A DNA stretch of 64,000 nucleotides from Tangfeifania diversioriginum (GTDB lineage: Bacteria; Bacteroidota; Bacteroidia; Bacteroidales; Prolixibacteraceae), in the NCBI GenBank assembly GCA_945873105.1, contig CAMCBW010000031.1, positions 1-64,000 of the forward strand, given 5' to 3'. The notes under the pieces were generated by a model. That model saw only the letters and a list, made by a program, of their open reading frames with translations. It did not search any database and was not told the DNA's origin. Shown piece by piece: positions 1 through 64,000 of the stretch; within the stretch, counting starts at the first letter, position 1, and every line of letters begins with the position of its first letter. The position numbers and the translations under genes were made by a program.

Positions 1-53
1 TATAAAGTTACGGTCGTTCACTCTCATTTGATGATAGGGAAGGATTTATTTTT
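1..53. repeat. 53-bp direct repeat, left copy
   Basis: These 53 bases are identical to positions 1025-1077. The copy touches the window edge, so the repeat may extend further left. The two copies bracket the small peptide module at 273-945. The right copy lies about 80 bases upstream of the first peptide gene on the minus strand, so this copy may serve the same role for a module lying outside the window. Confidence 0.9.
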
Positions 54-272
54 GGTTTTTATTGAAAATTTATTCACCTGTCCCAAGGAGTGGTTTTACA
101 GACAACTAAATAAAAACCAGAAGCTTTGGCTGGCCAATCGATGGCACAGCAAGAGGGCTAGCCTAACAATTCAGATAGCCCCCTCATTGAAAAATCGCAA
201 TTTTAAAAAGAATCCTTCCTGGAAAGAGAGGCCACTGCACCAAAATGATTGTTTAAGTGCGTTACCCACCTT

Positions 273-494
273 TCAGGGGTTGTTCTCTTGCTTTTTTCTC
301 CTAAATTTTACTAAATAGTAAACACCAAAAAACAAAGCAATTAGACCAAAATCAATTGCCATTCTGGGAAGAATTTCCATTAACTTACTAAATGTAATCT
401 CCTTAACACCAAATCTTAGGAGGTATTCGATAATAATTATAGTTACAAATATGGGAATCAGCTGAATAACGAGCTTTTGGAATAATTTTTTCAT
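273..494 (-). CDS. Small two-helix membrane protein, candidate immunity protein
   Basis: This encodes a 73-residue protein with two hydrophobic segments, at about residues 8-26 and 40-62, separated by a short polar stretch. A basic tail (KFRRKKQ) follows, so it should sit in the inner membrane with a cytoplasmic C terminus. I recognise no family. It is the third gene on the minus strand after two double-glycine-leader peptides, 93 bases downstream of the second. Small membrane proteins in this position often give immunity to the cognate bacteriocin, but that role is inferred from position only. The start is ATG. The region is visibly more AT-rich than the chromosome to the right. Confidence 0.6.
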   Translation of the reverse strand: MKKLFQKLVIQLIPIFVTIIIIEYLLRFGVKEITFSKLMEILPRMAIDFGLIALFFGVYYLVKFRRKKQENNP

Positions 495-587
495 TTTGTT
501 ATTTGTTTAAAAAACCTTGCTTATAAAACTACAATCAAATGATACTTGCCTTGAATTCTTTTTTGTGAATCACAAGAAATCCACACA

Positions 588-749
588 TCATGGACATTTG
601 CAGTTAGCGTATCCTCCTTCTTTTGCACCTTCACCAAAGCACCAGAATGCTCTCAAGGTCATTCCAACCATTGTCCAAAATGAATCAGAGGCTTCACCTC
701 CTCCATTTATTGTCATTAGGTCTTCTTTGCATAATTCATGTAATTTCAT
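588..749 (-). CDS. Double-glycine-leader peptide B (bacteriocin-like)
   Basis: This is a 53-codon gene. The product begins MKLHELCKEDLMTINGG, which matches the double-glycine leader used by C39-peptidase ABC exporters: conserved hydrophobic positions and an acidic residue before the GG cleavage site at residues 16-17. The predicted mature part has about 36 residues and is rich in Gly, Trp and Phe, with three cysteines (one mid-peptide, two in the C-terminal NCKCP). It starts 10 bases after the stop of peptide A, which suggests co-transcription and a two-peptide system. No exporter or peptidase is visible in the window. Bacteriocin or pheromone activity is inferred from the leader, not shown. 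Confidence 0.65.
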   Translation of the reverse strand: MKLHELCKEDLMTINGGGEASDSFWTMVGMTLRAFWCFGEGAKEGGYANCKCP

Positions 750-759
750 GATAATTGTT

Positions 760-945
760 TTAAAATTGAGTATTCCAACCTCTCATAAAAGCATTATAGG
801 ATGCTTTTGGACTGGCTAAAGTCTCTTCAACCAAATACAACCCATATACAGCCCACCAAACTCCTCCCTTTGCCAAATTTGTTATGGTAGTCAACAAATC
901 TCCACCGTCGATTTCAATCAAATCGCATTTTTCTAACTCTTTCAT
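760..945 (-). CDS. Double-glycine-leader peptide A (bacteriocin-like)
   Basis: This encodes 61 residues. The leader MKELEKCDLIEIDGG has the classic alternating hydrophobic pattern and ends in GG at residues 14-15. The predicted core of about 46 residues begins DLLTTITNLAKGG and carries a hydrophobic, Trp/Tyr-rich helix-like stretch, as in class II bacteriocins. I chose the ATG at 945; an in-frame TTG two codons upstream would add only two residues ahead of the leader. It is first in a minus-strand unit with peptide B and a small membrane protein. The 53-bp repeat at 1025-1077 lies about 80 bases upstream and may hold the promoter. Confidence 0.7.
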   Translation of the reverse strand: MKELEKCDLIEIDGGDLLTTITNLAKGGVWWAVYGLYLVEETLASPKASYNAFMRGWNTQF

Positions 946-1024
946 TTTCAAACGACATTTAATATTTTCCTACTCTCTTTCCCGGCTTTTCGGAATCTGC
1001 CGAAGCGTTGTGCACATCACTTAC

Positions 1025-1077
1025 TATAAAGTTACGGTCGTTCACTCTCATTTGATGATAGGGAAGGATTTATTTTT
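1025..1077. repeat. 53-bp direct repeat, right copy; candidate promoter region of the peptide unit
   Basis: This is identical to positions 1-53. Read on the minus strand it contains TAACTTTA (seven of eight bases of the Bacteroidota -7 element TAnnTTTG) about 80 bases ahead of peptide A. A promoter or regulator site is therefore plausible but unproven. Confidence 0.6.
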
Positions 1078-1219
1078 TGCCTATTTTGAAAATATTTAAA
1101 TATTAGGTTCCTGAGCATGCTTTTTAAGGAATGAGCCTGAAAAACACCCCTCAGTTTTCTATTGGGAAGGTGCTGAAAAGCTCCGGAAGTGCTGGGGAAC
1201 AGCTCCGGAGCGATTTTCA

Positions 1220-1440
1220 GCCTTCAAAAGACGTAGGTAGCTATTCTGAAATCATTAGTTGCCATCGAAAGACGTAGATGGCAATTCTGAAGCCATTAGT
1301 AGCCTTCGAAAGACGTAGGTGGCAATTCTGAAGTCATAAAGTTGCCATCGAAAGATGTAGGTGGCAATTCTGAAATCATAAGTAGCCATCGAAAGACGTA
1401 GGTGACAATTCTGAAGTCATAAGTAGCCATCGAAAATCAT
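1220..1440. repeat. Tandem repeat, five 41-42 bp units plus a partial unit
   Basis: Units start at 1220, 1261, 1302, 1344 and 1385, with a truncated sixth at 1426. Each begins GCCWTCRAAAGAYGTAG, followed by a conserved GGCAATTCTGAA-type stretch, and units differ at a few positions. There is no spacer/repeat alternation and no palindrome in the unit. The array lies just beyond the 3' end of the hypothetical gene at 1460-2191 and has no open frame of note. Confidence 0.9.
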
Positions 1441-1459
1441 TGACAGTAGTTGATAGAGA

Positions 1460-2191
1460 TCAGGGTTTTACCGCAACCTCTGTTAGTGCGGCTACCGGCT
1501 TCGCAGCTCTTCTGACCTGGTTCATTATCTGTGAAAAGGTGTAATCTTTCAGTTTAGCCTTGTCTGTTTGCCAGTAAAGGATCTTCCCAATTCTGCAGAC
1601 TTCGGTCATCTGGTCAAACAGTTCGTTAAGCAGGCCCCTGTTGCTCTGCACGACAGCATTTCGGTTTGAAACCATCGTGTACTTTTTATCCTTGTCTTCG
1701 GTCAGCGGTTGCGATGCTGTTTTAAACTTATCTATCAATGGCTCAGTTAGTCCCTTGGCCATCAACTCTATTTTGTACTTCTGGAGGTTTCCATCCACAG
1801 TTTGCAACTGCTGAAGTACACTCTCCACGTCACGCAAACGAACGCCTTTTCGCAATTGCGCCAGACCAAAATCGGCAGCTGAGATAGGAACTTGATTCCT
1901 GGCCAGTCGAAGATACCCTTCCAGTTGTTTTAGCGGGGGAATGAGGTCATCCAGCGTTTGGTAGATCCGTCCGGTAATCACCTTCATCTCAACCGTTTCG
2001 GCCAACGGTTGAACCAACTCCTGTACCACTTCAATTTTGGCTTTAAAAGCGTTCAGGTAAGGCAGGTCGAATACCAGGGAGTAGGCAGTGAAATCACTGA
2101 GGTCGCGTGCCAGGCTAAGGGCACCAAATCTGCAAACAACGGGAAGTTCTTCGTCTTTGCAGTTGAAACTACGGTTACCGTTCGATTTCAT
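1460..2191 (-). CDS. Conserved protein of unknown function, paralogue 1
   Basis: This encodes 243 residues, without signal peptide or membrane segment, predicted to be mostly helical and soluble. I recognise no family. It is clearly homologous over its whole length to the protein at 4961-5686. Shared blocks include ARDLSDFTAYS near residue 30, NQVPISxADFGL near 102, RDVESVL near 120 and KLKDY near 215. It starts at ATG, and the upstream region also resembles that of its paralogue, so gene and leader were duplicated together. The two copies have the same orientation and bracket a three-gene plus-strand cassette. Confidence 0.75.
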   Translation of the reverse strand: MKSNGNRSFNCKDEELPVVCRFGALSLARDLSDFTAYSLVFDLPYLNAFKAKIEVVQELVQPLAETVEMKVITGRIYQTLDDLIPPLKQLEGYLRLARNQVPISAADFGLAQLRKGVRLRDVESVLQQLQTVDGNLQKYKIELMAKGLTEPLIDKFKTASQPLTEDKDKKYTMVSNRNAVVQSNRGLLNELFDQMTEVCRIGKILYWQTDKAKLKDYTFSQIMNQVRRAAKPVAALTEVAVKP

Positions 2192-3038
2192 TTAAATTAA
2201 ATTAAGGGTTAATAATAAAATGATGTGAACTTTATGATGGTAAAACCCATTAGTCAGCGGGTGATTTGGTGTCACTCGTTGACTTAACTACGTTTAACGT
2301 ATCATTCCGGAGTTAAAGTGAGAAAAGAATCAGCGGTTTTTGGTAACGCTTTTGTTGAAATTCGATGGAGGCAGATCGTTGCAGGAGCAGATTGGATAAC
2401 CAGGTGAGCGGTCAGAAGGATCAAAGCAGTTGAGTGCCGTTTTCTGTACATTAATACCAAAATGGGGCAAGAGGTAACCCTCTTTTTTTAAAAAAATATC
2501 AACAGGCGGATATCAAAGTTTGTGAAGCAGAGTGGAACGCCAAAATTTAGGTAGTTCATAAATAGTGTTCCTGCATCAGAATATCCAATGGTGGCTTTTT
2601 TAAGGGACAATTGATGCCAAATTGAGGAGGTACGCGAAAACTCACAATTTTAATTCATTAAAAGATGATCGGAATGAAAATTTAAATTATTAGCTTTGAC
2701 TGACTTAACCTACCAACGAACCTTGCTCAATTGAAAGTAATTCCATTACATTTATGATCGGCAACCTCATAGAATCAGCCGTCTGACTTGGATGAGTACA
2801 ACTAATTGTTTAACAGGAAAAACAATATTTAGCAAGAAACGATTTTCAAAATTGAAAAAGGAGAATCAACTGTTTTTCGAATCGTAAGAAGGAATGATAA
2901 ACGAGAAAGAGATAATTAATAAGCTACTGACAACAAACGTTTAAGAGATACTTAAGGTTAAATAGGCAAAACAATATAAATGATCAGACAAGACATAACA
3001 CCAGTCAAGAAAGGAACCGCTACCCGCAAATATCAAAG
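2192..3038. other. Long intergenic stretch with duplicated leader sequence
   Basis: No convincing gene is seen. The part nearest the start of the gene at 2191 resembles the region upstream of its paralogue (from 5687 on). Both have GGGTTAATAATAAA- and GTGAACTTT-like blocks, an ATTCCGGA block and a TTCTGTACATT block about 250 bases upstream. From about 2640 to 3038 the sequence is AT-rich and featureless apart from short repeats. It probably holds the promoters of both flanking genes. Confidence 0.5.
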
Positions 3039-3108
3039 TTTTCGTTGGACAAGTTTGACTTTTTGGACAATTACAAGTGTCATGGAGGTCGAAAATGTCC
3101 AACGAAAA
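3039..3108. repeat. 13-bp perfect inverted repeat in the leader of the four-helix-bundle gene
   Basis: TTTTCGTTGGACA at 3039-3051 is the exact reverse complement of 3096-3108, with a 44-base loop. It ends 20 bases before the chosen ATG at 3129 and just before the ribosome binding site, so it could be a regulator operator or an RNA structure controlling translation. Confidence 0.6.
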
Positions 3109-3128
3109 ATGAAAAAAGGAGGCAAATT

Positions 3129-3701
3129 ATGGATAAACAATACAACCCCGATGGTTTTATTCCCAAACACGGAGGTTACGAGCGTTTGATAACATACCAA
3201 AAGGCCGAAATCATCTACGATGGTACCTACTATTTCTGCAAAAAATATCTCCAACCCTACGACCGTACCATCGACCAAATGGTACAAGCCGCCCGTTCGG
3301 GAAAACAAAACATTGTGGAAGGGAGCATGGCTAGCGGCACTTCGAAAGAAATGGAAATCAAGCTCACCAATGTTGCCCGTGCTTCGCTGGAAGAACTTTT
3401 AATGGATTACAAAGATTTTTTAAGAACCCGCAAGTTAAATATCTGGGATAAGAAACACGCTTATTATCCGCATCTTACCAAACTTCTAACCACCCCCGAT
3501 GCGACTTATGAAACCTACCGAAAAGGGATCGAAAACCCTGATCCGGAAGTTTCGGCCAATGTAATGATCGGCTTGATCAACTTGACCTCCTACTTGCTCG
3601 CCAAGCAGCTTAAAACATTGGAACAAGAATTTTTGCAGGAAGGCGGATTGAGAGAAAGGATGTCGCAAGCCAGGATGGAAATCAGACGAAAGCAAAAATA
3701 A
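3129..3701 (+). CDS. Four-helix-bundle (S23/suffix-domain-like) protein
   Basis: This encodes 190 residues. The N-terminal part (about residues 15-110) has the signature of small four-helix-bundle proteins related to 23S rRNA intervening-sequence proteins: YDGTYYFCKKYL, then MVQAARSGKQNIVEGSMAS, then an MDYKDFLRTR helix. The C-terminal 80 residues match what is usually called a four-helix-bundle suffix domain. I chose the ATG at 3129 because a good Shine-Dalgarno sequence (AAAGGAGG) ends 6 bases before it; an upstream start at 3045 would lie inside the inverted repeat. The molecular function of this family is not established. The next gene follows after 63 bases. Confidence 0.75.
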   Translation: MDKQYNPDGFIPKHGGYERLITYQKAEIIYDGTYYFCKKYLQPYDRTIDQMVQAARSGKQNIVEGSMASGTSKEMEIKLTNVARASLEELLMDYKDFLRTRKLNIWDKKHAYYPHLTKLLTTPDATYETYRKGIENPDPEVSANVMIGLINLTSYLLAKQLKTLEQEFLQEGGLRERMSQARMEIRRKQK

Positions 3702-3764
3702 ACCGGTAGTAATTGACCCCACGAGCACAACAAAGGAAACAAACCCCCTCAAACCTAAACCACA

Positions 3765-4568
3765 ATGACCCATCCCCTCCCTGCACAAACAGCGGAAAAC
3801 GAGCGACTGACAAAGGCGCTGGAGCAACTCAACCTGGAATTCCTGGAGCTATTTACGCGGCACAAGGAGATGGTGGAGGATGAAGCAACCGTCCTCACTT
3901 CGCTCTACCTGGAGAAGCTGGGTCAAAGGCAGCTTGAATTGCTGCAGAAGCAAACCGAAGCAGCCAGGCTCAAGCTGAAGATGAACCTGGTACATGCGGC
4001 CATCAACAGGAATGAAAAACCCGACTTGAAGGAGATTGAGCGAATTTTGGATGAAAAGTTGCAGGCCTATTACCTCCAGATCGTTGCCCAATCCACCGCC
4101 CTGGACCGGGCGCAAATGGTGCTTTCCAACCTGATTTCGCCGGAGGTGGCGGCAAAGCTGAAGGAGACCTTTCGGGTGCTCTGCAAAAGGCTGCATCCGG
4201 ATCTCCATCCAAACCAGACCGAAGAGGAGAAGGATTTGTTCATCAAGGTGAAGGCCGCGTACGATTTACAGCGGTTGGAGGATTTGCAGCAAATCCTGCT
4301 CTACCTGGATGATACCACCGCCGAAAAACTCGCACTGGTTTCGGGCGAAGAGAAGAGGGAGCGCATGGCGCATCTGAAATCCAGCATCATCGCCTTGAGG
4401 GACAAAATCGGGCAACTGCTTCAAAGCTTCCCGTTTACGGTGAAAGAGTTGATTTTTGACCGTGAGAAAATTGCACTCAAACAAGCGGAATTGCAAAGTC
4501 AAATCCAGATCTTTGAGGAGGAGATCGCAAACTATACCAACATCTTAGCCCTAATGACCGATGAATGA
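3765..4568 (+). CDS. Helical protein with partial J-domain (HPD motif)
   Basis: This encodes 267 residues and is strongly charged. Residues about 10-120 form a predicted coiled coil. Residues about 125-185 look like a J domain: FRVLCKRLHPDLHPN with HPD at 144-146, then an FIKVKAAYDL helix. The C-terminal part is again coiled coil. HPD is the residue triplet by which J proteins stimulate the ATPase of DnaK-type chaperones, so recruitment of Hsp70 is a reasonable inference. Neither zinc fingers nor a substrate-binding domain of classic DnaJ is present. The gene overlaps the following HIRAN gene by 8 bases, so the two are probably translated together. Confidence 0.7.
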   Translation: MTHPLPAQTAENERLTKALEQLNLEFLELFTRHKEMVEDEATVLTSLYLEKLGQRQLELLQKQTEAARLKLKMNLVHAAINRNEKPDLKEIERILDEKLQAYYLQIVAQSTALDRAQMVLSNLISPEVAAKLKETFRVLCKRLHPDLHPNQTEEEKDLFIKVKAAYDLQRLEDLQQILLYLDDTTAEKLALVSGEEKRERMAHLKSSIIALRDKIGQLLQSFPFTVKELIFDREKIALKQAELQSQIQIFEEEIANYTNILALMTDE

Positions 4569-4947
4569 ATCCATACTTCCGGTAACCCCAGGATTGCTGG
4601 CCCTGTTGAGTCAGCCGAATACAGGTATTTCTCCCTTCAAGCAGGAGATCTTCTTGCTGGAAATAGTGGTGGCAGGAACAAGCTTCTGCAAGGAGGCGGC
4701 CACCATCGAGCCTGCCATTCTCCCGGAGAAGATCTTAACCATGAAACGGGAACCCAACAACCAGTACGATCAGTTTGCCATTGCCATTTATGTCGACAAC
4801 ATCCGTCTCGGATTTGTCCCGGCAGAGATGAATTTGGTCTGCTCCAGACTGATGGATGCCGGGAAAATCATCTTTGGCAGGGTCGTTTCCAAGAACTGGA
4901 AAAACAAATGGCTACAGATCAGGGTCAATATTTACATGGTCGAATAA
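4561..4947 (+). CDS. HIRAN-domain protein
   Basis: This encodes 128 residues. Residues about 33-125 form a HIRAN domain: a VVAGTSF strand, KREPNNQYDQFAIAI with the conserved Asn and Asp region, then RLGFVPAEMN. HIRAN domains bind DNA ends or the 3' end of single strands; in bacteria stand-alone copies occur near DNA-processing and mobile genes. The function here is unknown. The start lies within the last codons of the J-domain gene (8-base overlap), suggesting translational coupling. Together with the four-helix-bundle gene it forms a plus-strand trio between two minus-strand paralogues. Confidence 0.75.
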   Translation: MNESILPVTPGLLALLSQPNTGISPFKQEIFLLEIVVAGTSFCKEAATIEPAILPEKILTMKREPNNQYDQFAIAIYVDNIRLGFVPAEMNLVCSRLMDAGKIIFGRVVSKNWKNKWLQIRVNIYMVE

Positions 4948-4960
4948 TCGATCGATATAA

Positions 4961-5686
4961 TCATACTGCCACTGATTGCGTTTCCTCCACCTCTTTGCCT
5001 ATCCGCCTGACCTGGCAGATCATCCTGGAAAGGATGTAATCTTTCAGCTTGGATGCATTGGTCGACCGGTAGAGGATCTTGCCAACGCTGCAGATTTCGG
5101 TCAACTGGTCGTAAAGATCTTTCAGGAGGCCCCTGTTTTTTTGAACGTTGGCGTAACGTTGCGAAACCAGAGCGAACTTTTTGTCCATGTCTTCGTCCAG
5201 CAGCTTGCTGATAACTGTGAACCTCGCAATCAGCGCTGCCGACAATCCTTTGGTCATCAGATCATTCTTGTATTTTTTGATATTACCATCCACGATCTGC
5301 AGCAACAATAGTACGCTTTCCACATCGCGCTGCCTGACACTCTTGCGCAGTTGCACCAACCCAAAATCGGCGGGTGAGATCGGCACCTGGTTAGCCGCCA
5401 GCTTGAGGTAACCCTCCAGGTAATTGATGGGGAAAATGAGGTTATCAAGCATTTGGTACATGCGTTCGGTGATCACCTGTTGCTCCACCGTTTCAGAATC
5501 GGGTCGAACCAACTCTTTTACCACTTCAATCCTGGATTCCAGATCGGCCAGATAATGTGCATGATACCTGGGGGAATAGGCAGTGAAATCGCTTAGGTCG
5601 CGTGCCAGGTGATTGGCAGCAAACCTGCATAAAACGGGCAATTCCTCCTCTTTGAAGTCGAAATTGCAGCGAATGTTCAATCTCAT
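4961..5686 (-). CDS. Conserved protein of unknown function, paralogue 2
   Basis: This encodes 241 residues, predicted helical and soluble, with no recognised family. It matches the protein at 1460-2191 along its full length; by eye more than half of residues agree, including LARDLSDFTAYS, NQVPISPADFGL, RDVESVL and the LKDY region near the C terminus. It is convergent with the HIRAN gene, whose stop is only 13 bases away, with no obvious terminator in the gap. Its leader region is shared with the paralogue. The pair probably arose by a duplication of gene plus promoter. Confidence 0.75.
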   Translation of the reverse strand: MRLNIRCNFDFKEEELPVLCRFAANHLARDLSDFTAYSPRYHAHYLADLESRIEVVKELVRPDSETVEQQVITERMYQMLDNLIFPINYLEGYLKLAANQVPISPADFGLVQLRKSVRQRDVESVLLLLQIVDGNIKKYKNDLMTKGLSAALIARFTVISKLLDEDMDKKFALVSQRYANVQKNRGLLKDLYDQLTEICSVGKILYRSTNASKLKDYILSRMICQVRRIGKEVEETQSVAV

Positions 5687-5965
5687 TTAAAATAGTTTAA
5701 GGGATTAATAATAAATGTATGTGAACTTTGTGCAGATAAATAACAGAAACGCTTACAAGAACGGATTATTCCGGAATTACTTTGAGGTACATATCAGCAG
5801 TTATTGATGGTAGTTAACTTAAAAAATGGAAGCGGTAGTTCGCTGAAGGGACAAATTGACCAATATGGTTGACAGGTCGTCCGATCAAAAGAGTTTGAAA
5901 GACGCTTTCTGTACATTGATCCCAAAATGAATGGATAGGTTACCCTCAAATTGTTAATATAGAAT

Positions 5966-6005
5966 GACTCAAAGGAACTAGGTGGGTTCATTGTTCCTTT
6001 GAGTC
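5966..6005. repeat. Perfect 13-bp hairpin
   Basis: GACTCAAAGGAAC at 5966-5978 pairs with 5993-6005 across a 14-base loop. No T-run follows on either strand, so a simple intrinsic terminator is not supported. Confidence 0.6.
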
Positions 6006-6130
6006 TCACTGTCAGGGGGGCACAATGATCCTGACAGAAAATCCACCGACAGGATCCTGTGGTCGGATCCTTCGTCCCATTGTCTCTTCGTCCCTTCCCT
6101 CGGCTCAGGAGAGCCCTGCCTCAGGGACTG

Positions 6131-6163
6131 AATCGAAAATCCAAAATTCAAAATCGAAAATCT
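6131..6163. repeat. Dispersed AAAATC/CAAAAT heptamer-like repeat
   Basis: This short run of alternating AATCGAAAAT, CCAAAATTC and AAAATC units belongs to a family also seen at about 8277-8308, 10181-10211, 10271-10297, 33629-33660, 40735-40771 and 42952-42980. All copies are between genes. Confidence 0.6.
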
Positions 6164-6165
6164 TA

Positions 6166-6567
6166 CTACCTTGCTACCGTCCTAACGATCACCTCCAGTT
6201 CATCTGCGGCTTCCATCATCACCTTCTGGATGGCTTCAGACTGACCATGGGTAAAGATCTTTCCGTTGACCGTGGCCACATAGATCTTGCCATCTGCCTT
6301 TTCGTAGACAGAGATCCGGCAAGGCATCATTACCGAGACAATCCGTTCATCGCTTTTCTCCAACATGTTGCCCGAATAGGTTGGTTTGCAAATCTCGATC
6401 ACCTTTACAGGTCTGACAGGTTTGCCGGATTTGGCAAGTGTTGCCTGAAGGTCGTGGGTGGCAGGGTTTCCCCAATCCCGGTCGGTGGCTGCTGTTATAA
6501 GGAGTTCAACAGTTTCGTTGAACCCAAAGAGACTCTCTTTTTCAAATATTGGCTGAAGTTCCTGCAT
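6166..6567 (-). CDS. DUF302-domain protein
   Basis: This encodes 133 residues from the chosen ATG at 6567; an in-frame GTG at 6627 would add 20 residues that do not resemble the family. The sequence follows the DUF302 pattern: GFNETVELLITAATDRDW (the ETVE helix), VKVIEICKP, then MMPCRISVYEKADGKIYV. DUF302 proteins are small dimeric alpha/beta proteins of unknown function, often found with sulfur, selenium or thiol-redox genes. Here it lies downstream, on the same strand, of the thioredoxin-thioredoxin reductase fusion, but a strong hairpin at 6776-6823 separates the two, so co-transcription is doubtful. Confidence 0.8.
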   Translation of the reverse strand: MQELQPIFEKESLFGFNETVELLITAATDRDWGNPATHDLQATLAKSGKPVRPVKVIEICKPTYSGNMLEKSDERIVSVMMPCRISVYEKADGKIYVATVNGKIFTHGQSEAIQKVMMEAADELEVIVRTVAR

Positions 6568-6775
6568 GGCTTTACTATTAATGTATTGAAAATTTAGGAT
6601 TCTCTCCACTTGCTGTTTCAGAATCACCCTACTAAGTTAGCCCTATTTTCAGCTTTGCCTAACTTTTTCTATGAGATCGTTTAAATTTATAACACAGAGA
6701 ATATCTAACTATTTATCGAAACCAGAGAGCAAATAGAAATTTCTGCTATTTTGAATTTTCATTAGAGAAACCCCG

Positions 6776-6823
6776 GAGTTTCACAGAGAGAAAATCGCAA
6801 GCGATTTTCTCTCTGTGAAACTC
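6776..6823. repeat. Perfect 23-bp palindromic hairpin with 2-base loop, likely bidirectional terminator
   Basis: Positions 6776-6798 and 6801-6823 are exact reverse complements with only AA between them, and a T-run follows at 6825-6830. It lies in a gene-free stretch (6568-6951) containing other CACAGAGA/CTCTGTG fragments. Termination after the reductase gene is plausible. The long perfect stem with almost no loop is typical of extruding repeat elements rather than ordinary terminators. Confidence 0.8.
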
Positions 6824-6951
6824 ATTTTTTCTCTTGTAAATTTTGCACAAAGCGACAATTTCAATGACATGATCAGTTTCATCAAGGAGTCATAAATACT
6901 CTGTGTAATAATTTTAAACAGCTTCTAATTATTTCCAACTATTTCACCTGC

Positions 6952-8220
6952 TCAATCCAAATCCTTTGCAATGGATATCGCAGCGATGGTGCCATCTGCC
7001 ACGGCGGTGGTGATCTGGCGGTATTTTTTGCTGATCACATCTCCCACTGCATAGACATTCGGTATAGAGGTGCGCATCTCCTCGTCCGTTTTGATGTAGC
7101 CCCACTGATCGAGTTCCAGTTTGTCGGTAAAGAGACCCAGGTTGGGTTTCATGCCAATGAAAATAAAGACACCATCCCCTTCGATGGTCTTGACCTCTTT
7201 GGTGGTCAGATCTTCTACTTCCACCACCATGCGGTCGCCGACCTTCTGGAAGGATCTTGGCTCATGCAGGAAAATTGGGTGGATCTTCGGGTTGGCCAGC
7301 AGTTTGTCCTGCGCGGTTTTGTTGGCCGTAAAGGCCGCAAACTGGTGGATAATGGTGACCTTGGAGGCAAATTTGGAGATAAAGTCACTCTCCTCGACGG
7401 CAGAGTTACCTCCGCCAATGACAATCACCTCCTTGTCGACAAAATATTTGGCATCACAGGTGGCACAGTAGGAAATTCCCTTGCCTTTCAGCTCCCGTTC
7501 CCCTTTTGCGCCGGTAAGGTTGGGGGTTGTTCCGGTAGCGATGATGATCTTCTTGGCACGAATGGTCTCCATTTCGTCGATAACCACGGTACGGTTCACC
7601 AGGTCTACCTTCGTCACATCCACCGCTACCTTGAATACCGTTCCGCATTGCTTGGTCTGTTCAGACATGTTGTGGGAAAGCATGTATCCTGCCTGGGGAT
7701 CGATGAATCCCGGATAGTTGGATACTTCGTGGGTGGTGGAGACATGTCCGCCCGGTAGCGAGATATCCACCAGCACCGTTTTGATCTTGGCCTGACATAG
7801 GTACAATCCGGCAGTCAATCCGCCCGGACCACCCCCCAGTACGATCACATCAAAATCGGAGACTTGCGGTTTGATTTTACTCGTGATTTCGCTGACAGTA
7901 GCAGCCGGCAGCATGGCATTCAGGTTTTTGATGATTTCGCTACGTTTGATGCCGCCTGCCAGACGCTCGGTCACCTCTTTGCCTCCATCGAAGAAGAGCA
8001 GGGTTGGGGACGATTTTACCCCAAGCTTGTCAGACAATTCGCGGTTGGCCTGACGGTACATCTTTACAAATTTAATTTCATGGCCATACATCCCGGCAAG
8101 GGATTCAAATTTTGGAGCTACCGCTTCGCAAGGCGGACATTCTGTGGAATAAAAATCAAGAACGATTTTCCCTCCCTGCAATACTTCCTGTTCAAATTCA
8201 GAACTGTTGATCTCTTTCAT
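6952..8220 (-). CDS. Thioredoxin-thioredoxin reductase fusion
   Basis: This encodes 422 residues. Residues 1-105 are a thioredoxin domain with active site C28-P-P-C31 in place of CGPC, and a cis-proline at P72. Residues about 122-420 are a low-molecular-weight thioredoxin reductase: FAD site GGGPGG at 129-134, redox CATC at 252-255, NADPH site VIGGGNSAVE, and the closing YAVGD motif. It should pass electrons from NADPH via FAD and CATC to its own thioredoxin domain. The thioredoxin is at the N terminus, unlike the known mycobacterial fusion with the opposite order. It lies downstream on the same strand as the radical SAM cassette, separated by about 600 bases of repeats, and could keep thiols of that system reduced (inference). 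Confidence 0.93.
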   Translation of the reverse strand: MKEINSSEFEQEVLQGGKIVLDFYSTECPPCEAVAPKFESLAGMYGHEIKFVKMYRQANRELSDKLGVKSSPTLLFFDGGKEVTERLAGGIKRSEIIKNLNAMLPAATVSEITSKIKPQVSDFDVIVLGGGPGGLTAGLYLCQAKIKTVLVDISLPGGHVSTTHEVSNYPGFIDPQAGYMLSHNMSEQTKQCGTVFKVAVDVTKVDLVNRTVVIDEMETIRAKKIIIATGTTPNLTGAKGERELKGKGISYCATCDAKYFVDKEVIVIGGGNSAVEESDFISKFASKVTIIHQFAAFTANKTAQDKLLANPKIHPIFLHEPRSFQKVGDRMVVEVEDLTTKEVKTIEGDGVFIFIGMKPNLGLFTDKLELDQWGYIKTDEEMRTSIPNVYAVGDVISKKYRQITTAVADGTIAAISIAKDLD

Positions 8221-8823
8221 GTGGTTTTCTTATTATTGATATTTTAGATTCCTGGCTATGATTCCTTACCAGGATGATTTTCGATTTTGAATTTTCGATT
8301 TTCGATTAGGCTTCATTCGATATTTGTTTATTCCGTCCGCCCTTCGACTTCGCTCAGGGACCGGGACTTATTTCACTCTATGTTTTTAATACAGAATACC
8401 CCTTCGACTTCGCTCAGGGACCGGTATTTTTACAATTACTTGCTTCGTGCATGCTACCGCGGACGTTGGATTCCTTTCATTCATTGACCCCGGGCTATGA
8501 GGCTTTAACCCTTTCAGGGTTTAAAACCAAGTATTTTCGGGATACCACCCAGGGTTGCCCCTGCTGCCTCTCCGTCATCTCCGTCCCTCCGTCATTTTTC
8601 CGTCTTCCTTTCGTCTCCGTTTCCCCGTTTCTCCGTTTCAATATTCTAGAACAGCCACAAGAGCCGCCCCTACTATCTCTCCGTCATTTAGGTCCCTCCG
8701 TCATTTTTCCGTCCTCCCATCGTCTCCGTTTCCCCGTTTCTCCGTTTCAATATTTTCCCACCAACCTGAAGGACGCCCACAAAGGGTCGCCCCTGCTTTC
8801 CCTCCGTCATTACAGACTCTCCG
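8221..8823. other. Gene-free stretch of dispersed intergenic repeats
   Basis: Three repeat types are stacked here. CCCTTCGACTTCGCTCAGGG occurs twice, near 8339 and 8400. A longer element at about 8453-8520 (CGCGGACG ... CCCCGGGCTATGAGG ... AACCCTTTCAGGGT) recurs near 33717 and 39323. Repeated CTCCGTCATTTTTCCGTC / TCTCCGTTTC stretches fill about 8550-8830 and recur near 33930-34130. Open frames across the last type are low-complexity artefacts. Confidence 0.75.
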
Positions 8824-10176
8824 TCATTTTTCCGTCTTCTCTTCTTCCAGCATCTCTCCAAAATACGCCTTGAACCCGATCTCCAGCAGCTCCTTCACCG
8901 GCCTGCAATCGGGAGAGAGGATGGAGCCGTTCTTGTTTTTGGCCACCGAGCCGCAGCCACCGCCACAGGCGAGTTGAACGGAACAGTTCCTGCATTCCTC
9001 GATAGAGGTGACATCCCGCGACGCCCATTGGTGGATCAGTTGCTCATTTTTGGTGATTTCAGGATAGAAAGTACCCAGGGCCTCCTCTTCTTTGCCGACG
9101 GTGGCCGTACAAGAATAGATTCTGCCGGTATAGTCAAAGGCCCATTCCGATTTGCAGGCGGGGCATGCATCAAACAAGGGATCGGGCAGGGAACCGTTCT
9201 CGGAAAGATACTTGGCTACCGAATAGGAGGGTTTGTAAAACTCCAGGATATGAGGATGAACTTCGGTTAGTTCGAATATTTTTTTGAACAGCGAAATCCT
9301 TGTAAACAGCTGATCCGGTGTCGACTGACAGTGGTGCAGTTCGTAATTGCGTCCGATCTGTGTTTTGAAGAGCGGATGGGAGGTCCATCCCTTTTCGATG
9401 GCATAAGAGGCCAGTTCGGGAAGGTTCTCAATATTTTGTTTGTCAATCACCATCCTGAGGTTTACCGGAAAACCGGCTGCCAGCGCTGCGTCAATGCCCC
9501 GAACGATTGGCTCAAAAGTTGGGGATCCTCCTTTCAGGAAGCGTCGCTGGTCGTGAATGGTTTTGGTGCCGTCGAGGGTAATCTGTATCTCCCGGATCTT
9601 CCCTTTGGAGAGCAGTTCAATGTAATTTTCGAGGTAATAGCCATTGGTTACCACGCAAATATCGATTCCCGCCTCGTTCGACTTCTCCACCATCTGGGAG
9701 ATCAGCCCACGCTGGTGGGGTGTGTTTAAAAGTGGTTCTCCCCCAAAGATGGTGAGGTATTTGCGCCGGTTGGCCAGCTCTTTCCTGACGTATTCGAAGA
9801 AAGCCTCAATCAGTTCGGGGGTCGCACTCTGGTGCGGATTGGTGTACTCATCCTGGTAACAGTAACTGCAGCTGAAGTTGCAGCTGTAGTTGGGTACAAA
9901 AAATAGTTGCACCTCCTCGTCGTCCCGCTGGTCCACAAAATCAAAATAACGGTTGCGGTAGAGCTTCTTCTCTGCCTCGGAAGTGGTCAGGTAACCGTTT
10001 TCGGTCAGACCCTGAATCAGCTCCGGATCTGCTTCTTTCGAATGATCCTCCTCCATCAATAGATCAGCCTCTTTCCTGGTAAGCAGATCGGCATTCCCGC
10101 TCAACAGATTCACCACGAAATAGTCGTCGGAATCTGAGACTTTGGAGACAATATTGTGTTTTGATTTTACAACCAT
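8824..10176 (-). CDS. Radical SAM/SPASM peptide-maturase-like protein
   Basis: This encodes 450 residues from the ATG at 10176; a longer start would read through an AAAATC repeat. Residues 1-80 form a small N-terminal domain of the sort that binds precursor peptides (RRE/PqqD-like placement, inferred). The radical SAM core carries CNFSCSYC (CxxxCxxC), followed by the TIFGGEPLL motif. The C-terminal SPASM region has DACPACKSEWAFDYTGRIYSC and CRNCSVQLACGGGC, giving cysteines for two auxiliary 4Fe-4S clusters. Such proteins install thioether or C-C crosslinks in ribosomal peptides. A 32-residue cysteine peptide is encoded immediately upstream, with an ArsM-like methyltransferase before it, so this is probably its maturase. 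Confidence 0.85.
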   Translation of the reverse strand: MVVKSKHNIVSKVSDSDDYFVVNLLSGNADLLTRKEADLLMEEDHSKEADPELIQGLTENGYLTTSEAEKKLYRNRYFDFVDQRDDEEVQLFFVPNYSCNFSCSYCYQDEYTNPHQSATPELIEAFFEYVRKELANRRKYLTIFGGEPLLNTPHQRGLISQMVEKSNEAGIDICVVTNGYYLENYIELLSKGKIREIQITLDGTKTIHDQRRFLKGGSPTFEPIVRGIDAALAAGFPVNLRMVIDKQNIENLPELASYAIEKGWTSHPLFKTQIGRNYELHHCQSTPDQLFTRISLFKKIFELTEVHPHILEFYKPSYSVAKYLSENGSLPDPLFDACPACKSEWAFDYTGRIYSCTATVGKEEEALGTFYPEITKNEQLIHQWASRDVTSIEECRNCSVQLACGGGCGSVAKNKNGSILSPDCRPVKELLEIGFKAYFGEMLEEEKTEK

Positions 10177-10304
10177 AGCAATTTTAGATTTTAGATTTTG
10201 GATTTTGGATTGCGCTTCAATCAAACATTTCAGCCAACTGAAATGCGCTGATTATCTTTCCTATATTCGGAAATTGAAAATCTAAAATCCAAAATTAAAG
10301 AATA

Positions 10305-10336
10305 GGTCTGCCGGAAAATTACGCTCCCGACAGACC
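10305..10336 (-). terminator. Hairpin between peptide and maturase genes, candidate attenuator
   Basis: On the minus strand GGTCTGTCGG (10336-10327) pairs with CCGGCAGACC (10314-10305), with one G-U pair and a 12-base loop, followed by a modestly T-rich TATTCTTT. It lies 10 bases after the peptide stop. A partial terminator here would give more peptide mRNA than maturase mRNA, as in many RiPP operons (inference). Confidence 0.6.
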
Positions 10337-10346
10337 ATTTCTGAAA

Positions 10347-10445
10347 TTAGTCGTGGCATCCCACAACCGATTTGGAAGTCTTGGCACAGCACTGGGCTAT
10401 TGCCACGCTTTTCTGCGCTTCCTGCTTTTTAACCAAACTTTTCAT
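10347..10445 (-). CDS. 32-residue cysteine-containing peptide, candidate RiPP precursor
   Basis: ATG-to-stop gene of 33 codons. The product has a basic, soluble N-terminal half (MKSLVKKQEAQKSVA) and a C-terminal core AQCCAKTSKSVVGCHD with cysteines at positions 19, 20 and 30 and Ser/Thr residues between them. It lies between a methyltransferase gene and a radical SAM/SPASM gene on the same strand, the standard place for a RiPP precursor. A stem-loop follows its stop. Leader plus Cys-rich core fits a substrate for thioether formation. I know no family for it, and alternative readings (a small metal-binding peptide or chance frame) remain possible. Confidence 0.6.
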   Translation of the reverse strand: MKSLVKKQEAQKSVAIAQCCAKTSKSVVGCHD

Positions 10446-10498
10446 TTAGAATACAATTAATGAATGAATTACGAACTTATTTATTTGCTTAGAAAAGC

Positions 10499-11155
10499 CT
10501 ATTTTGAACCACAGCCGCAGGATTTACCGCTTGGTCTTTCCCCTGCTATGGTAAAACTGGAGACCTCTACCTTCCCTTTGGGATAGGGTTTGGACTCCTC
10601 AAAAATGGTGACAGACTGAAATCCTGCCTTGGAAAGGGTATCAAGGTACTCCTCACGGGTTACCGACCCTGCCCAGCACTCAGAAACAGCCACCGGATCA
10701 TTCCTGTATTCTTCAGGAACAGGGGAGGTTGCATAAATGTCGCTCACCACAAATCGACCACCCTTTTTCAATATCCGGAAGATCTCATTCCATACGGCAT
10801 CCTTGTCTGAAGCATGGTTGATGGTGCAATTTGAGATCACCAAATCGGCTGTTTGATCCGGCAATTCAATCTTTTCCAGTTCACTGCGGACAAATTTTAC
10901 GTTGTCTATTCCAAATTTGGCAGCATTTTCCCTGGCAGTTGCCAGCATTCCATCCGAGATATCTATGCCGTAGGCAAAACCTGTCTCTCCGGCTTCCTCC
11001 GCCATCCGTAGTACGTCTGTACCACGGCCGCTACCAAGGTCCACGCAGGTTTCGCCGGCTTTGACCTTCGAGTAATTGATGGCGCCACCGCAGGAAAGAC
11101 AGCAATCGGTCTTTGCAAGTTGGCTGTACCTCAGATTTATACTTGAATAATCCAT
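10499..11155 (-). CDS. ArsM-like SAM-dependent methyltransferase
   Basis: This encodes 218 residues with a Rossmann methyltransferase core: motif I CVDLGSGRGTDVLRMAE at about residues 37-53, GIDISDGML, DLVISNCTINH and LKKGGRFVVSDI. Sequence and layout resemble arsenite methyltransferases, including the late WAGSVTREEYLDTLSKAGF helix. Extra cysteines flank the core: TDCCLSCGG at residues 17-25 and a C-terminal SCGCGSK tail. It is the first gene of a minus-strand unit with a 32-residue Cys peptide and a radical SAM protein. No arsenic-resistance genes (arsR, acr3, arsC) lie nearby, so arsenic may not be the substrate; methylation of a peptide or thiol is an alternative. Confidence 0.75.
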   Translation of the reverse strand: MDYSSINLRYSQLAKTDCCLSCGGAINYSKVKAGETCVDLGSGRGTDVLRMAEEAGETGFAYGIDISDGMLATARENAAKFGIDNVKFVRSELEKIELPDQTADLVISNCTINHASDKDAVWNEIFRILKKGGRFVVSDIYATSPVPEEYRNDPVAVSECWAGSVTREEYLDTLSKAGFQSVTIFEESKPYPKGKVEVSSFTIAGERPSGKSCGCGSK

Positions 11156-11221
11156 CTTATAAAAATATAGAAATTTTATCTTTCAATCCTCCAATGACTA
11201 AGTTCGTCATTTTTTGAATTG

Positions 11222-11301
11222 ATGGGACAAAAATATAAAAAATAAATTTAAATCGCATTAATATCACTTAAATCTTTTTATTATCACTATTTTTGTCCCA
11301 T
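11222..11301. promoter_or_regulatory. Symmetric divergent promoter pair
   Basis: ATGGGACAAAAATA at 11222-11235 is the exact reverse complement of TATTTTTGTCCCAT at 11288-11301. Each arm contains a TAnnTTTG -7 element (TATTTTTG) pointing outward: the left toward the methyltransferase-peptide-radical SAM unit, the right toward the zinc-ribbon gene. The shared TTTTTGTCCCAT would lie around the start of both transcripts and could be a common operator. Confidence 0.6.
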
Positions 11302-11396
11302 GAAATAGCCATGATTGCTTCATCACCAACAGAAATGAAGACAATTTCGCCAATCCTGCTATTCCATTTGGCTTTTGAAAAATAAACTATTTACAA

Positions 11397-11852
11397 ATGC
11401 AAAATTTCTTTGCTGACAATCTGACGAAGGATGAACTTGACCAGCTTTTTCAAAGTGATGAGAAATGCCTTGAGTTTATTGCTTCCATGAAATGGGGCAA
11501 GGAATTCGAATGCCGCAAATGTGGAAACGGTAATTTCTGTGCCGGGAAAACACCCTATGCCAGGCGGTGTACGAAATGCAAGAGTGAGGAATCGGCTACT
11601 GCCGGTACCATCTTTCACAACTGCAAGTTTCCGGTCAGCAAGGCATTTTACATTGCTTTTCAGGTCTGTAAGGGAAATGAGCCACTCTCCACCTATGAAT
11701 TTGCCCGGAGGCTCTCGTTGCGGCAGATGACCTGCTGGAATTTTAAATCAAAAATTACGGCTGCCCTGGATGCCCTTACCCATCTCTCCGATGAGGAAAA
11801 AAAGGATGCACGAAAGCTTTTTACCTTCGAGGAAGTGCCTAAAGTGCACTAG
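11397..11852 (+). CDS. Small zinc-ribbon protein related to IS1595 transposase N-terminus
   Basis: This encodes 151 residues. A zinc ribbon formed by CRKCGN and CTKCKSEES (about residues 39-64) and the helix-turn-helix-like region YIAFQVCKGNEPLSTYEFARRLSLRQMTCWNFKSKI match the N-terminal DNA-binding part of IS1595/ISXO2-type transposases. The DDE catalytic domain is absent: the frame stops at residue 151, and the following sequence is a hairpin, not a broken continuation. It may be a transposase remnant or a domesticated DNA-binding protein. It diverges from the methyltransferase/peptide/radical SAM unit, and both share the same promoter motif, which makes a regulatory role worth testing. Its last six codons lie inside the long hairpin. 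Confidence 0.7.
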   Translation: MQNFFADNLTKDELDQLFQSDEKCLEFIASMKWGKEFECRKCGNGNFCAGKTPYARRCTKCKSEESATAGTIFHNCKFPVSKAFYIAFQVCKGNEPLSTYEFARRLSLRQMTCWNFKSKITAALDALTHLSDEEKKDARKLFTFEEVPKVH

Positions 11853-11950
11853 AGTGCCTAAAGTGCCTATAGTTATGGACTCCAAACAATTCAAGGCAGT
11901 AGCATAAATACTTTAGGCACTTTAGGCACTCTAGTGCACTTTAGGCACTT
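11833..11950. repeat. 41-bp stem hairpin overlapping a gene end
   Basis: Positions 11833-11873 are the reverse complement of 11910-11950 with a single mismatch; the loop is 36 bases. Both arms are built from AGTGCCTAA and AGTGCACTA blocks. The left arm begins in the coding region of the zinc-ribbon gene, so its last residues and stop codon are part of the stem. Confidence 0.9.
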
Positions 11951-12087
11951 GTTCAAAAGGGAGCAAATGCCACAATCAATATATGTGCCTATTTTCATAA
12001 ATTCGACTTTTGGCCCAAAATTTTAAAAAAATCAAATATTTAACAAATTCCTAACATTCGTCATCCAATGTTAACGCAATATTTCCT

Positions 12088-12095
12088 TAGTTTTG
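12088..12095 (+). promoter_or_regulatory. Candidate -7 promoter element of the hydrogenase operon
   Basis: TAGTTTTG matches the Bacteroidota -7 consensus TAnnTTTG and lies 88 bases before the first hydrogenase gene. No good TTTG -33 box is seen at the usual distance, so this is tentative. The region between 11951 and 12183 has no gene. Confidence 0.4.
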
Positions 12096-12183
12096 GAAGA
12101 TGAGGCTAACCAGGTATGACCTTCCGGCTACGGAATCCTTCGGCAACTAAATTAGCTTCAGCCAATTAAAACCTGAGGAACTT

Positions 12184-12684
12184 ATGATTACACATGAAGA
12201 GATTTGCAGTGTCCATTCCATGACGGAAACAGAAAAGTATGGTTTGCTTGAGCAGGTAATGGACGATTATGACCGGAAGGAGAGCAACCTGATTCAGATC
12301 CTGCACATGGCTCAGGCCATTTTTGGTTTCCTGGCCCCCGAGGTTCAGTCTTTTATAGCTGAACGGATGGACATCCCCAACTCCAAAGTAAACAGTGTCC
12401 TCACCTTCTACTCATTTTTCTCGACCAAACCAAAAGGCAAATATACGGTTAGCATTTGCCTGGGAACAGCCTGTTATGTAAGAGGCGGGAAGGATGTAGT
12501 TAACAAATTGAAAGAGGTTCTCTCCATTGAAGTTGGGGAGACGACTGAAGATAAAATGTTCTCGCTTCAGGTGATGCGTTGCATTGGAGCCTGTGGTCTG
12601 GCACCTGCCATGACCATCAACGAAAAGGTTTACAAACAGGTAAATCCCAATAAGTTGCACCGCATCCTGGGGATGCTGAAGTAA
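12184..12684 (+). CDS. hydC: [FeFe]-hydrogenase NuoE-like subunit
   Basis: This encodes 166 residues of the thioredoxin-like 2Fe-2S family (NuoE/HndA/HydC). The cluster cysteines are C92, C97, C133 and C137, in CLGTACYVRGG and RCIGACGLAP. The preceding helical part with SKVNSVLTFYSFF is typical. It passes electrons within a soluble cytoplasmic hydrogenase complex and is the first of three closely spaced genes (49 bases to the next, then 18). A TAnnTTTG-like promoter lies 88 bases upstream. Length is normal for the family. Confidence 0.93.
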   Translation: MITHEEICSVHSMTETEKYGLLEQVMDDYDRKESNLIQILHMAQAIFGFLAPEVQSFIAERMDIPNSKVNSVLTFYSFFSTKPKGKYTVSICLGTACYVRGGKDVVNKLKEVLSIEVGETTEDKMFSLQVMRCIGACGLAPAMTINEKVYKQVNPNKLHRILGMLK

Positions 12685-12733
12685 TTTCTTCCACTTTTCT
12701 CAACTACATTCAGATAACCAAATTCATAAAGCC

Positions 12734-15700
12734 ATGTACATCAAATCTCTGAAAGATCTGAAAGAAATTAAATCATCGTTTCAGAAACAGGAGTCTCAAT
12801 ACCAATTCGTTGCTCATGTATGCTATGCAGCGGGTTGCCTTTCCTCCGATTGTCGCGAAGTAAAAGAGGCCTTGGTAAAGGCCTTGGAGCACGAGAAACT
12901 AGCCGACAAGGTAAAGATTAACCTGACTGGTTGTATGGGCGCCTGCTCATTAGGCCCGACCCTGATCATCAATCCGGGTCAGACCCTTTATTGCAATCTG
13001 AAACCTTCTGACATGCAACACATTGTCAAAGAGCATATCCGGAAGGGAAAAATTGCTACCAAATATTGCTACAAGGATCCGGAAACCGGCAAGGAGATTC
13101 CGAATATGCAGGAGATCAATTTTTTCAAACACCAAAAAAAGATCGTCCTCCGCAATTGTGGAACCATCGATTTTGCTTCTCTCGATGAATATGTCTCCAG
13201 GGATGGCTATTTCGCACTCTGCAAGGCCATCACAGAGATGACTCCCACAGCAGTGGTGGATGTAATAAAAAGATCCGGAATGCGTGGCAGAGGCGGGGGT
13301 GGTTTTCCGACAGGTCTGAAATGGGAGATGGCCTCCAAAGAGCAGAGTGACCAAAAATACATCATTTGCAATGCTGATGAAGGTGATCCGGGGGCATTTA
13401 TGGACCGGAGCCTGCTGGAAGGAGATGCTCATGCGGTGATTGAAGGAATGATCATAGGAGGTTATGCCATTGGGGCTACCAAAGGGGTGGTCTACATCCG
13501 GGCAGAATATCCCATCGCGATTGAACGGCTGACAATTGCCATGAAGGCAGCCCGGGAATACGGGTTATTGGGTGAGCATATTTTCTCTTCGGAATTCGAT
13601 TTTGACATTGAGATACGGATCGGTGCGGGAGCGTTTGTCTGTGGGGAAGAGACAGCACTGATGGCTTCTGTGGAGGGAAGAAGAGGTGAACCGACGCAAA
13701 AGCCTCCCTTCCCGGTACAATGCGGGTTATATGGCAAACCGACGGTCATCAACAATGTCGAGACATTTGGCAGCATTGCCCCCATTCTGCTTCAGGGGGC
13801 TGACTGGTTTGCCGCGATTGGAACAGAAAAGAGCAAGGGAACCAAGGTCTTTGCCCTGGCTGGTGACATCCGGATGAAGGGACTCATCGAAGTTCCGATG
13901 GGTATTGCACTGGGGAAAATACTGTTTGACATTGGCGGAGGCATACCAAAGAATAAAAACTTCAAGGTAGCTCAGACGGGTGGTCCTTCCGGGGGATGTC
14001 TGACGGCGGAGCACCTCAATACCTCCATCGATTATGACTCCCTGATCAAACATGGTGCCATCATGGGCTCCGGAGGATTGATTGTTGCAGATGAAGATAC
14101 CTGTATGGTGGATATGGCACGCTTTTTCATGGATTTTGTGCAGGAGGAGTCGTGCGGAAAATGTACTCCCTGCCGTTTGGGTACCAAAAGAATGCTGGAG
14201 ATCCTCGAACGCATTACTGTAGGTCAAGGGGAGGAAGGAGATGTTGAAAAATTGATCGAATTGGGTACCTCCATCAAGGAATCTGCTATTTGCGGACTCG
14301 GGCAAACGGCGGCTAATCCGGTATTGAGTACCATCAAATACTTCAGGAATGAATACAATGAACACATTCAAAAGAAATATTGCCGCTCGGGAGTATGCAG
14401 TGAAATGTTTATCTCACCCTGTCAGAATGCCTGCCCGGCAGGGGTGAATGTTCCGGGATACATTGCACTCATCGCTGCAGGAAGGGTCAAGGATGCCTAC
14501 AACCTGATCCGTCAGGACAATCCTTTCCCCTCCATTTGCGGAAGGGTCTGTACCCATCCCTGTGAGAGCAAGTGCCGTAGGGCTCAGCTCGATGAAGCCA
14601 TCGCGATTGCCGATTTAAAGAGATATGCAGCCGACTACGTGCTTAACTCTGATGAGCCTTACATGAACCTGATGTTCCAGAAAAATGGCAAATCCGTCGG
14701 TATTATCGGTGCGGGACCTTCCGGGCTCACTTGTGGCTACTATCTTTCAAGGCTCGGATACACCGTCGATATTTATGAAGAAAAAAGTGTTGCGGGGGGT
14801 ATATTGGCTTATGGAATTCCTGAATACAGACAACCAAAAGATATTCTCAAAAAGGAGATAGACTCTATTCTTCAGTCCGGCATCAACATTATCTACAACA
14901 CAAAAGTGGGAGAGCAAATCTCTTTTGCAGAACTTAAGGCAAAATATGGTGCCATCTATGTTGCCACCGGGACGCAATTGTCGCGCAAGATTGGCATCGA
15001 AGGTGAAGAAAAGGAGGGCATCTACCACGGACTCGATTTTCTGAAAGATATCAACCTCAAAAAGAATGTCAAGGTAAAAGGGGTGGTTGCGGTAATTGGA
15101 GGCGGTAATACGGCACTTGACGCTGCCAGATCAGCCTTGCGACTGGGAGCAGACAAGGTTCACATTCTCTACCGGAGAACACGGGAGGAGATGCCTGCCG
15201 ACCGGCGGGAGATACAGGAAACACTGGATGAAGGAATTATCCTTCACGAATTGGTGGCTCCTGTACGTTTTCTGGGAAACGGAGCAGTACGTCAGATCGA
15301 ATGTGTAAAGATGGAACCCGGCGAATTTGGCAAGGATGGAAGACGTATCCCGGTCAAACAGGCTGATTCGCACTTCACGCTCAATATTGACATGGCGATT
15401 CCTGCCGTTAGTCAATATTCAGATCTTCCCTTTGTGACAAAGAAGGATCTGGAGCTAACCGATTGGGGAACATTTGTGGTAGACAGTACCACCCAGATGA
15501 CTACCCAGGAGGGGGTTTTTGCAGGTGGAGATGTGGCACGTGGTTCAGATGTAGTGATTACAGCCATCGCCGATGGTAAAGTAGCAGCCAGATCCATTGA
15601 CAAATACCTGGGGGGAAAAGGAATCCTCAATTCTGGGGAGCCGATCGAACTTCCAAACCTGCATCCGGATGAGGCAAATACCATCGAGCACGAGCGCTTC

Positions 15701-15820
15701 CCGATGAGATACCTGGAAGATGAAAAGCGCCGAACCAGCTTCGAAGAGGTCGCACAGGGATTTCACAAACTCAATGCCATTGCCGAGGCAATGCGTTGCC
15801 TCCAATGTTCCAAACACTAA
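12734..15820 (+). CDS. hydB: NuoF-like hydrogenase subunit fused to a GltD/NfnL-like flavoprotein
   Basis: This encodes 1028 residues in five parts. Residues 1-110 are a thioredoxin-like 2Fe-2S domain (C30, C35, C67, C71). Residues about 140-540 are the NuoF core, with the FMN/NADH loop GRGGGGFPTGLKWE at 185-198, the SLBB region, and ESCGKCTPCRLGT near 472 for a 4Fe-4S cluster. In place of the usual C-terminal bacterial ferredoxin, residues about 555-640 carry the GltD-type double-cluster region (CQNACPAGVNVPGYI, CGRVCTHPCESKC). After that come an FAD fold (IIGAGPSGLTCGYYL near 657) and an NAD(P) fold (VIGGGNTALDAARSA near 786, with YRRTREEMPA suggesting NADPH). The protein could link NADH, NADPH and the hydrogenase, perhaps by flavin-based bifurcation (inference). 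Confidence 0.9.
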   Translation: MYIKSLKDLKEIKSSFQKQESQYQFVAHVCYAAGCLSSDCREVKEALVKALEHEKLADKVKINLTGCMGACSLGPTLIINPGQTLYCNLKPSDMQHIVKEHIRKGKIATKYCYKDPETGKEIPNMQEINFFKHQKKIVLRNCGTIDFASLDEYVSRDGYFALCKAITEMTPTAVVDVIKRSGMRGRGGGGFPTGLKWEMASKEQSDQKYIICNADEGDPGAFMDRSLLEGDAHAVIEGMIIGGYAIGATKGVVYIRAEYPIAIERLTIAMKAAREYGLLGEHIFSSEFDFDIEIRIGAGAFVCGEETALMASVEGRRGEPTQKPPFPVQCGLYGKPTVINNVETFGSIAPILLQGADWFAAIGTEKSKGTKVFALAGDIRMKGLIEVPMGIALGKILFDIGGGIPKNKNFKVAQTGGPSGGCLTAEHLNTSIDYDSLIKHGAIMGSGGLIVADEDTCMVDMARFFMDFVQEESCGKCTPCRLGTKRMLEILERITVGQGEEGDVEKLIELGTSIKESAICGLGQTAANPVLSTIKYFRNEYNEHIQKKYCRSGVCSEMFISPCQNACPAGVNVPGYIALIAAGRVKDAYNLIRQDNPFPSICGRVCTHPCESKCRRAQLDEAIAIADLKRYAADYVLNSDEPYMNLMFQKNGKSVGIIGAGPSGLTCGYYLSRLGYTVDIYEEKSVAGGILAYGIPEYRQPKDILKKEIDSILQSGINIIYNTKVGEQISFAELKAKYGAIYVATGTQLSRKIGIEGEEKEGIYHGLDFLKDINLKKNVKVKGVVAVIGGGNTALDAARSALRLGADKVHILYRRTREEMPADRREIQETLDEGIILHELVAPVRFLGNGAVRQIECVKMEPGEFGKDGRRIPVKQADSHFTLNIDMAIPAVSQYSDLPFVTKKDLELTDWGTFVVDSTTQMTTQEGVFAGGDVARGSDVVITAIADGKVAARSIDKYLGGKGILNSGEPIELPNLHPDEANTIEHERFPMRYLEDEKRRTSFEEVAQGFHKLNAIAEAMRCLQCSKH

Positions 15821-15838
15821 TCTGATAATCATTTTATT

Positions 15839-17617
15839 ATGGCACTTGTTACACTAACCATCAACAATAAAACCATTCAGGCTGAAGAGGGAACCACCAT
15901 CTTTGAAGCAGCCAAACAAAATAACATTCTCATTCCTCACTTTTGCTACCTGGAAAATGTCCACCAGATTGGCTCCTGCCGGATCTGTGTCGTGGAGGTA
16001 GAGGGAGCCAGAAACCTGATGGCTTCCTGCGTTTCTGAAGTAAAAGAGGGGATGGTAGTCCAGACCAATACTTCAAAGGTCAGAAAAGTAAGGAAAGTAC
16101 TTTATGAGTTGATTCTTTCTGATCATCCCAAAAATTGTCTTGGGTGCCACCGAAACCAAAATTGTGAGTTGCAGGATCTTGGAGAACAGATCCAGATAGA
16201 CAGCTTCCGGTTCGAAGGAGTAAAGTCCAAGGATGTGGTAGACAGCTCCAGTGCTTCCATTGTCCGCGACAGCTCCAAATGTATCCTGTGCCGTCGATGC
16301 GTCACGGTTTGCAACGAAATTCAGGGAATTGGGGTCATGAATGCCCATCACAGGGGTTTTGCCACCTTCATTGGACCTTCTGAAGACGAAAGTCTGGGCC
16401 ATTCCATCTGTACCAATTGTGGACAATGCATCGTAGTTTGCCCGGTGGGCGCATTGAAGGAGAAAGATTCCACCCACATTGTGTGGGAGGCGCTGTTGGA
16501 CAAATCAAAAAAAGTGGTTGTTCAGACGGCACCCGCTGTTCGTGCTGCACTGGGTGAGAAATTTGGATATGAACCCGGAACATTGGTGACCGGGAAAATG
16601 GCCGCTGCCTTGCATGAGTTGGGCTTCGACTATGTATTTGACACCAATTTTGCAGCAGACCTCACCATCATGGAAGAGGGTTCTGAGTTTCTGAAAAGGG
16701 TAAATGATCAGCTGAATAGTACTACGGGCGCAGTTTTGCCCATGATCACGAGCTGTAGTCCGGGTTGGATCAAATATATTGAGCATCAGTACCCCGACCA
16801 GTTGGGTCACCTTTCCAGCTGCAAATCGCCCCACATGATGCTGGGAGCCCTGGTCAAGACCTATTTCGCAGAGAAGATAAAGGTGGATCCAAAGGATCTC
16901 TTTGTGGTGTCAGTCATGCCTTGTACTGCCAAAAAATTTGAGATTACCCGACCTGAAATGGAATCCAACGGAATCCGGGATGTTGATGCGGTGCTGACCA
17001 CCCGCGAGCTGGCGAGGATGATCAAAGATGCCGGAATTGAATTTACAGAGTTGAAAGATGCCGAATTTGATTCCCCTCTGGGTCTTTCCTCCGGAGCGGC
17101 AGATATCTTCGGGACGACCGGAGGTGTGATGGAGGCTGCGATCCGTACAGTCTATGAGCTGGTTACAGGGAGGGAATTGCCTATGGAGGCGCTTCATGTG
17201 CAGCCACTGGTTGGATTGCAGCAGATCAAAACAGCCGACCTGCTGATTGAGAACCCCCTCGAACCTTATGCTTTTCTGAACGGAGTCACTGTCAAAGTAG
17301 CCGTAACAAGCGGGTTAAAGGGAGCCAACATGCTGATGGAAGAGATTCGTTTGGGAAAAAGCCCCTACCATTTTATTGAAGTCATGGGATGTCCGGGCGG
17401 ATGCATCAGCGGCGGAGGGCAACCACGTCCGGTGAATAATATGGTAAGGATGAAGCGCATGGAGGCTATCTACCGGGAAGATGAAGGAAAAAGCTTGCGC
17501 AAATCGCACCTGAATGAGGATGTCATGACATTGTACAAAGAGTTTCTGGGACATCCTCTGGGACATGTATCACATGAGTTGCTGCATACCAGTTATGTAA
17601 AAAGAAAGAAGAATTAA
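15839..17617 (+). CDS. hydA: [FeFe]-hydrogenase catalytic subunit
   Basis: This encodes 592 residues. N-terminal domains in order: 2Fe-2S plant-ferredoxin fold (CYLENVHQIGSCRICVVEVEG), the NuoG-type Cys/His motif HPKNCLGCHRNQNC, and two 4Fe-4S motifs (CILCRRCVTVC, CTNCGQCIVVCPVG). All three H-cluster signatures are intact: TSCSPGW near residue 302, VMPCTAKK near 359 and MGCPGGCISGGGQPRP near 516. It should catalyse reversible proton reduction in the cytoplasm using electrons from the HydC/HydB partners encoded just upstream. Maturases HydE, HydF and HydG are not in the window and must be elsewhere. Presence of this enzyme indicates anaerobic, probably fermentative life. Confidence 0.97.
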   Translation: MALVTLTINNKTIQAEEGTTIFEAAKQNNILIPHFCYLENVHQIGSCRICVVEVEGARNLMASCVSEVKEGMVVQTNTSKVRKVRKVLYELILSDHPKNCLGCHRNQNCELQDLGEQIQIDSFRFEGVKSKDVVDSSSASIVRDSSKCILCRRCVTVCNEIQGIGVMNAHHRGFATFIGPSEDESLGHSICTNCGQCIVVCPVGALKEKDSTHIVWEALLDKSKKVVVQTAPAVRAALGEKFGYEPGTLVTGKMAAALHELGFDYVFDTNFAADLTIMEEGSEFLKRVNDQLNSTTGAVLPMITSCSPGWIKYIEHQYPDQLGHLSSCKSPHMMLGALVKTYFAEKIKVDPKDLFVVSVMPCTAKKFEITRPEMESNGIRDVDAVLTTRELARMIKDAGIEFTELKDAEFDSPLGLSSGAADIFGTTGGVMEAAIRTVYELVTGRELPMEALHVQPLVGLQQIKTADLLIENPLEPYAFLNGVTVKVAVTSGLKGANMLMEEIRLGKSPYHFIEVMGCPGGCISGGGQPRPVNNMVRMKRMEAIYREDEGKSLRKSHLNEDVMTLYKEFLGHPLGHVSHELLHTSYVKRKKN

Positions 17618-17627
17618 TTGAGCATGG

Positions 17628-17670
17628 AAAGTTGAGCGTGGAGAGCGGAATACTTCCACCGCTCAACTTT
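17628..17670. terminator. Bidirectional terminator between hydA and cysS
   Basis: AAAGTTGAGCG (17628-17638 region) pairs with CGCTCAACTTT ending at 17670, and an inner GTGGA/TCCAC pair extends the stem. T-rich sequence follows on the plus strand. It sits between convergent genes, and its right arm covers the last codons and stop of cysS. Confidence 0.75.
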
Positions 17671-19132
17671 TTAGTTTCCAGTCAGCCCCCTCTTTGGTGT
17701 CCTTGATTTCAAAGCCCAGCGCAGTAAGGCGGTCCCGAATTTGGTCAGAGGTAGCCCAGTCTTTTTTCTGTTTGGCCTCCTGGCGAAGTGTCAGCAACAT
17801 ATCTACCATTTTGGTAAATAGCTCATTGCTGGCCAAATCTCCGGTCGAAGCTCGAATTCCGAGTACAACTTCCACCATGTCCTTGTAGAGTTGCTGAAGC
17901 TTTGGAAGATCAGCAGCCGTAATCGTAGCGTTTCCATCGTTGATGGAGTTGATCATCTTTGCCCCATCGAAAAGGTGGGCGATCAGGATCGGACTGTTCA
18001 GGTCGTCGTTCAGAGCCGCATAGCAATCATCCCTTAATTTTCCTACATCTATTGTTGAAACGGCAGCTGTCTTAAGATTTTGCAGCAAGTCCATGGCATT
18101 CCTCAGCCTTACCAGTCCCTTTTCAGCGGCTTGCAACGCCTCGTTGGAGAAATCAAGCGGACTGCGGTAATGGGCCTGCAACATAAAGAAACGGATGGTC
18201 ATCGGATCATAGGCCTTCTCCAGCAAAGCATGTGACCCGTTGAAGAACTCGTCCAATTGAATAAAATTACCCAGCGACTTGCCCATCTTTTGACCATTGA
18301 TGGTGATCATGTTGTTGTGGATCCAGTAGTTGACGGTGGCGTGGCCGAAACAGGCCATTCCCTGTGCAACCTCCGCTTCGTGGTGCGGGAAAAGCAGATC
18401 CAATCCTCCGCCATGGATATCAAAGGTCTCTCCCAGGTACTTGGTACTCATGGCCGTACACTCCGTATGCCATCCAGGGAAGCCATCTCCCCAGGGGGAG
18501 GGCCAGCGCATGATGTGCTCGGGAAGTGCATTCTTCCACAAGGCAAAATCGAGCCCCGATTTCTTCTCATTCTGGCCATCCAGGTCACGGGTATTGGTGT
18601 AGAGATCCTCAATTTTCCGGCCGGAAAGAATCCCGTAAGGATACTTTTGTGCATAAGTTTCCACATCAAAATAGACAGATCCATTGGTTTCGTAGGCAAA
18701 CCCGGCATCGATCATCTTTTTCACCGCTTCGATCTGCTCGATAATGTGTCCGGATGCTGTTGGCTCAATGCTGGGTGGCAGTACATTTAGCTGCGCCATG
18801 TTCTTGCGGTAGCTGTTGGTGTAGATCTGGACAATCTCCATCGGTTCGAGTGCTTCCACCCTGGCCCTTTTGGCGACCTTGTCCTCTCCTTCATCTGCAT
18901 CGTTGACCAGATGACCAACATCGGTTATATTCCTGACATAGCGGACCTTGTAACCGATGTGCAGCAGGTAGCGGAAAAGCAGGTCGAAGGTGATGGCCGG
19001 ACGGGCATGACCCAGGTGGGCATTTCCATAGACCGTTGGTCCGCAAACATACATCCCGACATGGTCCTTGTGAATTGGGACAAAAAGCTCTTTCTTGCGG
19101 GTCAGGGTGTTGTACAGGGTTAAATTTTCCAT
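17663..19132 (-). CDS. cysS: Cysteinyl-tRNA synthetase
   Basis: This encodes 489 residues, full length for the family. Class I signatures are present: [12 protein letters not shown] (HIGH region, near residue 40) and [10 protein letters not shown] (KMSKS loop). Zinc-binding residues appear in [15 protein letters not shown] (Cys) and in the [10 protein letters not shown] and HHEAEVAQG regions. It charges tRNA-Cys with cysteine in the cytoplasm. It is convergent with hydA, with a shared terminator in the gap. The C-terminal DALR and tRNA-binding helices end in KLKS. Confidence 0.97.
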
Positions 19133-19257
19133 GGGGTTGAATGTAGAGATCTAGCCACAAAATTAATGTTTGATGGGATATTAAGATGCAAGATTATTTG
19201 ATTTCTATTGGCAACAGATCTTGCCCGGATATTATTGTAATGAGTTAAAAACACAAG

Positions 19258-19593
19258 TCAAGGTAAAGCAATCTTTGAAAGTATTTCAATTTTTACACCT
19301 GTTCTTTTTATCTCGGTAACAAAAGGATTATTTGAATTAAAATCCTGCATTGATATTGGGTGTGGTTCTATCCTGTAATCAAAGTCTGAAGCCAAAAGCA
19401 TTAATTGTACCTGTAAATCAAATTTTCCATAATCATCCAGGCTATCAAAAATCAAGGCCACATCGATATCACTTCCAGGGTGTTCAGAGTTCTTAGCATA
19501 AGAACCAAATAAATAGGCACAAATGAGTTTATCATTCCTCTCTGACACCTCAGAAAGAAAATTAGCTAATATTTTATCAATTTTTTTATCCAT
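19258..19593 (-). CDS. Minimal nucleotidyltransferase (MNT/MntA-type)
   Basis: This encodes 111 residues. The catalytic signature is LFGSYAKNSEHPGSDIDVAL, with GS at 30-31 and D42-x-D44, the GSx10DxD pattern of MNT-type nucleotidyltransferases. In MntA/HepT systems the MNT protein modifies and silences its HEPN toxin partner. The HEPN partner is encoded directly upstream and its original frame would have overlapped this start by 28 bases, but that partner now carries a stop codon (see 19566-20066). This gene itself looks intact, with an ATG start. Confidence 0.85.
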   Translation of the reverse strand: MDKKIDKILANFLSEVSERNDKLICAYLFGSYAKNSEHPGSDIDVALIFDSLDDYGKFDLQVQLMLLASDFDYRIEPHPISMQDFNSNNPFVTEIKRTGVKIEILSKIALP

Positions 19594-20066
19594 TGTCTTA
19601 TTTCGGCTATTTCGTCAACCCATTCTTTAGTATATTCAGGAGTACATCTTTTTTGAAACCCCTTTTTATAATCATCATATCAGGTATTCAGATTGAATGC
19701 AGTAATTGTCGTTAATTTCAATTTAATATCATTATCCAATGCAAGAGATGAATCTTTTGCAAGTTTAAGAAGGTTATGGATAAATGGCGGATAATCCTCC
19801 TTCTCCTGTACAAAATAGGCTTTCAATAATTTTTCAATCACAAGATGTCCAACAAACAATGACCAACTGTATCGTCTTGTCGCAAACATGGCCATCATGG
19901 TATCAAAGTCATCATCTGAACTGGTGACCCAATAATCAATAATCTTTTGTTTATCAAATTGCTCAGTTTTCACAAAACAAAGATAATTATATTTACAATC
20001 TTCAAGTTTATCTGTAACCTGTAATATATTAATGATTGCATTGTTTAAGCGATGTATGTTTACCAA
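19566..20066 (-). pseudogene. HEPN-domain protein interrupted by an in-frame TGA
   Basis: The frame from a TTG at 20066 runs to a TGA at 19680-19682, giving a protein of up to 128 residues. It has HEPN features: DYWVTSSDDDFDTM, a GHLVIEKLLKAYFV helix and PFIHNLLKLA. Past the TGA the same frame continues with YDDYKKGFQKRCTPEYTKEW and ends at 19566, exactly the expected C terminus of this HEPN family, where an Arg follows the FNL motif. So a CGA-to-TGA change is likely. The start codon is uncertain because no ATG is present upstream of the HEPN core. The product would lack its last helix of about 38 residues. Confidence 0.8.
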
Positions 20067-20090
20067 AATGGTCCTTTTCTTCTATCTTTG
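20059..20090 (+). promoter_or_regulatory. Promoter of the Phd-type antitoxin gene
   Basis: TATCTTTG at 20083-20090 matches the -7 element TAnnTTTG, and TTTA at 20059-20062 sits 20 bases before it, close to the usual -33 spacing. The ATG follows 30 bases later. It overlaps the start of the divergent HEPN frame. Confidence 0.5.
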
Positions 20091-20120
20091 GAAAGATGAT
20101 GTGTTTAAAAAGAAATATTT

Positions 20121-20372
20121 ATGTTAGTGATTAGTAGCAGAGAGTTTCGGGAAAATCAAAGGAAGTATTTTGACCTGATCGATCAAAAAGAACAGGTCAT
20201 CGTACAACGCGGGAAAAACAAATCCTATGCGTTGGTTCCAATTGATGAAACATTTAAATATTTCTCAGAACCTGAGATTATGGAACGACTGGAGCGTTCA
20301 ATTGAAGAAGCAAGTCAAGGTAAGTTAACTTCTGTAAAGCCTGAAGAGATTTCTCATCTGCTGGGAGTATAA
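20121..20372 (+). CDS. Phd/YefM-family antitoxin
   Basis: This encodes 83 residues with the Phd/YefM pattern: N-terminal SSREFRENQRKYFDLIDQKEQVIVQRGKNKSYALVPID is the DNA-binding/dimer fold, and the acidic helical tail would wrap the toxin. These proteins neutralise RelE/Txe/YoeB toxins and repress their own operon. The partner has been lost: only the last codons of a Txe/YoeB-like toxin remain just downstream (20397-20477). The antitoxin gene looks intact and has its own promoter, so it is now an orphan. Confidence 0.85.
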   Translation: MLVISSREFRENQRKYFDLIDQKEQVIVQRGKNKSYALVPIDETFKYFSEPEIMERLERSIEEASQGKLTSVKPEEISHLLGV

Positions 20373-20396
20373 TCTACGAATTTAAATTAACGATAG

Positions 20397-20477
20397 CATA
20401 GATTGGTATATATCATCGAAGAAGCTAAAATCACCGTTCTGATATTACAGTCTAAAGGCCATTATAGTGATAAATAA
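20397..20477 (+). pseudogene. C-terminal remnant of a Txe/YoeB-type toxin
   Basis: The frame from 20397 reads HRLVYIIEEAKITVLILQSK followed by GHYSDK and a stop. This is the conserved end of Txe/YoeB RNase toxins, which finish with an HRLVY...GHY pattern. The preceding codon in this frame is a stop and there is no start, so roughly the first two thirds of the toxin have been deleted. The remnant lies 24 bases after the antitoxin stop, where an intact toxin would be. Confidence 0.75.
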
Positions 20478-20499
20478 AATAAAATAATTTCAACATACC

Positions 20500-21330
20500 A
20501 TGAAAAATTCCTTTGTTAAAATTCTGCTCTTTGTGGCAGTTTTCACCAACGCTTCCTGCTCCTTTTCCCAAAATAAACAGGCATCGGAAGGTCCGGTGGT
20601 GCTGATAAGTACCAAATATGGTGACATGAAGGTGGTGCTCTACAATGAAACGCCACTGCACCGTGATAATTTCATGAAGTTGACGAAGGAGGGAGTCTTT
20701 GACAGCCTGTTGTTCCACCGGGTGATCAAGGGGTTCATGGTACAGGGGGGTGATCCCCAGTCGAAAAGGGCGACAAGAGAGCAGGTTTTAGGGGATGGAG
20801 ACCTCAATTATACAGTTCCCGCAGAGATCGTACCCGGAATCATCCACAAAAAAGGCGTAATCGCGGCAGCCAGAAACGGGGATGAGGACAATCCGGAACG
20901 CCGTTCTTCTGCCACCCAATTTTACCTTGCACAAGGGAAAGTATACAAATTTGACGATGTTCCTTCCATCGAACAAAACATCAATGGCAGGATCGCAGAA
21001 TCACTTTTCCTGAAGTACAAGTCTGACAAGATAGACACCTTGATGCTGTTCCAGATGGCCCGGAACAAGGAGGGTTATGACAAATTGCTCGATAAGCTGA
21101 AGCAAAAAGCGATACTTGAAACAGACAAGCATCCGGTTAAACTGACCAAACAGCAAATTGAGACCTATACAACGCTAGGAGGGATCCCACACCTGGATGG
21201 AGCTTATACCGTTTTTGGAGAGGTACTGGATGGCTTGGCGGTGATTGATTCCATTGCCGCACAGCCTACAGGTGCCATGGATCGTCCGCTGGAAAATATC
21301 CGGATGACGATCAAGGTAATTAAGGAGTAA
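20500..21330 (+). CDS. Peptidyl-prolyl cis-trans isomerase, cyclophilin type, lipoprotein
   Basis: This encodes 276 residues. The N terminus MKNSFVKILLFVAVFTNASC is a lipoprotein signal with the cysteine at residue 20, so the enzyme should be anchored in the periplasm. The cyclophilin fold is present in two halves: TKYGDMKVVLYNETPLHRDNF, VFDSLLFHRVIKGFMVQGGD and AARNGDEDNPERRSSATQFYL, then after an insertion of about 75 charged, helical residues LDGAYTVFGEVLDGLAVIDSIA. It assists folding by proline isomerisation. Insertions of this sort are common in Bacteroidota cyclophilins. The 3' end overlaps the convergent aroA end by 11 bases. Confidence 0.92.
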   Translation: MKNSFVKILLFVAVFTNASCSFSQNKQASEGPVVLISTKYGDMKVVLYNETPLHRDNFMKLTKEGVFDSLLFHRVIKGFMVQGGDPQSKRATREQVLGDGDLNYTVPAEIVPGIIHKKGVIAAARNGDEDNPERRSSATQFYLAQGKVYKFDDVPSIEQNINGRIAESLFLKYKSDKIDTLMLFQMARNKEGYDKLLDKLKQKAILETDKHPVKLTKQQIETYTTLGGIPHLDGAYTVFGEVLDGLAVIDSIAAQPTGAMDRPLENIRMTIKVIKE

Positions 21331-22564
21331 CGGTTTCGATGGCAAAACCAACTACCTTCAAATCCTCGTAAAAAGAGGGATAGGATTTGGTAACCACCAT
21401 GGCATCCGCAATTCGGATGTTGCCGTGGAAGAGTGCAGCCGGGGCAAAGGCCATGGCCATCCGGTGGTCGTCGTAGGTTGCAATGATGGGGTCCTTCTGA
21501 ACCATTGATGCGACAATCAAACCATCCCAGGCCAACTCACCATCCGCAGGTTCAGTGAGGAGGACACCCAGTTTGGCGCACTCATTTTTTAAGGCAAGAA
21601 TGCGGTCTGTCTCCTTGATTTTCAAAGTTTTCAATCCTGTAAAATGGAAAGGCAGCTTCTTGCCGATGGCCAATACCACAAAAGTTTGTGCGATATCAGG
21701 GTTTTCTATAAAGTTCAGATTCAGTTTTTTCAGTGCGATTGACTTGTCTTTGGTTAACCGGACTGAATCTCCTTCCTGCCTGGACCTGATTCCAAAATAT
21801 TGTTCAAACCATCCGGCTTGAACAGCATCACCCTGCAGGCTATTCAACAGAAGTCCTTTCAGGTATAGATCGCAATGATCGGACAAGGCTGCGAGTGCGT
21901 ACCAGTAGGAGGCTCCCGACCAATCGGCCTCCACGGAATAGGATACCGGTTTGTAGCCCTGTGCTTCAATTCTGATTTCATTACCGCTCCACAGCGATTT
22001 GATCCCAAACTTCTTCATCAGTTGAAGGGTCATTTCGATGTAGGAGCGTGAGGTAATCCTGTTCAACAGGCGGAGGGTCAATCCTCCCTGAACGGTTGGC
22101 GCCACCATCAGCAGGGCAGAGATGTACTGACTGCTGATACTGCCATCCAGTTCAATGGTGCCCCCCTTCAGGGCTGTGCCCGTAATCTTCAATGGCGGAT
22201 ATCCTTCAACACCGGTGTATTCAATCTGGGCACCCATCTTCCGCAGGGCATCCACCAAAATGGAGATTGGGCGTTGCTGCATGCGCTCTGATCCTGTAAT
22301 GTGCCACTCCCCAACGATCTTCGCAAGATAGGCTGTCAAAAAACGCATGGCGGTGCCTGCATGGCCAATGTTGAAATGGTTGGTATTTGATTCCAGCACC
22401 TGGTTCATCACCAGCGAGTCATCGCAGTCGGATAAATTTTTTACGGGGAAGGAGGAGTAACTCAAGGCATTGATGATGAGTACCCTGTTGCTGATACTTT
22501 TGGAAGCCGGAAGTTTAATCTCTCCGGAAAGGTTTGAATCCGTTTTGGTGAGAAGTATCTGCAT
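21320..22564 (-). CDS. aroA: 3-phosphoshikimate 1-carboxyvinyltransferase (EPSP synthase)
   Basis: This encodes 414 residues. Signatures include LPASKSISNRVLIINAL near residue 20, the GHAGTAMRFLTAYLA motif near 83, the RPISILVDALRKMGA region, and KETDRILALKNE plus YDDHRMAMAFA near the C terminus. It transfers enolpyruvate from PEP to shikimate-3-phosphate in aromatic amino-acid synthesis. It follows aroB on the same strand with only 3 bases between stop and start, so the two are one operon. Confidence 0.95.
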   Translation of the reverse strand: MQILLTKTDSNLSGEIKLPASKSISNRVLIINALSYSSFPVKNLSDCDDSLVMNQVLESNTNHFNIGHAGTAMRFLTAYLAKIVGEWHITGSERMQQRPISILVDALRKMGAQIEYTGVEGYPPLKITGTALKGGTIELDGSISSQYISALLMVAPTVQGGLTLRLLNRITSRSYIEMTLQLMKKFGIKSLWSGNEIRIEAQGYKPVSYSVEADWSGASYWYALAALSDHCDLYLKGLLLNSLQGDAVQAGWFEQYFGIRSRQEGDSVRLTKDKSIALKKLNLNFIENPDIAQTFVVLAIGKKLPFHFTGLKTLKIKETDRILALKNECAKLGVLLTEPADGELAWDGLIVASMVQKDPIIATYDDHRMAMAFAPAALFHGNIRIADAMVVTKSYPSFYEDLKVVGFAIETVTP

Positions 22565-22567
22565 GAC

Positions 22568-23632
22568 TTAAATGTTGTTTACCTCCCTGAAAAAATCGAG
22601 CGCTTCAAAAATCTCTTTCTTGCTGCAGTTTCGGTTGATTTCAACTTCACCTACTGAGGTAATCAGGGTAAAATTGATCCGTTTCCCTTCGTTCTTTTTA
22701 TCGTGTCCCATCAATTCATAAAATGATTCATAATCTTCTTCAGCAACCTGGTATCTCCCATAGATGGCGAGGAGCCACTCTGTCAGGTTGTGCAGGATAC
22801 CATCCGCGAACCCACAACTCAATTTGGAGAGATAGAGCTCGGTTATCATTCCGAAGGCTACGGCATGTCCATGTAAAAGCGGTTTTCCCTGTTTGAGGGA
22901 GAGACTTTCAAAGGCATGTCCGACCGTATGGCCAAAATTCAGCGCCTTCCGGATGTTTCTTTCGTGGGGGTCCTGTTCAACGAAATAGGTTTTGATCATC
23001 ACCGATCGGGCAATCATCCCCCGAAGTTCAATGAAATCGGGATGCATCAGGTCGAAATTCCTGAGCTCAGCGAGGTGATCCTGGGAATGGATTAACCCGT
23101 GTTTGATCATCTCAGCATAACCCGATATGAAATTATCGTGGTCAAGTGTTTTTAAGAAACGGGTGTCGATGATTACCTGGAGCGGTTGGTTAATCACCCC
23201 GATCTCATTTTTGAGACCATTGAAGTTAAAGCCAGTTTTACCTCCCACAGAGGCATCAACCTGAGCCAGTAAAGTGGTTGGAATATTGATAAACTGAACT
23301 CCGCGTTTGAAAGTGGAGGCAGCAAAACTACCAAGGTCTGTGACCATTCCACCTCCCAGATTCACCACCAGCGATTTACGGTCGGCTCCGTTGCGGCTCA
23401 GGAAAAGCCAGATCTGTTCGACCGAGGAGAGCAATTTGTGTTCTTCCCCGGCAGGAACAACAATCTTTTTAAATTTCTCTATCCCGGGTGTATCACACAG
23501 CAGCGGCAAACAAAAGAGGTCGCTGTTCTGGTCACATACCAGGAATAGCTTGTCGTCCGGGAAATTGACCATGCTTGCAGCCAGCACACTTTCAAGCTGG
23601 TCGGTGACGACCACAGGATTATTTTGAGCCAT
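22568..23632 (-). CDS. aroB: 3-dehydroquinate synthase
   Basis: This encodes 354 residues from the ATG at 23632 (MAQNNPVVVTDQ); a TTG 11 codons upstream is possible but less likely. It shows the NAD-binding region VNLGGGMVTDLGSFAASTFKRG, then IPTTLLAQVDASVGGKTG, the metal-site helix SGYAEMIKHGLI and the FGHTVGHAFE motif. It cyclises DAHP to 3-dehydroquinate in the shikimate pathway. It is first in a two-gene operon with aroA. Confidence 0.95.
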   Translation of the reverse strand: MAQNNPVVVTDQLESVLAASMVNFPDDKLFLVCDQNSDLFCLPLLCDTPGIEKFKKIVVPAGEEHKLLSSVEQIWLFLSRNGADRKSLVVNLGGGMVTDLGSFAASTFKRGVQFINIPTTLLAQVDASVGGKTGFNFNGLKNEIGVINQPLQVIIDTRFLKTLDHDNFISGYAEMIKHGLIHSQDHLAELRNFDLMHPDFIELRGMIARSVMIKTYFVEQDPHERNIRKALNFGHTVGHAFESLSLKQGKPLLHGHAVAFGMITELYLSKLSCGFADGILHNLTEWLLAIYGRYQVAEEDYESFYELMGHDKKNEGKRINFTLITSVGEVEINRNCSKKEIFEALDFFREVNNI

Positions 23633-23695
23633 ATCGTAAAGGATCTTCTTTTTGTCCAGCTGCAAAGGTAAAGAAATTTATTTCCGAGGCCTACA

Positions 23696-24859
23696 CTAAT
23701 TCTGAAGTGCCTTTACCCTTGAAACCAACAAGGTGATTCCCAATCCAAAGACCCCGATCACCGCGAAGGAGTAACGCAATCCGAAGGCCTGCGAAATGTA
23801 TCCTATAAGTGGTGGACCCATCAGAAAACCCAGGAAACTGACACTCGAAACTGTGGCCAGCGCTATCCCGGTAGGAACCTTCGAATGTCGCCCTGCGGCA
23901 CTGTAAACACTCGGCACCATACTCGAAACGCCCAATCCAACCAGCATAAATGCCAGCGTACTGGGTATCAGGTAGGGAAAAATTACGGCAGTAAATAGTC
24001 CGGTAGAAATCATGACGCCGCATATTTGCATCAGTCGCTTCCTGCCGATCCTGGTCACAAAGTGATCGGCCACAAACCGTCCCAGCGACATCATGATCAT
24101 GAAGGAGGTATAGCCGAGCACCACCAGGGAGGGCGGTGCATGGACCACATCCTTGAAATAGATGCCACTCCAGTCGAACATGGCCCCTTCGCTGGCCATG
24201 CTGCAAAAACCGATGATGCCGAGTTGCAAGAGCACTGTATCAGGCTTGTTGAACAATTTTCTTTTGGGTTCACCGGCTTTGGCCCGGTGTTTGGTCCGGT
24301 CCAGATAGGGATAATTGATCCAAACGATGATCCATACTACCAGGATGATCGTTACAAAATGCCAGAAAGGCCGGACATTGAAGTTGATCATGGCAATTCC
24401 GATCAGGGCACCCGTAAACCCGGCGAGGCTCCATCCCCCGTGAAAGGAGGCCATGATGGAGCGTTGGTACAATTTTTCGGCGGCTACCCCCTGGGTATTG
24501 ATGGAGATGTTGCACAAATTGCCGAAAACGCCAAACAGGAAGAGTGCAATGGCCAATTGCCAGCCTGTCACCACCAAACCGATCAGACTCAAAACGATGG
24601 TGTAGGCAGGAAGTGCGAATGGCAATACCTTGTGACTGCCAAAGTGGGTGACCAGCTTCCCCGAAAAGGGCATCATCAAAAACTGCCCAACCGGCAGGGC
24701 AAACAGGATCGTTCCAAAAATGGCATCGTTCAACTGAAGTGCAGTCTTGATTTCAGGAATCCGGCTAGCCCAGGAGGAGAATCCGAGTCCCATGCTGAAA
24801 TAGACCAGTGAGACGGCGATGCGGATGCGTCTTTTGTTCGGTAGGGATTCAGTAGTCAT
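23696..24859 (-). CDS. MFS transporter (YbjJ-like)
   Basis: This encodes 387 residues with about 12 hydrophobic segments. The first is SLVYFSMGLGFSSWASRIPEI, and FGSHKVLPFALPAYTIV replaces the classic loop 2-3 motif. Overall it resembles the YbjJ/FucP-like branch of the major facilitator superfamily; the substrate is unknown. Its ATG overlaps the stop of the upstream MazF-type toxin gene by one base (TAATG), so it should be translationally coupled to a toxin-antitoxin pair, an unusual arrangement for a transporter. It ends convergently with nothing; aroB lies upstream on the left, on the same strand. Confidence 0.88.
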   Translation of the reverse strand: MTTESLPNKRRIRIAVSLVYFSMGLGFSSWASRIPEIKTALQLNDAIFGTILFALPVGQFLMMPFSGKLVTHFGSHKVLPFALPAYTIVLSLIGLVVTGWQLAIALFLFGVFGNLCNISINTQGVAAEKLYQRSIMASFHGGWSLAGFTGALIGIAMINFNVRPFWHFVTIILVVWIIVWINYPYLDRTKHRAKAGEPKRKLFNKPDTVLLQLGIIGFCSMASEGAMFDWSGIYFKDVVHAPPSLVVLGYTSFMIMMSLGRFVADHFVTRIGRKRLMQICGVMISTGLFTAVIFPYLIPSTLAFMLVGLGVSSMVPSVYSAAGRHSKVPTGIALATVSSVSFLGFLMGPPLIGYISQAFGLRYSFAVIGVFGLGITLLVSRVKALQN

Positions 24860-25182
24860 TAGTCGACATAGGTTTCTTTGAGGATCCGCTTGACATTTTC
24901 AATTTCCTTGTTGGAAAGAGCATCAAGTATCTTTGCAATTCGCTGTTTGTCAATGGTCCTGATCTGGTCGAGCACTACCCAGCCATTTTTATCCTCGTGT
25001 TTTACTTTCACCCTTGTGGGGTACAATTTTGACTGACTCGTCATGGGTGCAATTACCACCGTATTCAAATATTTGTTCATCTCATTGGGCGAAACAACAA
25101 CGCATGGACGCGTTTTTTTGATCTCACTTCCGATGGTAGGATCGAGATTGACCAATACGATATTGTACTGTTTTATTTCCAT
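24859..25182 (-). CDS. mazF: MazF/PemK-family toxin
   Basis: This encodes 107 residues with the MazF/PemK pattern: YNIVLVNLDPTIGSEIKKTRPCVVVSPNEMN at the N terminus, VVIAPMTSQSKLYPTRV in the middle and WVVLDQIRTIDKQRIAKIL at the end. Members are sequence-specific mRNA interferases (catalytic Arg and Thr/Ser in the RPCVVVS and APMTS regions). It overlaps the upstream antitoxin gene by 10 bases and the downstream MFS gene by 1. Length and motifs are complete, so it is probably active. Confidence 0.92.
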   Translation of the reverse strand: MEIKQYNIVLVNLDPTIGSEIKKTRPCVVVSPNEMNKYLNTVVIAPMTSQSKLYPTRVKVKHEDKNGWVVLDQIRTIDKQRIAKILDALSNKEIENVKRILKETYVD

Positions 25183-25418
25183 TCGTCAAATGCTTCGTCT
25201 TCAAATACATCATTCACCAAAAGTTGGTCATCGCCGTTTTCAGCCATGGATTTGAAGGACTCCTCCCAACCATTTCTAGGTATTGTCTTTGCTTTCAAAA
25301 CAATACAATCCTCCTCCAAAATCAATTCGACGGTATCTTTTAGATTGTACCGCTCAAGCAAAGTCTTGCTCAGCCTAATCCCTTTGGAATTGCCTATTGG
25401 AACAATTGAGATATCCAT
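25173..25418 (-). CDS. mazE: MazE-family antitoxin
   Basis: This encodes 81 residues. The AbrB/MazE swapped-hairpin region is SIVPIGNSKGIRLSKTLLERYNLKDTVELILEEDCIVLKA, and the acidic tail (DDQLLVNDVFEDEAFDEWK) would bind and block the toxin. It is the first gene of the pair and overlaps mazF by 10 bases. As in other systems it should autoregulate; a specific operator is not evident by eye in the 130-base gap upstream. Confidence 0.92.
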   Translation of the reverse strand: MDISIVPIGNSKGIRLSKTLLERYNLKDTVELILEEDCIVLKAKTIPRNGWEESFKSMAENGDDQLLVNDVFEDEAFDEWK

Positions 25419-25548
25419 AATCCATGTTTGTGTAATTACAAAGTTAATACATTTGGAATTAATGAAGGGATTTTGGACCTACTTTTTTTGTAGAAAGAAT
25501 GGTTTGTTTTTCAATCAAACTGCATACCTCTGGTTGCCTGTTCCTATT

Positions 25549-26376
25549 TTAACCAATTTTAACCGAAGTCATGGTGAGCGAGCCTGCTATCGCTTTGTCG
25601 TTGAAGATGGTGACCCTTTCGTGTTCCTCCTTCAATGCCAGGATGTAAAGCAGTGGCAGAAAATGCTCGGCGGTAGGCACAGCCAATTCCATCGATCTTC
25701 CCAGGGTTTTGTATTCTATTAATTTTTGGTGATCCCCGTTCAAAATGTACTTCTTCATGGTTTCGTTCGCTTCAGTAGCCCAGTCAAAGGCAAATCCGAC
25801 TTCATTCAGCTTGTCCCAGGCTACATGGCTCAGATTATGGACCAGATTTCCGCTGCCAACAATCAGAATTCCCTTCTTGCGCAATGAGGCCAGCTCTTTG
25901 GCGAGGTCGTAATGGGCTTGCGGAGTCGAATAATAATCCATACTCAATTGAATGACAGGAACCTCCGCATCCGGATAGAGGTGTTTGACCACACTCCAGC
26001 AGCCGTGGTCGATCCCCCATTTGTGATCGAGTTCCACCTCTGTTTTGGTGATGATATGCTTGGTTTCTGCCGCCAGCACCGGACTTCCGGGAGCCGGATA
26101 CTGCACTTCGTACAACTTGGGTGGGAATCCTCCAAAATCGTGATTGGTAGGTGGATGCTCCATTGCAGTGACAAATGTTCCGCGGGTTTCCCAATGGGCA
26201 GAGATGCAGAGGATGGCTGTGGGTTTGGGCAAACTCTTGCCTGTTTCCCGCCATCCCTGAACAAATTCATTCTCTTCGATGGCATTCATCGGGGAGCCGT
26301 GACCCAGGAACAACAAGGGCATTGGCAATGTGTTGCCTTCAAATCCGGCTAAATTATTCAATGTACTCATTTTCAT
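25549..26376 (-). CDS. Class III extradiol dioxygenase (4,5-DOPA dioxygenase-like, YgiD family)
   Basis: This encodes 275 residues. Metal-site signatures include LLFLGHGSPMNAIEEN, ISAHWETRG, and later DHGCWSVVKHLYPDAEVPVIQLS and GSGNLVHNL. This family opens catechol-type rings with Fe(II) or Zn(II); the physiological substrate of most bacterial members is unknown. An oxygen-consuming enzyme is slightly odd next to an anaerobic hydrogenase lifestyle, so another reaction or oxygen scavenging is possible. Two in-frame ATGs (26376 and 26370) are equally good. A 28-bp stem hairpin lies immediately upstream. Confidence 0.88.
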   Translation of the reverse strand: MKMSTLNNLAGFEGNTLPMPLLFLGHGSPMNAIEENEFVQGWRETGKSLPKPTAILCISAHWETRGTFVTAMEHPPTNHDFGGFPPKLYEVQYPAPGSPVLAAETKHIITKTEVELDHKWGIDHGCWSVVKHLYPDAEVPVIQLSMDYYSTPQAHYDLAKELASLRKKGILIVGSGNLVHNLSHVAWDKLNEVGFAFDWATEANETMKKYILNGDHQKLIEYKTLGRSMELAVPTAEHFLPLLYILALKEEHERVTIFNDKAIAGSLTMTSVKIG

Positions 26377-26387
26377 AAAATAAATAT

Positions 26388-26455
26388 GTCACGCAAAGAC
26401 GCAGAGAACGCAAAGAAATAAAAAAACCTTTGCGTTCTCTGCGTCTTTGCGTGAC
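26388..26455. repeat. Perfect 28-bp stem hairpin of the CACGCAAAG repeat family
   Basis: Positions 26388-26415 are the exact reverse complement of 26428-26455, with an A-rich 12-base loop. The arms are built of CACGCAAAG/ACGCAGAGAACGCAAAG units. It fills the gap between the dioxygenase and the URO-D-like gene, and on the minus strand could stop transcription leaving the latter. Confidence 0.9.
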
Positions 26456-26461
26456 AATTTC

Positions 26462-27721
26462 CTACCCGTTGAACTCGCGGATCGCCTCCAGCATGGCAGC
26501 CAGGTTTTCGACGGGTACGTTGGCCTGGATGTTGTGAACAGTGTTGAAGACAAATCCTCCGTCCCTGGCAAATATTTCACAATTATCGAGCACCTGCCGC
26601 TTCACCTCGGCCGGAGTGCCGAAAGAGAGCATCTTTTGCGTGTCGACTCCGCCACCCCAGAAAACCAAATCCTTCCCGTAGGCTTGTTTCAGGTGACGGG
26701 GATCCATCCCTTTCGCATTGATCTGGACGGGGTTGATGATGTCGAAACCAGCTTCGATGAAGAGCGGCATAAAATTCTCCACCGCGCCGCAGGAGTGTTT
26801 GAAACTCTTCCAGGCGGTATGCTGGTGCATCCAGTCGTTGATCTTCCGGTAATAGGGAAGATAGAGTTCATTGAACTGGTCGGGCGAACAGAAGGTGGAA
26901 TCCTGGGTGCCGAAATCGGTGCCGCAAATAAATACCGCATCGATCTGGTTGCCAATGCGCTGGTAGATTTTTGCGAAATTGGCGATGGCCAGCTCTGTCT
27001 GCTTTTCAAAGACCGCATGTACATAATCGGGCCGCGCCAGGGTACTCATGTACCAATCTGCCACATCACGGATCCCTTTTGGATTCTTCAATTGCATGCC
27101 GGGCACCAGGGCGATGTCGCCCAGGGCAGTGCCTCCAAGACTGGCTATGATGCCCCTGCCGCTGGCGGCTTGCAGATGGACCGTTCTTTCCCAATAATCC
27201 AGCGTCTCTTCCGAAATCGGTTCAAATTCTTCGAGATTATCTTCAGGATCAAGCTTATCCTCGACAATTGGCTGCTGTCGGATGATGGCATCGAAGAAGT
27301 AGCCGGCTTTTGGTAGTCGTGCGTTGGGAGGGAGGGAGGTGTCGCCGCCGGGGTAGATCAGGGTACTGCCATCCATATCCTGGGTGGTGTTGAAATCGAC
27401 CGGGACCAGCACCTGCTGTCCCCAGTTGGTGGTATAACTCTTCCAGTCACATTCATTGTTGGCGATACCGAACATGTTGTTTTTGCCATAGGCACCCACC
27501 ACATCAGTTCCAATGGCTTCGGCCAGTTCGTCGTCCACTTCACCCAGCATTTGAAATGGCTCCACCACCCTAACGGGAAGCTCCTTCAATCCGAAATAGT
27601 TCCGCAGGTTTTTTACAGCCAGGCAGTGGATGCCGGTTACGGCGGTTCCGCCGAAATCGACCACCAGCCGGTCGGGTTGCTGGTGGTTCAAAGTTTTTTG
27701 AAGGTTCTCTCTGGAGTTCAT
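26462..27721 (-). CDS. Uroporphyrinogen decarboxylase-family (MtaA/CmuA-like) protein
   Basis: This encodes 419 residues with the URO-D TIM-barrel pattern: N-terminal NLQKTLNHQQPDRLVVDFGG, then FICGTDFGTQDSTFCSPDQF, YLPYYRKINDWMHQHTAWKSFKHSCGAVENFMPLFIEAGFDIINPVQ and a C-terminal GGFVFNTVHNIQANVPVENL. The His-Ser-Cys-Gly stretch resembles the zinc site of corrinoid methyltransferases (MtaA). It is probably not true HemE, because the Arg-rich active-site loop is absent. Proteins of this kind occur in sugar-utilisation clusters of Bacteroidota, as here, with unproven function. Confidence 0.8.
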   Translation of the reverse strand: MNSRENLQKTLNHQQPDRLVVDFGGTAVTGIHCLAVKNLRNYFGLKELPVRVVEPFQMLGEVDDELAEAIGTDVVGAYGKNNMFGIANNECDWKSYTTNWGQQVLVPVDFNTTQDMDGSTLIYPGGDTSLPPNARLPKAGYFFDAIIRQQPIVEDKLDPEDNLEEFEPISEETLDYWERTVHLQAASGRGIIASLGGTALGDIALVPGMQLKNPKGIRDVADWYMSTLARPDYVHAVFEKQTELAIANFAKIYQRIGNQIDAVFICGTDFGTQDSTFCSPDQFNELYLPYYRKINDWMHQHTAWKSFKHSCGAVENFMPLFIEAGFDIINPVQINAKGMDPRHLKQAYGKDLVFWGGGVDTQKMLSFGTPAEVKRQVLDNCEIFARDGGFVFNTVHNIQANVPVENLAAMLEAIREFNG

Positions 27722-27747
27722 ATAGAAAATATGGAAATAAGGAAAAT

Positions 27748-28866
27748 TTAGAAGTTTATCACCGTAAAGTAAGCTTGTTTGGGGTTGTAAGCAGTATCAA
27801 AAAGGAATGGATAGTTTTTCCTGCCTGTTACCGGAAAATTATCTAACCAGGTATGATTATCGGCTACTCCCCAGAAAGTGACTCCGGTAATGGTGCCTTT
27901 ATAGCTTCGGAAAATGTTGAAATATCTGCCATAAGCAGTCGCTTGATTTTGCTCCAACCACGATGTAAAGGTTGTCTGTGGGTCCGTATTGGTATTGTAA
28001 ACAGAGACATCCAGTTCATTAACCTGTATCTCAATACCCAAAGATTTGTATTTTTCCAGCGCATCGGAGAGGAGTTGATTGGAGGGATAATTGATGTTCC
28101 AGTGGCCTTGCATCCCCATGCCATCGACCAGGTTCTGTGCCTTCAGCTTTTTTAGTAAGTCATAGATTTTATCCCTTTTGGCCGGACTGACTTCGGAATA
28201 ATCGTTGTAGAACAGCTTCGCGGCAGGATCAGCCAGCCGCGCTGCCTTAAATGCCTCTATAATATAGTCTTCCCCGCAGATATTGTACCAATTGGTTGCC
28301 TTGTAGATATTTGATCCGTCATCGATTGCCTCGTTGACGACATCCCAGCAATATACCTTTCCCTTGAAGTGGTTCATCACGGTAGTGATATGCGTCCGAA
28401 GCCGTTGCAAGACCAACTCTTTGGATGCAGTAGCCGTGCCGTTTTTAAAGATCCAGTCCGGGGATTGGTTGTGCCAGCAAAGGGTGTGCCCTCTGACCTT
28501 CATGTTGTTGGCCTGGGCAAACGCGACAATCTTGTCGGCATCTGCAAATTTGAAAGTTCCTTCATTTGGTTGAAGGCTCGACCATTTCATCCCATTTTCG
28601 GCAGTAAGGCTGTTGAAATGGCGCTTCAGAAGTTTGGAGGCATCCGTATTATCCACCGTGGAGGGTGTGATGGCGGCGCCCATTGTAAAATATTCACCGG
28701 CAGTGAAATAATCCTTTAAACCTGCTGTCACCTTGTTGTACTGGGAGAGATTGGCAGGCCGGGTATTTCCGGCGACAACAGGAGGTTCAGTTGCTGTATC
28801 TGACTTGCTGCAAGCGCCAATTGTCAAAGTACAGAGAAGCAGGAATGAAATTGAAATGCGGTTCAA
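27748..28866 (-). CDS. GH10 endo-beta-1,4-xylanase, lipoprotein
   Basis: This encodes 372 residues. Signal and lipobox: FLLLCTLTIGAC with lipidated Cys19, indicating a membrane-anchored, possibly surface-exposed enzyme. The GH10 barrel starts near residue 45. The acid/base glutamate is E179 in WDVVNEA and the nucleophile is E284 in QVNELDV; LTAENGMKWSSLQPNEG and VRGHTLCWHNQ are further GH10 signatures. It should cut the xylan backbone. The start codon is TTG; no ATG fits before the signal peptide. No carbohydrate-binding module is present. Confidence 0.93.
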   Translation of the reverse strand: MNRISISFLLLCTLTIGACSKSDTATEPPVVAGNTRPANLSQYNKVTAGLKDYFTAGEYFTMGAAITPSTVDNTDASKLLKRHFNSLTAENGMKWSSLQPNEGTFKFADADKIVAFAQANNMKVRGHTLCWHNQSPDWIFKNGTATASKELVLQRLRTHITTVMNHFKGKVYCWDVVNEAIDDGSNIYKATNWYNICGEDYIIEAFKAARLADPAAKLFYNDYSEVSPAKRDKIYDLLKKLKAQNLVDGMGMQGHWNINYPSNQLLSDALEKYKSLGIEIQVNELDVSVYNTNTDPQTTFTSWLEQNQATAYGRYFNIFRSYKGTITGVTFWGVADNHTWLDNFPVTGRKNYPFLFDTAYNPKQAYFTVINF

Positions 28867-28963
28867 GTTCCGGTGTATTAGTGTTTAAAGAATTGAACTG
28901 TAAAGCTATAATTTTTAATTCTTTCAGGAAAATTTTGTTGCACGCTCGTCAACATTACATAAA

Positions 28964-28994
28964 GAGGCCGCCTCAGGTAATCTGAAACGGCCTC
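28964..28994 (-). terminator. Terminator of the M56-TonB gene
   Basis: GAGGCCG at 28964-28970 pairs with CGGCCTC at 28988-28994, and inner CTGA/TCAG pairing extends the stem. On the minus strand it follows the stop of the 29017-32184 gene and is followed by CTTTATG. Confidence 0.6.
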
Positions 28995-29016
28995 ATCCAA
29001 AGTTATGAACCTATTC

Positions 29017-32000
29017 TTACTGAAGCTTGAACTCTATTGGGATGGTATATTCCACGCTGACAGCCTTGCCGCGTTGTTTGCCCGGTTTCCAGTCAGGCAA
29101 TTGGTTTACAACCCTGATGGCCTCTGCATCGAGTGCCGGACTGACAGACCTTTCAATCCTGGCATTTTCTACTTTTCCTGTACTGCTCACCACAAAGGAG
29201 ACAAAAACTTTGCCCTGGGCCTTCTCCTTTTGAGCTTCGGCAGGATATCTGATTGATTTGGCCACAAAACTCCTTAGCGCCTGGGAACCTCCCGGGAATT
29301 CGGGCATCTCTTCTACCACTACAAAGACGGGTTTTCCCTCTTTTTCATTGATTTTGGGGGATGCATAGGATACCGTTTGTTTCACATTTTTGCTTTGGAG
29401 CGCAAACAGGATCGGAACAGTATAGGAGACATCCACAGCCGTGCCTCCCTGTTTCCCAGGTTTCCAGGTGGGTAATGCCTGGACGACCCTGATGGCCTCG
29501 CTGTCCAGTGATGGATGAACGCCCCTGGCTATTTTGGTATCGCCAATAGAACCGTCAGCCTTCACCACAAAGGTGACGTATACTTTTCCCTGGATGCTAT
29601 CCTTCAAGGCGTCTGCAGGATATTGTACCGTCTTGGCTATAAACTCCCTTAACGCCAGTTCTTTGCCAGGAAATTCGGGCATCTCTTCCACTACAACAAA
29701 TACACCATCCGGCCGCTGTGTGGGAACTTTTGGACTTGGGGAAAATAACAGCGCTTGTTGGTCATTTTTGTCTCCCTTCAGCGAAAATTGGACAGGAATG
29801 GTATAGGATACGTTTACTGCCACTCCACGCTGTTTGCCCGGCTTCCAGGTTGGCAATGCACTTACCACCCTTAGCGCCTCCTGATCGAGCGATGGATGGA
29901 CACCCCTGGCGATTTTGGCATCGCCAACACTCCCGTCAGACTTCACCACAAAAGTGACAAAGACTCTTCCCTGGATACTGTCTTTCAGGGCATCCGCCGG
30001 ATATTTGATTGTTTTCGCAATAAACTCCCTTAGCGCCAATTCCTTTCCTGGGAATTCGGGCATCTCTTCGACGACGACAAAAACACCGTCCGGTCTTTGT
30101 GGTGGAGCTTTCATCTCAGCCATTACCTTTTGTTTGTCAAGTTTGCCTCCGGCCAGCGCAAATTGAACCGGAATGGTATAGGAGGCAGTGACTGGCAGAC
30201 CTTTGTATGTCCCGGGAGTCCAGTTTGGCGACAAATTGACCACCCTGATGGCCTCATTGTCCAGTAACGGATTGACTCCCCTGGATAGTTTGGCATTCTC
30301 TACCTTTCCATCAGACCTCACAGTAAAAGTGACAAATACCCTGCCCTGAATGTTGTTTTTCACAGCCTCTGCGGGATACTCAATTACTCCGGCAAAAAAA
30401 TCATTCAACGCCTGTTGACCTCCTGGAAATTGCGGCATCACCTCCACCATTTGCTCAGAATAATTGCCAAAAAGTTGTTTAATATTGCTTTCCTTACCTT
30501 TGGTCACAATTATTACGACTCCATTAGTTGCCTTTACCCCATACGAATCAGTAGCAGATTTGTCTTTCATCACATTAATTGATGCAATTTGACTGGGATT
30601 GACCTGATCCATTTCGGCTTTTGTGATAGGTACCCCATCAAGAATAAATAAAGGAGGATTGGCACTATCAAAAGAACCAGTAGAACGTATGACCACTTTT
30701 GAGGGTGGAGGTGTCTCTCCTAATGGTGACTGCCCGTAACCAACCACAACTACCTCCTCATTGCTGGATTTTGCACCTGTTCCTTTCGCAGTTTTCCCTT
30801 TGGTAGTAATCAGAATCGCCCCATTCAGGGCCCTTTCACCATAAACTGCCGTTGCAGATTTATCTTTCAGGACTGAGATGGATTGAAAAGTTTCGGGATC
30901 GAGCTGATCCATGGCTGCTTTTGTAATGGGTATTCCATCCAGAAAGATCAATGGAGGGTTTGCATCGTCAATGTTGCTCCTGATTTGAGCAATCGATGGT
31001 GGTGGTGGAGGTGGAGGAGGGGGAGTCCCGTAACCAATCACTGTCACCGCTTCAATTCCTATCTTCTCTGCTTCCATGGTAATGGTCATCGGTTGGGCAG
31101 TGATCTTCCTGACAATTGTCTTTAAACCAACAAAGGAGAAGTACAGTTCGCCATCTGCAGGCATATCCTTCAACAGGAAGTTTCCCTCCTTGTCGGTGAT
31201 GGTACCAATGGTAGAGTTTCTCAGAATAACGGATGTTCCGTGCAAAGGAGTGCCGTCACTCTTTAGTACCTGTCCCTTGACCTCCACTTTGTTGTCCTCC
31301 GTAACCATATTATTTTCACTGGTTTCGTAATGGTACTCTGGCATCGCAAAGGCATAGAAAAGCATCGCGGCCAGCGGCAGAACCACCAATACTTTCAGTT
31401 TTCTAAACGGGGAGTCTATTTTCTTTTTCATCATTTTAAATCTTTTTTTGTTTAATGAATAGCTGAATGAGTTGGTGAGGCTGAAGACAGGAGCTCCCAA
31501 CAGCTGGTTCAACAGGGCTGCCTGGTATACTGCCGGATCGATGGTGCGCTGCAGGGCGCTCTCGTCGGCAAGGTATTCGTGGTTCTGGCGTACCAGGTGG
31601 GTGTATACCCAGGCAAAAGGATTGAACCATTGCACGATGCAGATCAATTCGACCAGCAGCAGATCGAACCAGTGGCGTTGCCGGATGTGTTCCTGCTCGT
31701 GGTTCATGATCTCTTCCATTTCGTGTGCCGATGTTGAAGGATTGACAAAAACGTAGGAAAAGAAGGAAAACGAGGCAGTATAGTCCGGCGTACGGACCAA
31801 TTTGACATTCCCGGTTCGCTCAAAGCCTGCCTGCTGCAGTTTCCGGTAGATGTTCCACGTCTGGAAGAGCACCCGCAGAAAGAAAGCGATGATTCCGGCC
31901 AGGTAGATCCAGTAGTAAAAAGGAACAGCCGGTTCGTCGGCAATTACCCCGCCTGCTACCAGCTCCCCCACCGAAGCGAAGTCGAAGTCGGTTGGAACGG

Positions 32001-32184
32001 AAGGAATGACCACCGTGTAGCGGAAGGTGTAGAAAGGAAAGAGCAGCGACGCGACGATTCCGGTCAGCAGGAAAATCCTGTTTAACCCAAAATAACGCTC
32101 GTTGCGCAGCACCAGCAGGTATACCAGCGCGAAACCTGTCAGCCATGCGGCTGATTTTAAAAGATACAGGCCAATTGCTTCCAT
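29017..32184 (-). CDS. M56 (BlaR1-like) membrane peptidase with plug-like and four TonB C-terminal domains
   Basis: This encodes 1055 residues. Residues 1-280 are the BlaR1/MecR1-type membrane protease, with about four membrane helices and the zinc motif H162-E-Q-E-H166 plus the downstream NHEYLADES. Residues about 298-375 form a carboxypeptidase-regulatory-like beta domain. After a run of nine prolines come two short plug-like units, each with LDGIPITKA/LDGVPITKA and KDKSAT...NGxxxxTKGK, as in SusC-type receptors. Residues about 590-1055 contain four TonB C-terminal domains, each starting MPxFPG and ending SYTIPVQF or similar; the second and third are nearly identical. It is paired with a BlaI repressor. 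It probably senses an envelope signal and cleaves the repressor, while its periplasmic tail contacts TonB-dependent receptors (inference). Confidence 0.85.
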   Translation of the reverse strand: MEAIGLYLLKSAAWLTGFALVYLLVLRNERYFGLNRIFLLTGIVASLLFPFYTFRYTVVIPSVPTDFDFASVGELVAGGVIADEPAVPFYYWIYLAGIIAFFLRVLFQTWNIYRKLQQAGFERTGNVKLVRTPDYTASFSFFSYVFVNPSTSAHEMEEIMNHEQEHIRQRHWFDLLLVELICIVQWFNPFAWVYTHLVRQNHEYLADESALQRTIDPAVYQAALLNQLLGAPVFSLTNSFSYSLNKKRFKMMKKKIDSPFRKLKVLVVLPLAAMLFYAFAMPEYHYETSENNMVTEDNKVEVKGQVLKSDGTPLHGTSVILRNSTIGTITDKEGNFLLKDMPADGELYFSFVGLKTIVRKITAQPMTITMEAEKIGIEAVTVIGYGTPPPPPPPPPSIAQIRSNIDDANPPLIFLDGIPITKAAMDQLDPETFQSISVLKDKSATAVYGERALNGAILITTKGKTAKGTGAKSSNEEVVVVGYGQSPLGETPPPSKVVIRSTGSFDSANPPLFILDGVPITKAEMDQVNPSQIASINVMKDKSATDSYGVKATNGVVIIVTKGKESNIKQLFGNYSEQMVEVMPQFPGGQQALNDFFAGVIEYPAEAVKNNIQGRVFVTFTVRSDGKVENAKLSRGVNPLLDNEAIRVVNLSPNWTPGTYKGLPVTASYTIPVQFALAGGKLDKQKVMAEMKAPPQRPDGVFVVVEEMPEFPGKELALREFIAKTIKYPADALKDSIQGRVFVTFVVKSDGSVGDAKIARGVHPSLDQEALRVVSALPTWKPGKQRGVAVNVSYTIPVQFSLKGDKNDQQALLFSPSPKVPTQRPDGVFVVVEEMPEFPGKELALREFIAKTVQYPADALKDSIQGKVYVTFVVKADGSIGDTKIARGVHPSLDSEAIRVVQALPTWKPGKQGGTAVDVSYTVPILFALQSKNVKQTVSYASPKINEKEGKPVFVVVEEMPEFPGGSQALRSFVAKSIRYPAEAQKEKAQGKVFVSFVVSSTGKVENARIERSVSPALDAEAIRVVNQLPDWKPGKQRGKAVSVEYTIPIEFKLQ

Positions 32185-32185
32185 C

Positions 32186-32572
32186 TTATTCGGTTTTGTT
32201 GCGTTTTACCAGCTCCTTTTTGGTCTCTTCGAGCAGCAATTCAAGATCTTTGATCGAGAGGTCGTTCTCCTTGGCAAAGAAGGAGGCCATGGCGGGGAAG
32301 GAGTTGTTGAAGTAGTTGTTCATCAACCCAATGAGCTGCTTGCCGGAGTACTCCTTTTTCTGCACCAATGGGTAATAGACAAAAACCTTTCCATAATCCT
32401 TGTGGCCGACGAATCCCTTCTTTTCGAGAATCCTCACTACCGTGGATACCGTGTTGCGGGCAGGTTTGGGTTCATCGAAGCGGTCGAGGATATCCTTGAC
32501 CAATCCTTCGCCCAAATCCCACAAGATTTGCATCACCTGTTCTTCTGATCTTGTTAATTGCATGGTCGTCAT
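32186..32572 (-). CDS. BlaI/MecI-family transcriptional repressor
   Basis: This encodes 128 residues from the ATG at 32572; a TTG eight codons upstream is the alternative. The winged-helix region reads LTRSEEQVMQILWDLGEGLVKDILDRF...ARNTVSTVVRILEKKGFVGHKDYGKVFVYYPL, with the family's NTVSTVVR recognition helix. The C-terminal helices dimerise, and the family is inactivated by proteolysis by a BlaR1-type protease. That protease is encoded one base downstream. A GACTAT/ATAGTC dyad lies 35 bases upstream of the start and is the likely operator. Confidence 0.92.
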   Translation of the reverse strand: MTTMQLTRSEEQVMQILWDLGEGLVKDILDRFDEPKPARNTVSTVVRILEKKGFVGHKDYGKVFVYYPLVQKKEYSGKQLIGLMNNYFNNSFPAMASFFAKENDLSIKDLELLLEETKKELVKRNKTE

Positions 32573-32606
32573 TTTTTTTTGTGTCAATCCTTCCAAACAA
32601 ACATAC

Positions 32607-32661
32607 GACTATATTTATAGTCACACAATGGCTTTAATGTTTTTTAACTATTTTTTTAGTC
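32607..32661. promoter_or_regulatory. Candidate BlaI operator array
   Basis: GACTATATTTATAGTC at 32607-32622 has perfect 6-base arms. A second, looser pair of half sites (AACTAT and AGTC) lies at 32646-32661, and a further ATAGTC occurs near 32683. TACA/GACTAT-type dyads just upstream of the gene are what BlaI/MecI repressors bind. Confidence 0.5.
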
Positions 32662-32736
32662 AATTCAAATTTAAGAGGACAATAGTCGTGTGGTATAGTA
32701 GTTATATTATTCACATACTGGTAGTTAACAAATATT

Positions 32737-32822
32737 AGGTCACGCAAAGCACGCAAAGAAACGCAAAGGGAAATGAAACTTGATGTAGGTCTTTGCGGTG
32801 CTTTGCGTGCTTTGCGTGACCT
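32737..32822. repeat. Perfect 22-bp inverted repeat, CACGCAAAG family
   Basis: AGGTCACGCAAAGCACGCAA and the next two bases (32737-32758) are exactly complementary to 32801-32822; the 42-base loop contains another ACGCAAAG. It is the second CACGCAAAG-type hairpin in the window and lies between the operator region and the SDR gene. Confidence 0.85.
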
Positions 32823-32857
32823 ATTAAAATCAAATCAAAGGCAAATTGACTGGTTCG

Positions 32858-33628
32858 TTACAATCTTTGAATGCTCATTCCGCCATCCACCAAAACCACC
32901 TGGCCCGTGGAATAGGGCAGACTGCCTGTGGCCATGGCAGCAGCAACCTTGCCAACATCTTCCGGGGTACCCCATCTTTGCTGGATGGCCAACCCATTTT
33001 GAAACAGCTGGTCGTATTTGGCCTGCACGCCAGAGGTCATGTCGGTACGAATGACACCGGGTTGTATTTCATAGACCGGGATATCGAATTCCCCCAGCCG
33101 GGAAGCCCACAACTTGGTGGCCATGGCAATTCCTGCTTTTGAGATGCAGTATTCTCCACGGTTCACGGAGGCAATAAAAGCGGAAACGGAAGAGACATTG
33201 ATGATACAGTAAAACTCCTCGGCCCGCTGTTTTTTGGTCTCTACCATCCTGTTGGCCACCATTTGGGTCAGGAAGTAGGGACCCTGAAGGTTCACCCTCA
33301 ACACATGTTCAAAGCTCTCCTCTGTGGCATCCATGATGTCTCTTCTTTCTGAAGGAGCAATACCTGCATTGTTGACCAGGACATTGATTTTGTCGAATCG
33401 CTTGTAAGCTGCATCCACAACTTTTTGACGATCTTCTTTCACTGACACATCTCCCTGAAAATAGGCCACCTGGGTTCCCGACAACCTCAGTTCATCCATT
33501 ACAGCAATGACAGTTGCCTCTTCGCGCACCCCGTTCAGTGCCAGGTCAAATCCGGCTTTTGCCAGTTCTGTGGCGATGCCGAGACCGATGCCGCGGGTGC
33601 CACCGGTGATGAAGGCTACTTTGTTCAT
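32858..33628 (-). CDS. SDR-family oxidoreductase (3-oxoacyl-ACP reductase-like)
   Basis: This encodes 256 residues. It has the NAD(P) motif TGGTRGIGLGIA, the NNAG motif in VLVNNAGIAP, catalytic Ser in INVSSVSAF and the YxxxK pair in YCISKAGIAMA, plus the C-terminal GxVxxVDGG strand (GQVVLVDGGMS). Members reduce ketones, from acyl-ACP to sugar intermediates. Its place downstream of a Gfo/Idh oxidoreductase and pectin-degrading genes suggests a sugar or sugar-acid substrate rather than fatty-acid synthesis (inference). Confidence 0.88.
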   Translation of the reverse strand: MNKVAFITGGTRGIGLGIATELAKAGFDLALNGVREEATVIAVMDELRLSGTQVAYFQGDVSVKEDRQKVVDAAYKRFDKINVLVNNAGIAPSERRDIMDATEESFEHVLRVNLQGPYFLTQMVANRMVETKKQRAEEFYCIINVSSVSAFIASVNRGEYCISKAGIAMATKLWASRLGEFDIPVYEIQPGVIRTDMTSGVQAKYDQLFQNGLAIQQRWGTPEDVGKVAAAMATGSLPYSTGQVVLVDGGMSIQRL

Positions 33629-34171
33629 TTTGGAATTTGGAATTTCGATTTTAGATTACGCTTTTTTAGATATTTGTTTCATCCGTCCGATACTATCATT
33701 AACCTTTTCCCATTAAGCTACCGCGGACGGTGGTCTATTTGCATTCATTTACCCCGGGTATCGCTCCTTCGTCGCTAAACCCGGGGCTATTGGTATTTAA
33801 CCCTTTCAGGGTAGGATTCGATCAGAAGCAATACTGTGGTCAAAAACTTACATTGGTAACGCTCTTTCGTCGCTTAACCCCGGACTGCAGAGCTTTAACC
33901 CTTTTAGAGTATAAAGAATTTTCTCATCATCATTCTCCGTTTCATTGTTTCTCCGTTTCTTAAAAGACAATCACACAAGGTCGCCCCTGTAGTCTCTCCG
34001 TCATTTTTGTCCCTCTGTCATTTCCGTCTCCTCTCCCCGTTTCACTGTTTCTTAAAGGACAGCCACCAAGGTTACCCCTGCATTCACCGTTTCCCCGTCT
34101 CCCTGTCTCTTAGTCCCTAAGTCCCTCTGTCTTCTTGCTGCGGGAGGAATAATCCGCATTCCTTCAACATT
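33629..34171. other. Gene-free repeat stretch
   Basis: From left to right this holds an AAAATC-type repeat (33629-33660), a copy of the CGCGGACGG...CCCCGGG...AACCCTTTCAGGGT element (33717-33812), a shorter degenerate copy (about 33849-33910) and a CTCCGTTTC/CTCCGTCATTT stretch (about 33940-34130). No gene is supported. Confidence 0.7.
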
Positions 34172-35314
34172 TCAGAGCGGTGCGATATCCACCCAACTCC
34201 GCTTCGCCCAGCTCTCCAACCCTTTTTCGGCTAATTGGACTCCTTTGGCTCCCTCCAGAAGTGTCCAGCGGAAGGGTTCATTTTTTACCACATGTTTGAG
34301 GAACAACTCCCATTCCACTTTGAATGCATTTCCAAACGGCTCCTGTTCAGGAACTTTGGACCATCCCTCAAAGAAGTTGATCGGACTCGGGATATCGGGA
34401 TTCCAGACCGGCTTTGGCGTATTGCCGTAGTGCTGTGTCCAGCATTCGCGCAATCCGGCTACGGCAGAACCTTTGGTACCATCGACTTGCAAGGTCAGCA
34501 GATCATCCCGCCTCACCCTGGTGACCCAGGAGGAGTTGAAATGGGCGACAATGCCCCCCTCCAGCTCGAAGGTGGCATAAGCCGCATCGTCGGCCGTACA
34601 CTTGTAGACTTTCCCCTGCTCATCCACCCGTTCGGGGATATGGGTTGCTCCCAGACAGAAAACTCCCTTCACATTGCCGAAGAGGTTGTCGAGGACATAG
34701 CGCCAGTGGCACAGCATGTCGATGATGATGCCGCCGTCATCCTCTTTGCGGTAGTTCCAGCTGGGACGCTGCGCAGGCACATTGAATCCCTCGAAGACCC
34801 AGTATCCAAATTCACCTCTAACCGACAATATCTTCCCAAAAAAGTCATTCTCCATCAACCGTTTCAATTTCAGCATTCCCGGCAGGAAAAGCTTGTCCTG
34901 CACCACCCCATGCTTCACGCCGGCTTTCTCACACACCTCGAACAATTCCAGGGCTGTTGCGGTATCTACGGCTACAGGTTTTTCGCAATAGACATGCTTT
35001 CCGGCCCTAGCCGCCATTTTTACAGCTTCTGCACGGCGACCGGTGGTTTGTGCATCGAAGTAAATCTGGTAGGAGGGATCGTTCATCACCTCCTCCAGGT
35101 TGGTGGTCCATTTTTCTACGCCCGATAGCTGCGAAAGCTTTTTAAGCTTTACCTCATCGCGACCCACCAAGATTGGATCGGGCATGATAAATTCCGCGGG
35201 TCCGCACTGGACGCCACCCTGTTTGATAATTTCAACGATGGAGCGCATCAGGTGCTGGTTGGTTCCCATCCGGCCTGTGACGCCGTTCATTATTATTCCT
35301 ACTTTGTGAATCAT
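34172..35314 (-). CDS. Gfo/Idh/MocA-family oxidoreductase
   Basis: This encodes 380 residues. The N-terminal Rossmann domain begins VGIIMNGVTGRMG, an unusual variant of GxGxxG. The family marker is KHVYCEKPVAVDTATAL (EKP motif near residue 112), and the C-terminal alpha/beta domain includes IIDMLCHWRYVLDNLFG. Members use NAD(P) to oxidise or reduce hydroxyl groups of sugars. It lies between the rhamnogalacturonan lyase and the SDR gene on the same strand, 6 bases from the lyase stop, so it is likely part of that operon. Confidence 0.88.
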   Translation of the reverse strand: MIHKVGIIMNGVTGRMGTNQHLMRSIVEIIKQGGVQCGPAEFIMPDPILVGRDEVKLKKLSQLSGVEKWTTNLEEVMNDPSYQIYFDAQTTGRRAEAVKMAARAGKHVYCEKPVAVDTATALELFEVCEKAGVKHGVVQDKLFLPGMLKLKRLMENDFFGKILSVRGEFGYWVFEGFNVPAQRPSWNYRKEDDGGIIIDMLCHWRYVLDNLFGNVKGVFCLGATHIPERVDEQGKVYKCTADDAAYATFELEGGIVAHFNSSWVTRVRRDDLLTLQVDGTKGSAVAGLRECWTQHYGNTPKPVWNPDIPSPINFFEGWSKVPEQEPFGNAFKVEWELFLKHVVKNEPFRWTLLEGAKGVQLAEKGLESWAKRSWVDIAPL

Positions 35315-35320
35315 ATTGCT

Positions 35321-37003
35321 TTATTTAAATCCTACTTGTGGTGCATTGTAATATCCCATTGTAGCATCGGCAACTGCCATTCTGTATAAATGGTTTTGCA
35401 TCAGGCATACTTTCTTTTTATCCGATAAAATATTGGTGGAATAAATGCGAAGCTCGCCGGGAAGTGTGGTAACAATTTCTTCACGCCAATCGCCCAGAAT
35501 ATCAGCAACGATGAGGATTTTTCCCTCAATTTTCAGTTTTTTGTCCCCATTGAACTCAATTACTTCATTGTTGTAACAAATTTCCTTTTGTTCGTCGTCA
35601 TCCCACCAAACCGCTCTGGGCGAAAGTCCCCAAAGGTTTTTATCCGAAATTCGCTTCCCGTCGGCGGTGTATAGAAAAAACTTGTCGCCTCCTTTTGCTT
35701 CACCTGCATAACATTCAATTCCAGGGTATTCGGCGGTAAAATCGCCCGTCATCGCCTGGCCATGTACATGAAAAGTGTTTTCGCCGTAACCCCAGATAAT
35801 TTCGCCGGATTTGGCATCAACCATGCAAACCCCATTTTTAGGCGAGCGTGATTCGATCCCATAAAAAATTTCGTATCCTGGTCTTTCCGGAAGGAAATCG
35901 GCAATGTACCCGGCATCGTTGTGTCCCAGACCAGTGCGCCACATGGGGACTCCGTTGTCATCGAGTGCAAAGGTTCCCAGCACCAGCTCATCTTTCCCGT
36001 CAAAATCGATGTCTTCCTTCATAATCGCGTGGCCGCCCTGACCTTTGTATTTTGCATCATCTCCCAGACTTTGCCATTTCCAGATGGGTTTCAGGTTTTT
36101 ATCCAAGGCTTCGGTTTTTATTACTGTATAAGTTCCGCGTTGCATGATTAAGGAAGGATTTTTACCATCGAGGTATGCCACAGTCAGAAAATTTCGGCTC
36201 CAGTAATTGTACGACTCATATCCTTCTTTCGAAATCCACGCTTGTTTTTTGAGTAGCTGGCCATTTTTCGGGTCGAGTTTTAAGAGGTATTCAGATCCAC
36301 GCAAAACATGACCATCCAATTCCCTTGGGTCGCTCTCGCCGCCTTTGGCATACACTTCGGCTTTCCCGTCCTGGTCCACATCAAAAACCATGTAAGGCGA
36401 ATACCAGGTACCGGTTTCGATGCTCCAGCCCATTTCGTGACGCCACAAAAACTCGCCTTTCGAGGTGTAGGCATCGAGTTTGTATGGTTCCGGGCTTCGT
36501 TTCCAATAGCCGGGTTTATGATACGGATCGACATTGAAATCGGGGTGTTGCAACACGAAATCATAAGCGCCATCGCCATCCAAATCGCCAATCCCAATGC
36601 GTTTCAGTTCAATTTCGTCTTTCAGTTTGATTGAAACCCAGGGTTGGTTTCCGTCCAAAGTAAATAGGTAAGCTTCGCCGGGAGCCTCTTTTTCGGTTGT
36701 ATTGATTACCGTTTTTACCCGGTAATTGTAGCCGTGGCCACCTGTAACGGTTTCGTCGAGAAAATTGGTGGAATTAGTAACCGGCTCCCTGTTTACTTTG
36801 ACAAAATCACCAAGGCCAATATCTTTGCGATAAACATTGAAAGCCAAATTTAAAGAGTCATCTTTCAATGACCGCCAGCTTACTAAAACCGTCTTTTCGC
36901 TTACTGTCAGGGCGACAATTCCGCGGTCAATTTTTTCATTCACTTGTGATTTTAAACTCAGGGTGAAAAGAAATAAAATGACGAATAAAAATGACTTTCC
37001 CAT
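35321..37003 (-). CDS. Rhamnogalacturonan lyase (PL11-like), secreted
   Basis: This encodes 560 residues. The signal peptide is MGKSFLFVILFLFTLSLKSQ. An N-terminal Ig-like domain is followed by an eight-bladed beta-propeller with repeated calcium-binding DxDxDG-type loops (GDLDGDGAYDF, FDVDQDGKAEVY, EDIDFDGKDEL). The C-terminal ADILGDWREEIVTT is a PL11 hallmark. It should cleave the rhamnogalacturonan I backbone of pectin by elimination, releasing unsaturated oligosaccharides that suit the GH88 hydrolase encoded two genes upstream. The next gene upstream ends 2 bases before this start. Confidence 0.88.
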   Translation of the reverse strand: MGKSFLFVILFLFTLSLKSQVNEKIDRGIVALTVSEKTVLVSWRSLKDDSLNLAFNVYRKDIGLGDFVKVNREPVTNSTNFLDETVTGGHGYNYRVKTVINTTEKEAPGEAYLFTLDGNQPWVSIKLKDEIELKRIGIGDLDGDGAYDFVLQHPDFNVDPYHKPGYWKRSPEPYKLDAYTSKGEFLWRHEMGWSIETGTWYSPYMVFDVDQDGKAEVYAKGGESDPRELDGHVLRGSEYLLKLDPKNGQLLKKQAWISKEGYESYNYWSRNFLTVAYLDGKNPSLIMQRGTYTVIKTEALDKNLKPIWKWQSLGDDAKYKGQGGHAIMKEDIDFDGKDELVLGTFALDDNGVPMWRTGLGHNDAGYIADFLPERPGYEIFYGIESRSPKNGVCMVDAKSGEIIWGYGENTFHVHGQAMTGDFTAEYPGIECYAGEAKGGDKFFLYTADGKRISDKNLWGLSPRAVWWDDDEQKEICYNNEVIEFNGDKKLKIEGKILIVADILGDWREEIVTTLPGELRIYSTNILSDKKKVCLMQNHLYRMAVADATMGYYNAPQVGFK

Positions 37004-37004
37004 A

Positions 37005-37835
37005 TCAGGTATTATTTAGGTATGCATTTTTAATTTTTTCAAGATACATTTTTTGGTCGGTTGCCCAATATTTATCGGAGAAAATTTCAACTTCGTTGTA
37101 GCCTGAAAATCCTGTTTCTTCCACCCATGACCTGATTTCGGGCACATTGATGCATCCATCGCCCATCAAGCCACGGTCGTTCAGGAAATCGGTGGTAGGG
37201 ACATTCCAGTCGCAGACATGAAAGGCAAAGAGATGGTTGTTGGCAGCGCACCGCTGAATTTCGGTTCTCAAGGTTGGGTCCCACCAGAGATGGTAGACAT
37301 CCACTGCCACGCCAACCCATTCGGAATTGAACCTCTCTGCCATGTCGTTGGCCTGGCAAAGGGTATTGATGGCCGACCGGTCGCCGGCATACATGGGATG
37401 AAGCGGTTCGATCGACAGTTTTACCCCAGCTTCCCGGGCAGCCGGAAGGATTTTAACGATCCCCTCGGCGATTTGTTCCCTTGATTTTTCGAGCGACTGC
37501 CCCCCATCGGCTCCGCAAACCAGCACGATCGACGGTGCACCTACTGCAGCCGCCTGTTCGATGGCCCAAAGGTTGTCTTCAATAGCAGCTTCCCGCTTTC
37601 TTTTATCTACGGAAGGGAAGAAACCACCACGCGCCAGTGAAACAACCTGCATCTGGTACCCATCCAGCAATTTTCTTGCCTCTTGCAGATTCTGGTTTTC
37701 CAATACATTGCGCCAGATGGTGATTCCATGAATTCCGGCTGCAGCGTAATTTTTCACGCACTCCTCCAGGTTCCAGGGTCTGGTGGTTAAGGTATGGACA
37801 CAAAGTTTGGAGAGATCTTCAATTTTGCTGATCAT
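37005..37835 (-). CDS. Sugar phosphate isomerase/epimerase (xylose-isomerase-like TIM barrel)
   Basis: This encodes 276 residues of the AP-endonuclease-2/xylose-isomerase-like barrel family, with EPLHPMYAGDRSAINTL (metal-binding Glu), VGVAVDVYHLWWDPTL, HVCDWN and YNEVEIFSDKYW (terminal Glu). Such proteins interconvert keto- and aldo-sugars or epimers with a divalent metal; the exact sugar cannot be told. It overlaps the GH88 gene by 4 bases (ATGA) and precedes the lyase gene by 1 base, so these three genes are tightly coupled. Confidence 0.87.
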   Translation of the reverse strand: MISKIEDLSKLCVHTLTTRPWNLEECVKNYAAAGIHGITIWRNVLENQNLQEARKLLDGYQMQVVSLARGGFFPSVDKRKREAAIEDNLWAIEQAAAVGAPSIVLVCGADGGQSLEKSREQIAEGIVKILPAAREAGVKLSIEPLHPMYAGDRSAINTLCQANDMAERFNSEWVGVAVDVYHLWWDPTLRTEIQRCAANNHLFAFHVCDWNVPTTDFLNDRGLMGDGCINVPEIRSWVEETGFSGYNEVEIFSDKYWATDQKMYLEKIKNAYLNNT

Positions 37836-39217
37836 GGCGTAGTCAATCCGTTGTAGAAAGTATAGTAAGGTTCACCTTTGACAATCCGGTGCAAATAGAG
37901 TGCTGCTTCGCGCATATGATAATCGCCCCACATGCTCGATTCACCGCAGGGTATCTTGGAGCCTTCCGGGATGAAGTCCCAGCCATTGGGACGGTGGTAG
38001 ATGGAATGGAGCAAAATCCCCTGGTGATTTGGATTCTCTGAAAGATATGGTGCTTCCAGCAGATTCGAAGCCACTGTCAGGCCGGCTTGCCAATATCGGT
38101 TGCCCTCTTCAGTTAATCCTGCAGCTTTAAAAAAATGGCCAAGCCGAAGTAAGGCCTGGACACCGATTGCGGCGGCCGAACCGTCCACAGGTTCGTAATC
38201 GTTGTAAGGATCAGCCTTCCTGGTAAGGTAATCACCCAGGTTTACCAATCCCGGAGCACCGGTATCCCAATAGGGAATTCCATCGACAGGGGTATTGGAC
38301 AGATAAAAATCGCAGGTGGCTTGCGCCCCTCTGGTGACTATTTTCAATACCTCCCCTTTGCTCTGTATGCCGTCAAATTCATGATCCGGAAGGGTGCTCA
38401 GGAATTCGAGTTCTTCGGCAAATCCCAGCATGGCCCAGGCCAGTCCGCGGGTCCAGGTGGAGAAGCCGGTATATCCCTGCTGTGAATTGGGACAACGGTA
38501 GTTCCCGTCGTTGGGGTTGAAGACCGATTCGTGGGCGGTGCGTCCCCAAACATCGTAACTGTCGCGGCCTTCGCCGTAATAGACTGCATATTTTGCAGTT
38601 GCCAGCAGGTGGTCAATCCCGCGCTGAAAAAGGGAAATCTTTTTGTCATTCTCTCCCGGAAGATAGTGACCCAACCTGTGTGCAAGCATCAATATGCGGC
38701 AGGAGCGGATGGTGTCGACGAAGAGCGAATGCGGACCGTTGAAGGAGTAGATAAATCCTCCTCCGGGAATATTGCTCCAACGGTCAGCCTGAACAGCACC
38801 GGAAGCTTTGATTGCCAGTTCATAGAAATTCTTTTCCCATTGGTTGAACGGAATTTTACCCTCCTTCATCAACCGGTGAAGATTTCCGTAGGTGCTAAGG
38901 TTATTGAAACCATGGTCGTGCACCCCGACATGGCTGATATGGGGCGCCATGGCGTTAACCGTTTTTTTCCGGCCAGTCTCCAGAAAGGATTCATCACCGG
39001 TTGCGTCAAATTGGAGAATAGCTGAACCGAACTGGAATCCCTGGGTCCATTCCGTCCAGCCCCGGGTAGTGTATTTCCCGTCACGGGTAAAAACAGGAGC
39101 ACCCTGGGTAGTGTCGTACTCCTTTTCGATGGCTTTGATCTTCTCTCCGGACAAATTCCAGAAGCGGTTAAGCTTCTCTTTCAGATCTTGTGGTTGAATT
39201 TTGTAATTTATATTCAT
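37832..39217 (-). CDS. GH88 unsaturated glucuronyl/galacturonyl hydrolase
   Basis: This encodes 461 residues with the (alpha/alpha)6-barrel pattern of GH88. The two conserved aspartates are D101 in VHDHGFNN and D168 in LFVDTIRS. Further motifs include YTGFSTWTRGLAWAMLGFAEEL and PVDGSAAAIGVQALLRLG. It hydrates and removes the unsaturated uronic residue left by polysaccharide lyases. No signal peptide is seen, so it is probably cytoplasmic, taking oligosaccharides after import. It overlaps the isomerase gene by 4 bases. Confidence 0.9.
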   Translation of the reverse strand: MNINYKIQPQDLKEKLNRFWNLSGEKIKAIEKEYDTTQGAPVFTRDGKYTTRGWTEWTQGFQFGSAILQFDATGDESFLETGRKKTVNAMAPHISHVGVHDHGFNNLSTYGNLHRLMKEGKIPFNQWEKNFYELAIKASGAVQADRWSNIPGGGFIYSFNGPHSLFVDTIRSCRILMLAHRLGHYLPGENDKKISLFQRGIDHLLATAKYAVYYGEGRDSYDVWGRTAHESVFNPNDGNYRCPNSQQGYTGFSTWTRGLAWAMLGFAEELEFLSTLPDHEFDGIQSKGEVLKIVTRGAQATCDFYLSNTPVDGIPYWDTGAPGLVNLGDYLTRKADPYNDYEPVDGSAAAIGVQALLRLGHFFKAAGLTEEGNRYWQAGLTVASNLLEAPYLSENPNHQGILLHSIYHRPNGWDFIPEGSKIPCGESSMWGDYHMREAALYLHRIVKGEPYYTFYNGLTTP

Positions 39218-39500
39218 GTTGAAAAAATCGTCAATTGTTTGACTGGTAATGATTCAATATTATTTTGTTCTATCTTCACTTTGCTCCTTCCGTCCGATCC
39301 CTACATTTTTTTCTTCCCAACTTGCTATCGCGGACGGTGAACTCCGGTCATTCTTCAACCCCGGGTTCCGCTCCGCTCCACCCAGGGCTATTCATCTTTA
39401 ACCCTTTCAGGGTAAGATTTTCCCGAATTCATTGTCATGGTCATTTTAACCACTCGCCCACTCTCCCCCTCGCCAAGTCGCCCCCACTTTCTTCCATGCT
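39218..39500. repeat. Intergenic dispersed repeat (CCCCGGG/CCCTTTCAGGG type)
   Basis: Positions 39323-39413 carry the third copy of the element seen at 8453-8520 and 33717-33812: CGCGGACGG, then CCCCGGGTT...CCAGGGCTATT, then AACCCTTTCAGGGT. The rest of the gap (39414-39500) is C-rich and featureless. Confidence 0.75.
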
Positions 39501-40727
39501 CTATGCCCTATGCCCCTGCCCTCTCGTCTTCGGCAAAAAAGCCACAATAACCGCTCCAAGTAGTGCCAAACCAATCAAAAAGCTAAATCCTGTGGCATAA
39601 CTCTTGGTAGTTACGTCATAAAGTTGACCAACTTTCACCGGAACCAGCGATTCAGCTATTCCGTCGGCCACAAGGATAATGCCCATTGTCCTGCCCAAAG
39701 CCTTGATGCCAAACAAATCCGCCGCCATCAATGGAATAATCATGTAGTCTCCGCCAAGCCCTATCCCAAAAATGATGGCAAAAAGATAGATCCTGCCGGG
39801 AAAATCGGGAACCAACAACAATGGTATGGCAGAAGCCACAATCAAGTAGATCAGAATCATGACATATTTGCGGTTGACCAGGTCTGCCAGAAAACCCATC
39901 AAAACCCTGCCTGCCAGACTGGAAAACAGTACAAAGGACATCACGTTCGCAGCATGTGCCTGGGAAAAATCCAGGTCGCGAAGGTAGAGCTTCAGGTGCT
40001 GGCTAATACCCCCTACTGCTCCAATCGAGCACATGCTACCAATGGCCAGAAGGTAAAAATTGGGGTTCCGTAAAATGGAACTGATGGGAACTGCGGCAGC
40101 TACTTGCTGCTTCTCCATAGGCTCATCCGAAGAATCTTTGATGAAAAAGGCCATCGGAAAGGCAATCAAAACAACCAATATACCGAGTAAGGCCAAGGCC
40201 AGATGCCAACCAAAATTTCCTTCCAGCGCCCTGATAATCTGGGGAGCAAAAGCACCTCCCGCTCCGATTCCAAGGTAGGCAATACCCATCGCCTTTCCCC
40301 TGTTCTTGTCAAACCATCTGGATATCAATACCTGACAAGGGAGCGGCCCTCCAAAAACATATCCAATTGCGTTGAAAACATAAAAGAGGTAAAACATGGG
40401 AAGATTGTCCGAGTAACTCAGACCTATCAATGCTGTTCCAGCCAGCAGTGCGCCGGCCAGCATCAACCTGCGTGGTCCGAAACGGTCGATCATCCAGCCG
40501 GCCAGGAAACCGAACAAAGGTGCCACCAGTAGTTTTCCCAAGGCGTTCCCTGAGGTTACCTCCGCCCTCGACCAGCCATACTCCTTGACCATAAAATCAT
40601 AAAAGAATGGCAAACCATAAATGATCAAACCGACTATGGCAAACAGGGTAAGAAAAGCTGTAGCGAGAATGTAGGTTTGTGAACTCCGCTTCTTTTCAGT
40701 CAGTTGTACTGCGTTCAATCCGGTCAT
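39501..40727 (-). CDS. MFS transporter (MCT/OFA-like)
   Basis: This encodes 408 residues with 12 predicted membrane helices. Helix 1 is TAFLTLFAIVGLIIYGLPFFYDFMV, and the loop 2-3 motif is GWMIDRFGPRRLML. YGWSRAEVTSGNALG after helix 1 is typical of monocarboxylate/oxalate-formate-type transporters. It is the most upstream gene of the pectin-degradation run on this strand and may import the unsaturated sugars or a sugar acid (inference). The substrate cannot be assigned from sequence. Confidence 0.87.
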   Translation of the reverse strand: MTGLNAVQLTEKKRSSQTYILATAFLTLFAIVGLIIYGLPFFYDFMVKEYGWSRAEVTSGNALGKLLVAPLFGFLAGWMIDRFGPRRLMLAGALLAGTALIGLSYSDNLPMFYLFYVFNAIGYVFGGPLPCQVLISRWFDKNRGKAMGIAYLGIGAGGAFAPQIIRALEGNFGWHLALALLGILVVLIAFPMAFFIKDSSDEPMEKQQVAAAVPISSILRNPNFYLLAIGSMCSIGAVGGISQHLKLYLRDLDFSQAHAANVMSFVLFSSLAGRVLMGFLADLVNRKYVMILIYLIVASAIPLLLVPDFPGRIYLFAIIFGIGLGGDYMIIPLMAADLFGIKALGRTMGIILVADGIAESLVPVKVGQLYDVTTKSYATGFSFLIGLALLGAVIVAFLPKTRGQGHRA

Positions 40728-40880
40728 CCTATCATAAAATTTTAGATTTTGGAATTTCGATTTTGGATTGATGTTCCAGCCTGCCTGAAAAAGCTAACAG
40801 CTAATGGCTTATAGCTAATGGCTTATTCAAACCATCAAACCCTGCCACTAAGATAGGAGATTTAGAGACAAGTACAACTT

Positions 40881-42890
40881 TTACCTCACCTTCACGTAGG
40901 GCTGCTGCTGCAATACAATCGCAGTCCTTGCCGGCAGGTACAGCTTCAGCTGGTGTGGTGAACCAAGGCCACTTTCCGGCAATGAGTAATAGGTCATCCT
41001 GTCATCGATCCGGTTAAACCCTCCGAACTCATGGGCATCCGTCTGTAGGATCACCTTGAATTTTGCCGGTTCACAGTGAATTCCATAGTCTTCAAAAGAC
41101 CTGTCTGGATTAAAATTGAAGACAAACAGGAAATTCTTCCGCTTGAAGGCAAGCACCTGGTCGGGCATGTTGTCGTGAATTCGCCATACCTCCGGTGAAT
41201 CCAGTATCCGCTCTTTTTTGAAAAGATGGATCATCGCCTTGTCAAAATCCAGCAACCAGTGAAATTTCAATTCGGGTGCCTCCGAGATACTCCAGATTCT
41301 GCGGGCATGCTGGTAAGACCAGCCATTGCCTTCTCTTGGAAAGTCGATCCATTCGGGGTGCCCAAATTCATTCCCCATGAAATTCAGGTAGGCACCGCCG
41401 GCACAGCCAATGGTCACCAACCGGATCATCTTGTGGAGCGCAATTCCCCGGTCGACCGTCAGATTGGGCTGATCTTTGCGCATACTGTAATACATCTCCT
41501 TGTCAATCAGCCTGAAGATGACCGTCTTGTCCCCTACCATTGCCTGGTCGTGGCTCTCCACATAGCTCACCACCCGCTCCTCTGCACGATGGGCAGTCAG
41601 TTCATGGAAAAGATGACCAACATTCCACTCATGGTCCTGTTGCTCCTTGATCAATTTGATCCAAAGATCGGGAACCCCCATCGACATCCGGTAGTCAAAA
41701 CCCAGGCCACCACTATTCAACGGAGCAGCCAAACCGGGTAAACCACTCATCTCTTCGGCAATGGAAAGTACCTGCGGATTGATTTCGTGTGCCAACTTGT
41801 TGGCCAGCATAAAATAGACTACCGCCTCATCGTCCAGGTTAGGGGTAAAATAGTCGGCATATTGGGTGAAAGCTTTCCCCAAACCATGGTCGTAATAGAG
41901 CATGCTGGTGACCCCATCAAACCTGAATCCATCAAACCTGAATTCAGTCAGCCAATATTTGATATTGGACAAAAGGAAGTGAATAACTTCATTTTTTGCA
42001 TAGTTGAAACAGAAGGAATCCCAGGCAGGATGTTCTCCCCTGGCCCCCTCGTGGAAAAACTGGGTCCTTGTCCCATCGTACAGTCCCAGTCCTTCATTCA
42101 CATTTTTAACGGCATGCGAATGGACCAGGTCCATCACGACTGCCATCCCCATTCCATGGGCTTCATCGATCAGGTGCTTCAACTCTTCCGGAGTCCCAAA
42201 CCTCGAAGATGGGGCAAAGAAACTTGAGACATGATAACCGAAACTCCCGTAGTAGGGATGTTCCGGAATCGCCATCAACTGTATCGTGTTGTAACCTGCA
42301 GCTTTGATGCGCGGCAGCATTTCGAACCTGAACTCGTTGTAAGTATGAACACGCGGCTCCTCCCCGGCCATTCCAACATGGGACTCGTAAATAAGCGGAG
42401 CCTCCTTCATCGGGATAAAATGGTGCCTGAAATGGAAGGTTTCGGAGGGAGCCCAAACCTGGGCATTGAATATATGTGTTACACTGTCCTGAACCACCCT
42501 CTTTGCCCAGGCTGGAATACGTTTCCCGGAACCTTCCGGCCAATACATGGAGAGGGCATAGAGATCACCATGGTGTATGGCAGTGAGGGGCAGTACTACT
42601 TCCCAGGAGCCATTGCCAATGTTTTTTAGCTCAAAATCAGCCTGATCCTGCCAGCCATTGAAATTGCCAACGAGAAAGATCCGGGTAGCGTTGGGGGCCC
42701 AATCCCTGAAAATCCATCCCTGATCGGTCTTGAAAAGACCAAAATAATCGTGACCCGAAGCAAAATCCAGCAGGGAGATACTTCCCAGCAACTCCTTCTC
42801 CTTGGATCGGTATTTTTCAGCCCATCGCAGAAAATCAGAAGTATACGGCTGTAAATAAGGGTCCTCTCTGACCAACCGAGGCACTTCCAT
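40881..42890 (-). CDS. glgB: 1,4-alpha-glucan branching enzyme, eukaryote-like GH13_8
   Basis: This encodes 669 residues. An N-terminal CBM48-type domain is centred on GWIFRDWAPNATRIFLVGNFNGW. The GH13 barrel has nucleophile D325 (GFRFDGVTS), acid/base E379 (LSIAEEMSG) and the third catalytic Asp in YVESHDQAM. The C-terminal beta domain starts near residue 580. The layout matches GH13 subfamily 8, the type in eukaryotes and many Bacteroidota, rather than E. coli GlgB. It introduces alpha-1,6 branches into glycogen. It lies between a transporter and kdsB and is not obviously in an operon. Confidence 0.93.
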   Translation of the reverse strand: MEVPRLVREDPYLQPYTSDFLRWAEKYRSKEKELLGSISLLDFASGHDYFGLFKTDQGWIFRDWAPNATRIFLVGNFNGWQDQADFELKNIGNGSWEVVLPLTAIHHGDLYALSMYWPEGSGKRIPAWAKRVVQDSVTHIFNAQVWAPSETFHFRHHFIPMKEAPLIYESHVGMAGEEPRVHTYNEFRFEMLPRIKAAGYNTIQLMAIPEHPYYGSFGYHVSSFFAPSSRFGTPEELKHLIDEAHGMGMAVVMDLVHSHAVKNVNEGLGLYDGTRTQFFHEGARGEHPAWDSFCFNYAKNEVIHFLLSNIKYWLTEFRFDGFRFDGVTSMLYYDHGLGKAFTQYADYFTPNLDDEAVVYFMLANKLAHEINPQVLSIAEEMSGLPGLAAPLNSGGLGFDYRMSMGVPDLWIKLIKEQQDHEWNVGHLFHELTAHRAEERVVSYVESHDQAMVGDKTVIFRLIDKEMYYSMRKDQPNLTVDRGIALHKMIRLVTIGCAGGAYLNFMGNEFGHPEWIDFPREGNGWSYQHARRIWSISEAPELKFHWLLDFDKAMIHLFKKERILDSPEVWRIHDNMPDQVLAFKRKNFLFVFNFNPDRSFEDYGIHCEPAKFKVILQTDAHEFGGFNRIDDRMTYYSLPESGLGSPHQLKLYLPARTAIVLQQQPYVKVR

Positions 42891-43087
42891 AGCTTAATGT
42901 TTTAAGTAGTCCAAAAAATATGACGAAGTATAATCCAGAAAGAACAACTGAAATTTTCAATTTTGGATTTTGGATTGGGAGAAACCAGTTGTTCAACTTT
43001 AAGATCCTCAACTTATCCTCAAAATTAACTTCCAATAGTCAATTCCGGTAACAAATAGAAAGTATAAAGTTAGCAAATTTAACCGGG

Positions 43088-43864
43088 TTATCCCTTCGTA
43101 TAATATTTATCAATCCCCTTCGCAACAATGATGGCCAACTCTTCAGGGGTATCAATACCTACCGTAGCATGCTCCGTTACCATGGTTTTAATTTGGTAGC
43201 CGTTCTCTAGCCAACGCAATTGTTCCAATGATTCGGCCTTCTCGAGGAATCCTTCCGGCAACTGGCTAAGCTTGAGCAGAATATCTGTCCGGTAGGCATA
43301 AATTCCAACATGACAGTGGTATTCGAAAGATCCGATCCAATCCTGCTGTTCCGCCTTAAAAACCATTGGGATAGGCATCCTGCTAAAGAACAAGGCATTA
43401 CCATGAATATCAAGGGCTACTTTTGCCTCCGCCGGATTGAAAAGAACCTCAGAATGGTTAATCTGTTGAATCAATGTCGCTATTTCGGTCGAAGAATCAT
43501 CCAAAAAAGGTTTTTGCAGGAGGATAATCTGCTCAGGTTGAATGAAGGGTTCATCTCCCTGTACATTGATCACAACGTCAAATTCAACTCCTGTATCTTC
43601 AATGATCTTCGTCACAGCCTCTGCACAACGATCGGTTCCACTGCGATGATTCACAGAGGTCATCACCACCTTTCCACCAAAGCTTCGAACAACGTCGGCA
43701 ATTCTTTCATCATCCGTGGCTACCCACGCATTTTCCACCGCCTGGGCTACCTGTTCATAAACCCTTTGAATCATCGGTTTGCCGGCAATATCGGCAAGTG
43801 GCTTCCCCGGAAATCGTGAAGAACCAAACCTGGATGGAATAATCGCTAAAAATTTAGGCTTCAT
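43088..43864 (-). CDS. kdsB: 3-deoxy-manno-octulosonate cytidylyltransferase
   Basis: This encodes 258 residues. Signatures are AIIPSRFGSSRFPGKPLADIAGKPMIQRVYEQ at the N terminus, VATDDERI, and VINVQGDEPFIQPEQI. It activates KDO as CMP-KDO for lipid A/LPS core synthesis, so the organism makes LPS. It diverges from the sigma-54-type regulator gene; the 225-base gap between them holds a TAAATTTG promoter-like element near 44057. Confidence 0.96.
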   Translation of the reverse strand: MKPKFLAIIPSRFGSSRFPGKPLADIAGKPMIQRVYEQVAQAVENAWVATDDERIADVVRSFGGKVVMTSVNHRSGTDRCAEAVTKIIEDTGVEFDVVINVQGDEPFIQPEQIILLQKPFLDDSSTEIATLIQQINHSEVLFNPAEAKVALDIHGNALFFSRMPIPMVFKAEQQDWIGSFEYHCHVGIYAYRTDILLKLSQLPEGFLEKAESLEQLRWLENGYQIKTMVTEHATVGIDTPEELAIIVAKGIDKYYTKG

Positions 43865-44089
43865 GGTAATAAATGTTAGCAGACAAAAATAGCCAATGTT
43901 TGATAATAATTCGTACTACAAGGGGAAGAAAGGCACAGAGCAGAGGGAACAGGGCTTAGAAAGAATTTTATTTGTGTTCATTTGTGCAATCTGTGGTTAG
44001 GGGGGGGTATGAGGGATCTGTCTTCTCAGCTTTGTCGGATATTCACAGATTAATGTTAAATTTGTCGCTCCAATTTTATTGTTGATTGC

Positions 44090-45325
44090 ATGGACACACA
44101 AGAGATTAAGCAACGCTTCAGCATCATCGGGAATGCTCCCGGACTGAATCGGGCCATCGAAGTAGCCCTTCAGGTGGCTCCGACGGATCTCTCTGTCCTA
44201 ATCAGCGGAGAGAGTGGTGTAGGGAAGGAGTCCTTCCCACAAATCATCCACTACTATTCTCCCCGGAAACATGGCAAGTACATCGCCATCAACTGTGGAG
44301 CGATCCCGGAAGGAACCATTGACTCTGAACTTTTTGGTCATGAAAAGGGCTCCTTTACCGGCGCACTGAACGATCGCAAAGGTTATTTTGAAGTAACAGA
44401 CGGAGGGACACTCTTTCTGGATGAAATTGGCGAACTTCCCATATCTACACAGGTAAGGCTCTTAAGGGTATTGGAAACCGGAGAGTTTATCCGGGTAGGC
44501 TCTTCCCAGGTACAGAAAACGAATGTCAGGGTCATTGCAGCCACCAATTTCGACCTGACACATGCCATCAAAGAGGGAAAATTCAGGGAAGATTTGTACT
44601 ACCGGCTCAACACAGTACCCATCAAAGTATTACCCTTGCGGGAAAGAGGGACAGATGTGCTGTTGCTTTTCAGGAAATTTGCCAACGACTTTGCCGAACG
44701 TTACAAAATGCCCTCCATCAGGTTGAATGAAGAGGCCCAGAAGATCTTCCTTGGCTACCGCTGGCCGGGTAATGTGCGACAGCTCAAAAATATTACAGAA
44801 CAGATTTCGATCATCGAAACAGAGCGTGATATTACTGCAGAAAAGTTAATCCACTACATTCCCTCCGAGGAACCAGCTTATCTACCTGCAGTATATCACA
44901 GGGAGGCAGATGCCCGAACCCTGGAGAATGAACGGACCATGATGCTCAATGCCCTGATCGGGTTGAAAAAGGAGCTGGATGAATTAAAGGAAAAATTCAG
45001 TCAGCTGGCAAATGGTCATCCCTCTCCTGTACGTACCGAAACGACCGATGAAGGTTACATGCAGCTGTTCCATGAAGAGCAAAATAACCTTGGAAAGGAA
45101 GAAACGATGGTGCCAGGTTTTCTCAAGCCAAATGCAAGAGGGCATATTCAGGATACCGAAGAATTTGTTGAGGAGTCCCTTTCCATTGAGGAGAAGGAGA
45201 TGGAGCTCATTCTCAAGGCGCTTGAACGACACAATGGCAAGAGAAAACTGGCGGCCGAAGAGTTGGGCATTTCAGAGAGAACGCTCTACCGCAAGATCAA
45301 AGAATACAGCCTCACCCAGAAATGA
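44090..45325 (+). CDS. Sigma-54-interacting AAA+ transcriptional regulator without receiver domain
   Basis: This encodes 411 residues. The AAA+ module starts almost at the N terminus: Walker A GESGVGKE at 40-47, the sigma-54 contact loop GSFTGA at 87-92, and Walker B LFLDEIGEL near 110. A C-terminal Fis-type HTH ends the protein (KLAAEELGISERTLYRKIKEY). No receiver or GAF sensor is present, only an extra coiled-coil stretch of about 90 residues before the HTH. This gene sits ahead of lptE and secG in many Bacteroidota. It overlaps lptE by 4 bases. Confidence 0.92.
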   Translation: MDTQEIKQRFSIIGNAPGLNRAIEVALQVAPTDLSVLISGESGVGKESFPQIIHYYSPRKHGKYIAINCGAIPEGTIDSELFGHEKGSFTGALNDRKGYFEVTDGGTLFLDEIGELPISTQVRLLRVLETGEFIRVGSSQVQKTNVRVIAATNFDLTHAIKEGKFREDLYYRLNTVPIKVLPLRERGTDVLLLFRKFANDFAERYKMPSIRLNEEAQKIFLGYRWPGNVRQLKNITEQISIIETERDITAEKLIHYIPSEEPAYLPAVYHREADARTLENERTMMLNALIGLKKELDELKEKFSQLANGHPSPVRTETTDEGYMQLFHEEQNNLGKEETMVPGFLKPNARGHIQDTEEFVEESLSIEEKEMELILKALERHNGKRKLAAEELGISERTLYRKIKEYSLTQK

Positions 45326-45858
45326 AAAGTATGATAAAATATTCAGGAGTGCACCTCCCGCTCATTCTGCTGCTGTTACTCCCATTGGCAGGATGTAAAA
45401 TTGGCTACTCCTTGAGCGGAGCTTCCATCTCTCCGGAAGTCAAGAGTGTTTTTGTGGATTATTTCAGAAATCGGTCCAAAGTGGTCAACCCAACACTAAG
45501 TCAGTCGTTTACAGAGGCAATGAAGGACAAATTTGTCAACGAAACAGGACTCAGCCTCAACAAGGACCAGGGGGATCTGGAGTTTTCAGGAGAGATTACC
45601 GGATACGATATTCGACCGCTGGCAATTCAAAAGAGCGAAACCGGTATGGATTTTGCCTCCCAAAACAGGTTAACCATTACCGTCAAAGTTATTTTTGTCA
45701 ACAACAAGGATCACGAACAGGACTTCAATACCACCTTCTCTGCCTATTACGATTGGGACAGCGCCAAAACGATCAACCAGGTGGAAAGCGACGCAGTCCA
45801 GGTAATTACCACCCAGTTGGTAGACGACATATTCAACAGATCCGTCGCCAATTGGTAA
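45322..45858 (+). CDS. lptE: LPS-assembly lipoprotein LptE
   Basis: This encodes 178 residues. The signal LPLILLLLLPLAGC places the lipidated cysteine at residue 25. The mature part, GYSLSGASISPEVKSVFVDYFRNRSKVVNPTLSQSFTEAMKDKFVNETGLSL, matches the LptE family of Bacteroidota. It should plug the LptD barrel in the outer membrane for LPS export. Its ATG overlaps the end of the regulator gene (ATGA), so it is translationally coupled. Confidence 0.9.
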   Translation: MKSMIKYSGVHLPLILLLLLPLAGCKIGYSLSGASISPEVKSVFVDYFRNRSKVVNPTLSQSFTEAMKDKFVNETGLSLNKDQGDLEFSGEITGYDIRPLAIQKSETGMDFASQNRLTITVKVIFVNNKDHEQDFNTTFSAYYDWDSAKTINQVESDAVQVITTQLVDDIFNRSVANW

Positions 45859-45963
45859 CCACCAAGGCAAATTTGTCTTATCAAAAACCGTGCTGTTTGG
45901 ACAAAGGAATAAAAACTGTTAAATTGCAGCGAATTAGGCAACCTGACATCAGATAACTCTACC

Positions 45964-46749
45964 ATGTCAATTACGAAGGATCAGCTGATACAGTACATTG
46001 AGAAACCCGGGTTACTCAAGGAACAAACCATTGGGGATCTGAAAGAGATCGTCGAAGAGTTTCCCTATTTTCAAACTGCTCAACTTCTTTATACCTATAA
46101 CCTTTGCGCGCGGGATAATTTCCGGTATGAGGCTTACCTGAAAACCTGTTCCATTTATGCGACCGACCGAAGCGTCCTTTACAGACTCCTTCATCCACCA
46201 ACCAAACATAACCCGCCAGTAAGCGTTCAGAATCAAATTGATCCAATAGCAGAAGACTCTTCCATGCTCCTCGAATTTTCGGATGAGAAACAGATGGCAG
46301 AGATGGAGGAACAGCCACTTCTTGTGGTTGAATCCAATGAAGAGGACATCATCGATTTTGACCTGCTGAGTTTCGAACAACCCGATGATCTCTTCCAGCT
46401 CGACGAACCTGAGAGTGCCCCTGTTGTCACATCTTCCGTTTCAATAACCGAAGCTTCCACACCCAAAACAGAGAAGAAAGTAGATTTGATCGAGCAATTC
46501 ATCAAAGTTAATCCAACCATTCAGCCCCGAACAGAGGCTTTAATCGCTCAAAATGAACATTTTGAGTTGAAGGAGGAAGAGGAAACAGAAAATGACGAAT
46601 TCATAACAGAAACATTATCAAGAATTTACCTTAAACAAGGTCATCACCAGAAGGCAATTGACTCTTTTAAGCGGTTAAGTTTGAAATTTCCCGAAAAAAG
46701 TGTTTATTTTGCGCAGCAAATTGAAGAAATAAAAAAATTGCTTAATTAA
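45964..46749 (+). CDS. TPR-like conserved protein
   Basis: This encodes 261 residues. The N-terminal helical part begins TKDQLIQYIEKPGLLKEQTIGDLKEIVEEFPYFQTAQLLYTYNL. A low-complexity acidic middle follows, and the C terminus has one clear TPR unit (LSRIYLKQGHHQKAIDSFKRLSLKFPEKSVYFAQQIEEIKKLL). There is no signal peptide. It is conserved between lptE and secG in many Bacteroidota but has no defined function. It is 6 bases from secG, so the two are co-transcribed. Confidence 0.8.
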   Translation: MSITKDQLIQYIEKPGLLKEQTIGDLKEIVEEFPYFQTAQLLYTYNLCARDNFRYEAYLKTCSIYATDRSVLYRLLHPPTKHNPPVSVQNQIDPIAEDSSMLLEFSDEKQMAEMEEQPLLVVESNEEDIIDFDLLSFEQPDDLFQLDEPESAPVVTSSVSITEASTPKTEKKVDLIEQFIKVNPTIQPRTEALIAQNEHFELKEEEETENDEFITETLSRIYLKQGHHQKAIDSFKRLSLKFPEKSVYFAQQIEEIKKLLN

Positions 46750-46755
46750 TTCCAG

Positions 46756-47100
46756 ATGTTTACATTTATTACTGTCCTTATTTTCATTGTTTGTTTCTTA
46801 ATTGTCCTGCTTGTTCTGGTACAAAATTCAAAAGGAGGCGGATTGGCATCCTCTTTTTCCAGCTCCAACCAGGTAATGGGTGTTCGTAAAACAACTGATT
46901 TCCTCGAAAAAGGCACATGGATTCTTGCTGCAACTTTGGTAGTTCTTTGTATCGCTGCAACTGCCTTCCTTCCCCGTCAGGGTGGACAGGCAAAATCAGC
47001 CATTGAACAACAGATTCAAAGTGTTCAGGATCCAAATGCCATCCCAACTTTCCCCCAGTCGGCACCACAAAACACCTCCGACACCGCAAAGACGAAATAA
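46756..47100 (+). CDS. secG: Preprotein translocase subunit SecG
   Basis: This encodes 114 residues. Helix 1 is TVLIFIVCFLIVLLVLVQNSKGGGLASSFSSSNQVMGVRKTTDFLEK, which contains the family's LVQxSKGGGLA signature. Helix 2 lies at about residues 53-75, followed by a polar tail. It is the accessory subunit of the SecYEG channel in the inner membrane. A strong terminator follows. Confidence 0.93.
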   Translation: MFTFITVLIFIVCFLIVLLVLVQNSKGGGLASSFSSSNQVMGVRKTTDFLEKGTWILAATLVVLCIAATAFLPRQGGQAKSAIEQQIQSVQDPNAIPTFPQSAPQNTSDTAKTK

Positions 47101-47121
47101 TCGGGTAGCTTAAAATAGAAA

Positions 47122-47156
47122 ACAGAAGAGCCACTGCTGAACAGTGGCTCTTCTGT
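47122..47156 (+). terminator. Intrinsic terminator after secG
   Basis: ACAGAAGAGCCACTG at 47122-47136 pairs perfectly with 47142-47156 across a 5-base loop and is followed by TTTTG. It separates the lptE-secG unit from groESL. Confidence 0.9.
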
Positions 47157-47379
47157 TTTGTGTCAACTTGGCAGAAATACCTGACAAGCAGATGTTGGAT
47201 TATAATTCTGATTATCTGTTTATTACGATATATGGTCATTTTTTGTCCAAGTAAACGGGTGTATTTTTGTCCTGAAAAACATTTTTATTGGCAAATTTAT
47301 TGTTTGGCACAAAATCTGATAGGAATGAGGTATAAAAAATATTATTCACCAAATAATTATTAAATAAATTTTTTTTAAA

Positions 47380-47658
47380 ATGGCAGAACTTAAAGGTAAA
47401 ATCCTTGCCGGCAAAGTATTGATCGAGCCGCAGGAAGCAGAGAAAAAAACAGCTGGTGGTATCATCATTCCTGATTCAGCTAAAGAAAAACCACTCTCCG
47501 GGAAAGTCGTTCTGGTTGGTAGTGCAAAAAAAGATGAAGCAATGGAAGTGAAAGTTGGAGACGTAGTGTTCTTTGGAAAATATTCAGGAACGGAACTATC
47601 GATCGACGGAAAAGATTACCTGCTTGTTAACCAGACAGATGTTCTTTTCATCGCTTAA
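47380..47658 (+). CDS. groES: Co-chaperonin GroES
   Basis: This encodes 92 residues, full length. It contains the mobile-loop region EAEKKTAGGIIIPDSAKEKPLSGKVV and the GDVVFFGKYSGTEL strand. It caps the GroEL ring during folding. It lies 34 bases before groEL. In the 220-base upstream gap TTTGGCACAAAATCTGAT (about 47304-47321) resembles half of a sigma-54 site but lacks the GC of the -12 box; no CIRCE inverted repeat is seen. Confidence 0.97.
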   Translation: MAELKGKILAGKVLIEPQEAEKKTAGGIIIPDSAKEKPLSGKVVLVGSAKKDEAMEVKVGDVVFFGKYSGTELSIDGKDYLLVNQTDVLFIA

Positions 47659-47680
47659 TTAATTGATTGTCAAAAAATAA

Positions 47681-49330
<1,650 letters not shown>

Positions 49331-49371
49331 TTGTCAACCCAATATATACCTGACCTGCAAAGGTCACAACC

Positions 49372-49405
49372 AGAACGCCGGAGAAATTCTCCGGCGTTCT
49401 TTTTT
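49372..49405 (+). terminator. Intrinsic terminator after groEL
   Basis: AGAACGCCGGAGA at 49372-49384 pairs perfectly with 49388-49400 across a 3-base loop, followed by TTTTT. Confidence 0.92.
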
Positions 49406-49419
49406 ATATATTTGCATCA

Positions 49420-50205
49420 ATGAAGACAGAATTGCAAATAATACCCGTTGGATTGCTGGAGGAGTACAAATTGACAATTGACAATTGTCAATTGTCAACT
49501 AAATTCAAAGCACTCAAGGATGCCGAAATCTCTACTGATTCGTTTAGTTTTTACACATCTGTTTCCGCAATTACCTCCTCCCGAATTGAGGGCGAATTGA
49601 TGGAGGTTGACAGTTATGTTAAGCATAAGATGCTGAATATTGAGTACTTGCCAGATTTAATTCAAAAGCCAAACGATTTATACAATTCCTATCTTTTTGC
49701 ACAAAAAAATATGCTTACCAAAGAGCATTTTTTAAAAGCTCATGCCATACTCTCTGCTCATTTATTATCTAGAAGCAAACAAGGAATATGTCGTGCAGTC
49801 AACATGCTCGTGATGGAACATCTAACAGGTCGGATTCAATACGAAGCAGCACCTGTTGAAAAAGTAAGCGATCTATTTAACAAGCTTTGGAATGATATTG
49901 AATTGCTGAAGAAACTACATCTTACAATTGAAGAGGTATTTTACTTTGCTTCATTCATTCATATTGTATTTGTAAATATTCATCCTTTTGAAGACGGGAA
50001 CGGCCGTTCAGGTCGTTTGCTGGAAAAATGGTTTATTGCTGAGAAGTTAGGGGGAAAAGCCTGGTATTTACAAAGTGAGTTAAACTATTACAAACAGGTC
50101 AACGATTATTACAACAACCTCAATCGATTGGGAATGTTTTATGATGAATTAGATTACACAAAAGCACTTCCTTTTCTAAGGATGCTCCCTGACTCATTGC
50201 ATTAA
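49420..50205 (+). CDS. Fic-domain protein (class II, N-terminal inhibitory motif)
   Basis: This encodes 261 residues. The Fic core is HPFEDGNGRSGR at 188-199, with all catalytic residues. The inhibitory helix motif SSRIEG at 53-58 fits (S/T)xxxE(G/N), so activity should be held in check by its own N terminus. Fic enzymes transfer AMP or other nucleotides to protein hydroxyls; the target is unknown. Codons 18-27 are made entirely of a 28-bp palindrome (49471-49498), which looks like an in-frame repeat insertion. A TATATTTG element ends 5 bases before the ATG, implying either a leaderless mRNA or a true start further in. Confidence 0.9.
   Translation: MKTELQIIPVGLLEEYKLTIDNCQLSTKFKALKDAEISTDSFSFYTSVSAITSSRIEGELMEVDSYVKHKMLNIEYLPDLIQKPNDLYNSYLFAQKNMLTKEHFLKAHAILSAHLLSRSKQGICRAVNMLVMEHLTGRIQYEAAPVEKVSDLFNKLWNDIELLKKLHLTIEEVFYFASFIHIVFVNIHPFEDGNGRSGRLLEKWFIAEKLGGKAWYLQSELNYYKQVNDYYNNLNRLGMFYDELDYTKALPFLRMLPDSLH
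49471..49498. repeat. Perfect 28-bp palindrome inside the Fic gene
   Basis: Alternating TTGACAATTG/CAATTGTCAA units form a complete palindrome with no loop. It codes for residues 18-27 of the Fic protein (LTIDNCQLST). Sequences of the type TTGACAATTGTCAA are common as intergenic repeats in Bacteroidota, so a repeat seems to have landed in frame. Confidence 0.85.
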
Positions 50206-50223
50206 CTCAGCTGCTACAAACCT

Positions 50224-50784
50224 ATGGATCTGATTACTGTATTCGTTTTAGCCATCGGCCTATCTATGGATTCTTTCGCTGTATCCATTAGCTGCGGCCT
50301 TGCAGAACAAAAAGTCTCCTTTTCACATGCGGTGAAGATCGCGCTTAATTTTGCCTTTTTTCAGGGCATGTTACCCATCGTTGGATGGTTCATGGGGACC
50401 AGTGTCAAAAGCTATGTGGAAGGAGTAGACCATTGGATCGCTTTCGCACTGCTGGCCTACCTTGGGGGCAAAATGATCTACGAGGGGCTAACCATGCCAA
50501 CCGACAAAAAAGAGTCGGATATTTACTCCTTCCGCCACATCATGACACTTTCCATCGCTACCAGTATCGATGCACTGGTGGTAGGCTTCTCCTATGCGCT
50601 GGCCGAAACAGAGAAAATATTTAGTGGGGCTTTGATCATTGGAGGTGTCACCTTCTTCTTCTCCATGCTGGGCATAAGGATCGGCAAGGATGTTGGTGGC
50701 AAATTTGGCTCCAAGGTGGAAATCCTGGGAGGTTTGATTCTGATAGGTTTGGGGATTAAAATTTTGGCAGAGCATCTCTCCTAA
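50224..50784 (+). CDS. mntP: Manganese efflux pump MntP
   Basis: This encodes 186 residues with six predicted membrane helices arranged as two repeats of three. Each repeat contains the family's acidic motif: GLSMDSFAVSISCGLAEQK near residue 12 and ATSIDALVVGFSYALAETE near 105. These aspartates are needed for Mn(II) export. It lies 18 bases after the Fic gene and may be co-transcribed. A hairpin follows that originally ended the tRNA gene on the other strand. Confidence 0.93.
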   Translation: MDLITVFVLAIGLSMDSFAVSISCGLAEQKVSFSHAVKIALNFAFFQGMLPIVGWFMGTSVKSYVEGVDHWIAFALLAYLGGKMIYEGLTMPTDKKESDIYSFRHIMTLSIATSIDALVVGFSYALAETEKIFSGALIIGGVTFFFSMLGIRIGKDVGGKFGSKVEILGGLILIGLGIKILAEHLS

Positions 50785-50828
50785 TAATATACTGATTATC
50801 GAATAGATGCATATACATTAAATGAAGA

Positions 50829-50858
50829 AGGCCTTGTAAACATCTGTTTACAAGGCCT
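50829..50858. terminator. Hairpin next to attL (original tRNA terminator)
   Basis: AGGCCTTGTAAAC at 50829-50841 pairs with 50846-50858 across ATCT. Before integration it would have lain directly after the tRNA-Met gene on the minus strand. It now can end mntP transcription. Confidence 0.7.
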
Positions 50859-50859
50859 C

Positions 50860-50877
50860 TTTGTAGCGGGGGTAGGA
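50860..50877. other. attL, 18-bp core
   Basis: TTTGTAGCGGGGGTAGGA is identical to 56830-56847, which is the 3' end of the tRNA-Met gene plus three flanking bases. This is the displaced original tRNA 3' end. The hairpins beside both copies extend the similarity to about 50 bp. Confidence 0.88.
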
Positions 50878-50990
50878 ACACTACCCATATTTTAAAGGAA
50901 AATATTAAAATATTATAAGAATTAAAACCCTGTATTTTAAGCACTTTCAAAGATACTAATTTTCCTATGATATTTTAATATTTGTAGAAA

Positions 50991-51015
50991 ACTGTCCCCC
51001 GACTGTCCCCCATAT
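50991..51015. repeat. ACTGTCCCCC direct repeats near the left end
   Basis: ACTGTCCCCC occurs at 50991-51000 and as ACTGTCCCCCATAT at 51002-51015. The 14-base form recurs exactly at 56766-56779 near the other end. Such paired inner repeats are good candidates for integrase arm-binding sites. Confidence 0.6.
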
Positions 51016-51063
51016 TATTTTTTTACTTATATTTAGAAAGTATTAACCTAATATAAGAATAAA

Positions 51064-52152
51064 ATGGGGGTTAAATTAAGGGAGAATATAAAAAAGACCG
51101 GGGCAAAATCCTATTTTTTGGATATTACAGCCAACGGCAAAAGGTACAAAGAGTATTTAAGCATACATTCAGTACCAAAACCCAGAACAAAGGCAGATTT
51201 TGAGGCCAACAGACAATCTAAGGATTTAGCTGAAAGCATAAGGGCAAAAAGAGAACTTGAATTACAGGCACAGGATTACAACATAACCCCAACATTCAAA
51301 AAAACGATTGACTTTGTGGCCTATTATGAAAATTATGTAACGGACTACCCCCACAAGGATTTAAGAATAGTGAAATATTCAAAAAAATGGTTTGTTGATT
51401 ATCTTGAAAGTAAAGGAATCAAAACCATTAAACCCAAACAATTGGATGAGAACCTTTGCCGGGGGTATCTTGAATTTATGCAAAAGAGCCTAAACGGTGA
51501 AACACCTTACAACTATTTCAGCAAGTTTAAAAGGGTCGTTAATCAGGCTATCAAGGATAAAATAATGGCAGAAAATCCAACGGCAGGGATTACAGCCGTC
51601 CGGGATCAGGGATTGAAAAAAGATATATTGTCATACAAAGAAATTGAACTATTAGGGAAAACATATTGTGGCAATAAAGATGTAAAAAGGGCTTTTCTGT
51701 TTAGTCTGTTTAGCGGGTTAAGATGGTGTGACGTTTCAGAATTGACATTTAAAAACATTGATTCTGCAAATGGGGTTTTAATATTCAGTCAGGCCAAAAC
51801 AAAGCACTCATCTAAAAATTCAAGTGTCAGAATGGATCTTAGTCCTATGCTTTTAAAGTTGATCGGTAAACCAGGAAAAGTGACCGACAAAGTATTTATA
51901 TTGCCCTCACATACAGGGGCACTAAAGAGCCTCAAAGCATGGGTGAAATTGGCAGAAATACCCAAAAACATAACGTGGCACTGTGCCCGGCATAGTTTTG
52001 CAGTCAATCTATTGGGAGAGGTGAAAACAGATGTTAAAACTGTGGCCTCACTTTTAGGCCATTCCGGTTTAAAATATGTTGAAGTTTACACCCGGGCAAT
52101 AGATGAGAAAAAAGCACAGGCATTAAATGGACTGCCTGAAATAACCTTTTAA
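51064..52152 (+). CDS. Tyrosine integrase of the element
   Basis: This encodes 362 residues. The N-terminal arm-binding domain (about 1-70) is followed by a SAM-like core-binding domain (about 80-175). The catalytic domain carries R220 (FSGLRWCDV), the beta-hairpin Lys region (K245-K247), H306-x-x-R309 (WHCARHSF), H333 (LLGHSGLKYVE) and nucleophile Y342 (VYTRAI): the full R-K-HxxR-H-Y set. It is the first gene next to attL, reads into the element, and should catalyse integration into the tRNA. It resembles Bacteroidota transposon/phage integrases. Confidence 0.95.
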   Translation: MGVKLRENIKKTGAKSYFLDITANGKRYKEYLSIHSVPKPRTKADFEANRQSKDLAESIRAKRELELQAQDYNITPTFKKTIDFVAYYENYVTDYPHKDLRIVKYSKKWFVDYLESKGIKTIKPKQLDENLCRGYLEFMQKSLNGETPYNYFSKFKRVVNQAIKDKIMAENPTAGITAVRDQGLKKDILSYKEIELLGKTYCGNKDVKRAFLFSLFSGLRWCDVSELTFKNIDSANGVLIFSQAKTKHSSKNSSVRMDLSPMLLKLIGKPGKVTDKVFILPSHTGALKSLKAWVKLAEIPKNITWHCARHSFAVNLLGEVKTDVKTVASLLGHSGLKYVEVYTRAIDEKKAQALNGLPEITF

Positions 52153-52164
52153 TTTATAAATGTG

Positions 52165-53499
52165 ATGGCAGATTTAGAAAATTACAGAAACTTAGTCCTT
52201 CAGATTAAAACTATTGATTTAAACAGTGACATTGATTGGGATAAGTCAGAGCAATTAATAAATAGGGCTATAGGGGAGTTAATGGTTTTAACACTGGAAC
52301 AGCAAAAAATGGTTTGGGATGAATTGGATGAAATTCATGAGAATATTAAAACCTTTGCCAAACGATATTGGAAGCCAGATAAGTTTGATCTAAATAATGA
52401 GGTTGAAAGGGTTTTATATAAACGGTTTTTATCAGATTGTTTCTTTATAAAATGGCCTGAATCAGGGGATAAATTGGATTTAAACATTTTGCATGAAATT
52501 GTTTTAAGAGTAAAATGTAATTCTGTCCTTTTGGTAAAAATCAAAAAAAGAATAACTCACCCGAAACAATCAAAATCAATATTGACAGGCTTTCAAAGTA
52601 GTTTTAAAAATGTTGAAATTGATTTCAATCAAACATCACCGGATTACTATAGAGGAAAAGCAAAAGAATTAAAAGATAGATTCAGAATAAAATTTGAGGT
52701 AGAAGTTGGTGAAATAGGATCAAAAAACCCGGAATGGCCAATTAACCCACCTGAAGCATTTGAACTACTCAAAGAATATTATGCAAATGAATGGTTGCTT
52801 TTAGGTGAAATTGTCATTTTCCTGAATAGGTTTTATTCATGGAATGAAAAAGCAATGATTGAGAAATTAGAGGAAATAAAACAGTTTATTGCTGAAGCCT
52901 CTAAAATCCCTCTTAAAATTGCATTTGAAAAAAAACACCGTTTTTTCCATGAAATGCCAAAAATAGTTTATCTAAGGATTGAAAATAATTACTACAACAA
53001 CAATCATATTCAATATGATTTAGATGCTAAAGTTGTTTATGGTAAGTATTTTTTATTCAAAGAATTGTTGGAACAAAAGTTGAATATCAAACCTGAAAAA
53101 CAACATGAAACAACAGGCTTTGTTAGTAATATAACAGGCTTTCAAAGTATATTAAACGATCAGCAAATAGAGATCCTTTACCACCAAATGAACGGCAATT
53201 ATTTTGAAACAACCCCCGACCATTTCAAAGCTATATTTAAAAGTGAACCTTTGCCCCCGGACTTTATTCCAATTAAAAGACTAAAGCTTTTTACAACTGT
53301 CCTTTGTGCCTATTTTATTTCTGAATTATTCCAAAGAGAAAACCCCGGGGATTACTGGAGTATTGCAGAAAATTGTTTTGAAGCAAAAAATTTAAGGCAG
53401 TCCCTTAATAATGCTATCCAATTCAACCCAGAACACAAACCCAAAAAACACCTAATAATTGATAATATTCTGGAAACCATTTACACCCATTTACAGTAA
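52165..53499 (+). CDS. Element protein of unknown function
   Basis: This encodes 444 residues, starting at the ATG at 52165, 12 bases after the integrase stop (a GTG one codon earlier is possible). It is helical and acidic-basic mixed, with no signal or membrane segment. The phrase TGFQS occurs twice (ILTGFQSSFKN near 141 and ITGFQSILND near 328). The C-terminal 130 residues (QIEILYHQMNGNYFETTPDHFKAIFKS...) resemble the end of many uncharacterised proteins in Bacteroidota mobile elements. I cannot assign a function; in this position it may assist the integrase. Confidence 0.7.
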   Translation: MADLENYRNLVLQIKTIDLNSDIDWDKSEQLINRAIGELMVLTLEQQKMVWDELDEIHENIKTFAKRYWKPDKFDLNNEVERVLYKRFLSDCFFIKWPESGDKLDLNILHEIVLRVKCNSVLLVKIKKRITHPKQSKSILTGFQSSFKNVEIDFNQTSPDYYRGKAKELKDRFRIKFEVEVGEIGSKNPEWPINPPEAFELLKEYYANEWLLLGEIVIFLNRFYSWNEKAMIEKLEEIKQFIAEASKIPLKIAFEKKHRFFHEMPKIVYLRIENNYYNNNHIQYDLDAKVVYGKYFLFKELLEQKLNIKPEKQHETTGFVSNITGFQSILNDQQIEILYHQMNGNYFETTPDHFKAIFKSEPLPPDFIPIKRLKLFTTVLCAYFISELFQRENPGDYWSIAENCFEAKNLRQSLNNAIQFNPEHKPKKHLIIDNILETIYTHLQ

Positions 53500-53607
53500 A
53501 CACCTGTCTATTTTAATAGTTTCCTGACTGTCCGATCTTTGTTTTGTCTTTGAGAATCAAAGATGACTTTGGCCAAAGTCCTTTTATCAAATTCAAATTT
53601 CAGATAA

Positions 53608-53919
53608 ATGGAAAGCATTGTATTGGAATTATTACAGAAACAAGGGGTACAACTAACAAACATTCAAACCCTATTAAGTCAATCCAAAACCGTCCTAAAC
53701 TTGGAGGACGTTTGCAACCTTACAGGCCTATCAAAAAGCCATGTTTACAAAAGGACTATGCAGGGGACTATTCCCCACTACAAACAAGCAAAACACCTCT
53801 ATTTTGACCGGGTTGAGGTTGAAAACTGGTTGAAGGAAAACCAAATTAAGACCTTTGACGCTATTGAACAGGAAGCCTCAACCTATGTAACTATAGGTAG
53901 GAAAGGAGGCCGGAAATGA
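53608..53919 (+). CDS. Helix-turn-helix (AlpA/excisionase-like) protein
   Basis: This encodes 103 residues. The HTH_17-type region is LNLEDVCNLTGLSKSHVYKRTMQGTIPHYKQAKHLYFDRVEVENWLKEN, as in MerR-like excisionases and AlpA regulators. Excision control or regulation of the integrase/replication genes is likely. A leading coiled-coil segment (about residues 1-28) is present. It overlaps the next gene by 4 bases (ATGA), so the two are coupled. Confidence 0.85.
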   Translation: MESIVLELLQKQGVQLTNIQTLLSQSKTVLNLEDVCNLTGLSKSHVYKRTMQGTIPHYKQAKHLYFDRVEVENWLKENQIKTFDAIEQEASTYVTIGRKGGRK

Positions 53920-54395
53920 TCCTAACTGACTTTTACAAGGGGGAGAAATTAACAGAGGCAAAAAGCAGGTTTGATATTACAGCCTCAACCGGGGAATATG
54001 ATCTATTTGAAAGCCTGTTAATCAACAAGAAAGTTTTCAATATAGGGGGGTTAAGTTTTAATTTTGGCCAACGTCCTGACAAATGGGGAGGCAAAAAAAC
54101 GGATATGGCCATAACCAAAGGCAGTCAAAATATTACATCGGTGAAACGTCCCAATCTTGAAAATAATGTTGCTTATGGTGACATAAACACCTCAAATGAT
54201 GGTTTGATAATTCTATTCAATCCAGACTACAAAGAGACAGGAATAACAACCATTGAAATATTCATTGCCCGGGGTTTAAAAAATGATACAGATGGACTTT
54301 GGGAGCTTTTCACCGATGGGGAGTTAAGCCATGAAATTGAGGCACTTAGAAAAAAGGCAGTTACAAAAAAAGTAACCGGGAAAGATGAGGCATAA
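53916..54395 (+). CDS. Element protein of unknown function
   Basis: This encodes 159 residues, mixed alpha/beta, without signal or membrane segment and without a recognised domain. The middle part (INKKVFNIGGLSFNFGQRPDKWGGKK) and the later ITTIEIFIARGLKNDTDGLWELF suggest beta strands. It lies between the HTH protein (4-base overlap) and the putative replication protein (71-base gap). Accessory replication proteins are often in this place, but no evidence beyond position supports that. Confidence 0.65.
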   Translation: MILTDFYKGEKLTEAKSRFDITASTGEYDLFESLLINKKVFNIGGLSFNFGQRPDKWGGKKTDMAITKGSQNITSVKRPNLENNVAYGDINTSNDGLIILFNPDYKETGITTIEIFIARGLKNDTDGLWELFTDGELSHEIEALRKKAVTKKVTGKDEA

Positions 54396-54466
54396 AGAGG
54401 GGGGACTGTACCCCCTTTCCCTTTACTCTATGTTAAGACATGTTTTGTACCTCAAATTTGTAACCC

Positions 54467-55393
54467 ATGTATGATAATTTAGATTTAAGCCTCAACAAAG
54501 AGCAGAACCCAGGAACAAACTTTATTTTATCAGTCCCTCAATTTTTATCAAATGTGATCAATCAGGGGGTTAATCAGTATGGGGAATATGTAACCGGATA
54601 TTTGGACAGTCTCAAAGTCAGGGTAACAGAAAACAAAGTAAGTATCTATGATAGTAGCCTATGCAAATATTATTTGGGGGACAATTTCAAAACATTGACA
54701 AAGGGAGACACAAAAAGAGCCATTCAGAAAATTAGTGACTGTTTACATTTACCCTTTGACCTTGCAAATGTTACCCGGATTGACTTTGCCAAAAATCTGA
54801 TAATGCAATTTGATGAAAAGGTTTACTATCCATATTTGGGACAGGCACAATATTACAAGCGATTAGAGCAAAACAATGGCCTGTACTATAATAATCAGTT
54901 GAGGCAATTGGTATTTTATGGCAAAGAGTATGAACAGAAACAGAAACGGCAACCAATCCCGGAACTATACAGAGATAGAAATGTTTTGAGGTTTGAAATG
55001 AGATTTAGAAAGCAATTAAGACAGCAATTAAAACAGCCTGAAATAACAGCCGGATTACTTTCAGATGAGGCATTTTATCAGAGCCTTGTTACCAGATGGA
55101 AATATGAATATAATTCAATCCAAAAAATTAACTCAAAAATGACAGGCATGAAACCAACAGGGAGCAAAAAGGAATTAACTGAAAATTTGGCCTTGTTTAC
55201 CATTATGGAAATAGGACAGCCAACAGTTTTAAACACTGTAAAAGAGTGGCAAGAAAGGGGGAAAATTAGCAAGAAACAGGCATTTGATTTAAGGTTATAC
55301 ATTAAAAAATTAAGTAACACCTCAACCGATGCAAAAGGCAATGAATTGATAAATGAACTGAATCGGAAAGTCAAAGAGGCAACCCGGATATAA
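54467..55393 (+). CDS. Putative replication initiator, phage/plasmid gene II/X-like
   Basis: This encodes 308 residues. It starts MYDNLDLSLNKEQ and continues with alternating strands and helices (ANVTRIDFAKNLIM, YKRLEQNNGLYY, VLRFEMRFRKQLRQQL). That overall pattern resembles gene II/X-type rolling-circle initiators of filamentous phages and small plasmids, which also have an RxDFxxN-like strand and an LRFExR strand. I cannot point to an unambiguous HUH motif or catalytic tyrosine, so the call is tentative. If right, the excised circle could replicate on its own. Confidence 0.6.
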   Translation: MYDNLDLSLNKEQNPGTNFILSVPQFLSNVINQGVNQYGEYVTGYLDSLKVRVTENKVSIYDSSLCKYYLGDNFKTLTKGDTKRAIQKISDCLHLPFDLANVTRIDFAKNLIMQFDEKVYYPYLGQAQYYKRLEQNNGLYYNNQLRQLVFYGKEYEQKQKRQPIPELYRDRNVLRFEMRFRKQLRQQLKQPEITAGLLSDEAFYQSLVTRWKYEYNSIQKINSKMTGMKPTGSKKELTENLALFTIMEIGQPTVLNTVKEWQERGKISKKQAFDLRLYIKKLSNTSTDAKGNELINELNRKVKEATRI

Positions 55394-55444
55394 TCATTAA
55401 ATTTGTATGTCAAATATTGTTAATAACAACTAATTTACAAAACC

Positions 55445-55747
55445 ATGTTTGAAAAAGGTAAAAGCGGGAACCCGGCAGGCAGACCGACCGGATCAAAGGA
55501 CAAAACCCAACAAGAGATAAAACAAATCTTTCAACAGATAGTTGATGGTAATGTAGACAACTTTCAGAACTGGATTGATGAAGTAGCAAAAAAGAATCCT
55601 GAAAAGGCATTCGACATGATTATGAAGATAATGGAATTCACACTACCAAAATTAAAGGCCGTTGAGATGAAAGGATTAGAACAGCGGGAACCAATAACAA
55701 TTGTAGTTACTTCACAACAGGCGAAGCGAGATTTAGAACGTTTATAA
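55445..55747 (+). CDS. DUF5681-like GNPAGRP protein, copy 1
   Basis: This encodes 100 residues. The N-terminal signature MFEKGKSGNPAGRPTGSKDK is that of DUF5681 proteins. The rest is helical (EIKQIFQQIVDGN...KAFDMIMKIMEFTLPKLKAVEMKG). The family often occurs next to phage packaging genes but has no proven role. A homologous copy follows 17 bases downstream. Confidence 0.8.
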   Translation: MFEKGKSGNPAGRPTGSKDKTQQEIKQIFQQIVDGNVDNFQNWIDEVAKKNPEKAFDMIMKIMEFTLPKLKAVEMKGLEQREPITIVVTSQQAKRDLERL

Positions 55748-55764
55748 CAGTAAAGAAACAAGCC

Positions 55765-56079
55765 ATGTTTACACCAGGAAGATCCGGGAACCCTGCCGGA
55801 AGGCCACAGGGAGCCAAAGACAAAGCACAGGCAAATATCAAACTAGCCTATCAATCACTTGTTGAGGGCAATTTAACCAATATAGAACGATGGTTGGATG
55901 AAGTAGCGACCAAAGACCCGGCAAAGGCTATTGAACTAATGATAAAAATATCTGAATTCATTGTGCCTAAAATGAAAACCGTTGATTTTAAAAATGAATC
56001 AGAAGACAAACGGCCAATGTTTATTTTTCAAGATATTTCAGGGAAAGAGATTGAAAACCCATGTAAGCAAAACAACTAA
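55765..56079 (+). CDS. DUF5681-like GNPAGRP protein, copy 2
   Basis: This encodes 104 residues, homologous to the previous gene along its length: MFTPGRSGNPAGRPQGAKDK, then YQSLVEGNLTNIERWLDEVA and IVPKMKTVDFKNE. The C-terminal 20 residues differ. The pair is a tandem duplication that has since diverged. Two versions may form a hetero-oligomer or serve different partners (speculative). Confidence 0.8.
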   Translation: MFTPGRSGNPAGRPQGAKDKAQANIKLAYQSLVEGNLTNIERWLDEVATKDPAKAIELMIKISEFIVPKMKTVDFKNESEDKRPMFIFQDISGKEIENPCKQNN

Positions 56080-56210
56080 CCCCAAAACCTTACAAAACCT
56101 TACTTTCAAAACTTAACATAACTTCACATTTAAATACCTTATAATATTTCATATTTCAAAATCAGTTTGTTACATTTGGTAAATAATCTCTTAAACCTAA
56201 AACAAACTAA

Positions 56211-56735
56211 ATGAAAACAACAATTTTACTTTTAATGCTGATTCTTTCAATTAATGCCTATTCTGAAACAATAGAGACTTACAAAGCATCAAATGGAATC
56301 ACTTATAAAATTGGGGACGAAATAAAACTAAATAAAGGATCTGGTCCAAGCGGTGGATTCTTGTATCTACAAATGGGAGGATGGGGAGCTGCAATGTCTT
56401 ACAATACCAATGGAGGACCAGATCAAATGAATATTGGTAGGCAGTATAACGGAATAAATGTGACGTTAAAAAAAATAAAGGAGCAAAAAATAAAAGGTCA
56501 AACTAAAATCTATTTTGTTGTTGGAGGTGGAAACATTACCAATTACAACCTAATGATAGAAGATGCAATTGCAACATGCGAGATTGTTGATTGTGTTGCA
56601 AAGACAACCAAAACAGAAAATATCAATGAATTATCAAAGGCTGATGAAATAAAGAAATTGAAAGATTTAATGGATAGCGGAGCTATCACCAAGGATGAAT
56701 TTGAAGCTGAGAAGAAAAAAATATTGGCAAAGTAA
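56211..56735 (+). CDS. Secreted protein with C-terminal SHOCT domain
   Basis: This encodes 174 residues. The signal peptide is MKTTILLLMLILSINAYS, with cleavage near residue 18. The exported part is glycine-rich and beta-like, with two cysteines (CEIVDC) near 130. The C terminus, DEIKKLKDLMDSGAITKDEFEAEKKKIL, is a SHOCT short helical domain. SHOCT domains occur in many exported or membrane proteins and may mediate oligomerisation. It is the last gene before attR and looks like a cargo gene; the function is unknown. Confidence 0.8.
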   Translation: MKTTILLLMLILSINAYSETIETYKASNGITYKIGDEIKLNKGSGPSGGFLYLQMGGWGAAMSYNTNGGPDQMNIGRQYNGINVTLKKIKEQKIKGQTKIYFVVGGGNITNYNLMIEDAIATCEIVDCVAKTTKTENINELSKADEIKKLKDLMDSGAITKDEFEAEKKKILAK

Positions 56736-56765
56736 AAGGCATAAAATTAACTGATATTGTTGTAA

Positions 56766-56779
56766 ACTGTCCCCCATAT
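56766..56779. repeat. Right-end ACTGTCCCCCATAT repeat
   Basis: This is an exact copy of 51002-51015, about 50 bases inside the right att core; a degenerate GTACCCCC follows it. It is a candidate integrase arm site. Confidence 0.6.
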
Positions 56780-56795
56780 GTACCCCCAAAAAAAT

Positions 56796-56830
56796 AAGAC
56801 CCTTGTAAATCAATCGTTTACAAGGGTCTT
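56796..56830 (-). terminator. tRNA terminator supplied by the element
   Basis: AAGACCCTTGTAAA at 56796-56809 pairs with 56817-56830 across a 7-base loop. On the minus strand it follows the tRNA 3' end and is followed by ATTTTTTT. It mimics the chromosomal hairpin at 50829-50858. Confidence 0.85.
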
Positions 56831-56833
56831 TTG

Positions 56834-56906
<73 letters not shown>

Positions 56907-57025
56907 GTATATTTTTTAAAACCAGCTGTGTCGGTTTTGTGGTGCAAAGATAGCCATTTTTTCCTATCCTGCAATAATTGTGCAAGTTTTTTGTGTATGT
57001 TTGGATTTTCAAGAAATGAGCACCC

Positions 57026-57889
57026 ATGGCGGCAGAAAGAAAACGGGATAAGCTGAAGAAACTGTTTCAAAATCCTTACAGGATCGTTATCTTCAACGAC
57101 CTCAACCTTCATATCATCAAGCAGATCAGGTTCAATGCCCGGACCCTGGTGCTAGGATTGGTGGGAGCAATTGTCACCATTATCATCGCAGTAACCATCC
57201 TCATCGCTTTTACCCCCTTGCGGGAATACATTCCGGGATATCCTACCGGGAAATTGCGGCAAAGACTCATTCAGAATGCCCTGATCACCGACTCGCTTGA
57301 GCAAAAGATAGACCTTTACGACAGATACTTCAGGGATATGCGTGCCATGCTTAGCGGCGAAAATTCACTCGATACAGTTACCCACAGGGATTCCATTGTT
57401 CGCCCCAACCTGCTAGATATCAGAAGACTAAATGAAGACAGCCTCTTCAAAGACAAGCTTGATCAGGAACAGTTCAATCTCCACATGGGTTCCACAACGA
57501 CCCGTAGGAGCGGACTTGCCAGCCTTCTCTTTTTCCCTCCGCTGAAAGGTATGGTAACCGGCAAGCAGGACATCTCGACCGGCCATTATGGGGTCGATAT
57601 TGTCTCCAAACCCAATTCAAGAATCTCTTCAGCACTCGATGGTACTGTCATTTTCGCTGAATGGACCATGGAAACCGGTTATGTAATCATGGTTCAGCAC
57701 GATCAAAATATTGTTACCTGTTACAAACACAATGCGGAACTTCTCAGGAAGCAGGGCGACAAGGTAAAAGCCGGTGAGGTCATCGCCATTATGGGGAATA
57801 CAGGAAGAGAAACTACAGGCCCTCACCTTCATTTTGAACTTTGGGTAAATGGCAACCCTATCAACCCGGAAGATTATATCAGCTTTTAA
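57026..57889 (+). CDS. M23-family peptidase, membrane-anchored
   Basis: This encodes 287 residues. A cytoplasmic basic stretch is followed by one membrane helix (about residues 39-62, LVLGLVGAIVTIIIAVTILIAF), a coiled-coil linker and the LytM/M23 domain. Zinc ligands are in HYGVDIV (His, Asp) and GPHLHFELW (HxH), with the third His in YKHNAELL. It probably cuts peptidoglycan cross-links in the periplasm or regulates such enzymes. It is co-directional with dxr, 13 bases away. Confidence 0.9.
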   Translation: MAAERKRDKLKKLFQNPYRIVIFNDLNLHIIKQIRFNARTLVLGLVGAIVTIIIAVTILIAFTPLREYIPGYPTGKLRQRLIQNALITDSLEQKIDLYDRYFRDMRAMLSGENSLDTVTHRDSIVRPNLLDIRRLNEDSLFKDKLDQEQFNLHMGSTTTRRSGLASLLFFPPLKGMVTGKQDISTGHYGVDIVSKPNSRISSALDGTVIFAEWTMETGYVIMVQHDQNIVTCYKHNAELLRKQGDKVKAGEVIAIMGNTGRETTGPHLHFELWVNGNPINPEDYISF

Positions 57890-57902
57890 CCCCCGACGCT
57901 CC

Positions 57903-59063
57903 ATGAAGAAAATTGCCCTGCTCGGTTCAACCGGATCCATTGGTCAGCAAACATTGGACATCGTTGCCAATAACCCTGAACTTTTTTCGGTGGAGGTATT
58001 GACTGCCAACAACAACGTTGATCTTTTGATAGCCCAGGCGATCAAATTTCAGCCAAACGTGGTAGTTATCAGCAACGAGGAGAAATACCTTCGGGTTAAA
58101 GAGGCACTGACGCCCTATCCCATTAAAGTTTATGCCGGCTGTGAAGCCATCGCCCAGGTAGTTGAGATGGGAACCATCGATACCGTGGTAACCGCTATGG
58201 TAGGTTTTTCTGGGTTGTTGCCGACCATTCGGGCAATAAAAGCAGGGAAACAAATTGCCCTGGCCAACAAAGAGACCCTGGTGGTTGCCGGGGACCTTAT
58301 CACCCGCCTGGCCATCGCGCACCGTGTTGAAATACTACCCATCGACTCTGAACATTCGGCCATTTTCCAATGTCTCATGGGTGAAGCGGAAACTTCCGTA
58401 GAGAAAATTATCCTAACCTGTTCGGGAGGGCCATTCCATGGAAAAACAGCCGAACAAATTGAAAATGTAACTGTCAGGGAGGCACTGAATCACCCCAACT
58501 GGGAGATGGGTGCCAAAATTACCATCGATTCGGCAACACTCATGAACAAAGGGTTCGAAGTGATAGAAGCCAAATGGCTTTTTGGCCTTAAACCTGAACA
58601 GATCGAGGTGGTAATACACCCGCAAAGCATCATTCACTCCATGGTGCAATTTTGTGATGGATCCATCAAGGCTCAATTGGGACTTCCTGACATGCGACTA
58701 CCCATACAATTTGCGCTGGGATATCCCGTTCGCATTCAGAATGAGCTTCCCCGATTCAATTTTTTAGATTGTCCAACATTTTCTTTCACTGCGCCCGATA
58801 CAAAAAAATTTCGTAACCTTGCACTCTCTTATGAAGCACTTTACAAAGGTGGCAACCTGGCCTGCGTGCTGAATGCCGCCAATGAAGTGACTGTCAAAGC
58901 ATTTTTAAACGAACAAATTTCTTTTACAGAGATCGCGAAAATCAATGAACTGGCAATGGAAAACATTCCGTATATCAGTCAGCCTGAACTGAATGACTAC
59001 CTGGAAACAGACAAGGCTGCAAGGATTTTTGCAGAAGAGATCATCCTGAAAAAGACCCATTAA
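57903..59063 (+). CDS. dxr: 1-deoxy-D-xylulose 5-phosphate reductoisomerase
   Basis: This encodes 386 residues from the ATG at 57903 (MKKIALLGSTGSIGQQTLDI, the NADPH motif); a longer frame from 57849 lies inside the previous gene. Active-site motifs are ALANKETLVVAG, PIDSEHSAIFQCL and LTCSGGPFHG, and later NHPNWEMGAKITIDSATLMNKGFEVIEA. It makes MEP in the non-mevalonate isoprenoid pathway. Confidence 0.97.
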   Translation: MKKIALLGSTGSIGQQTLDIVANNPELFSVEVLTANNNVDLLIAQAIKFQPNVVVISNEEKYLRVKEALTPYPIKVYAGCEAIAQVVEMGTIDTVVTAMVGFSGLLPTIRAIKAGKQIALANKETLVVAGDLITRLAIAHRVEILPIDSEHSAIFQCLMGEAETSVEKIILTCSGGPFHGKTAEQIENVTVREALNHPNWEMGAKITIDSATLMNKGFEVIEAKWLFGLKPEQIEVVIHPQSIIHSMVQFCDGSIKAQLGLPDMRLPIQFALGYPVRIQNELPRFNFLDCPTFSFTAPDTKKFRNLALSYEALYKGGNLACVLNAANEVTVKAFLNEQISFTEIAKINELAMENIPYISQPELNDYLETDKAARIFAEEIILKKTH

Positions 59064-59077
59064 CAACAAAGTAACAG

Positions 59078-60403
59078 ATGACAGTAATATTGATCAAAGC
59101 CGCACAACTTCTGCTAAGCCTCTCCATACTGGTGATTATCCACGAATTTGGGCACTTCCTTTTCGCCAAGCTCTTTGGTTGCAGGGTGGAAAAATTCTAC
59201 CTCTTTTTCGATCCCTGGTTCTCACTTTTCAAGGTACAAAGGGGGGAGACCGAATATGGCATTGGATGGGTTCCACTGGGCGGTTATGTAAAAATTTCCG
59301 GAATGATCGACGAATCCATGGACAAGGAGCAGATGAAACTACCTCCGCAACCCTGGGAGTTCAGGTCAAAAACAACCTGGCAACGTTTGCTGATCATGAT
59401 TGGAGGAGTTCTTTTCAATCTCATATTGGCATTGGTCCTCTATTCCATGATTCTTTTTACCTGGGGCGAAGAGTATCTTCCCACCCAAAATGCTAAATAC
59501 GGGATAGTTGTATCGGAAACCGGACGGGAGATCGGACTAAAAAATGGGGACAAGGTCCTTTCTGTCGATGGGAAGACCGTTGAAAGTTTCTTTAAAATCC
59601 TCCCTACAATCGTACTGGATGGAGCCCAGACCATTGAGGTTCAGCGTGATTCCCAAATAATATCCCTGCCAATCAAAAAGGAGATTATTCCGAAGTTGCT
59701 GACCGACAAAAATATTTTATCCCTGCGAATCCCCTTCAGCTGTAAAATTTCAGCTTTTGCAAAGAATTCACCGGCCAGGGACGCCGGATTGGAGCTAAAC
59801 GATGAGATCCTTTCAGTCGATAGTATGAAATTTACCTACTACGATGAATTTGTAGACAAGCTGGCACTCTCCAAAGACACCGACGTTTCTGTCCAGATCC
59901 TGCGTGACAGCGTTACCTTTTCCCGCAAAGTAAGAATTGGTTCTGCCGGAACAATCGGAATTCAACGTGCCTTTGTGGATGGCCTGTTCGAATACAAAAC
60001 GGTCAAATACAGTTTGCTGGAATCTATCCCGGCCGGAGCTGCCAAAGGATACAGGGCAGTTGGAGATTACCTAAAGCAGTTCAAGCTCCTCTTCTCCCCG
60101 GAAACCAAAGCATACGAATCACTCGGAGGGTTTATTGCCATCGGAAATATCTTCCCATCCGCCTGGGATTGGGAGATTTTCTGGAATTGGACCGCATTTC
60201 TCTCGATTATCTTGGCGGTCATGAATATACTTCCGATTCCTGCACTGGATGGAGGACATGTGCTGTTTTTACTCTATGAGATCATTACCCGCAGAAAGCC
60301 CAGTGACAAATTCCTGGAATATGCCCAGATTGCCGGAATGGTACTCCTCTTCTCCCTTTTGTTGTATGCGAACGGGAATGATGTTTTAAAATTATTTAGG
60401 TAA
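59078..60403 (+). CDS. rseP: RIP metalloprotease RseP (site-2 protease)
   Basis: This encodes 441 residues. The zinc motif is H22-E-F-G-H26 in the first membrane helix, and the third ligand is in NILPIPALDGGHVL near the C terminus. Two PDZ domains lie between (about 110-195 and 200-290). Four membrane helices are predicted. It performs intramembrane cleavage of anti-sigma factors or signal peptides. It is 14 bases downstream of dxr, the usual Bacteroidota arrangement. Confidence 0.94.
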   Translation: MTVILIKAAQLLLSLSILVIIHEFGHFLFAKLFGCRVEKFYLFFDPWFSLFKVQRGETEYGIGWVPLGGYVKISGMIDESMDKEQMKLPPQPWEFRSKTTWQRLLIMIGGVLFNLILALVLYSMILFTWGEEYLPTQNAKYGIVVSETGREIGLKNGDKVLSVDGKTVESFFKILPTIVLDGAQTIEVQRDSQIISLPIKKEIIPKLLTDKNILSLRIPFSCKISAFAKNSPARDAGLELNDEILSVDSMKFTYYDEFVDKLALSKDTDVSVQILRDSVTFSRKVRIGSAGTIGIQRAFVDGLFEYKTVKYSLLESIPAGAAKGYRAVGDYLKQFKLLFSPETKAYESLGGFIAIGNIFPSAWDWEIFWNWTAFLSIILAVMNILPIPALDGGHVLFLLYEIITRRKPSDKFLEYAQIAGMVLLFSLLLYANGNDVLKLFR

Positions 60404-60464
60404 ACCTGGAATATCCGATAGAAAAGATTGCTATATTTGCCCTTGAACACAAAAAAAGAACGCT

Positions 60465-60677
60465 ATGAACTTATTTATACTGGGAGTTTTGAGTGGAGCA
60501 CATGTGATATTGATTATCGCTGCTTTGCTGCTGTTATTCGGAGGTAAAAAGATTCCTGAATTGATGGGCGGACTTGGAAAAGGCATGAAAGAGTTTAAAA
60601 AATCCATGAAGGATGATGATGCCGCTACCCCTCCGACAGCACCAGAAGAGACAAAAAAAGAACCACTTAAAGAGTAG
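60465..60677 (+). CDS. tatA: Sec-independent translocase subunit TatA/E
   Basis: This encodes 70 residues: one membrane helix (VILIIAALLLLFG), the FGGKKIPELMGGLGKGMKEFKKSM amphipathic helix with the family's FG and P, and an acidic-basic tail. It forms the Tat pore with TatC (not in the window). A TATATTTG promoter-like element lies at 60432-60439, 26 bases before the ATG, and a terminator follows the gene, so it is probably monocistronic. Confidence 0.93.
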   Translation: MNLFILGVLSGAHVILIIAALLLLFGGKKIPELMGGLGKGMKEFKKSMKDDDAATPPTAPEETKKEPLKE

Positions 60678-60698
60678 TTCCGGTTGAAATCATAATAA

Positions 60699-60728
60699 AA
60701 CCCTGACGTTAAACGTTGGGGTTTTTTT
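60699..60728 (+). terminator. Terminator after tatA
   Basis: AACCC..ACGT pairs with ACGT..GGGTT (with a TG/TG internal mismatch), followed by seven or more T residues. Confidence 0.8.
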
Positions 60729-60803
60729 ATGGTGTAACAATTTCATACTTCGCTCGTCTTATTGACAGGAGAACCCCAAATATAAAATTTTAAAAAAATT
60801 GTC

Positions 60804-61520
60804 ATGAAGAAAAAATGGAGCCTTTTAATGGTCTTGTGGTTGACTGCCTTCTCACTGACCATTGACTCATGTATCGCACACATCCATGGAAATGGAAAAG
60901 TTGTAAAAGAAGAGCGGTCAGTGACCGGTTTCGATGAGGTATCTGTCAGCACAGGTATTGAGTTGATTCTTAACCAGGACTCCTTTGAGAAAGTGGTGGT
61001 TGAAACGGATGAGAATATTCTTAAAATTCTTAAAACTGAAGTATCAGGCAACAAGCTTAAGATATACCTGGAAGAGGGTGTTAACAATGCCAAAGAGTTA
61101 AAAGTTTATGTTACCGTTAAACAGTTGAAATCCGTCAGTGCCAGTGCTGGATCCGAAGTGAAAACAACCAGCAAAATAAATGCTGATCAGTTGAAAATAT
61201 CCTCCTCCAGTGGATCTGAAGTAACCATGGAAGTGGGATGCAACGTGGTCAAATTGGATTCGAGCAGTGGAAGTGAATTAACAGTTTCCGGAACGACAGT
61301 AGAAGTGAAGGCTGAAAGTTCAAGTGGATCAGAACTGGATGCCTCCAGGTTGGTGGCAGAAAAAGGGGAGGCCTCCGCTTCCAGCGGCTCCGACATGGAT
61401 GTTCATGTGACAAAAGAGCTGAAAGCCAATGCCAGTAGTGGCTCTAACATAAAAGTTTCTGGCAATCCGGCCATGCGCGACACGAACAGTTCGAGCGGTG
61501 GAGACATTGATTTCAAATAA
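60804..61520 (+). CDS. Exported GIN-domain (DUF2807) beta-helix protein
   Basis: This encodes 238 residues. A signal segment (LLMVLWLTAFSLTIDSC) ends in a lipobox-like Cys at residue 23. The mature part begins with the GIN-domain head (VTGFDEVSVSTGIELILNQDSFEKVVVETDENILK) and continues into a right-handed beta-helix with repeated SSSGSE or SASSGSD turns (six or more). The family is widespread in Bacteroidota with unknown function, possibly adhesive or envelope-related. A strong terminator overlaps the stop codon. Confidence 0.88.
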   Translation: MKKKWSLLMVLWLTAFSLTIDSCIAHIHGNGKVVKEERSVTGFDEVSVSTGIELILNQDSFEKVVVETDENILKILKTEVSGNKLKIYLEEGVNNAKELKVYVTVKQLKSVSASAGSEVKTTSKINADQLKISSSSGSEVTMEVGCNVVKLDSSSGSELTVSGTTVEVKAESSSGSELDASRLVAEKGEASASSGSDMDVHVTKELKANASSGSNIKVSGNPAMRDTNSSSGGDIDFK

Positions 61521-61557
61521 AAAAAATACCCCGATGGCTGCATCGGGGTATTTTTTT
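61520..61557. terminator. Bidirectional terminator after the GIN-domain gene
   Basis: A 17-bp perfect stem (61520-61536 with 61541-61557, core TACCCCGATG) has a 4-base loop and T-runs on both strands. It separates the gene from the convergent TetR gene. Confidence 0.92.
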
Positions 61558-61572
61558 GAGGAAAATTCTGAT

Positions 61573-62175
61573 TTAATCTCTTCTCATGATGCCGTAGCAG
61601 ATAATTTTTACGATGGCATCCACACTTTTGCTCAAATCGTTGGATCGGTAAGGACCCGCGGAGAGTGGCATCTCCAACCCCCGGATAGCAGTGGTGATTC
61701 CAATTGCCACCAAAGTAAAATCCTTGATTACAAACTTGTGCTGGCGAGCCCCTTCCAATAGTATTCTTTTCATCATCCTGATCTCCTCCTGGTCATACTG
61801 GGATTTGATCTTATCGATAAATTCTACCGCAGCCGTATCATTTTCAATGGCATTGTAAAAATTGGCCAATTGCCGGTAGGTGGTGATTTTTGTCATCACA
61901 TAGTCACGCAGCTTGTCGGCCGGATCCATATCCTTCTGCAATACCTTGGCCAGCTCAACCCTTAGAATATCCGCCTCCTTTTGAATTACCTCCTGGAATA
62001 GATCTTCCTTGCTGCTGAAATAATAGTAGAGAGAACTTTTTCCCTTTCTGACCGCATTGGCAATGTCATCCAGAGTGGTCTTCTTGTAGCCGAATTTGCT
62101 GAAAATCTCTTGTGCAATGGTCAAAATATTCTCCCTAACTGCATCTTTTTTCGTTCCTAAGTTTTCGTTGCTCAT
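61573..62175 (-). CDS. TetR/AcrR-family regulator
   Basis: This encodes 200 residues from the ATG at 62175; a TTG nine codons upstream is less likely. The N-terminal HTH is ILTIAQEIFSKFGYKKTTLDDIANAVRKGKSSLYYYFSSKEDLFQEVI. The ligand-binding half is helical with no recognised subgroup. Its target is unknown. It lies downstream of rnr on the same strand, 33 bases from it, and may be co-transcribed. Confidence 0.9.
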   Translation of the reverse strand: MSNENLGTKKDAVRENILTIAQEIFSKFGYKKTTLDDIANAVRKGKSSLYYYFSSKEDLFQEVIQKEADILRVELAKVLQKDMDPADKLRDYVMTKITTYRQLANFYNAIENDTAAVEFIDKIKSQYDQEEIRMMKRILLEGARQHKFVIKDFTLVAIGITTAIRGLEMPLSAGPYRSNDLSKSVDAIVKIICYGIMRRD

Positions 62176-62208
62176 CGTTTGGAATTCATCATTATTGACC
62201 AAATATAA

Positions 62209-64000
62209 TTATTTTGTCGAAGAAACAACAATTTTGAAGTCGAGTTGCTTCTTTTCAAGATTGGCTCTGAGTATCTCAATTTCCACCTCATCGCCCAATT
62301 GATAACGCCTTCTGCTGCGCCGTCCGGTGATGCAATAATTCTTTTCATCGAATTGGTAATAGTCATCTGTAAGCTCGTGCAATGGAACCATACCTTCGCA
62401 TTTGTTCTCCTCAATCTCGACATAGATCCCCCATTCGGTAACCCCCGAGATAACGCCTTTGTAATGTTTACCGATCTTGTCCGACATGAATTCTACCTGC
62501 TTGTATTTGATGGATGCGCGTTCAGCATTGGCCGCCCTGTTCTCCATGTCAGAAGAGTGCTTGCACATATCCTCGTATTTGTTGGCCGCGACAGAGCTCC
62601 CTTCCTGCAGGTAACGCTCCAGCAAACGATGCACCATCATGTCGGGGTATCTTCTGATGGGAGAGGTAAAATGGGTATAATATTCAAAACCCAAACCGTA
62701 GTGACCAATGTTACGGGTAGAGTATTCTGCCTTGGCCATGGTACGTATCGCAAGGGTCTCAATGACATTCTGCTCTTTTTTGCCAGATACGTTGGTGATG
62801 AGCTGATTCATGGAAGTGGATACCGCAGCAGGCGAATTGGTCATGATACCATATCCGAATCGCTTGATGAAATGGTTGAATTTTTCCAGCTTTTCAGGAT
62901 CCGGTTTGTCATGAATTCTGTAGACAAATGTCTTCTCCTTTTTCCTGGCACCCGGTTTTCCAATCAATTCTGCCACCTTCTTGTTGGCCAGCAACATAAA
63001 CTCCTCAATCAGCTTATTGGAGTCTTTGGATTCCTTGAAATAAACATTGACAGGCTTCCCGGCAGGGTCCACCTCTATCTTTACCTCTACCCGGTCAAAA
63101 TCAATGGAGCCACCCTCAAAGCGTTTGGCTCTCAATTTCTTGGCCAAAGCATCGAGCGTAAGGATCTCCAGTTTCATCTCTCCCTCCCCGCTTTCAATAA
63201 CCTGCTGCGCCTCTTCGTAGCTGAATCTCCTGTCTGAAAAGATAACGGTCCTGCCAAACCACTCCTTGTGTACCTTTGCCAGGTCGTCCAACTGGAACAC
63301 TGCAGAATAGCAAAGCTTCTCCTCGTGAGGCCGCAGGGAACATACGCCATTGGACAATCGTTCAGGCAACATGGGTACCACCCTGTCGACAAGGTAAACA
63401 GAGGTAGCCCTGGTATAGGCCTCCTCCTCAATGATGGAGTTGTGCCTAACATAATGGGTCACATCGGCAATGTGGACCCCAACTTCCCACAATCCATTGT
63501 CCAGTTTCTGGATAGATAGGGCATCATCAAAATCCTTCGCATCTGCCGGATCTATGGTAAAAGTCGGAACCTTCCTGAAATCCCTTCGCCTGGCTATCTC
63601 TTCGGCAGAAATTTCCATGGGAATTTTGTTGGCTGCTTCATCCACCTTTTCTGGATATTTGTATGGCAGGCCAAACTCAGCAAGGATAGCATGCATCTCC
63701 GTATTGTTGGAACCTGCATCGCCCAGTACATCCACAATTTCAGCCACAGGATTTCGTGCATTTTCGGGCCAGTCAACAATCCTTGCAATGGCCTTTTGCC
63801 CGTGTCTTGCCCCTTTTAAATTCTCCTTGGGGATATAAAGATCGAAGGGCATCCGCTTGGAAGGGATCAGAAAGGCACTAAATTTAGATATTTCGACCGT
63901 CCCAACCAACGTTTTCTGCGCCCTTTCAACAACTTCTACCACTTCCCCTTCGGTGTCGCTCTTTTTTCGTCTGGCAAAAAGCCTGATTTTCACCTTGTCA
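62209..64000 (-). CDS. rnr: Ribonuclease R (partial, N terminus outside the window)
   Basis: The frame is open to the window edge; the first GTG inside (63993) lies in GDKVKIRLFARRKKS, which is within the cold-shock domain region, so the true start is outside. The RNB catalytic domain shows TIDPADAKDFDDALSI (metal-binding Asp residues), then RRYPDMMVHRLLERYL. The C-terminal S1 domain is GVISGVTEWGIYVEIEENKCEGMVPLHEL. It degrades structured RNA 3' to 5'. About 600 residues are visible out of roughly 700 or more expected. Confidence 0.95.
   Translation of the reverse strand, partial: DKVKIRLFARRKKSDTEGEVVEVVERAQKTLVGTVEISKFSAFLIPSKRMPFDLYIPKENLKGARHGQKAIARIVDWPENARNPVAEIVDVLGDAGSNNTEMHAILAEFGLPYKYPEKVDEAANKIPMEISAEEIARRRDFRKVPTFTIDPADAKDFDDALSIQKLDNGLWEVGVHIADVTHYVRHNSIIEEEAYTRATSVYLVDRVVPMLPERLSNGVCSLRPHEEKLCYSAVFQLDDLAKVHKEWFGRTVIFSDRRFSYEEAQQVIESGEGEMKLEILTLDALAKKLRAKRFEGGSIDFDRVEVKIEVDPAGKPVNVYFKESKDSNKLIEEFMLLANKKVAELIGKPGARKKEKTFVYRIHDKPDPEKLEKFNHFIKRFGYGIMTNSPAAVSTSMNQLITNVSGKKEQNVIETLAIRTMAKAEYSTRNIGHYGLGFEYYTHFTSPIRRYPDMMVHRLLERYLQEGSSVAANKYEDMCKHSSDMENRAANAERASIKYKQVEFMSDKIGKHYKGVISGVTEWGIYVEIEENKCEGMVPLHELTDDYYQFDEKNYCITGRRSRRRYQLGDEVEIEILRANLEKKQLDFKIVVSSTK

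Follow-up and report, generated by a model that had tools for sequence, protein, structure and literature searches.

A small gene set present in several phyla appears to modify one nearly unchanging cysteine peptide, and the association of a precursor-maturase pair with an enzyme of the arsenite methyltransferase (ArsM) type, usually accompanied by a thioredoxin-thioredoxin reductase (Trx-TrxR) fusion, is strongly supported. The best-supported reading of this cassette is that the peptide would act as a metalloid carrier or substrate, with arsenic as the candidate element. If true, ribosomal peptide modification would be tied to metalloid methylation, two fields that are unjoined in the literature searched. 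The cassette lies on the minus strand of the window, i.e., the whole stretch of 64,000 nucleotides that was analysed, and comprises or adjoins the following features, the last of which is found in related loci:

10499-11155, minus strand: ArsM-like SAM methyltransferase of a compact type, 218 aa; C22, C110 and C160 align with C72, C174 and C224 of CmArsM
10347-10445, minus strand: precursor-like peptide, 32 aa; C-terminal core AQCCAKTSKSVVGCHD, leader MKSLVKK
8824-10176, minus strand: radical SAM/SPASM protein, probable peptide maturase; CX3CX2C, seven-Cys SPASM pattern and a predicted N-terminal RRE-like domain
6952-8220, minus strand: Trx-TrxR fusion, 422 aa; N-terminal thioredoxin part, CPPC
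6166-6627, minus strand: DUF302 protein, possibly an accessory; found nearby on the same strand in 21 of 45 loci
L032:4733-5194, L034:4771-5226, L045:729-1187 and others: regulators of the MarR family with two conserved Cys, upstream of the cassette

The initial annotation had described three minus-strand genes in a row with the Trx-TrxR fusion next to them, and each of these four frames was confirmed. The reading frame of the radical SAM protein begins with TTG at 10224, and the ATG at 10176 is the start that aligns with relatives. In the cassette proteins, Pfam models for radical SAM, methyltransferase, thioredoxin and pyridine nucleotide-disulphide reductase domains score above their cut-offs; no NCBIfam model exceeds its cut-off among the best 25 matches each for the methyltransferase, the radical SAM protein and Trx-TrxR. 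In the window, the core motif with a stop directly after it is found a single time, against none in 200 base-shuffled windows.

The surroundings hold several further features. Three copies of an 89-nt repeat lie between the radical SAM gene and Trx-TrxR (8557-8877), the third of which (63% identical) reaches into the 3' end of the radical SAM gene, a possible explanation for the variable C-terminus of the protein; two 30-nt copies of a CCCTTCGACTTCGCTCAGGGACCGG repeat follow at 8340-8429. On the other side, an inverted repeat of 48 nt with GTGCCTAAAGTGC-like units (11826-11957; 92% complementary, 36 nt between the arms) is located next to a divergent plus-strand gene for an IS1595-type zinc-ribbon protein (11397-11852); in 10 of the 45 loci a homologue of this gene is found on the strand that does not carry the radical SAM gene. 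Frames named by eye at 12184-17617 resemble a NuoE-type subunit, an iron-only hydrogenase and a 1028-aa protein in which a NuoF-like part is fused to a glutamate-synthase-small-subunit-like part, and two similar minus-strand proteins of 241-243 aa (1460-2191 and 4961-5686) received no function assignment by eye.

In a set of 50 peptides, eight core residues are invariant (A, C, C, A, K, G, C and H), which is partly by construction, since 45 of the 50 fit a pattern fixing CCAK, GCH and D/N; the codons used comprise all four for Ala, all four for Gly, both each for Cys, Lys and His, and all three stops. A larger set of 95 distinct peptides was collected with a pattern that fixed C, C, K, G, C, H, their spacing, a terminal D/N and A/S/T at -12, and left -16, -15 and -9 free. 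At the free positions, Ala occupies -16 in all 95, Gln occupies -15 in 92 (Leu in 3), and position 24 (equal to -9) is Ser in 92 and Thr in 3; within the constrained ones, -12 is Ala in 90 and the last residue is Asp in 94. In a pattern-free listing of short frames (<160 aa, at least two Cys, motif not imposed), 44 of 45 loci showed the motif, all with the identical core spacing. The core reads AQCCAKx[S/T]xxxxGCHD, behind a leader that mostly starts with MKSL[IV]KK. Three Cys are present in 82 of the 95 distinct peptides, and the remaining 13 carry extra Cys, mostly as a second CC pair ahead of the core.

A conserved short frame with a leader/core layout, placed beside a maturase, is the arrangement of a ribosomally synthesized and post-translationally modified peptide (RiPP), and a cassette-specific peptide is well supported. 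The initial annotation could think of no known precursor family for the peptide, and the model searches agree: no Pfam or PHROG model passes (a BTK-motif match in Pfam was discarded at 14.8, under the cut-off of 24), the peptide profile matches no PDB sequence, and six example peptides gave no NCBIfam match at E up to 10, so that a widely distributed gene of 28-53 aa has been missed by these curated models.

The putative maturase has the matching architecture. The SPASM cysteines noted earlier are confirmed by an alignment of 32 sequences, in which C101, C105 and C108 of the radical SAM motif, C340, C358, C397, C400, C406, C410 and C426 of the SPASM region, and also C285 are invariant (numbering of A3, row 1). 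The second Cys of a CPAC motif is lost in four sequences (L030, L031, L035, L049), which makes an open cluster site as in CteB conceivable. In the predicted model (pLDDT 89.9), the N-terminus forms a strand-strand-strand-helix domain, and CteB (5wgg) can be superposed on 402 of 452 residues, this domain included (Z 26.8, rmsd 3.8); a second CteB entry (Z 26.2) is followed in the fold search by anSME, ChlB, TigE and SuiB. The combination of a predicted RRE-like domain, CX3CX2C and SPASM cysteines is that of RiPP maturases. By sequence, the best-scoring named relative is NF038107 CefB, at 178.5 bits against a cut-off of 600, and the NCBIfam model for SCIFF maturases gives 84.6 against 425.

The cassette would have been a chance neighbourhood, according to the initial annotation, if homologues of the radical SAM gene never had a Cys-containing small frame and an ArsM-like gene nearby. 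When genome contigs were scanned with the radical SAM protein as the lone query, 45 loci were obtained (best segment 48-86% identical) from records titled Bacteroidia/Bacteroidales, Ignavibacteria, Spirochaetes, Neomarinimicrobiota, Deltaproteobacteria and Chitinispirillaceae, among others. A short upstream frame ending in the core motif is present in 44 of these loci (exception L046), and an ArsM-like gene lies upstream on the same strand in 43, the exceptions being L020, which starts at a contig end, and L046, which has none. A near full-length Trx-TrxR fusion was found in 40 (absent in L041-L044 and L046). Methyltransferase and peptide are separated by a median gap of 61.5 nt (42 loci), peptide and radical SAM gene by one of 73.5 nt (44 loci).

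Six whole-genome surveys with 1248 entries gave the same picture. Matches were accepted up to E 1e-60 (radical SAM protein), 1e-3 (peptide profile A2) and 1e-20 (methyltransferase), flanks of about 1.5 kb, longer for some, were taken around them, and many of the genomes are MAGs. With the window's genome counted once, the radical SAM protein was found in 73 genomes, with the peptide nearby in 70 and the methyltransferase nearby in 70; two of the three genomes in which these were missed are cut by contig ends (G657, G948). In the window's phylum, the radical SAM protein is present in 6 of 395 genomes, a separate search with the peptide profile returned the identical 6, and the methyltransferase adjoins in all five besides the window's own. 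In the window's order, 24 of 198 genomes carry the radical SAM protein and the identical 24 the compact methyltransferase; at the 23 loci besides the window, the peptide is present in every case, the methyltransferase 22 times in the short flank and once about 2.9 kb upstream. The phylum of the Spirochaete locus L034 has the radical SAM protein in 31 of 198 genomes, in some at just 37-44% identity, and peptide and methyltransferase each in 30 of the 31, the remaining one being G657. In the phylum of the Deltaproteobacterial locus L040 the protein occurs in 8 of 188 genomes, with both partners in all except G948, i.e., in 7; in that of L046 in 4 of 120, with both partners in 3; and in that of L030 in 1 of 149, again with both. 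Trx-TrxR is less constant within the stretches examined (19/23 in the order set, 25/31 in the Spirochaete set, where it is sometimes upstream of the methyltransferase, 5/8 in the Deltaproteobacterial and 2/4 in the L046 set).

Rearrangement has not broken the association: the peptide of G607 is encoded on the opposite strand at a distance of about 2.3 kb, and the radical SAM gene of G836 runs against both peptide and methyltransferase. The distance matrices of the three larger proteins (radical SAM protein, methyltransferase and Trx-TrxR) correlate in 37 loci at r 0.86-0.89, a level reached by none of 2000 permutations, which is partly expected, since the genomes are related and shared ancestry contributes. 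A chance neighbourhood is ruled out by the 45-locus counts, the separate genome searches and the shuffled windows, and a dedicated precursor-maturase pair can be regarded as very probable, in which the peptide would be modified by the radical SAM enzyme.

The one lone relative away from contig ends (L046:5499-7847, genome G589, a Chitinispirillaceae MAG) lacks both peptide and methyltransferase in its locus of 13 kb, and the peptide has no match anywhere in that genome; a relaxed pattern for a variant peptide gave unconvincing frames only. Upstream of its radical SAM gene is a MarR gene with two Cys, and downstream one of the DUF6132 type. Several other readings of the gene set were discarded. 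As to a mobile element, the plasmid matches to the radical SAM protein are two distant ones in Rhodococcus (27-28% identity), one of these stretches has neither methyltransferase nor precursor peptide annotated (several genes there are just "hypothetical"), and the methyltransferase has no plasmid match at 1e-40. As to a defence system, the viperin and Mad2 matches of the cassette proteins scanned (P0001, P0003) are weak. As to selenocysteine, the rejection covers G243, where the read-through TGA lies outside an intact 437-aa frame; TGA was also counted in the methyltransferase match of G432 and in two Deltaproteobacterial radical SAM matches.

The methyltransferase carries the link to metalloids. 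In the alignment with CmArsM, its C22, C110 and C160 fall on C72, C174 and C224, which we take to be the As(III) site, in agreement with PDB titles on the C72A and C224A mutants. Among 74 matches, some genomes contributing more than once, all three are kept wherever they could be aligned, down to 31% identity (C22 67/67, C110 71/71, C160 74/74). The resemblance to arsenite methyltransferases seen in the initial annotation stands; the weight given there to the CCLSCGG and SCGCGSK motifs does not, since the tail is variable or absent in relatives and C18, C19 and C37 vary, being lost in distant relatives above all. Retention of C22, C110 and C160 next to drifting other cysteines suggests that selection holds the metalloid site rather than these extra cysteines. 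An ArsM-type enzyme with putative As(III)-binding cysteines is well supported by these patterns, and ArsM ranks first among solved structures both by sequence and by fold (4fr0, Z 24.5). The assignment of the As(III) site is further supported by the statement that four catalytic cysteines are conserved in most ArsM enzymes (PMC8552651).

The enzyme nevertheless stands apart from other ArsM-like proteins. It scores 196.4 bits against the NCBIfam arsenite methyltransferase model NF008823 (cut-off 263), and in the order survey of 198 genomes the compact type, a class set by a gap in scores, reaches at least 198.6 bits (E at most 1.2e-58; 44-100% identity), whereas other ArsM-like matches reach at most 146.5 bits (E at least 1.6e-42; 30-43% identity). 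By eye, the distance from the N-terminal Tyr to the C72 equivalent is about 38 residues shorter than in the genome's own 269-aa ArsM. A second, non-compact ArsM-like match is commoner in genomes with the cassette (14/24 versus 50/174 others; Fisher p 0.005, a value that ignores genome size and relatedness). It is very probable that the methyltransferase works in the pathway of the peptide.

The cassette does not sit in arsenic operons. When the Acr3 and the ArsC of the window's genome were each used as query on flanks of up to 6 kb, a single one of the 45 loci had Acr3 and none had ArsC, and this lack of linked efflux genes is the chief argument against ordinary arsenic resistance. The window's genome has a separate ars operon (L056:1453-4545, G000:C41) with the 269-aa ArsM and proteins named by eye as ArsC-like and Acr3-like. 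Recurrent neighbours, mainly in Bacteroidales, are DUF302 (21/45 loci), DUF6132 (21/45) and a thioredoxin lipoprotein (15/45), all of which are thiol/redox proteins or have no assigned role. A MarR regulator adjoins the cassette in some Spirochaete, Deltaproteobacterial and Chitinispirillaceae loci; all 11 distinct MarR proteins found have the two conserved Cys, one near the N-terminus and one in a C-terminal C-[ED]-x-x-[ILF], which makes them candidate thiol or metalloid sensors. Four loci share an arrangement with a class III aminotransferase ahead of the methyltransferase and, as in L041:4005-11198, a TonB-dependent receptor and a DUF5074 protein after the radical SAM gene. By eye, two recurrent neighbour clusters resemble a TauE/SafE-type permease (3 loci) and a sulfide-quinone-reductase-type flavoprotein (5 loci). 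No peptidase or peptide exporter was recognised among the recurrent neighbours, for which annotation is incomplete: 100 of 178 selected representatives were scanned with Pfam and 25 of 154 matched families inspected, so that a rarer exporter or peptidase could be missed (ABC_tran was found in 3 and Peptidase_M19 in 2 of the 100).

These neighbours could also fit a different product. PQQ and mycofactocin are cofactors derived from peptide precursors, and by analogy the peptide might be the precursor of a redox or metal cofactor unrelated to metalloids, with the ArsM-like enzyme methylating the peptide itself at Cys, His or the C-terminal carboxylate. The near-invariant core with its fixed C-terminal GCHD is closer to cofactor RiPPs than to bacteriocins, 70 of the 73 genomes have a methyltransferase close to the radical SAM gene, and thiol-redox neighbours such as Trx-TrxR would be in place. 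However, the presumed As(III)-binding cysteines are kept where others drift, for which a peptide S-, N- or O-methyltransferase would have no obvious need, and no peptidase was recognised among the recurrent neighbours, as far as they are annotated; we consider this explanation unlikely, though it deserves to be kept in mind. Less probable still is an unmodified thiol chaperone, comparable to the As(III) chaperone ArsD, which would hand the metalloid to the methyltransferase with the radical SAM enzyme acting elsewhere. CC-x9-C-H could form a three-thiol site unaided, and the additional Cys seen in 13 of the 95 peptides, in most cases as another CC pair, would suit such a function, yet the radical SAM protein has the architecture of a peptide maturase, no other recurrent substrate candidate was seen nearby, and peptide and radical SAM gene occur in the identical 6 of 395 genomes. 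A secreted antibacterial peptide is very improbable, since the general resemblance of a radical SAM gene plus short peptide to sactipeptide and ranthipeptide clusters is outweighed by a core almost invariant across phyla, by the failure to recognise a recurrent peptide exporter or protease among the 100 neighbour representatives, and by a regulator and neighbours that hint at thiol stress.

The preferred reading is that the precursor-maturase pair yields an intracellular Cys peptide that works with the ArsM-type enzyme on a soft metalloid, a complete scheme to which we give even chances. Taken on its own, a soft metalloid as the substrate is slightly favoured, and arsenic as the specific element falls a little short of even odds; the chief argument for metalloid chemistry is that the putative three-thiol site is strictly kept. 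In this scheme, the cassette would make and use one dedicated, almost invariant Cys peptide. Judging from architecture and co-occurrence, the RRE-like domain of the radical SAM/SPASM enzyme would hold the leader MKSL[IV]KK, and the enzyme would modify the core. The likeliest product would be a non-alpha thioether of the ranthipeptide type from C19 (or C20) to S/T24. SCIFF peptides are reported to carry a thioether between Cys32 and Thr37, or alternatively between Cys32 and Thr34 (PMC8326336), and the equal i+5 spacing of C19 and S/T24 is both the basis and the limit of the proposed crosslink. The remaining thiols (C19 or C20, and C30) might then bind a soft metalloid, likeliest As(III), together with H31/D32, and the loaded peptide could serve as carrier, buffer or scaffold. 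The compact ArsM-type enzyme, by virtue of its conserved presumed As(III)-binding cysteines, would methylate the metalloid received from, or still bound to, the peptide, and the Trx-TrxR fusion, where present, might provide the electrons that keep the thiols reduced. Since no peptidase or exporter was recognised among the recurrent neighbours, the peptide is probably intracellular and may stay uncleaved.

A bolder version of the metalloid reading, which we regard as speculative and rather unlikely, is that the SPASM and ArsM-type enzymes together build a peptide with methylated or carbon-bonded arsenic (or antimony, selenium or tellurium). The centre would sit on the Cys-Cys...Cys-His core, and the product would act as an intracellular metalloid carrier or cofactor in several phyla. 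With a set of three or four genes and a near-constant substrate core, both the modification and the metal binding are directly testable.

The suggestion in the initial annotation that a link between an ArsM-like enzyme and a radical SAM-modified peptide would be new agrees with the literature searched, in which subscription papers are thinly covered. No paper was found there on a radical SAM protein with arsenite methyltransferase and precursor peptide, on a gene cluster of radical SAM protein, ArsM and thioredoxin reductase, on a thioredoxin reductase RiPP, or on radical SAM combined with arsenic and ribosomally synthesized or SPASM. The strings AQCCAK, CCAKTS and GCHD are absent among the literature matches listed, and the main text of a paper on RiPP mining in Bacteroidales contains neither "arsen" nor CCAK, GCHD or thioredoxin (PMC10352776).

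Among known systems, the SCIFF/ranthipeptide maturases CteB and Tte1186, thioether-forming SPASM enzymes, are alike in their RRE-radical SAM-SPASM architecture and in acting beside a short Cys-containing precursor. SCIFF peptides (TIGR03974) have six Cys in about 45 residues, in contrast to three in the core described here, and to our knowledge neither an ArsM-type enzyme nor Trx-TrxR is part of SCIFF loci. The CefB family (NF038107) matures peptides with Cys at every fifth position, a pattern that is lacking in the cassette peptide. ArsM arsenite methyltransferases share the fold and the three presumed As(III)-binding cysteines, but the cassette enzyme is compact, separated by score and coupled to a peptide. 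A radical SAM enzyme likewise goes together with ArsM in the pathways to arsinothricin (ArsL-ArsM) and arsenosugars (ArsS-ArsM), and ArsL, as described, forms a C-As bond via the aminocarboxypropyl group of SAM, likely with a single cluster and three conserved Cys (PMC8552651). In ArsL, CX3CX2C provides the sole conserved Cys, whereas the cassette enzyme has seven further invariant Cys in its SPASM pattern, an RRE-like domain by prediction, and a peptide partner. The idea of a modified peptide serving under metal stress has a parallel in the bufferins, which are MNIO-modified, copper-chelating RiPPs according to PMC12452194; these depend on another class of modifying enzyme, whereas the cassette peptide goes with an ArsM-type enzyme and Trx-TrxR.
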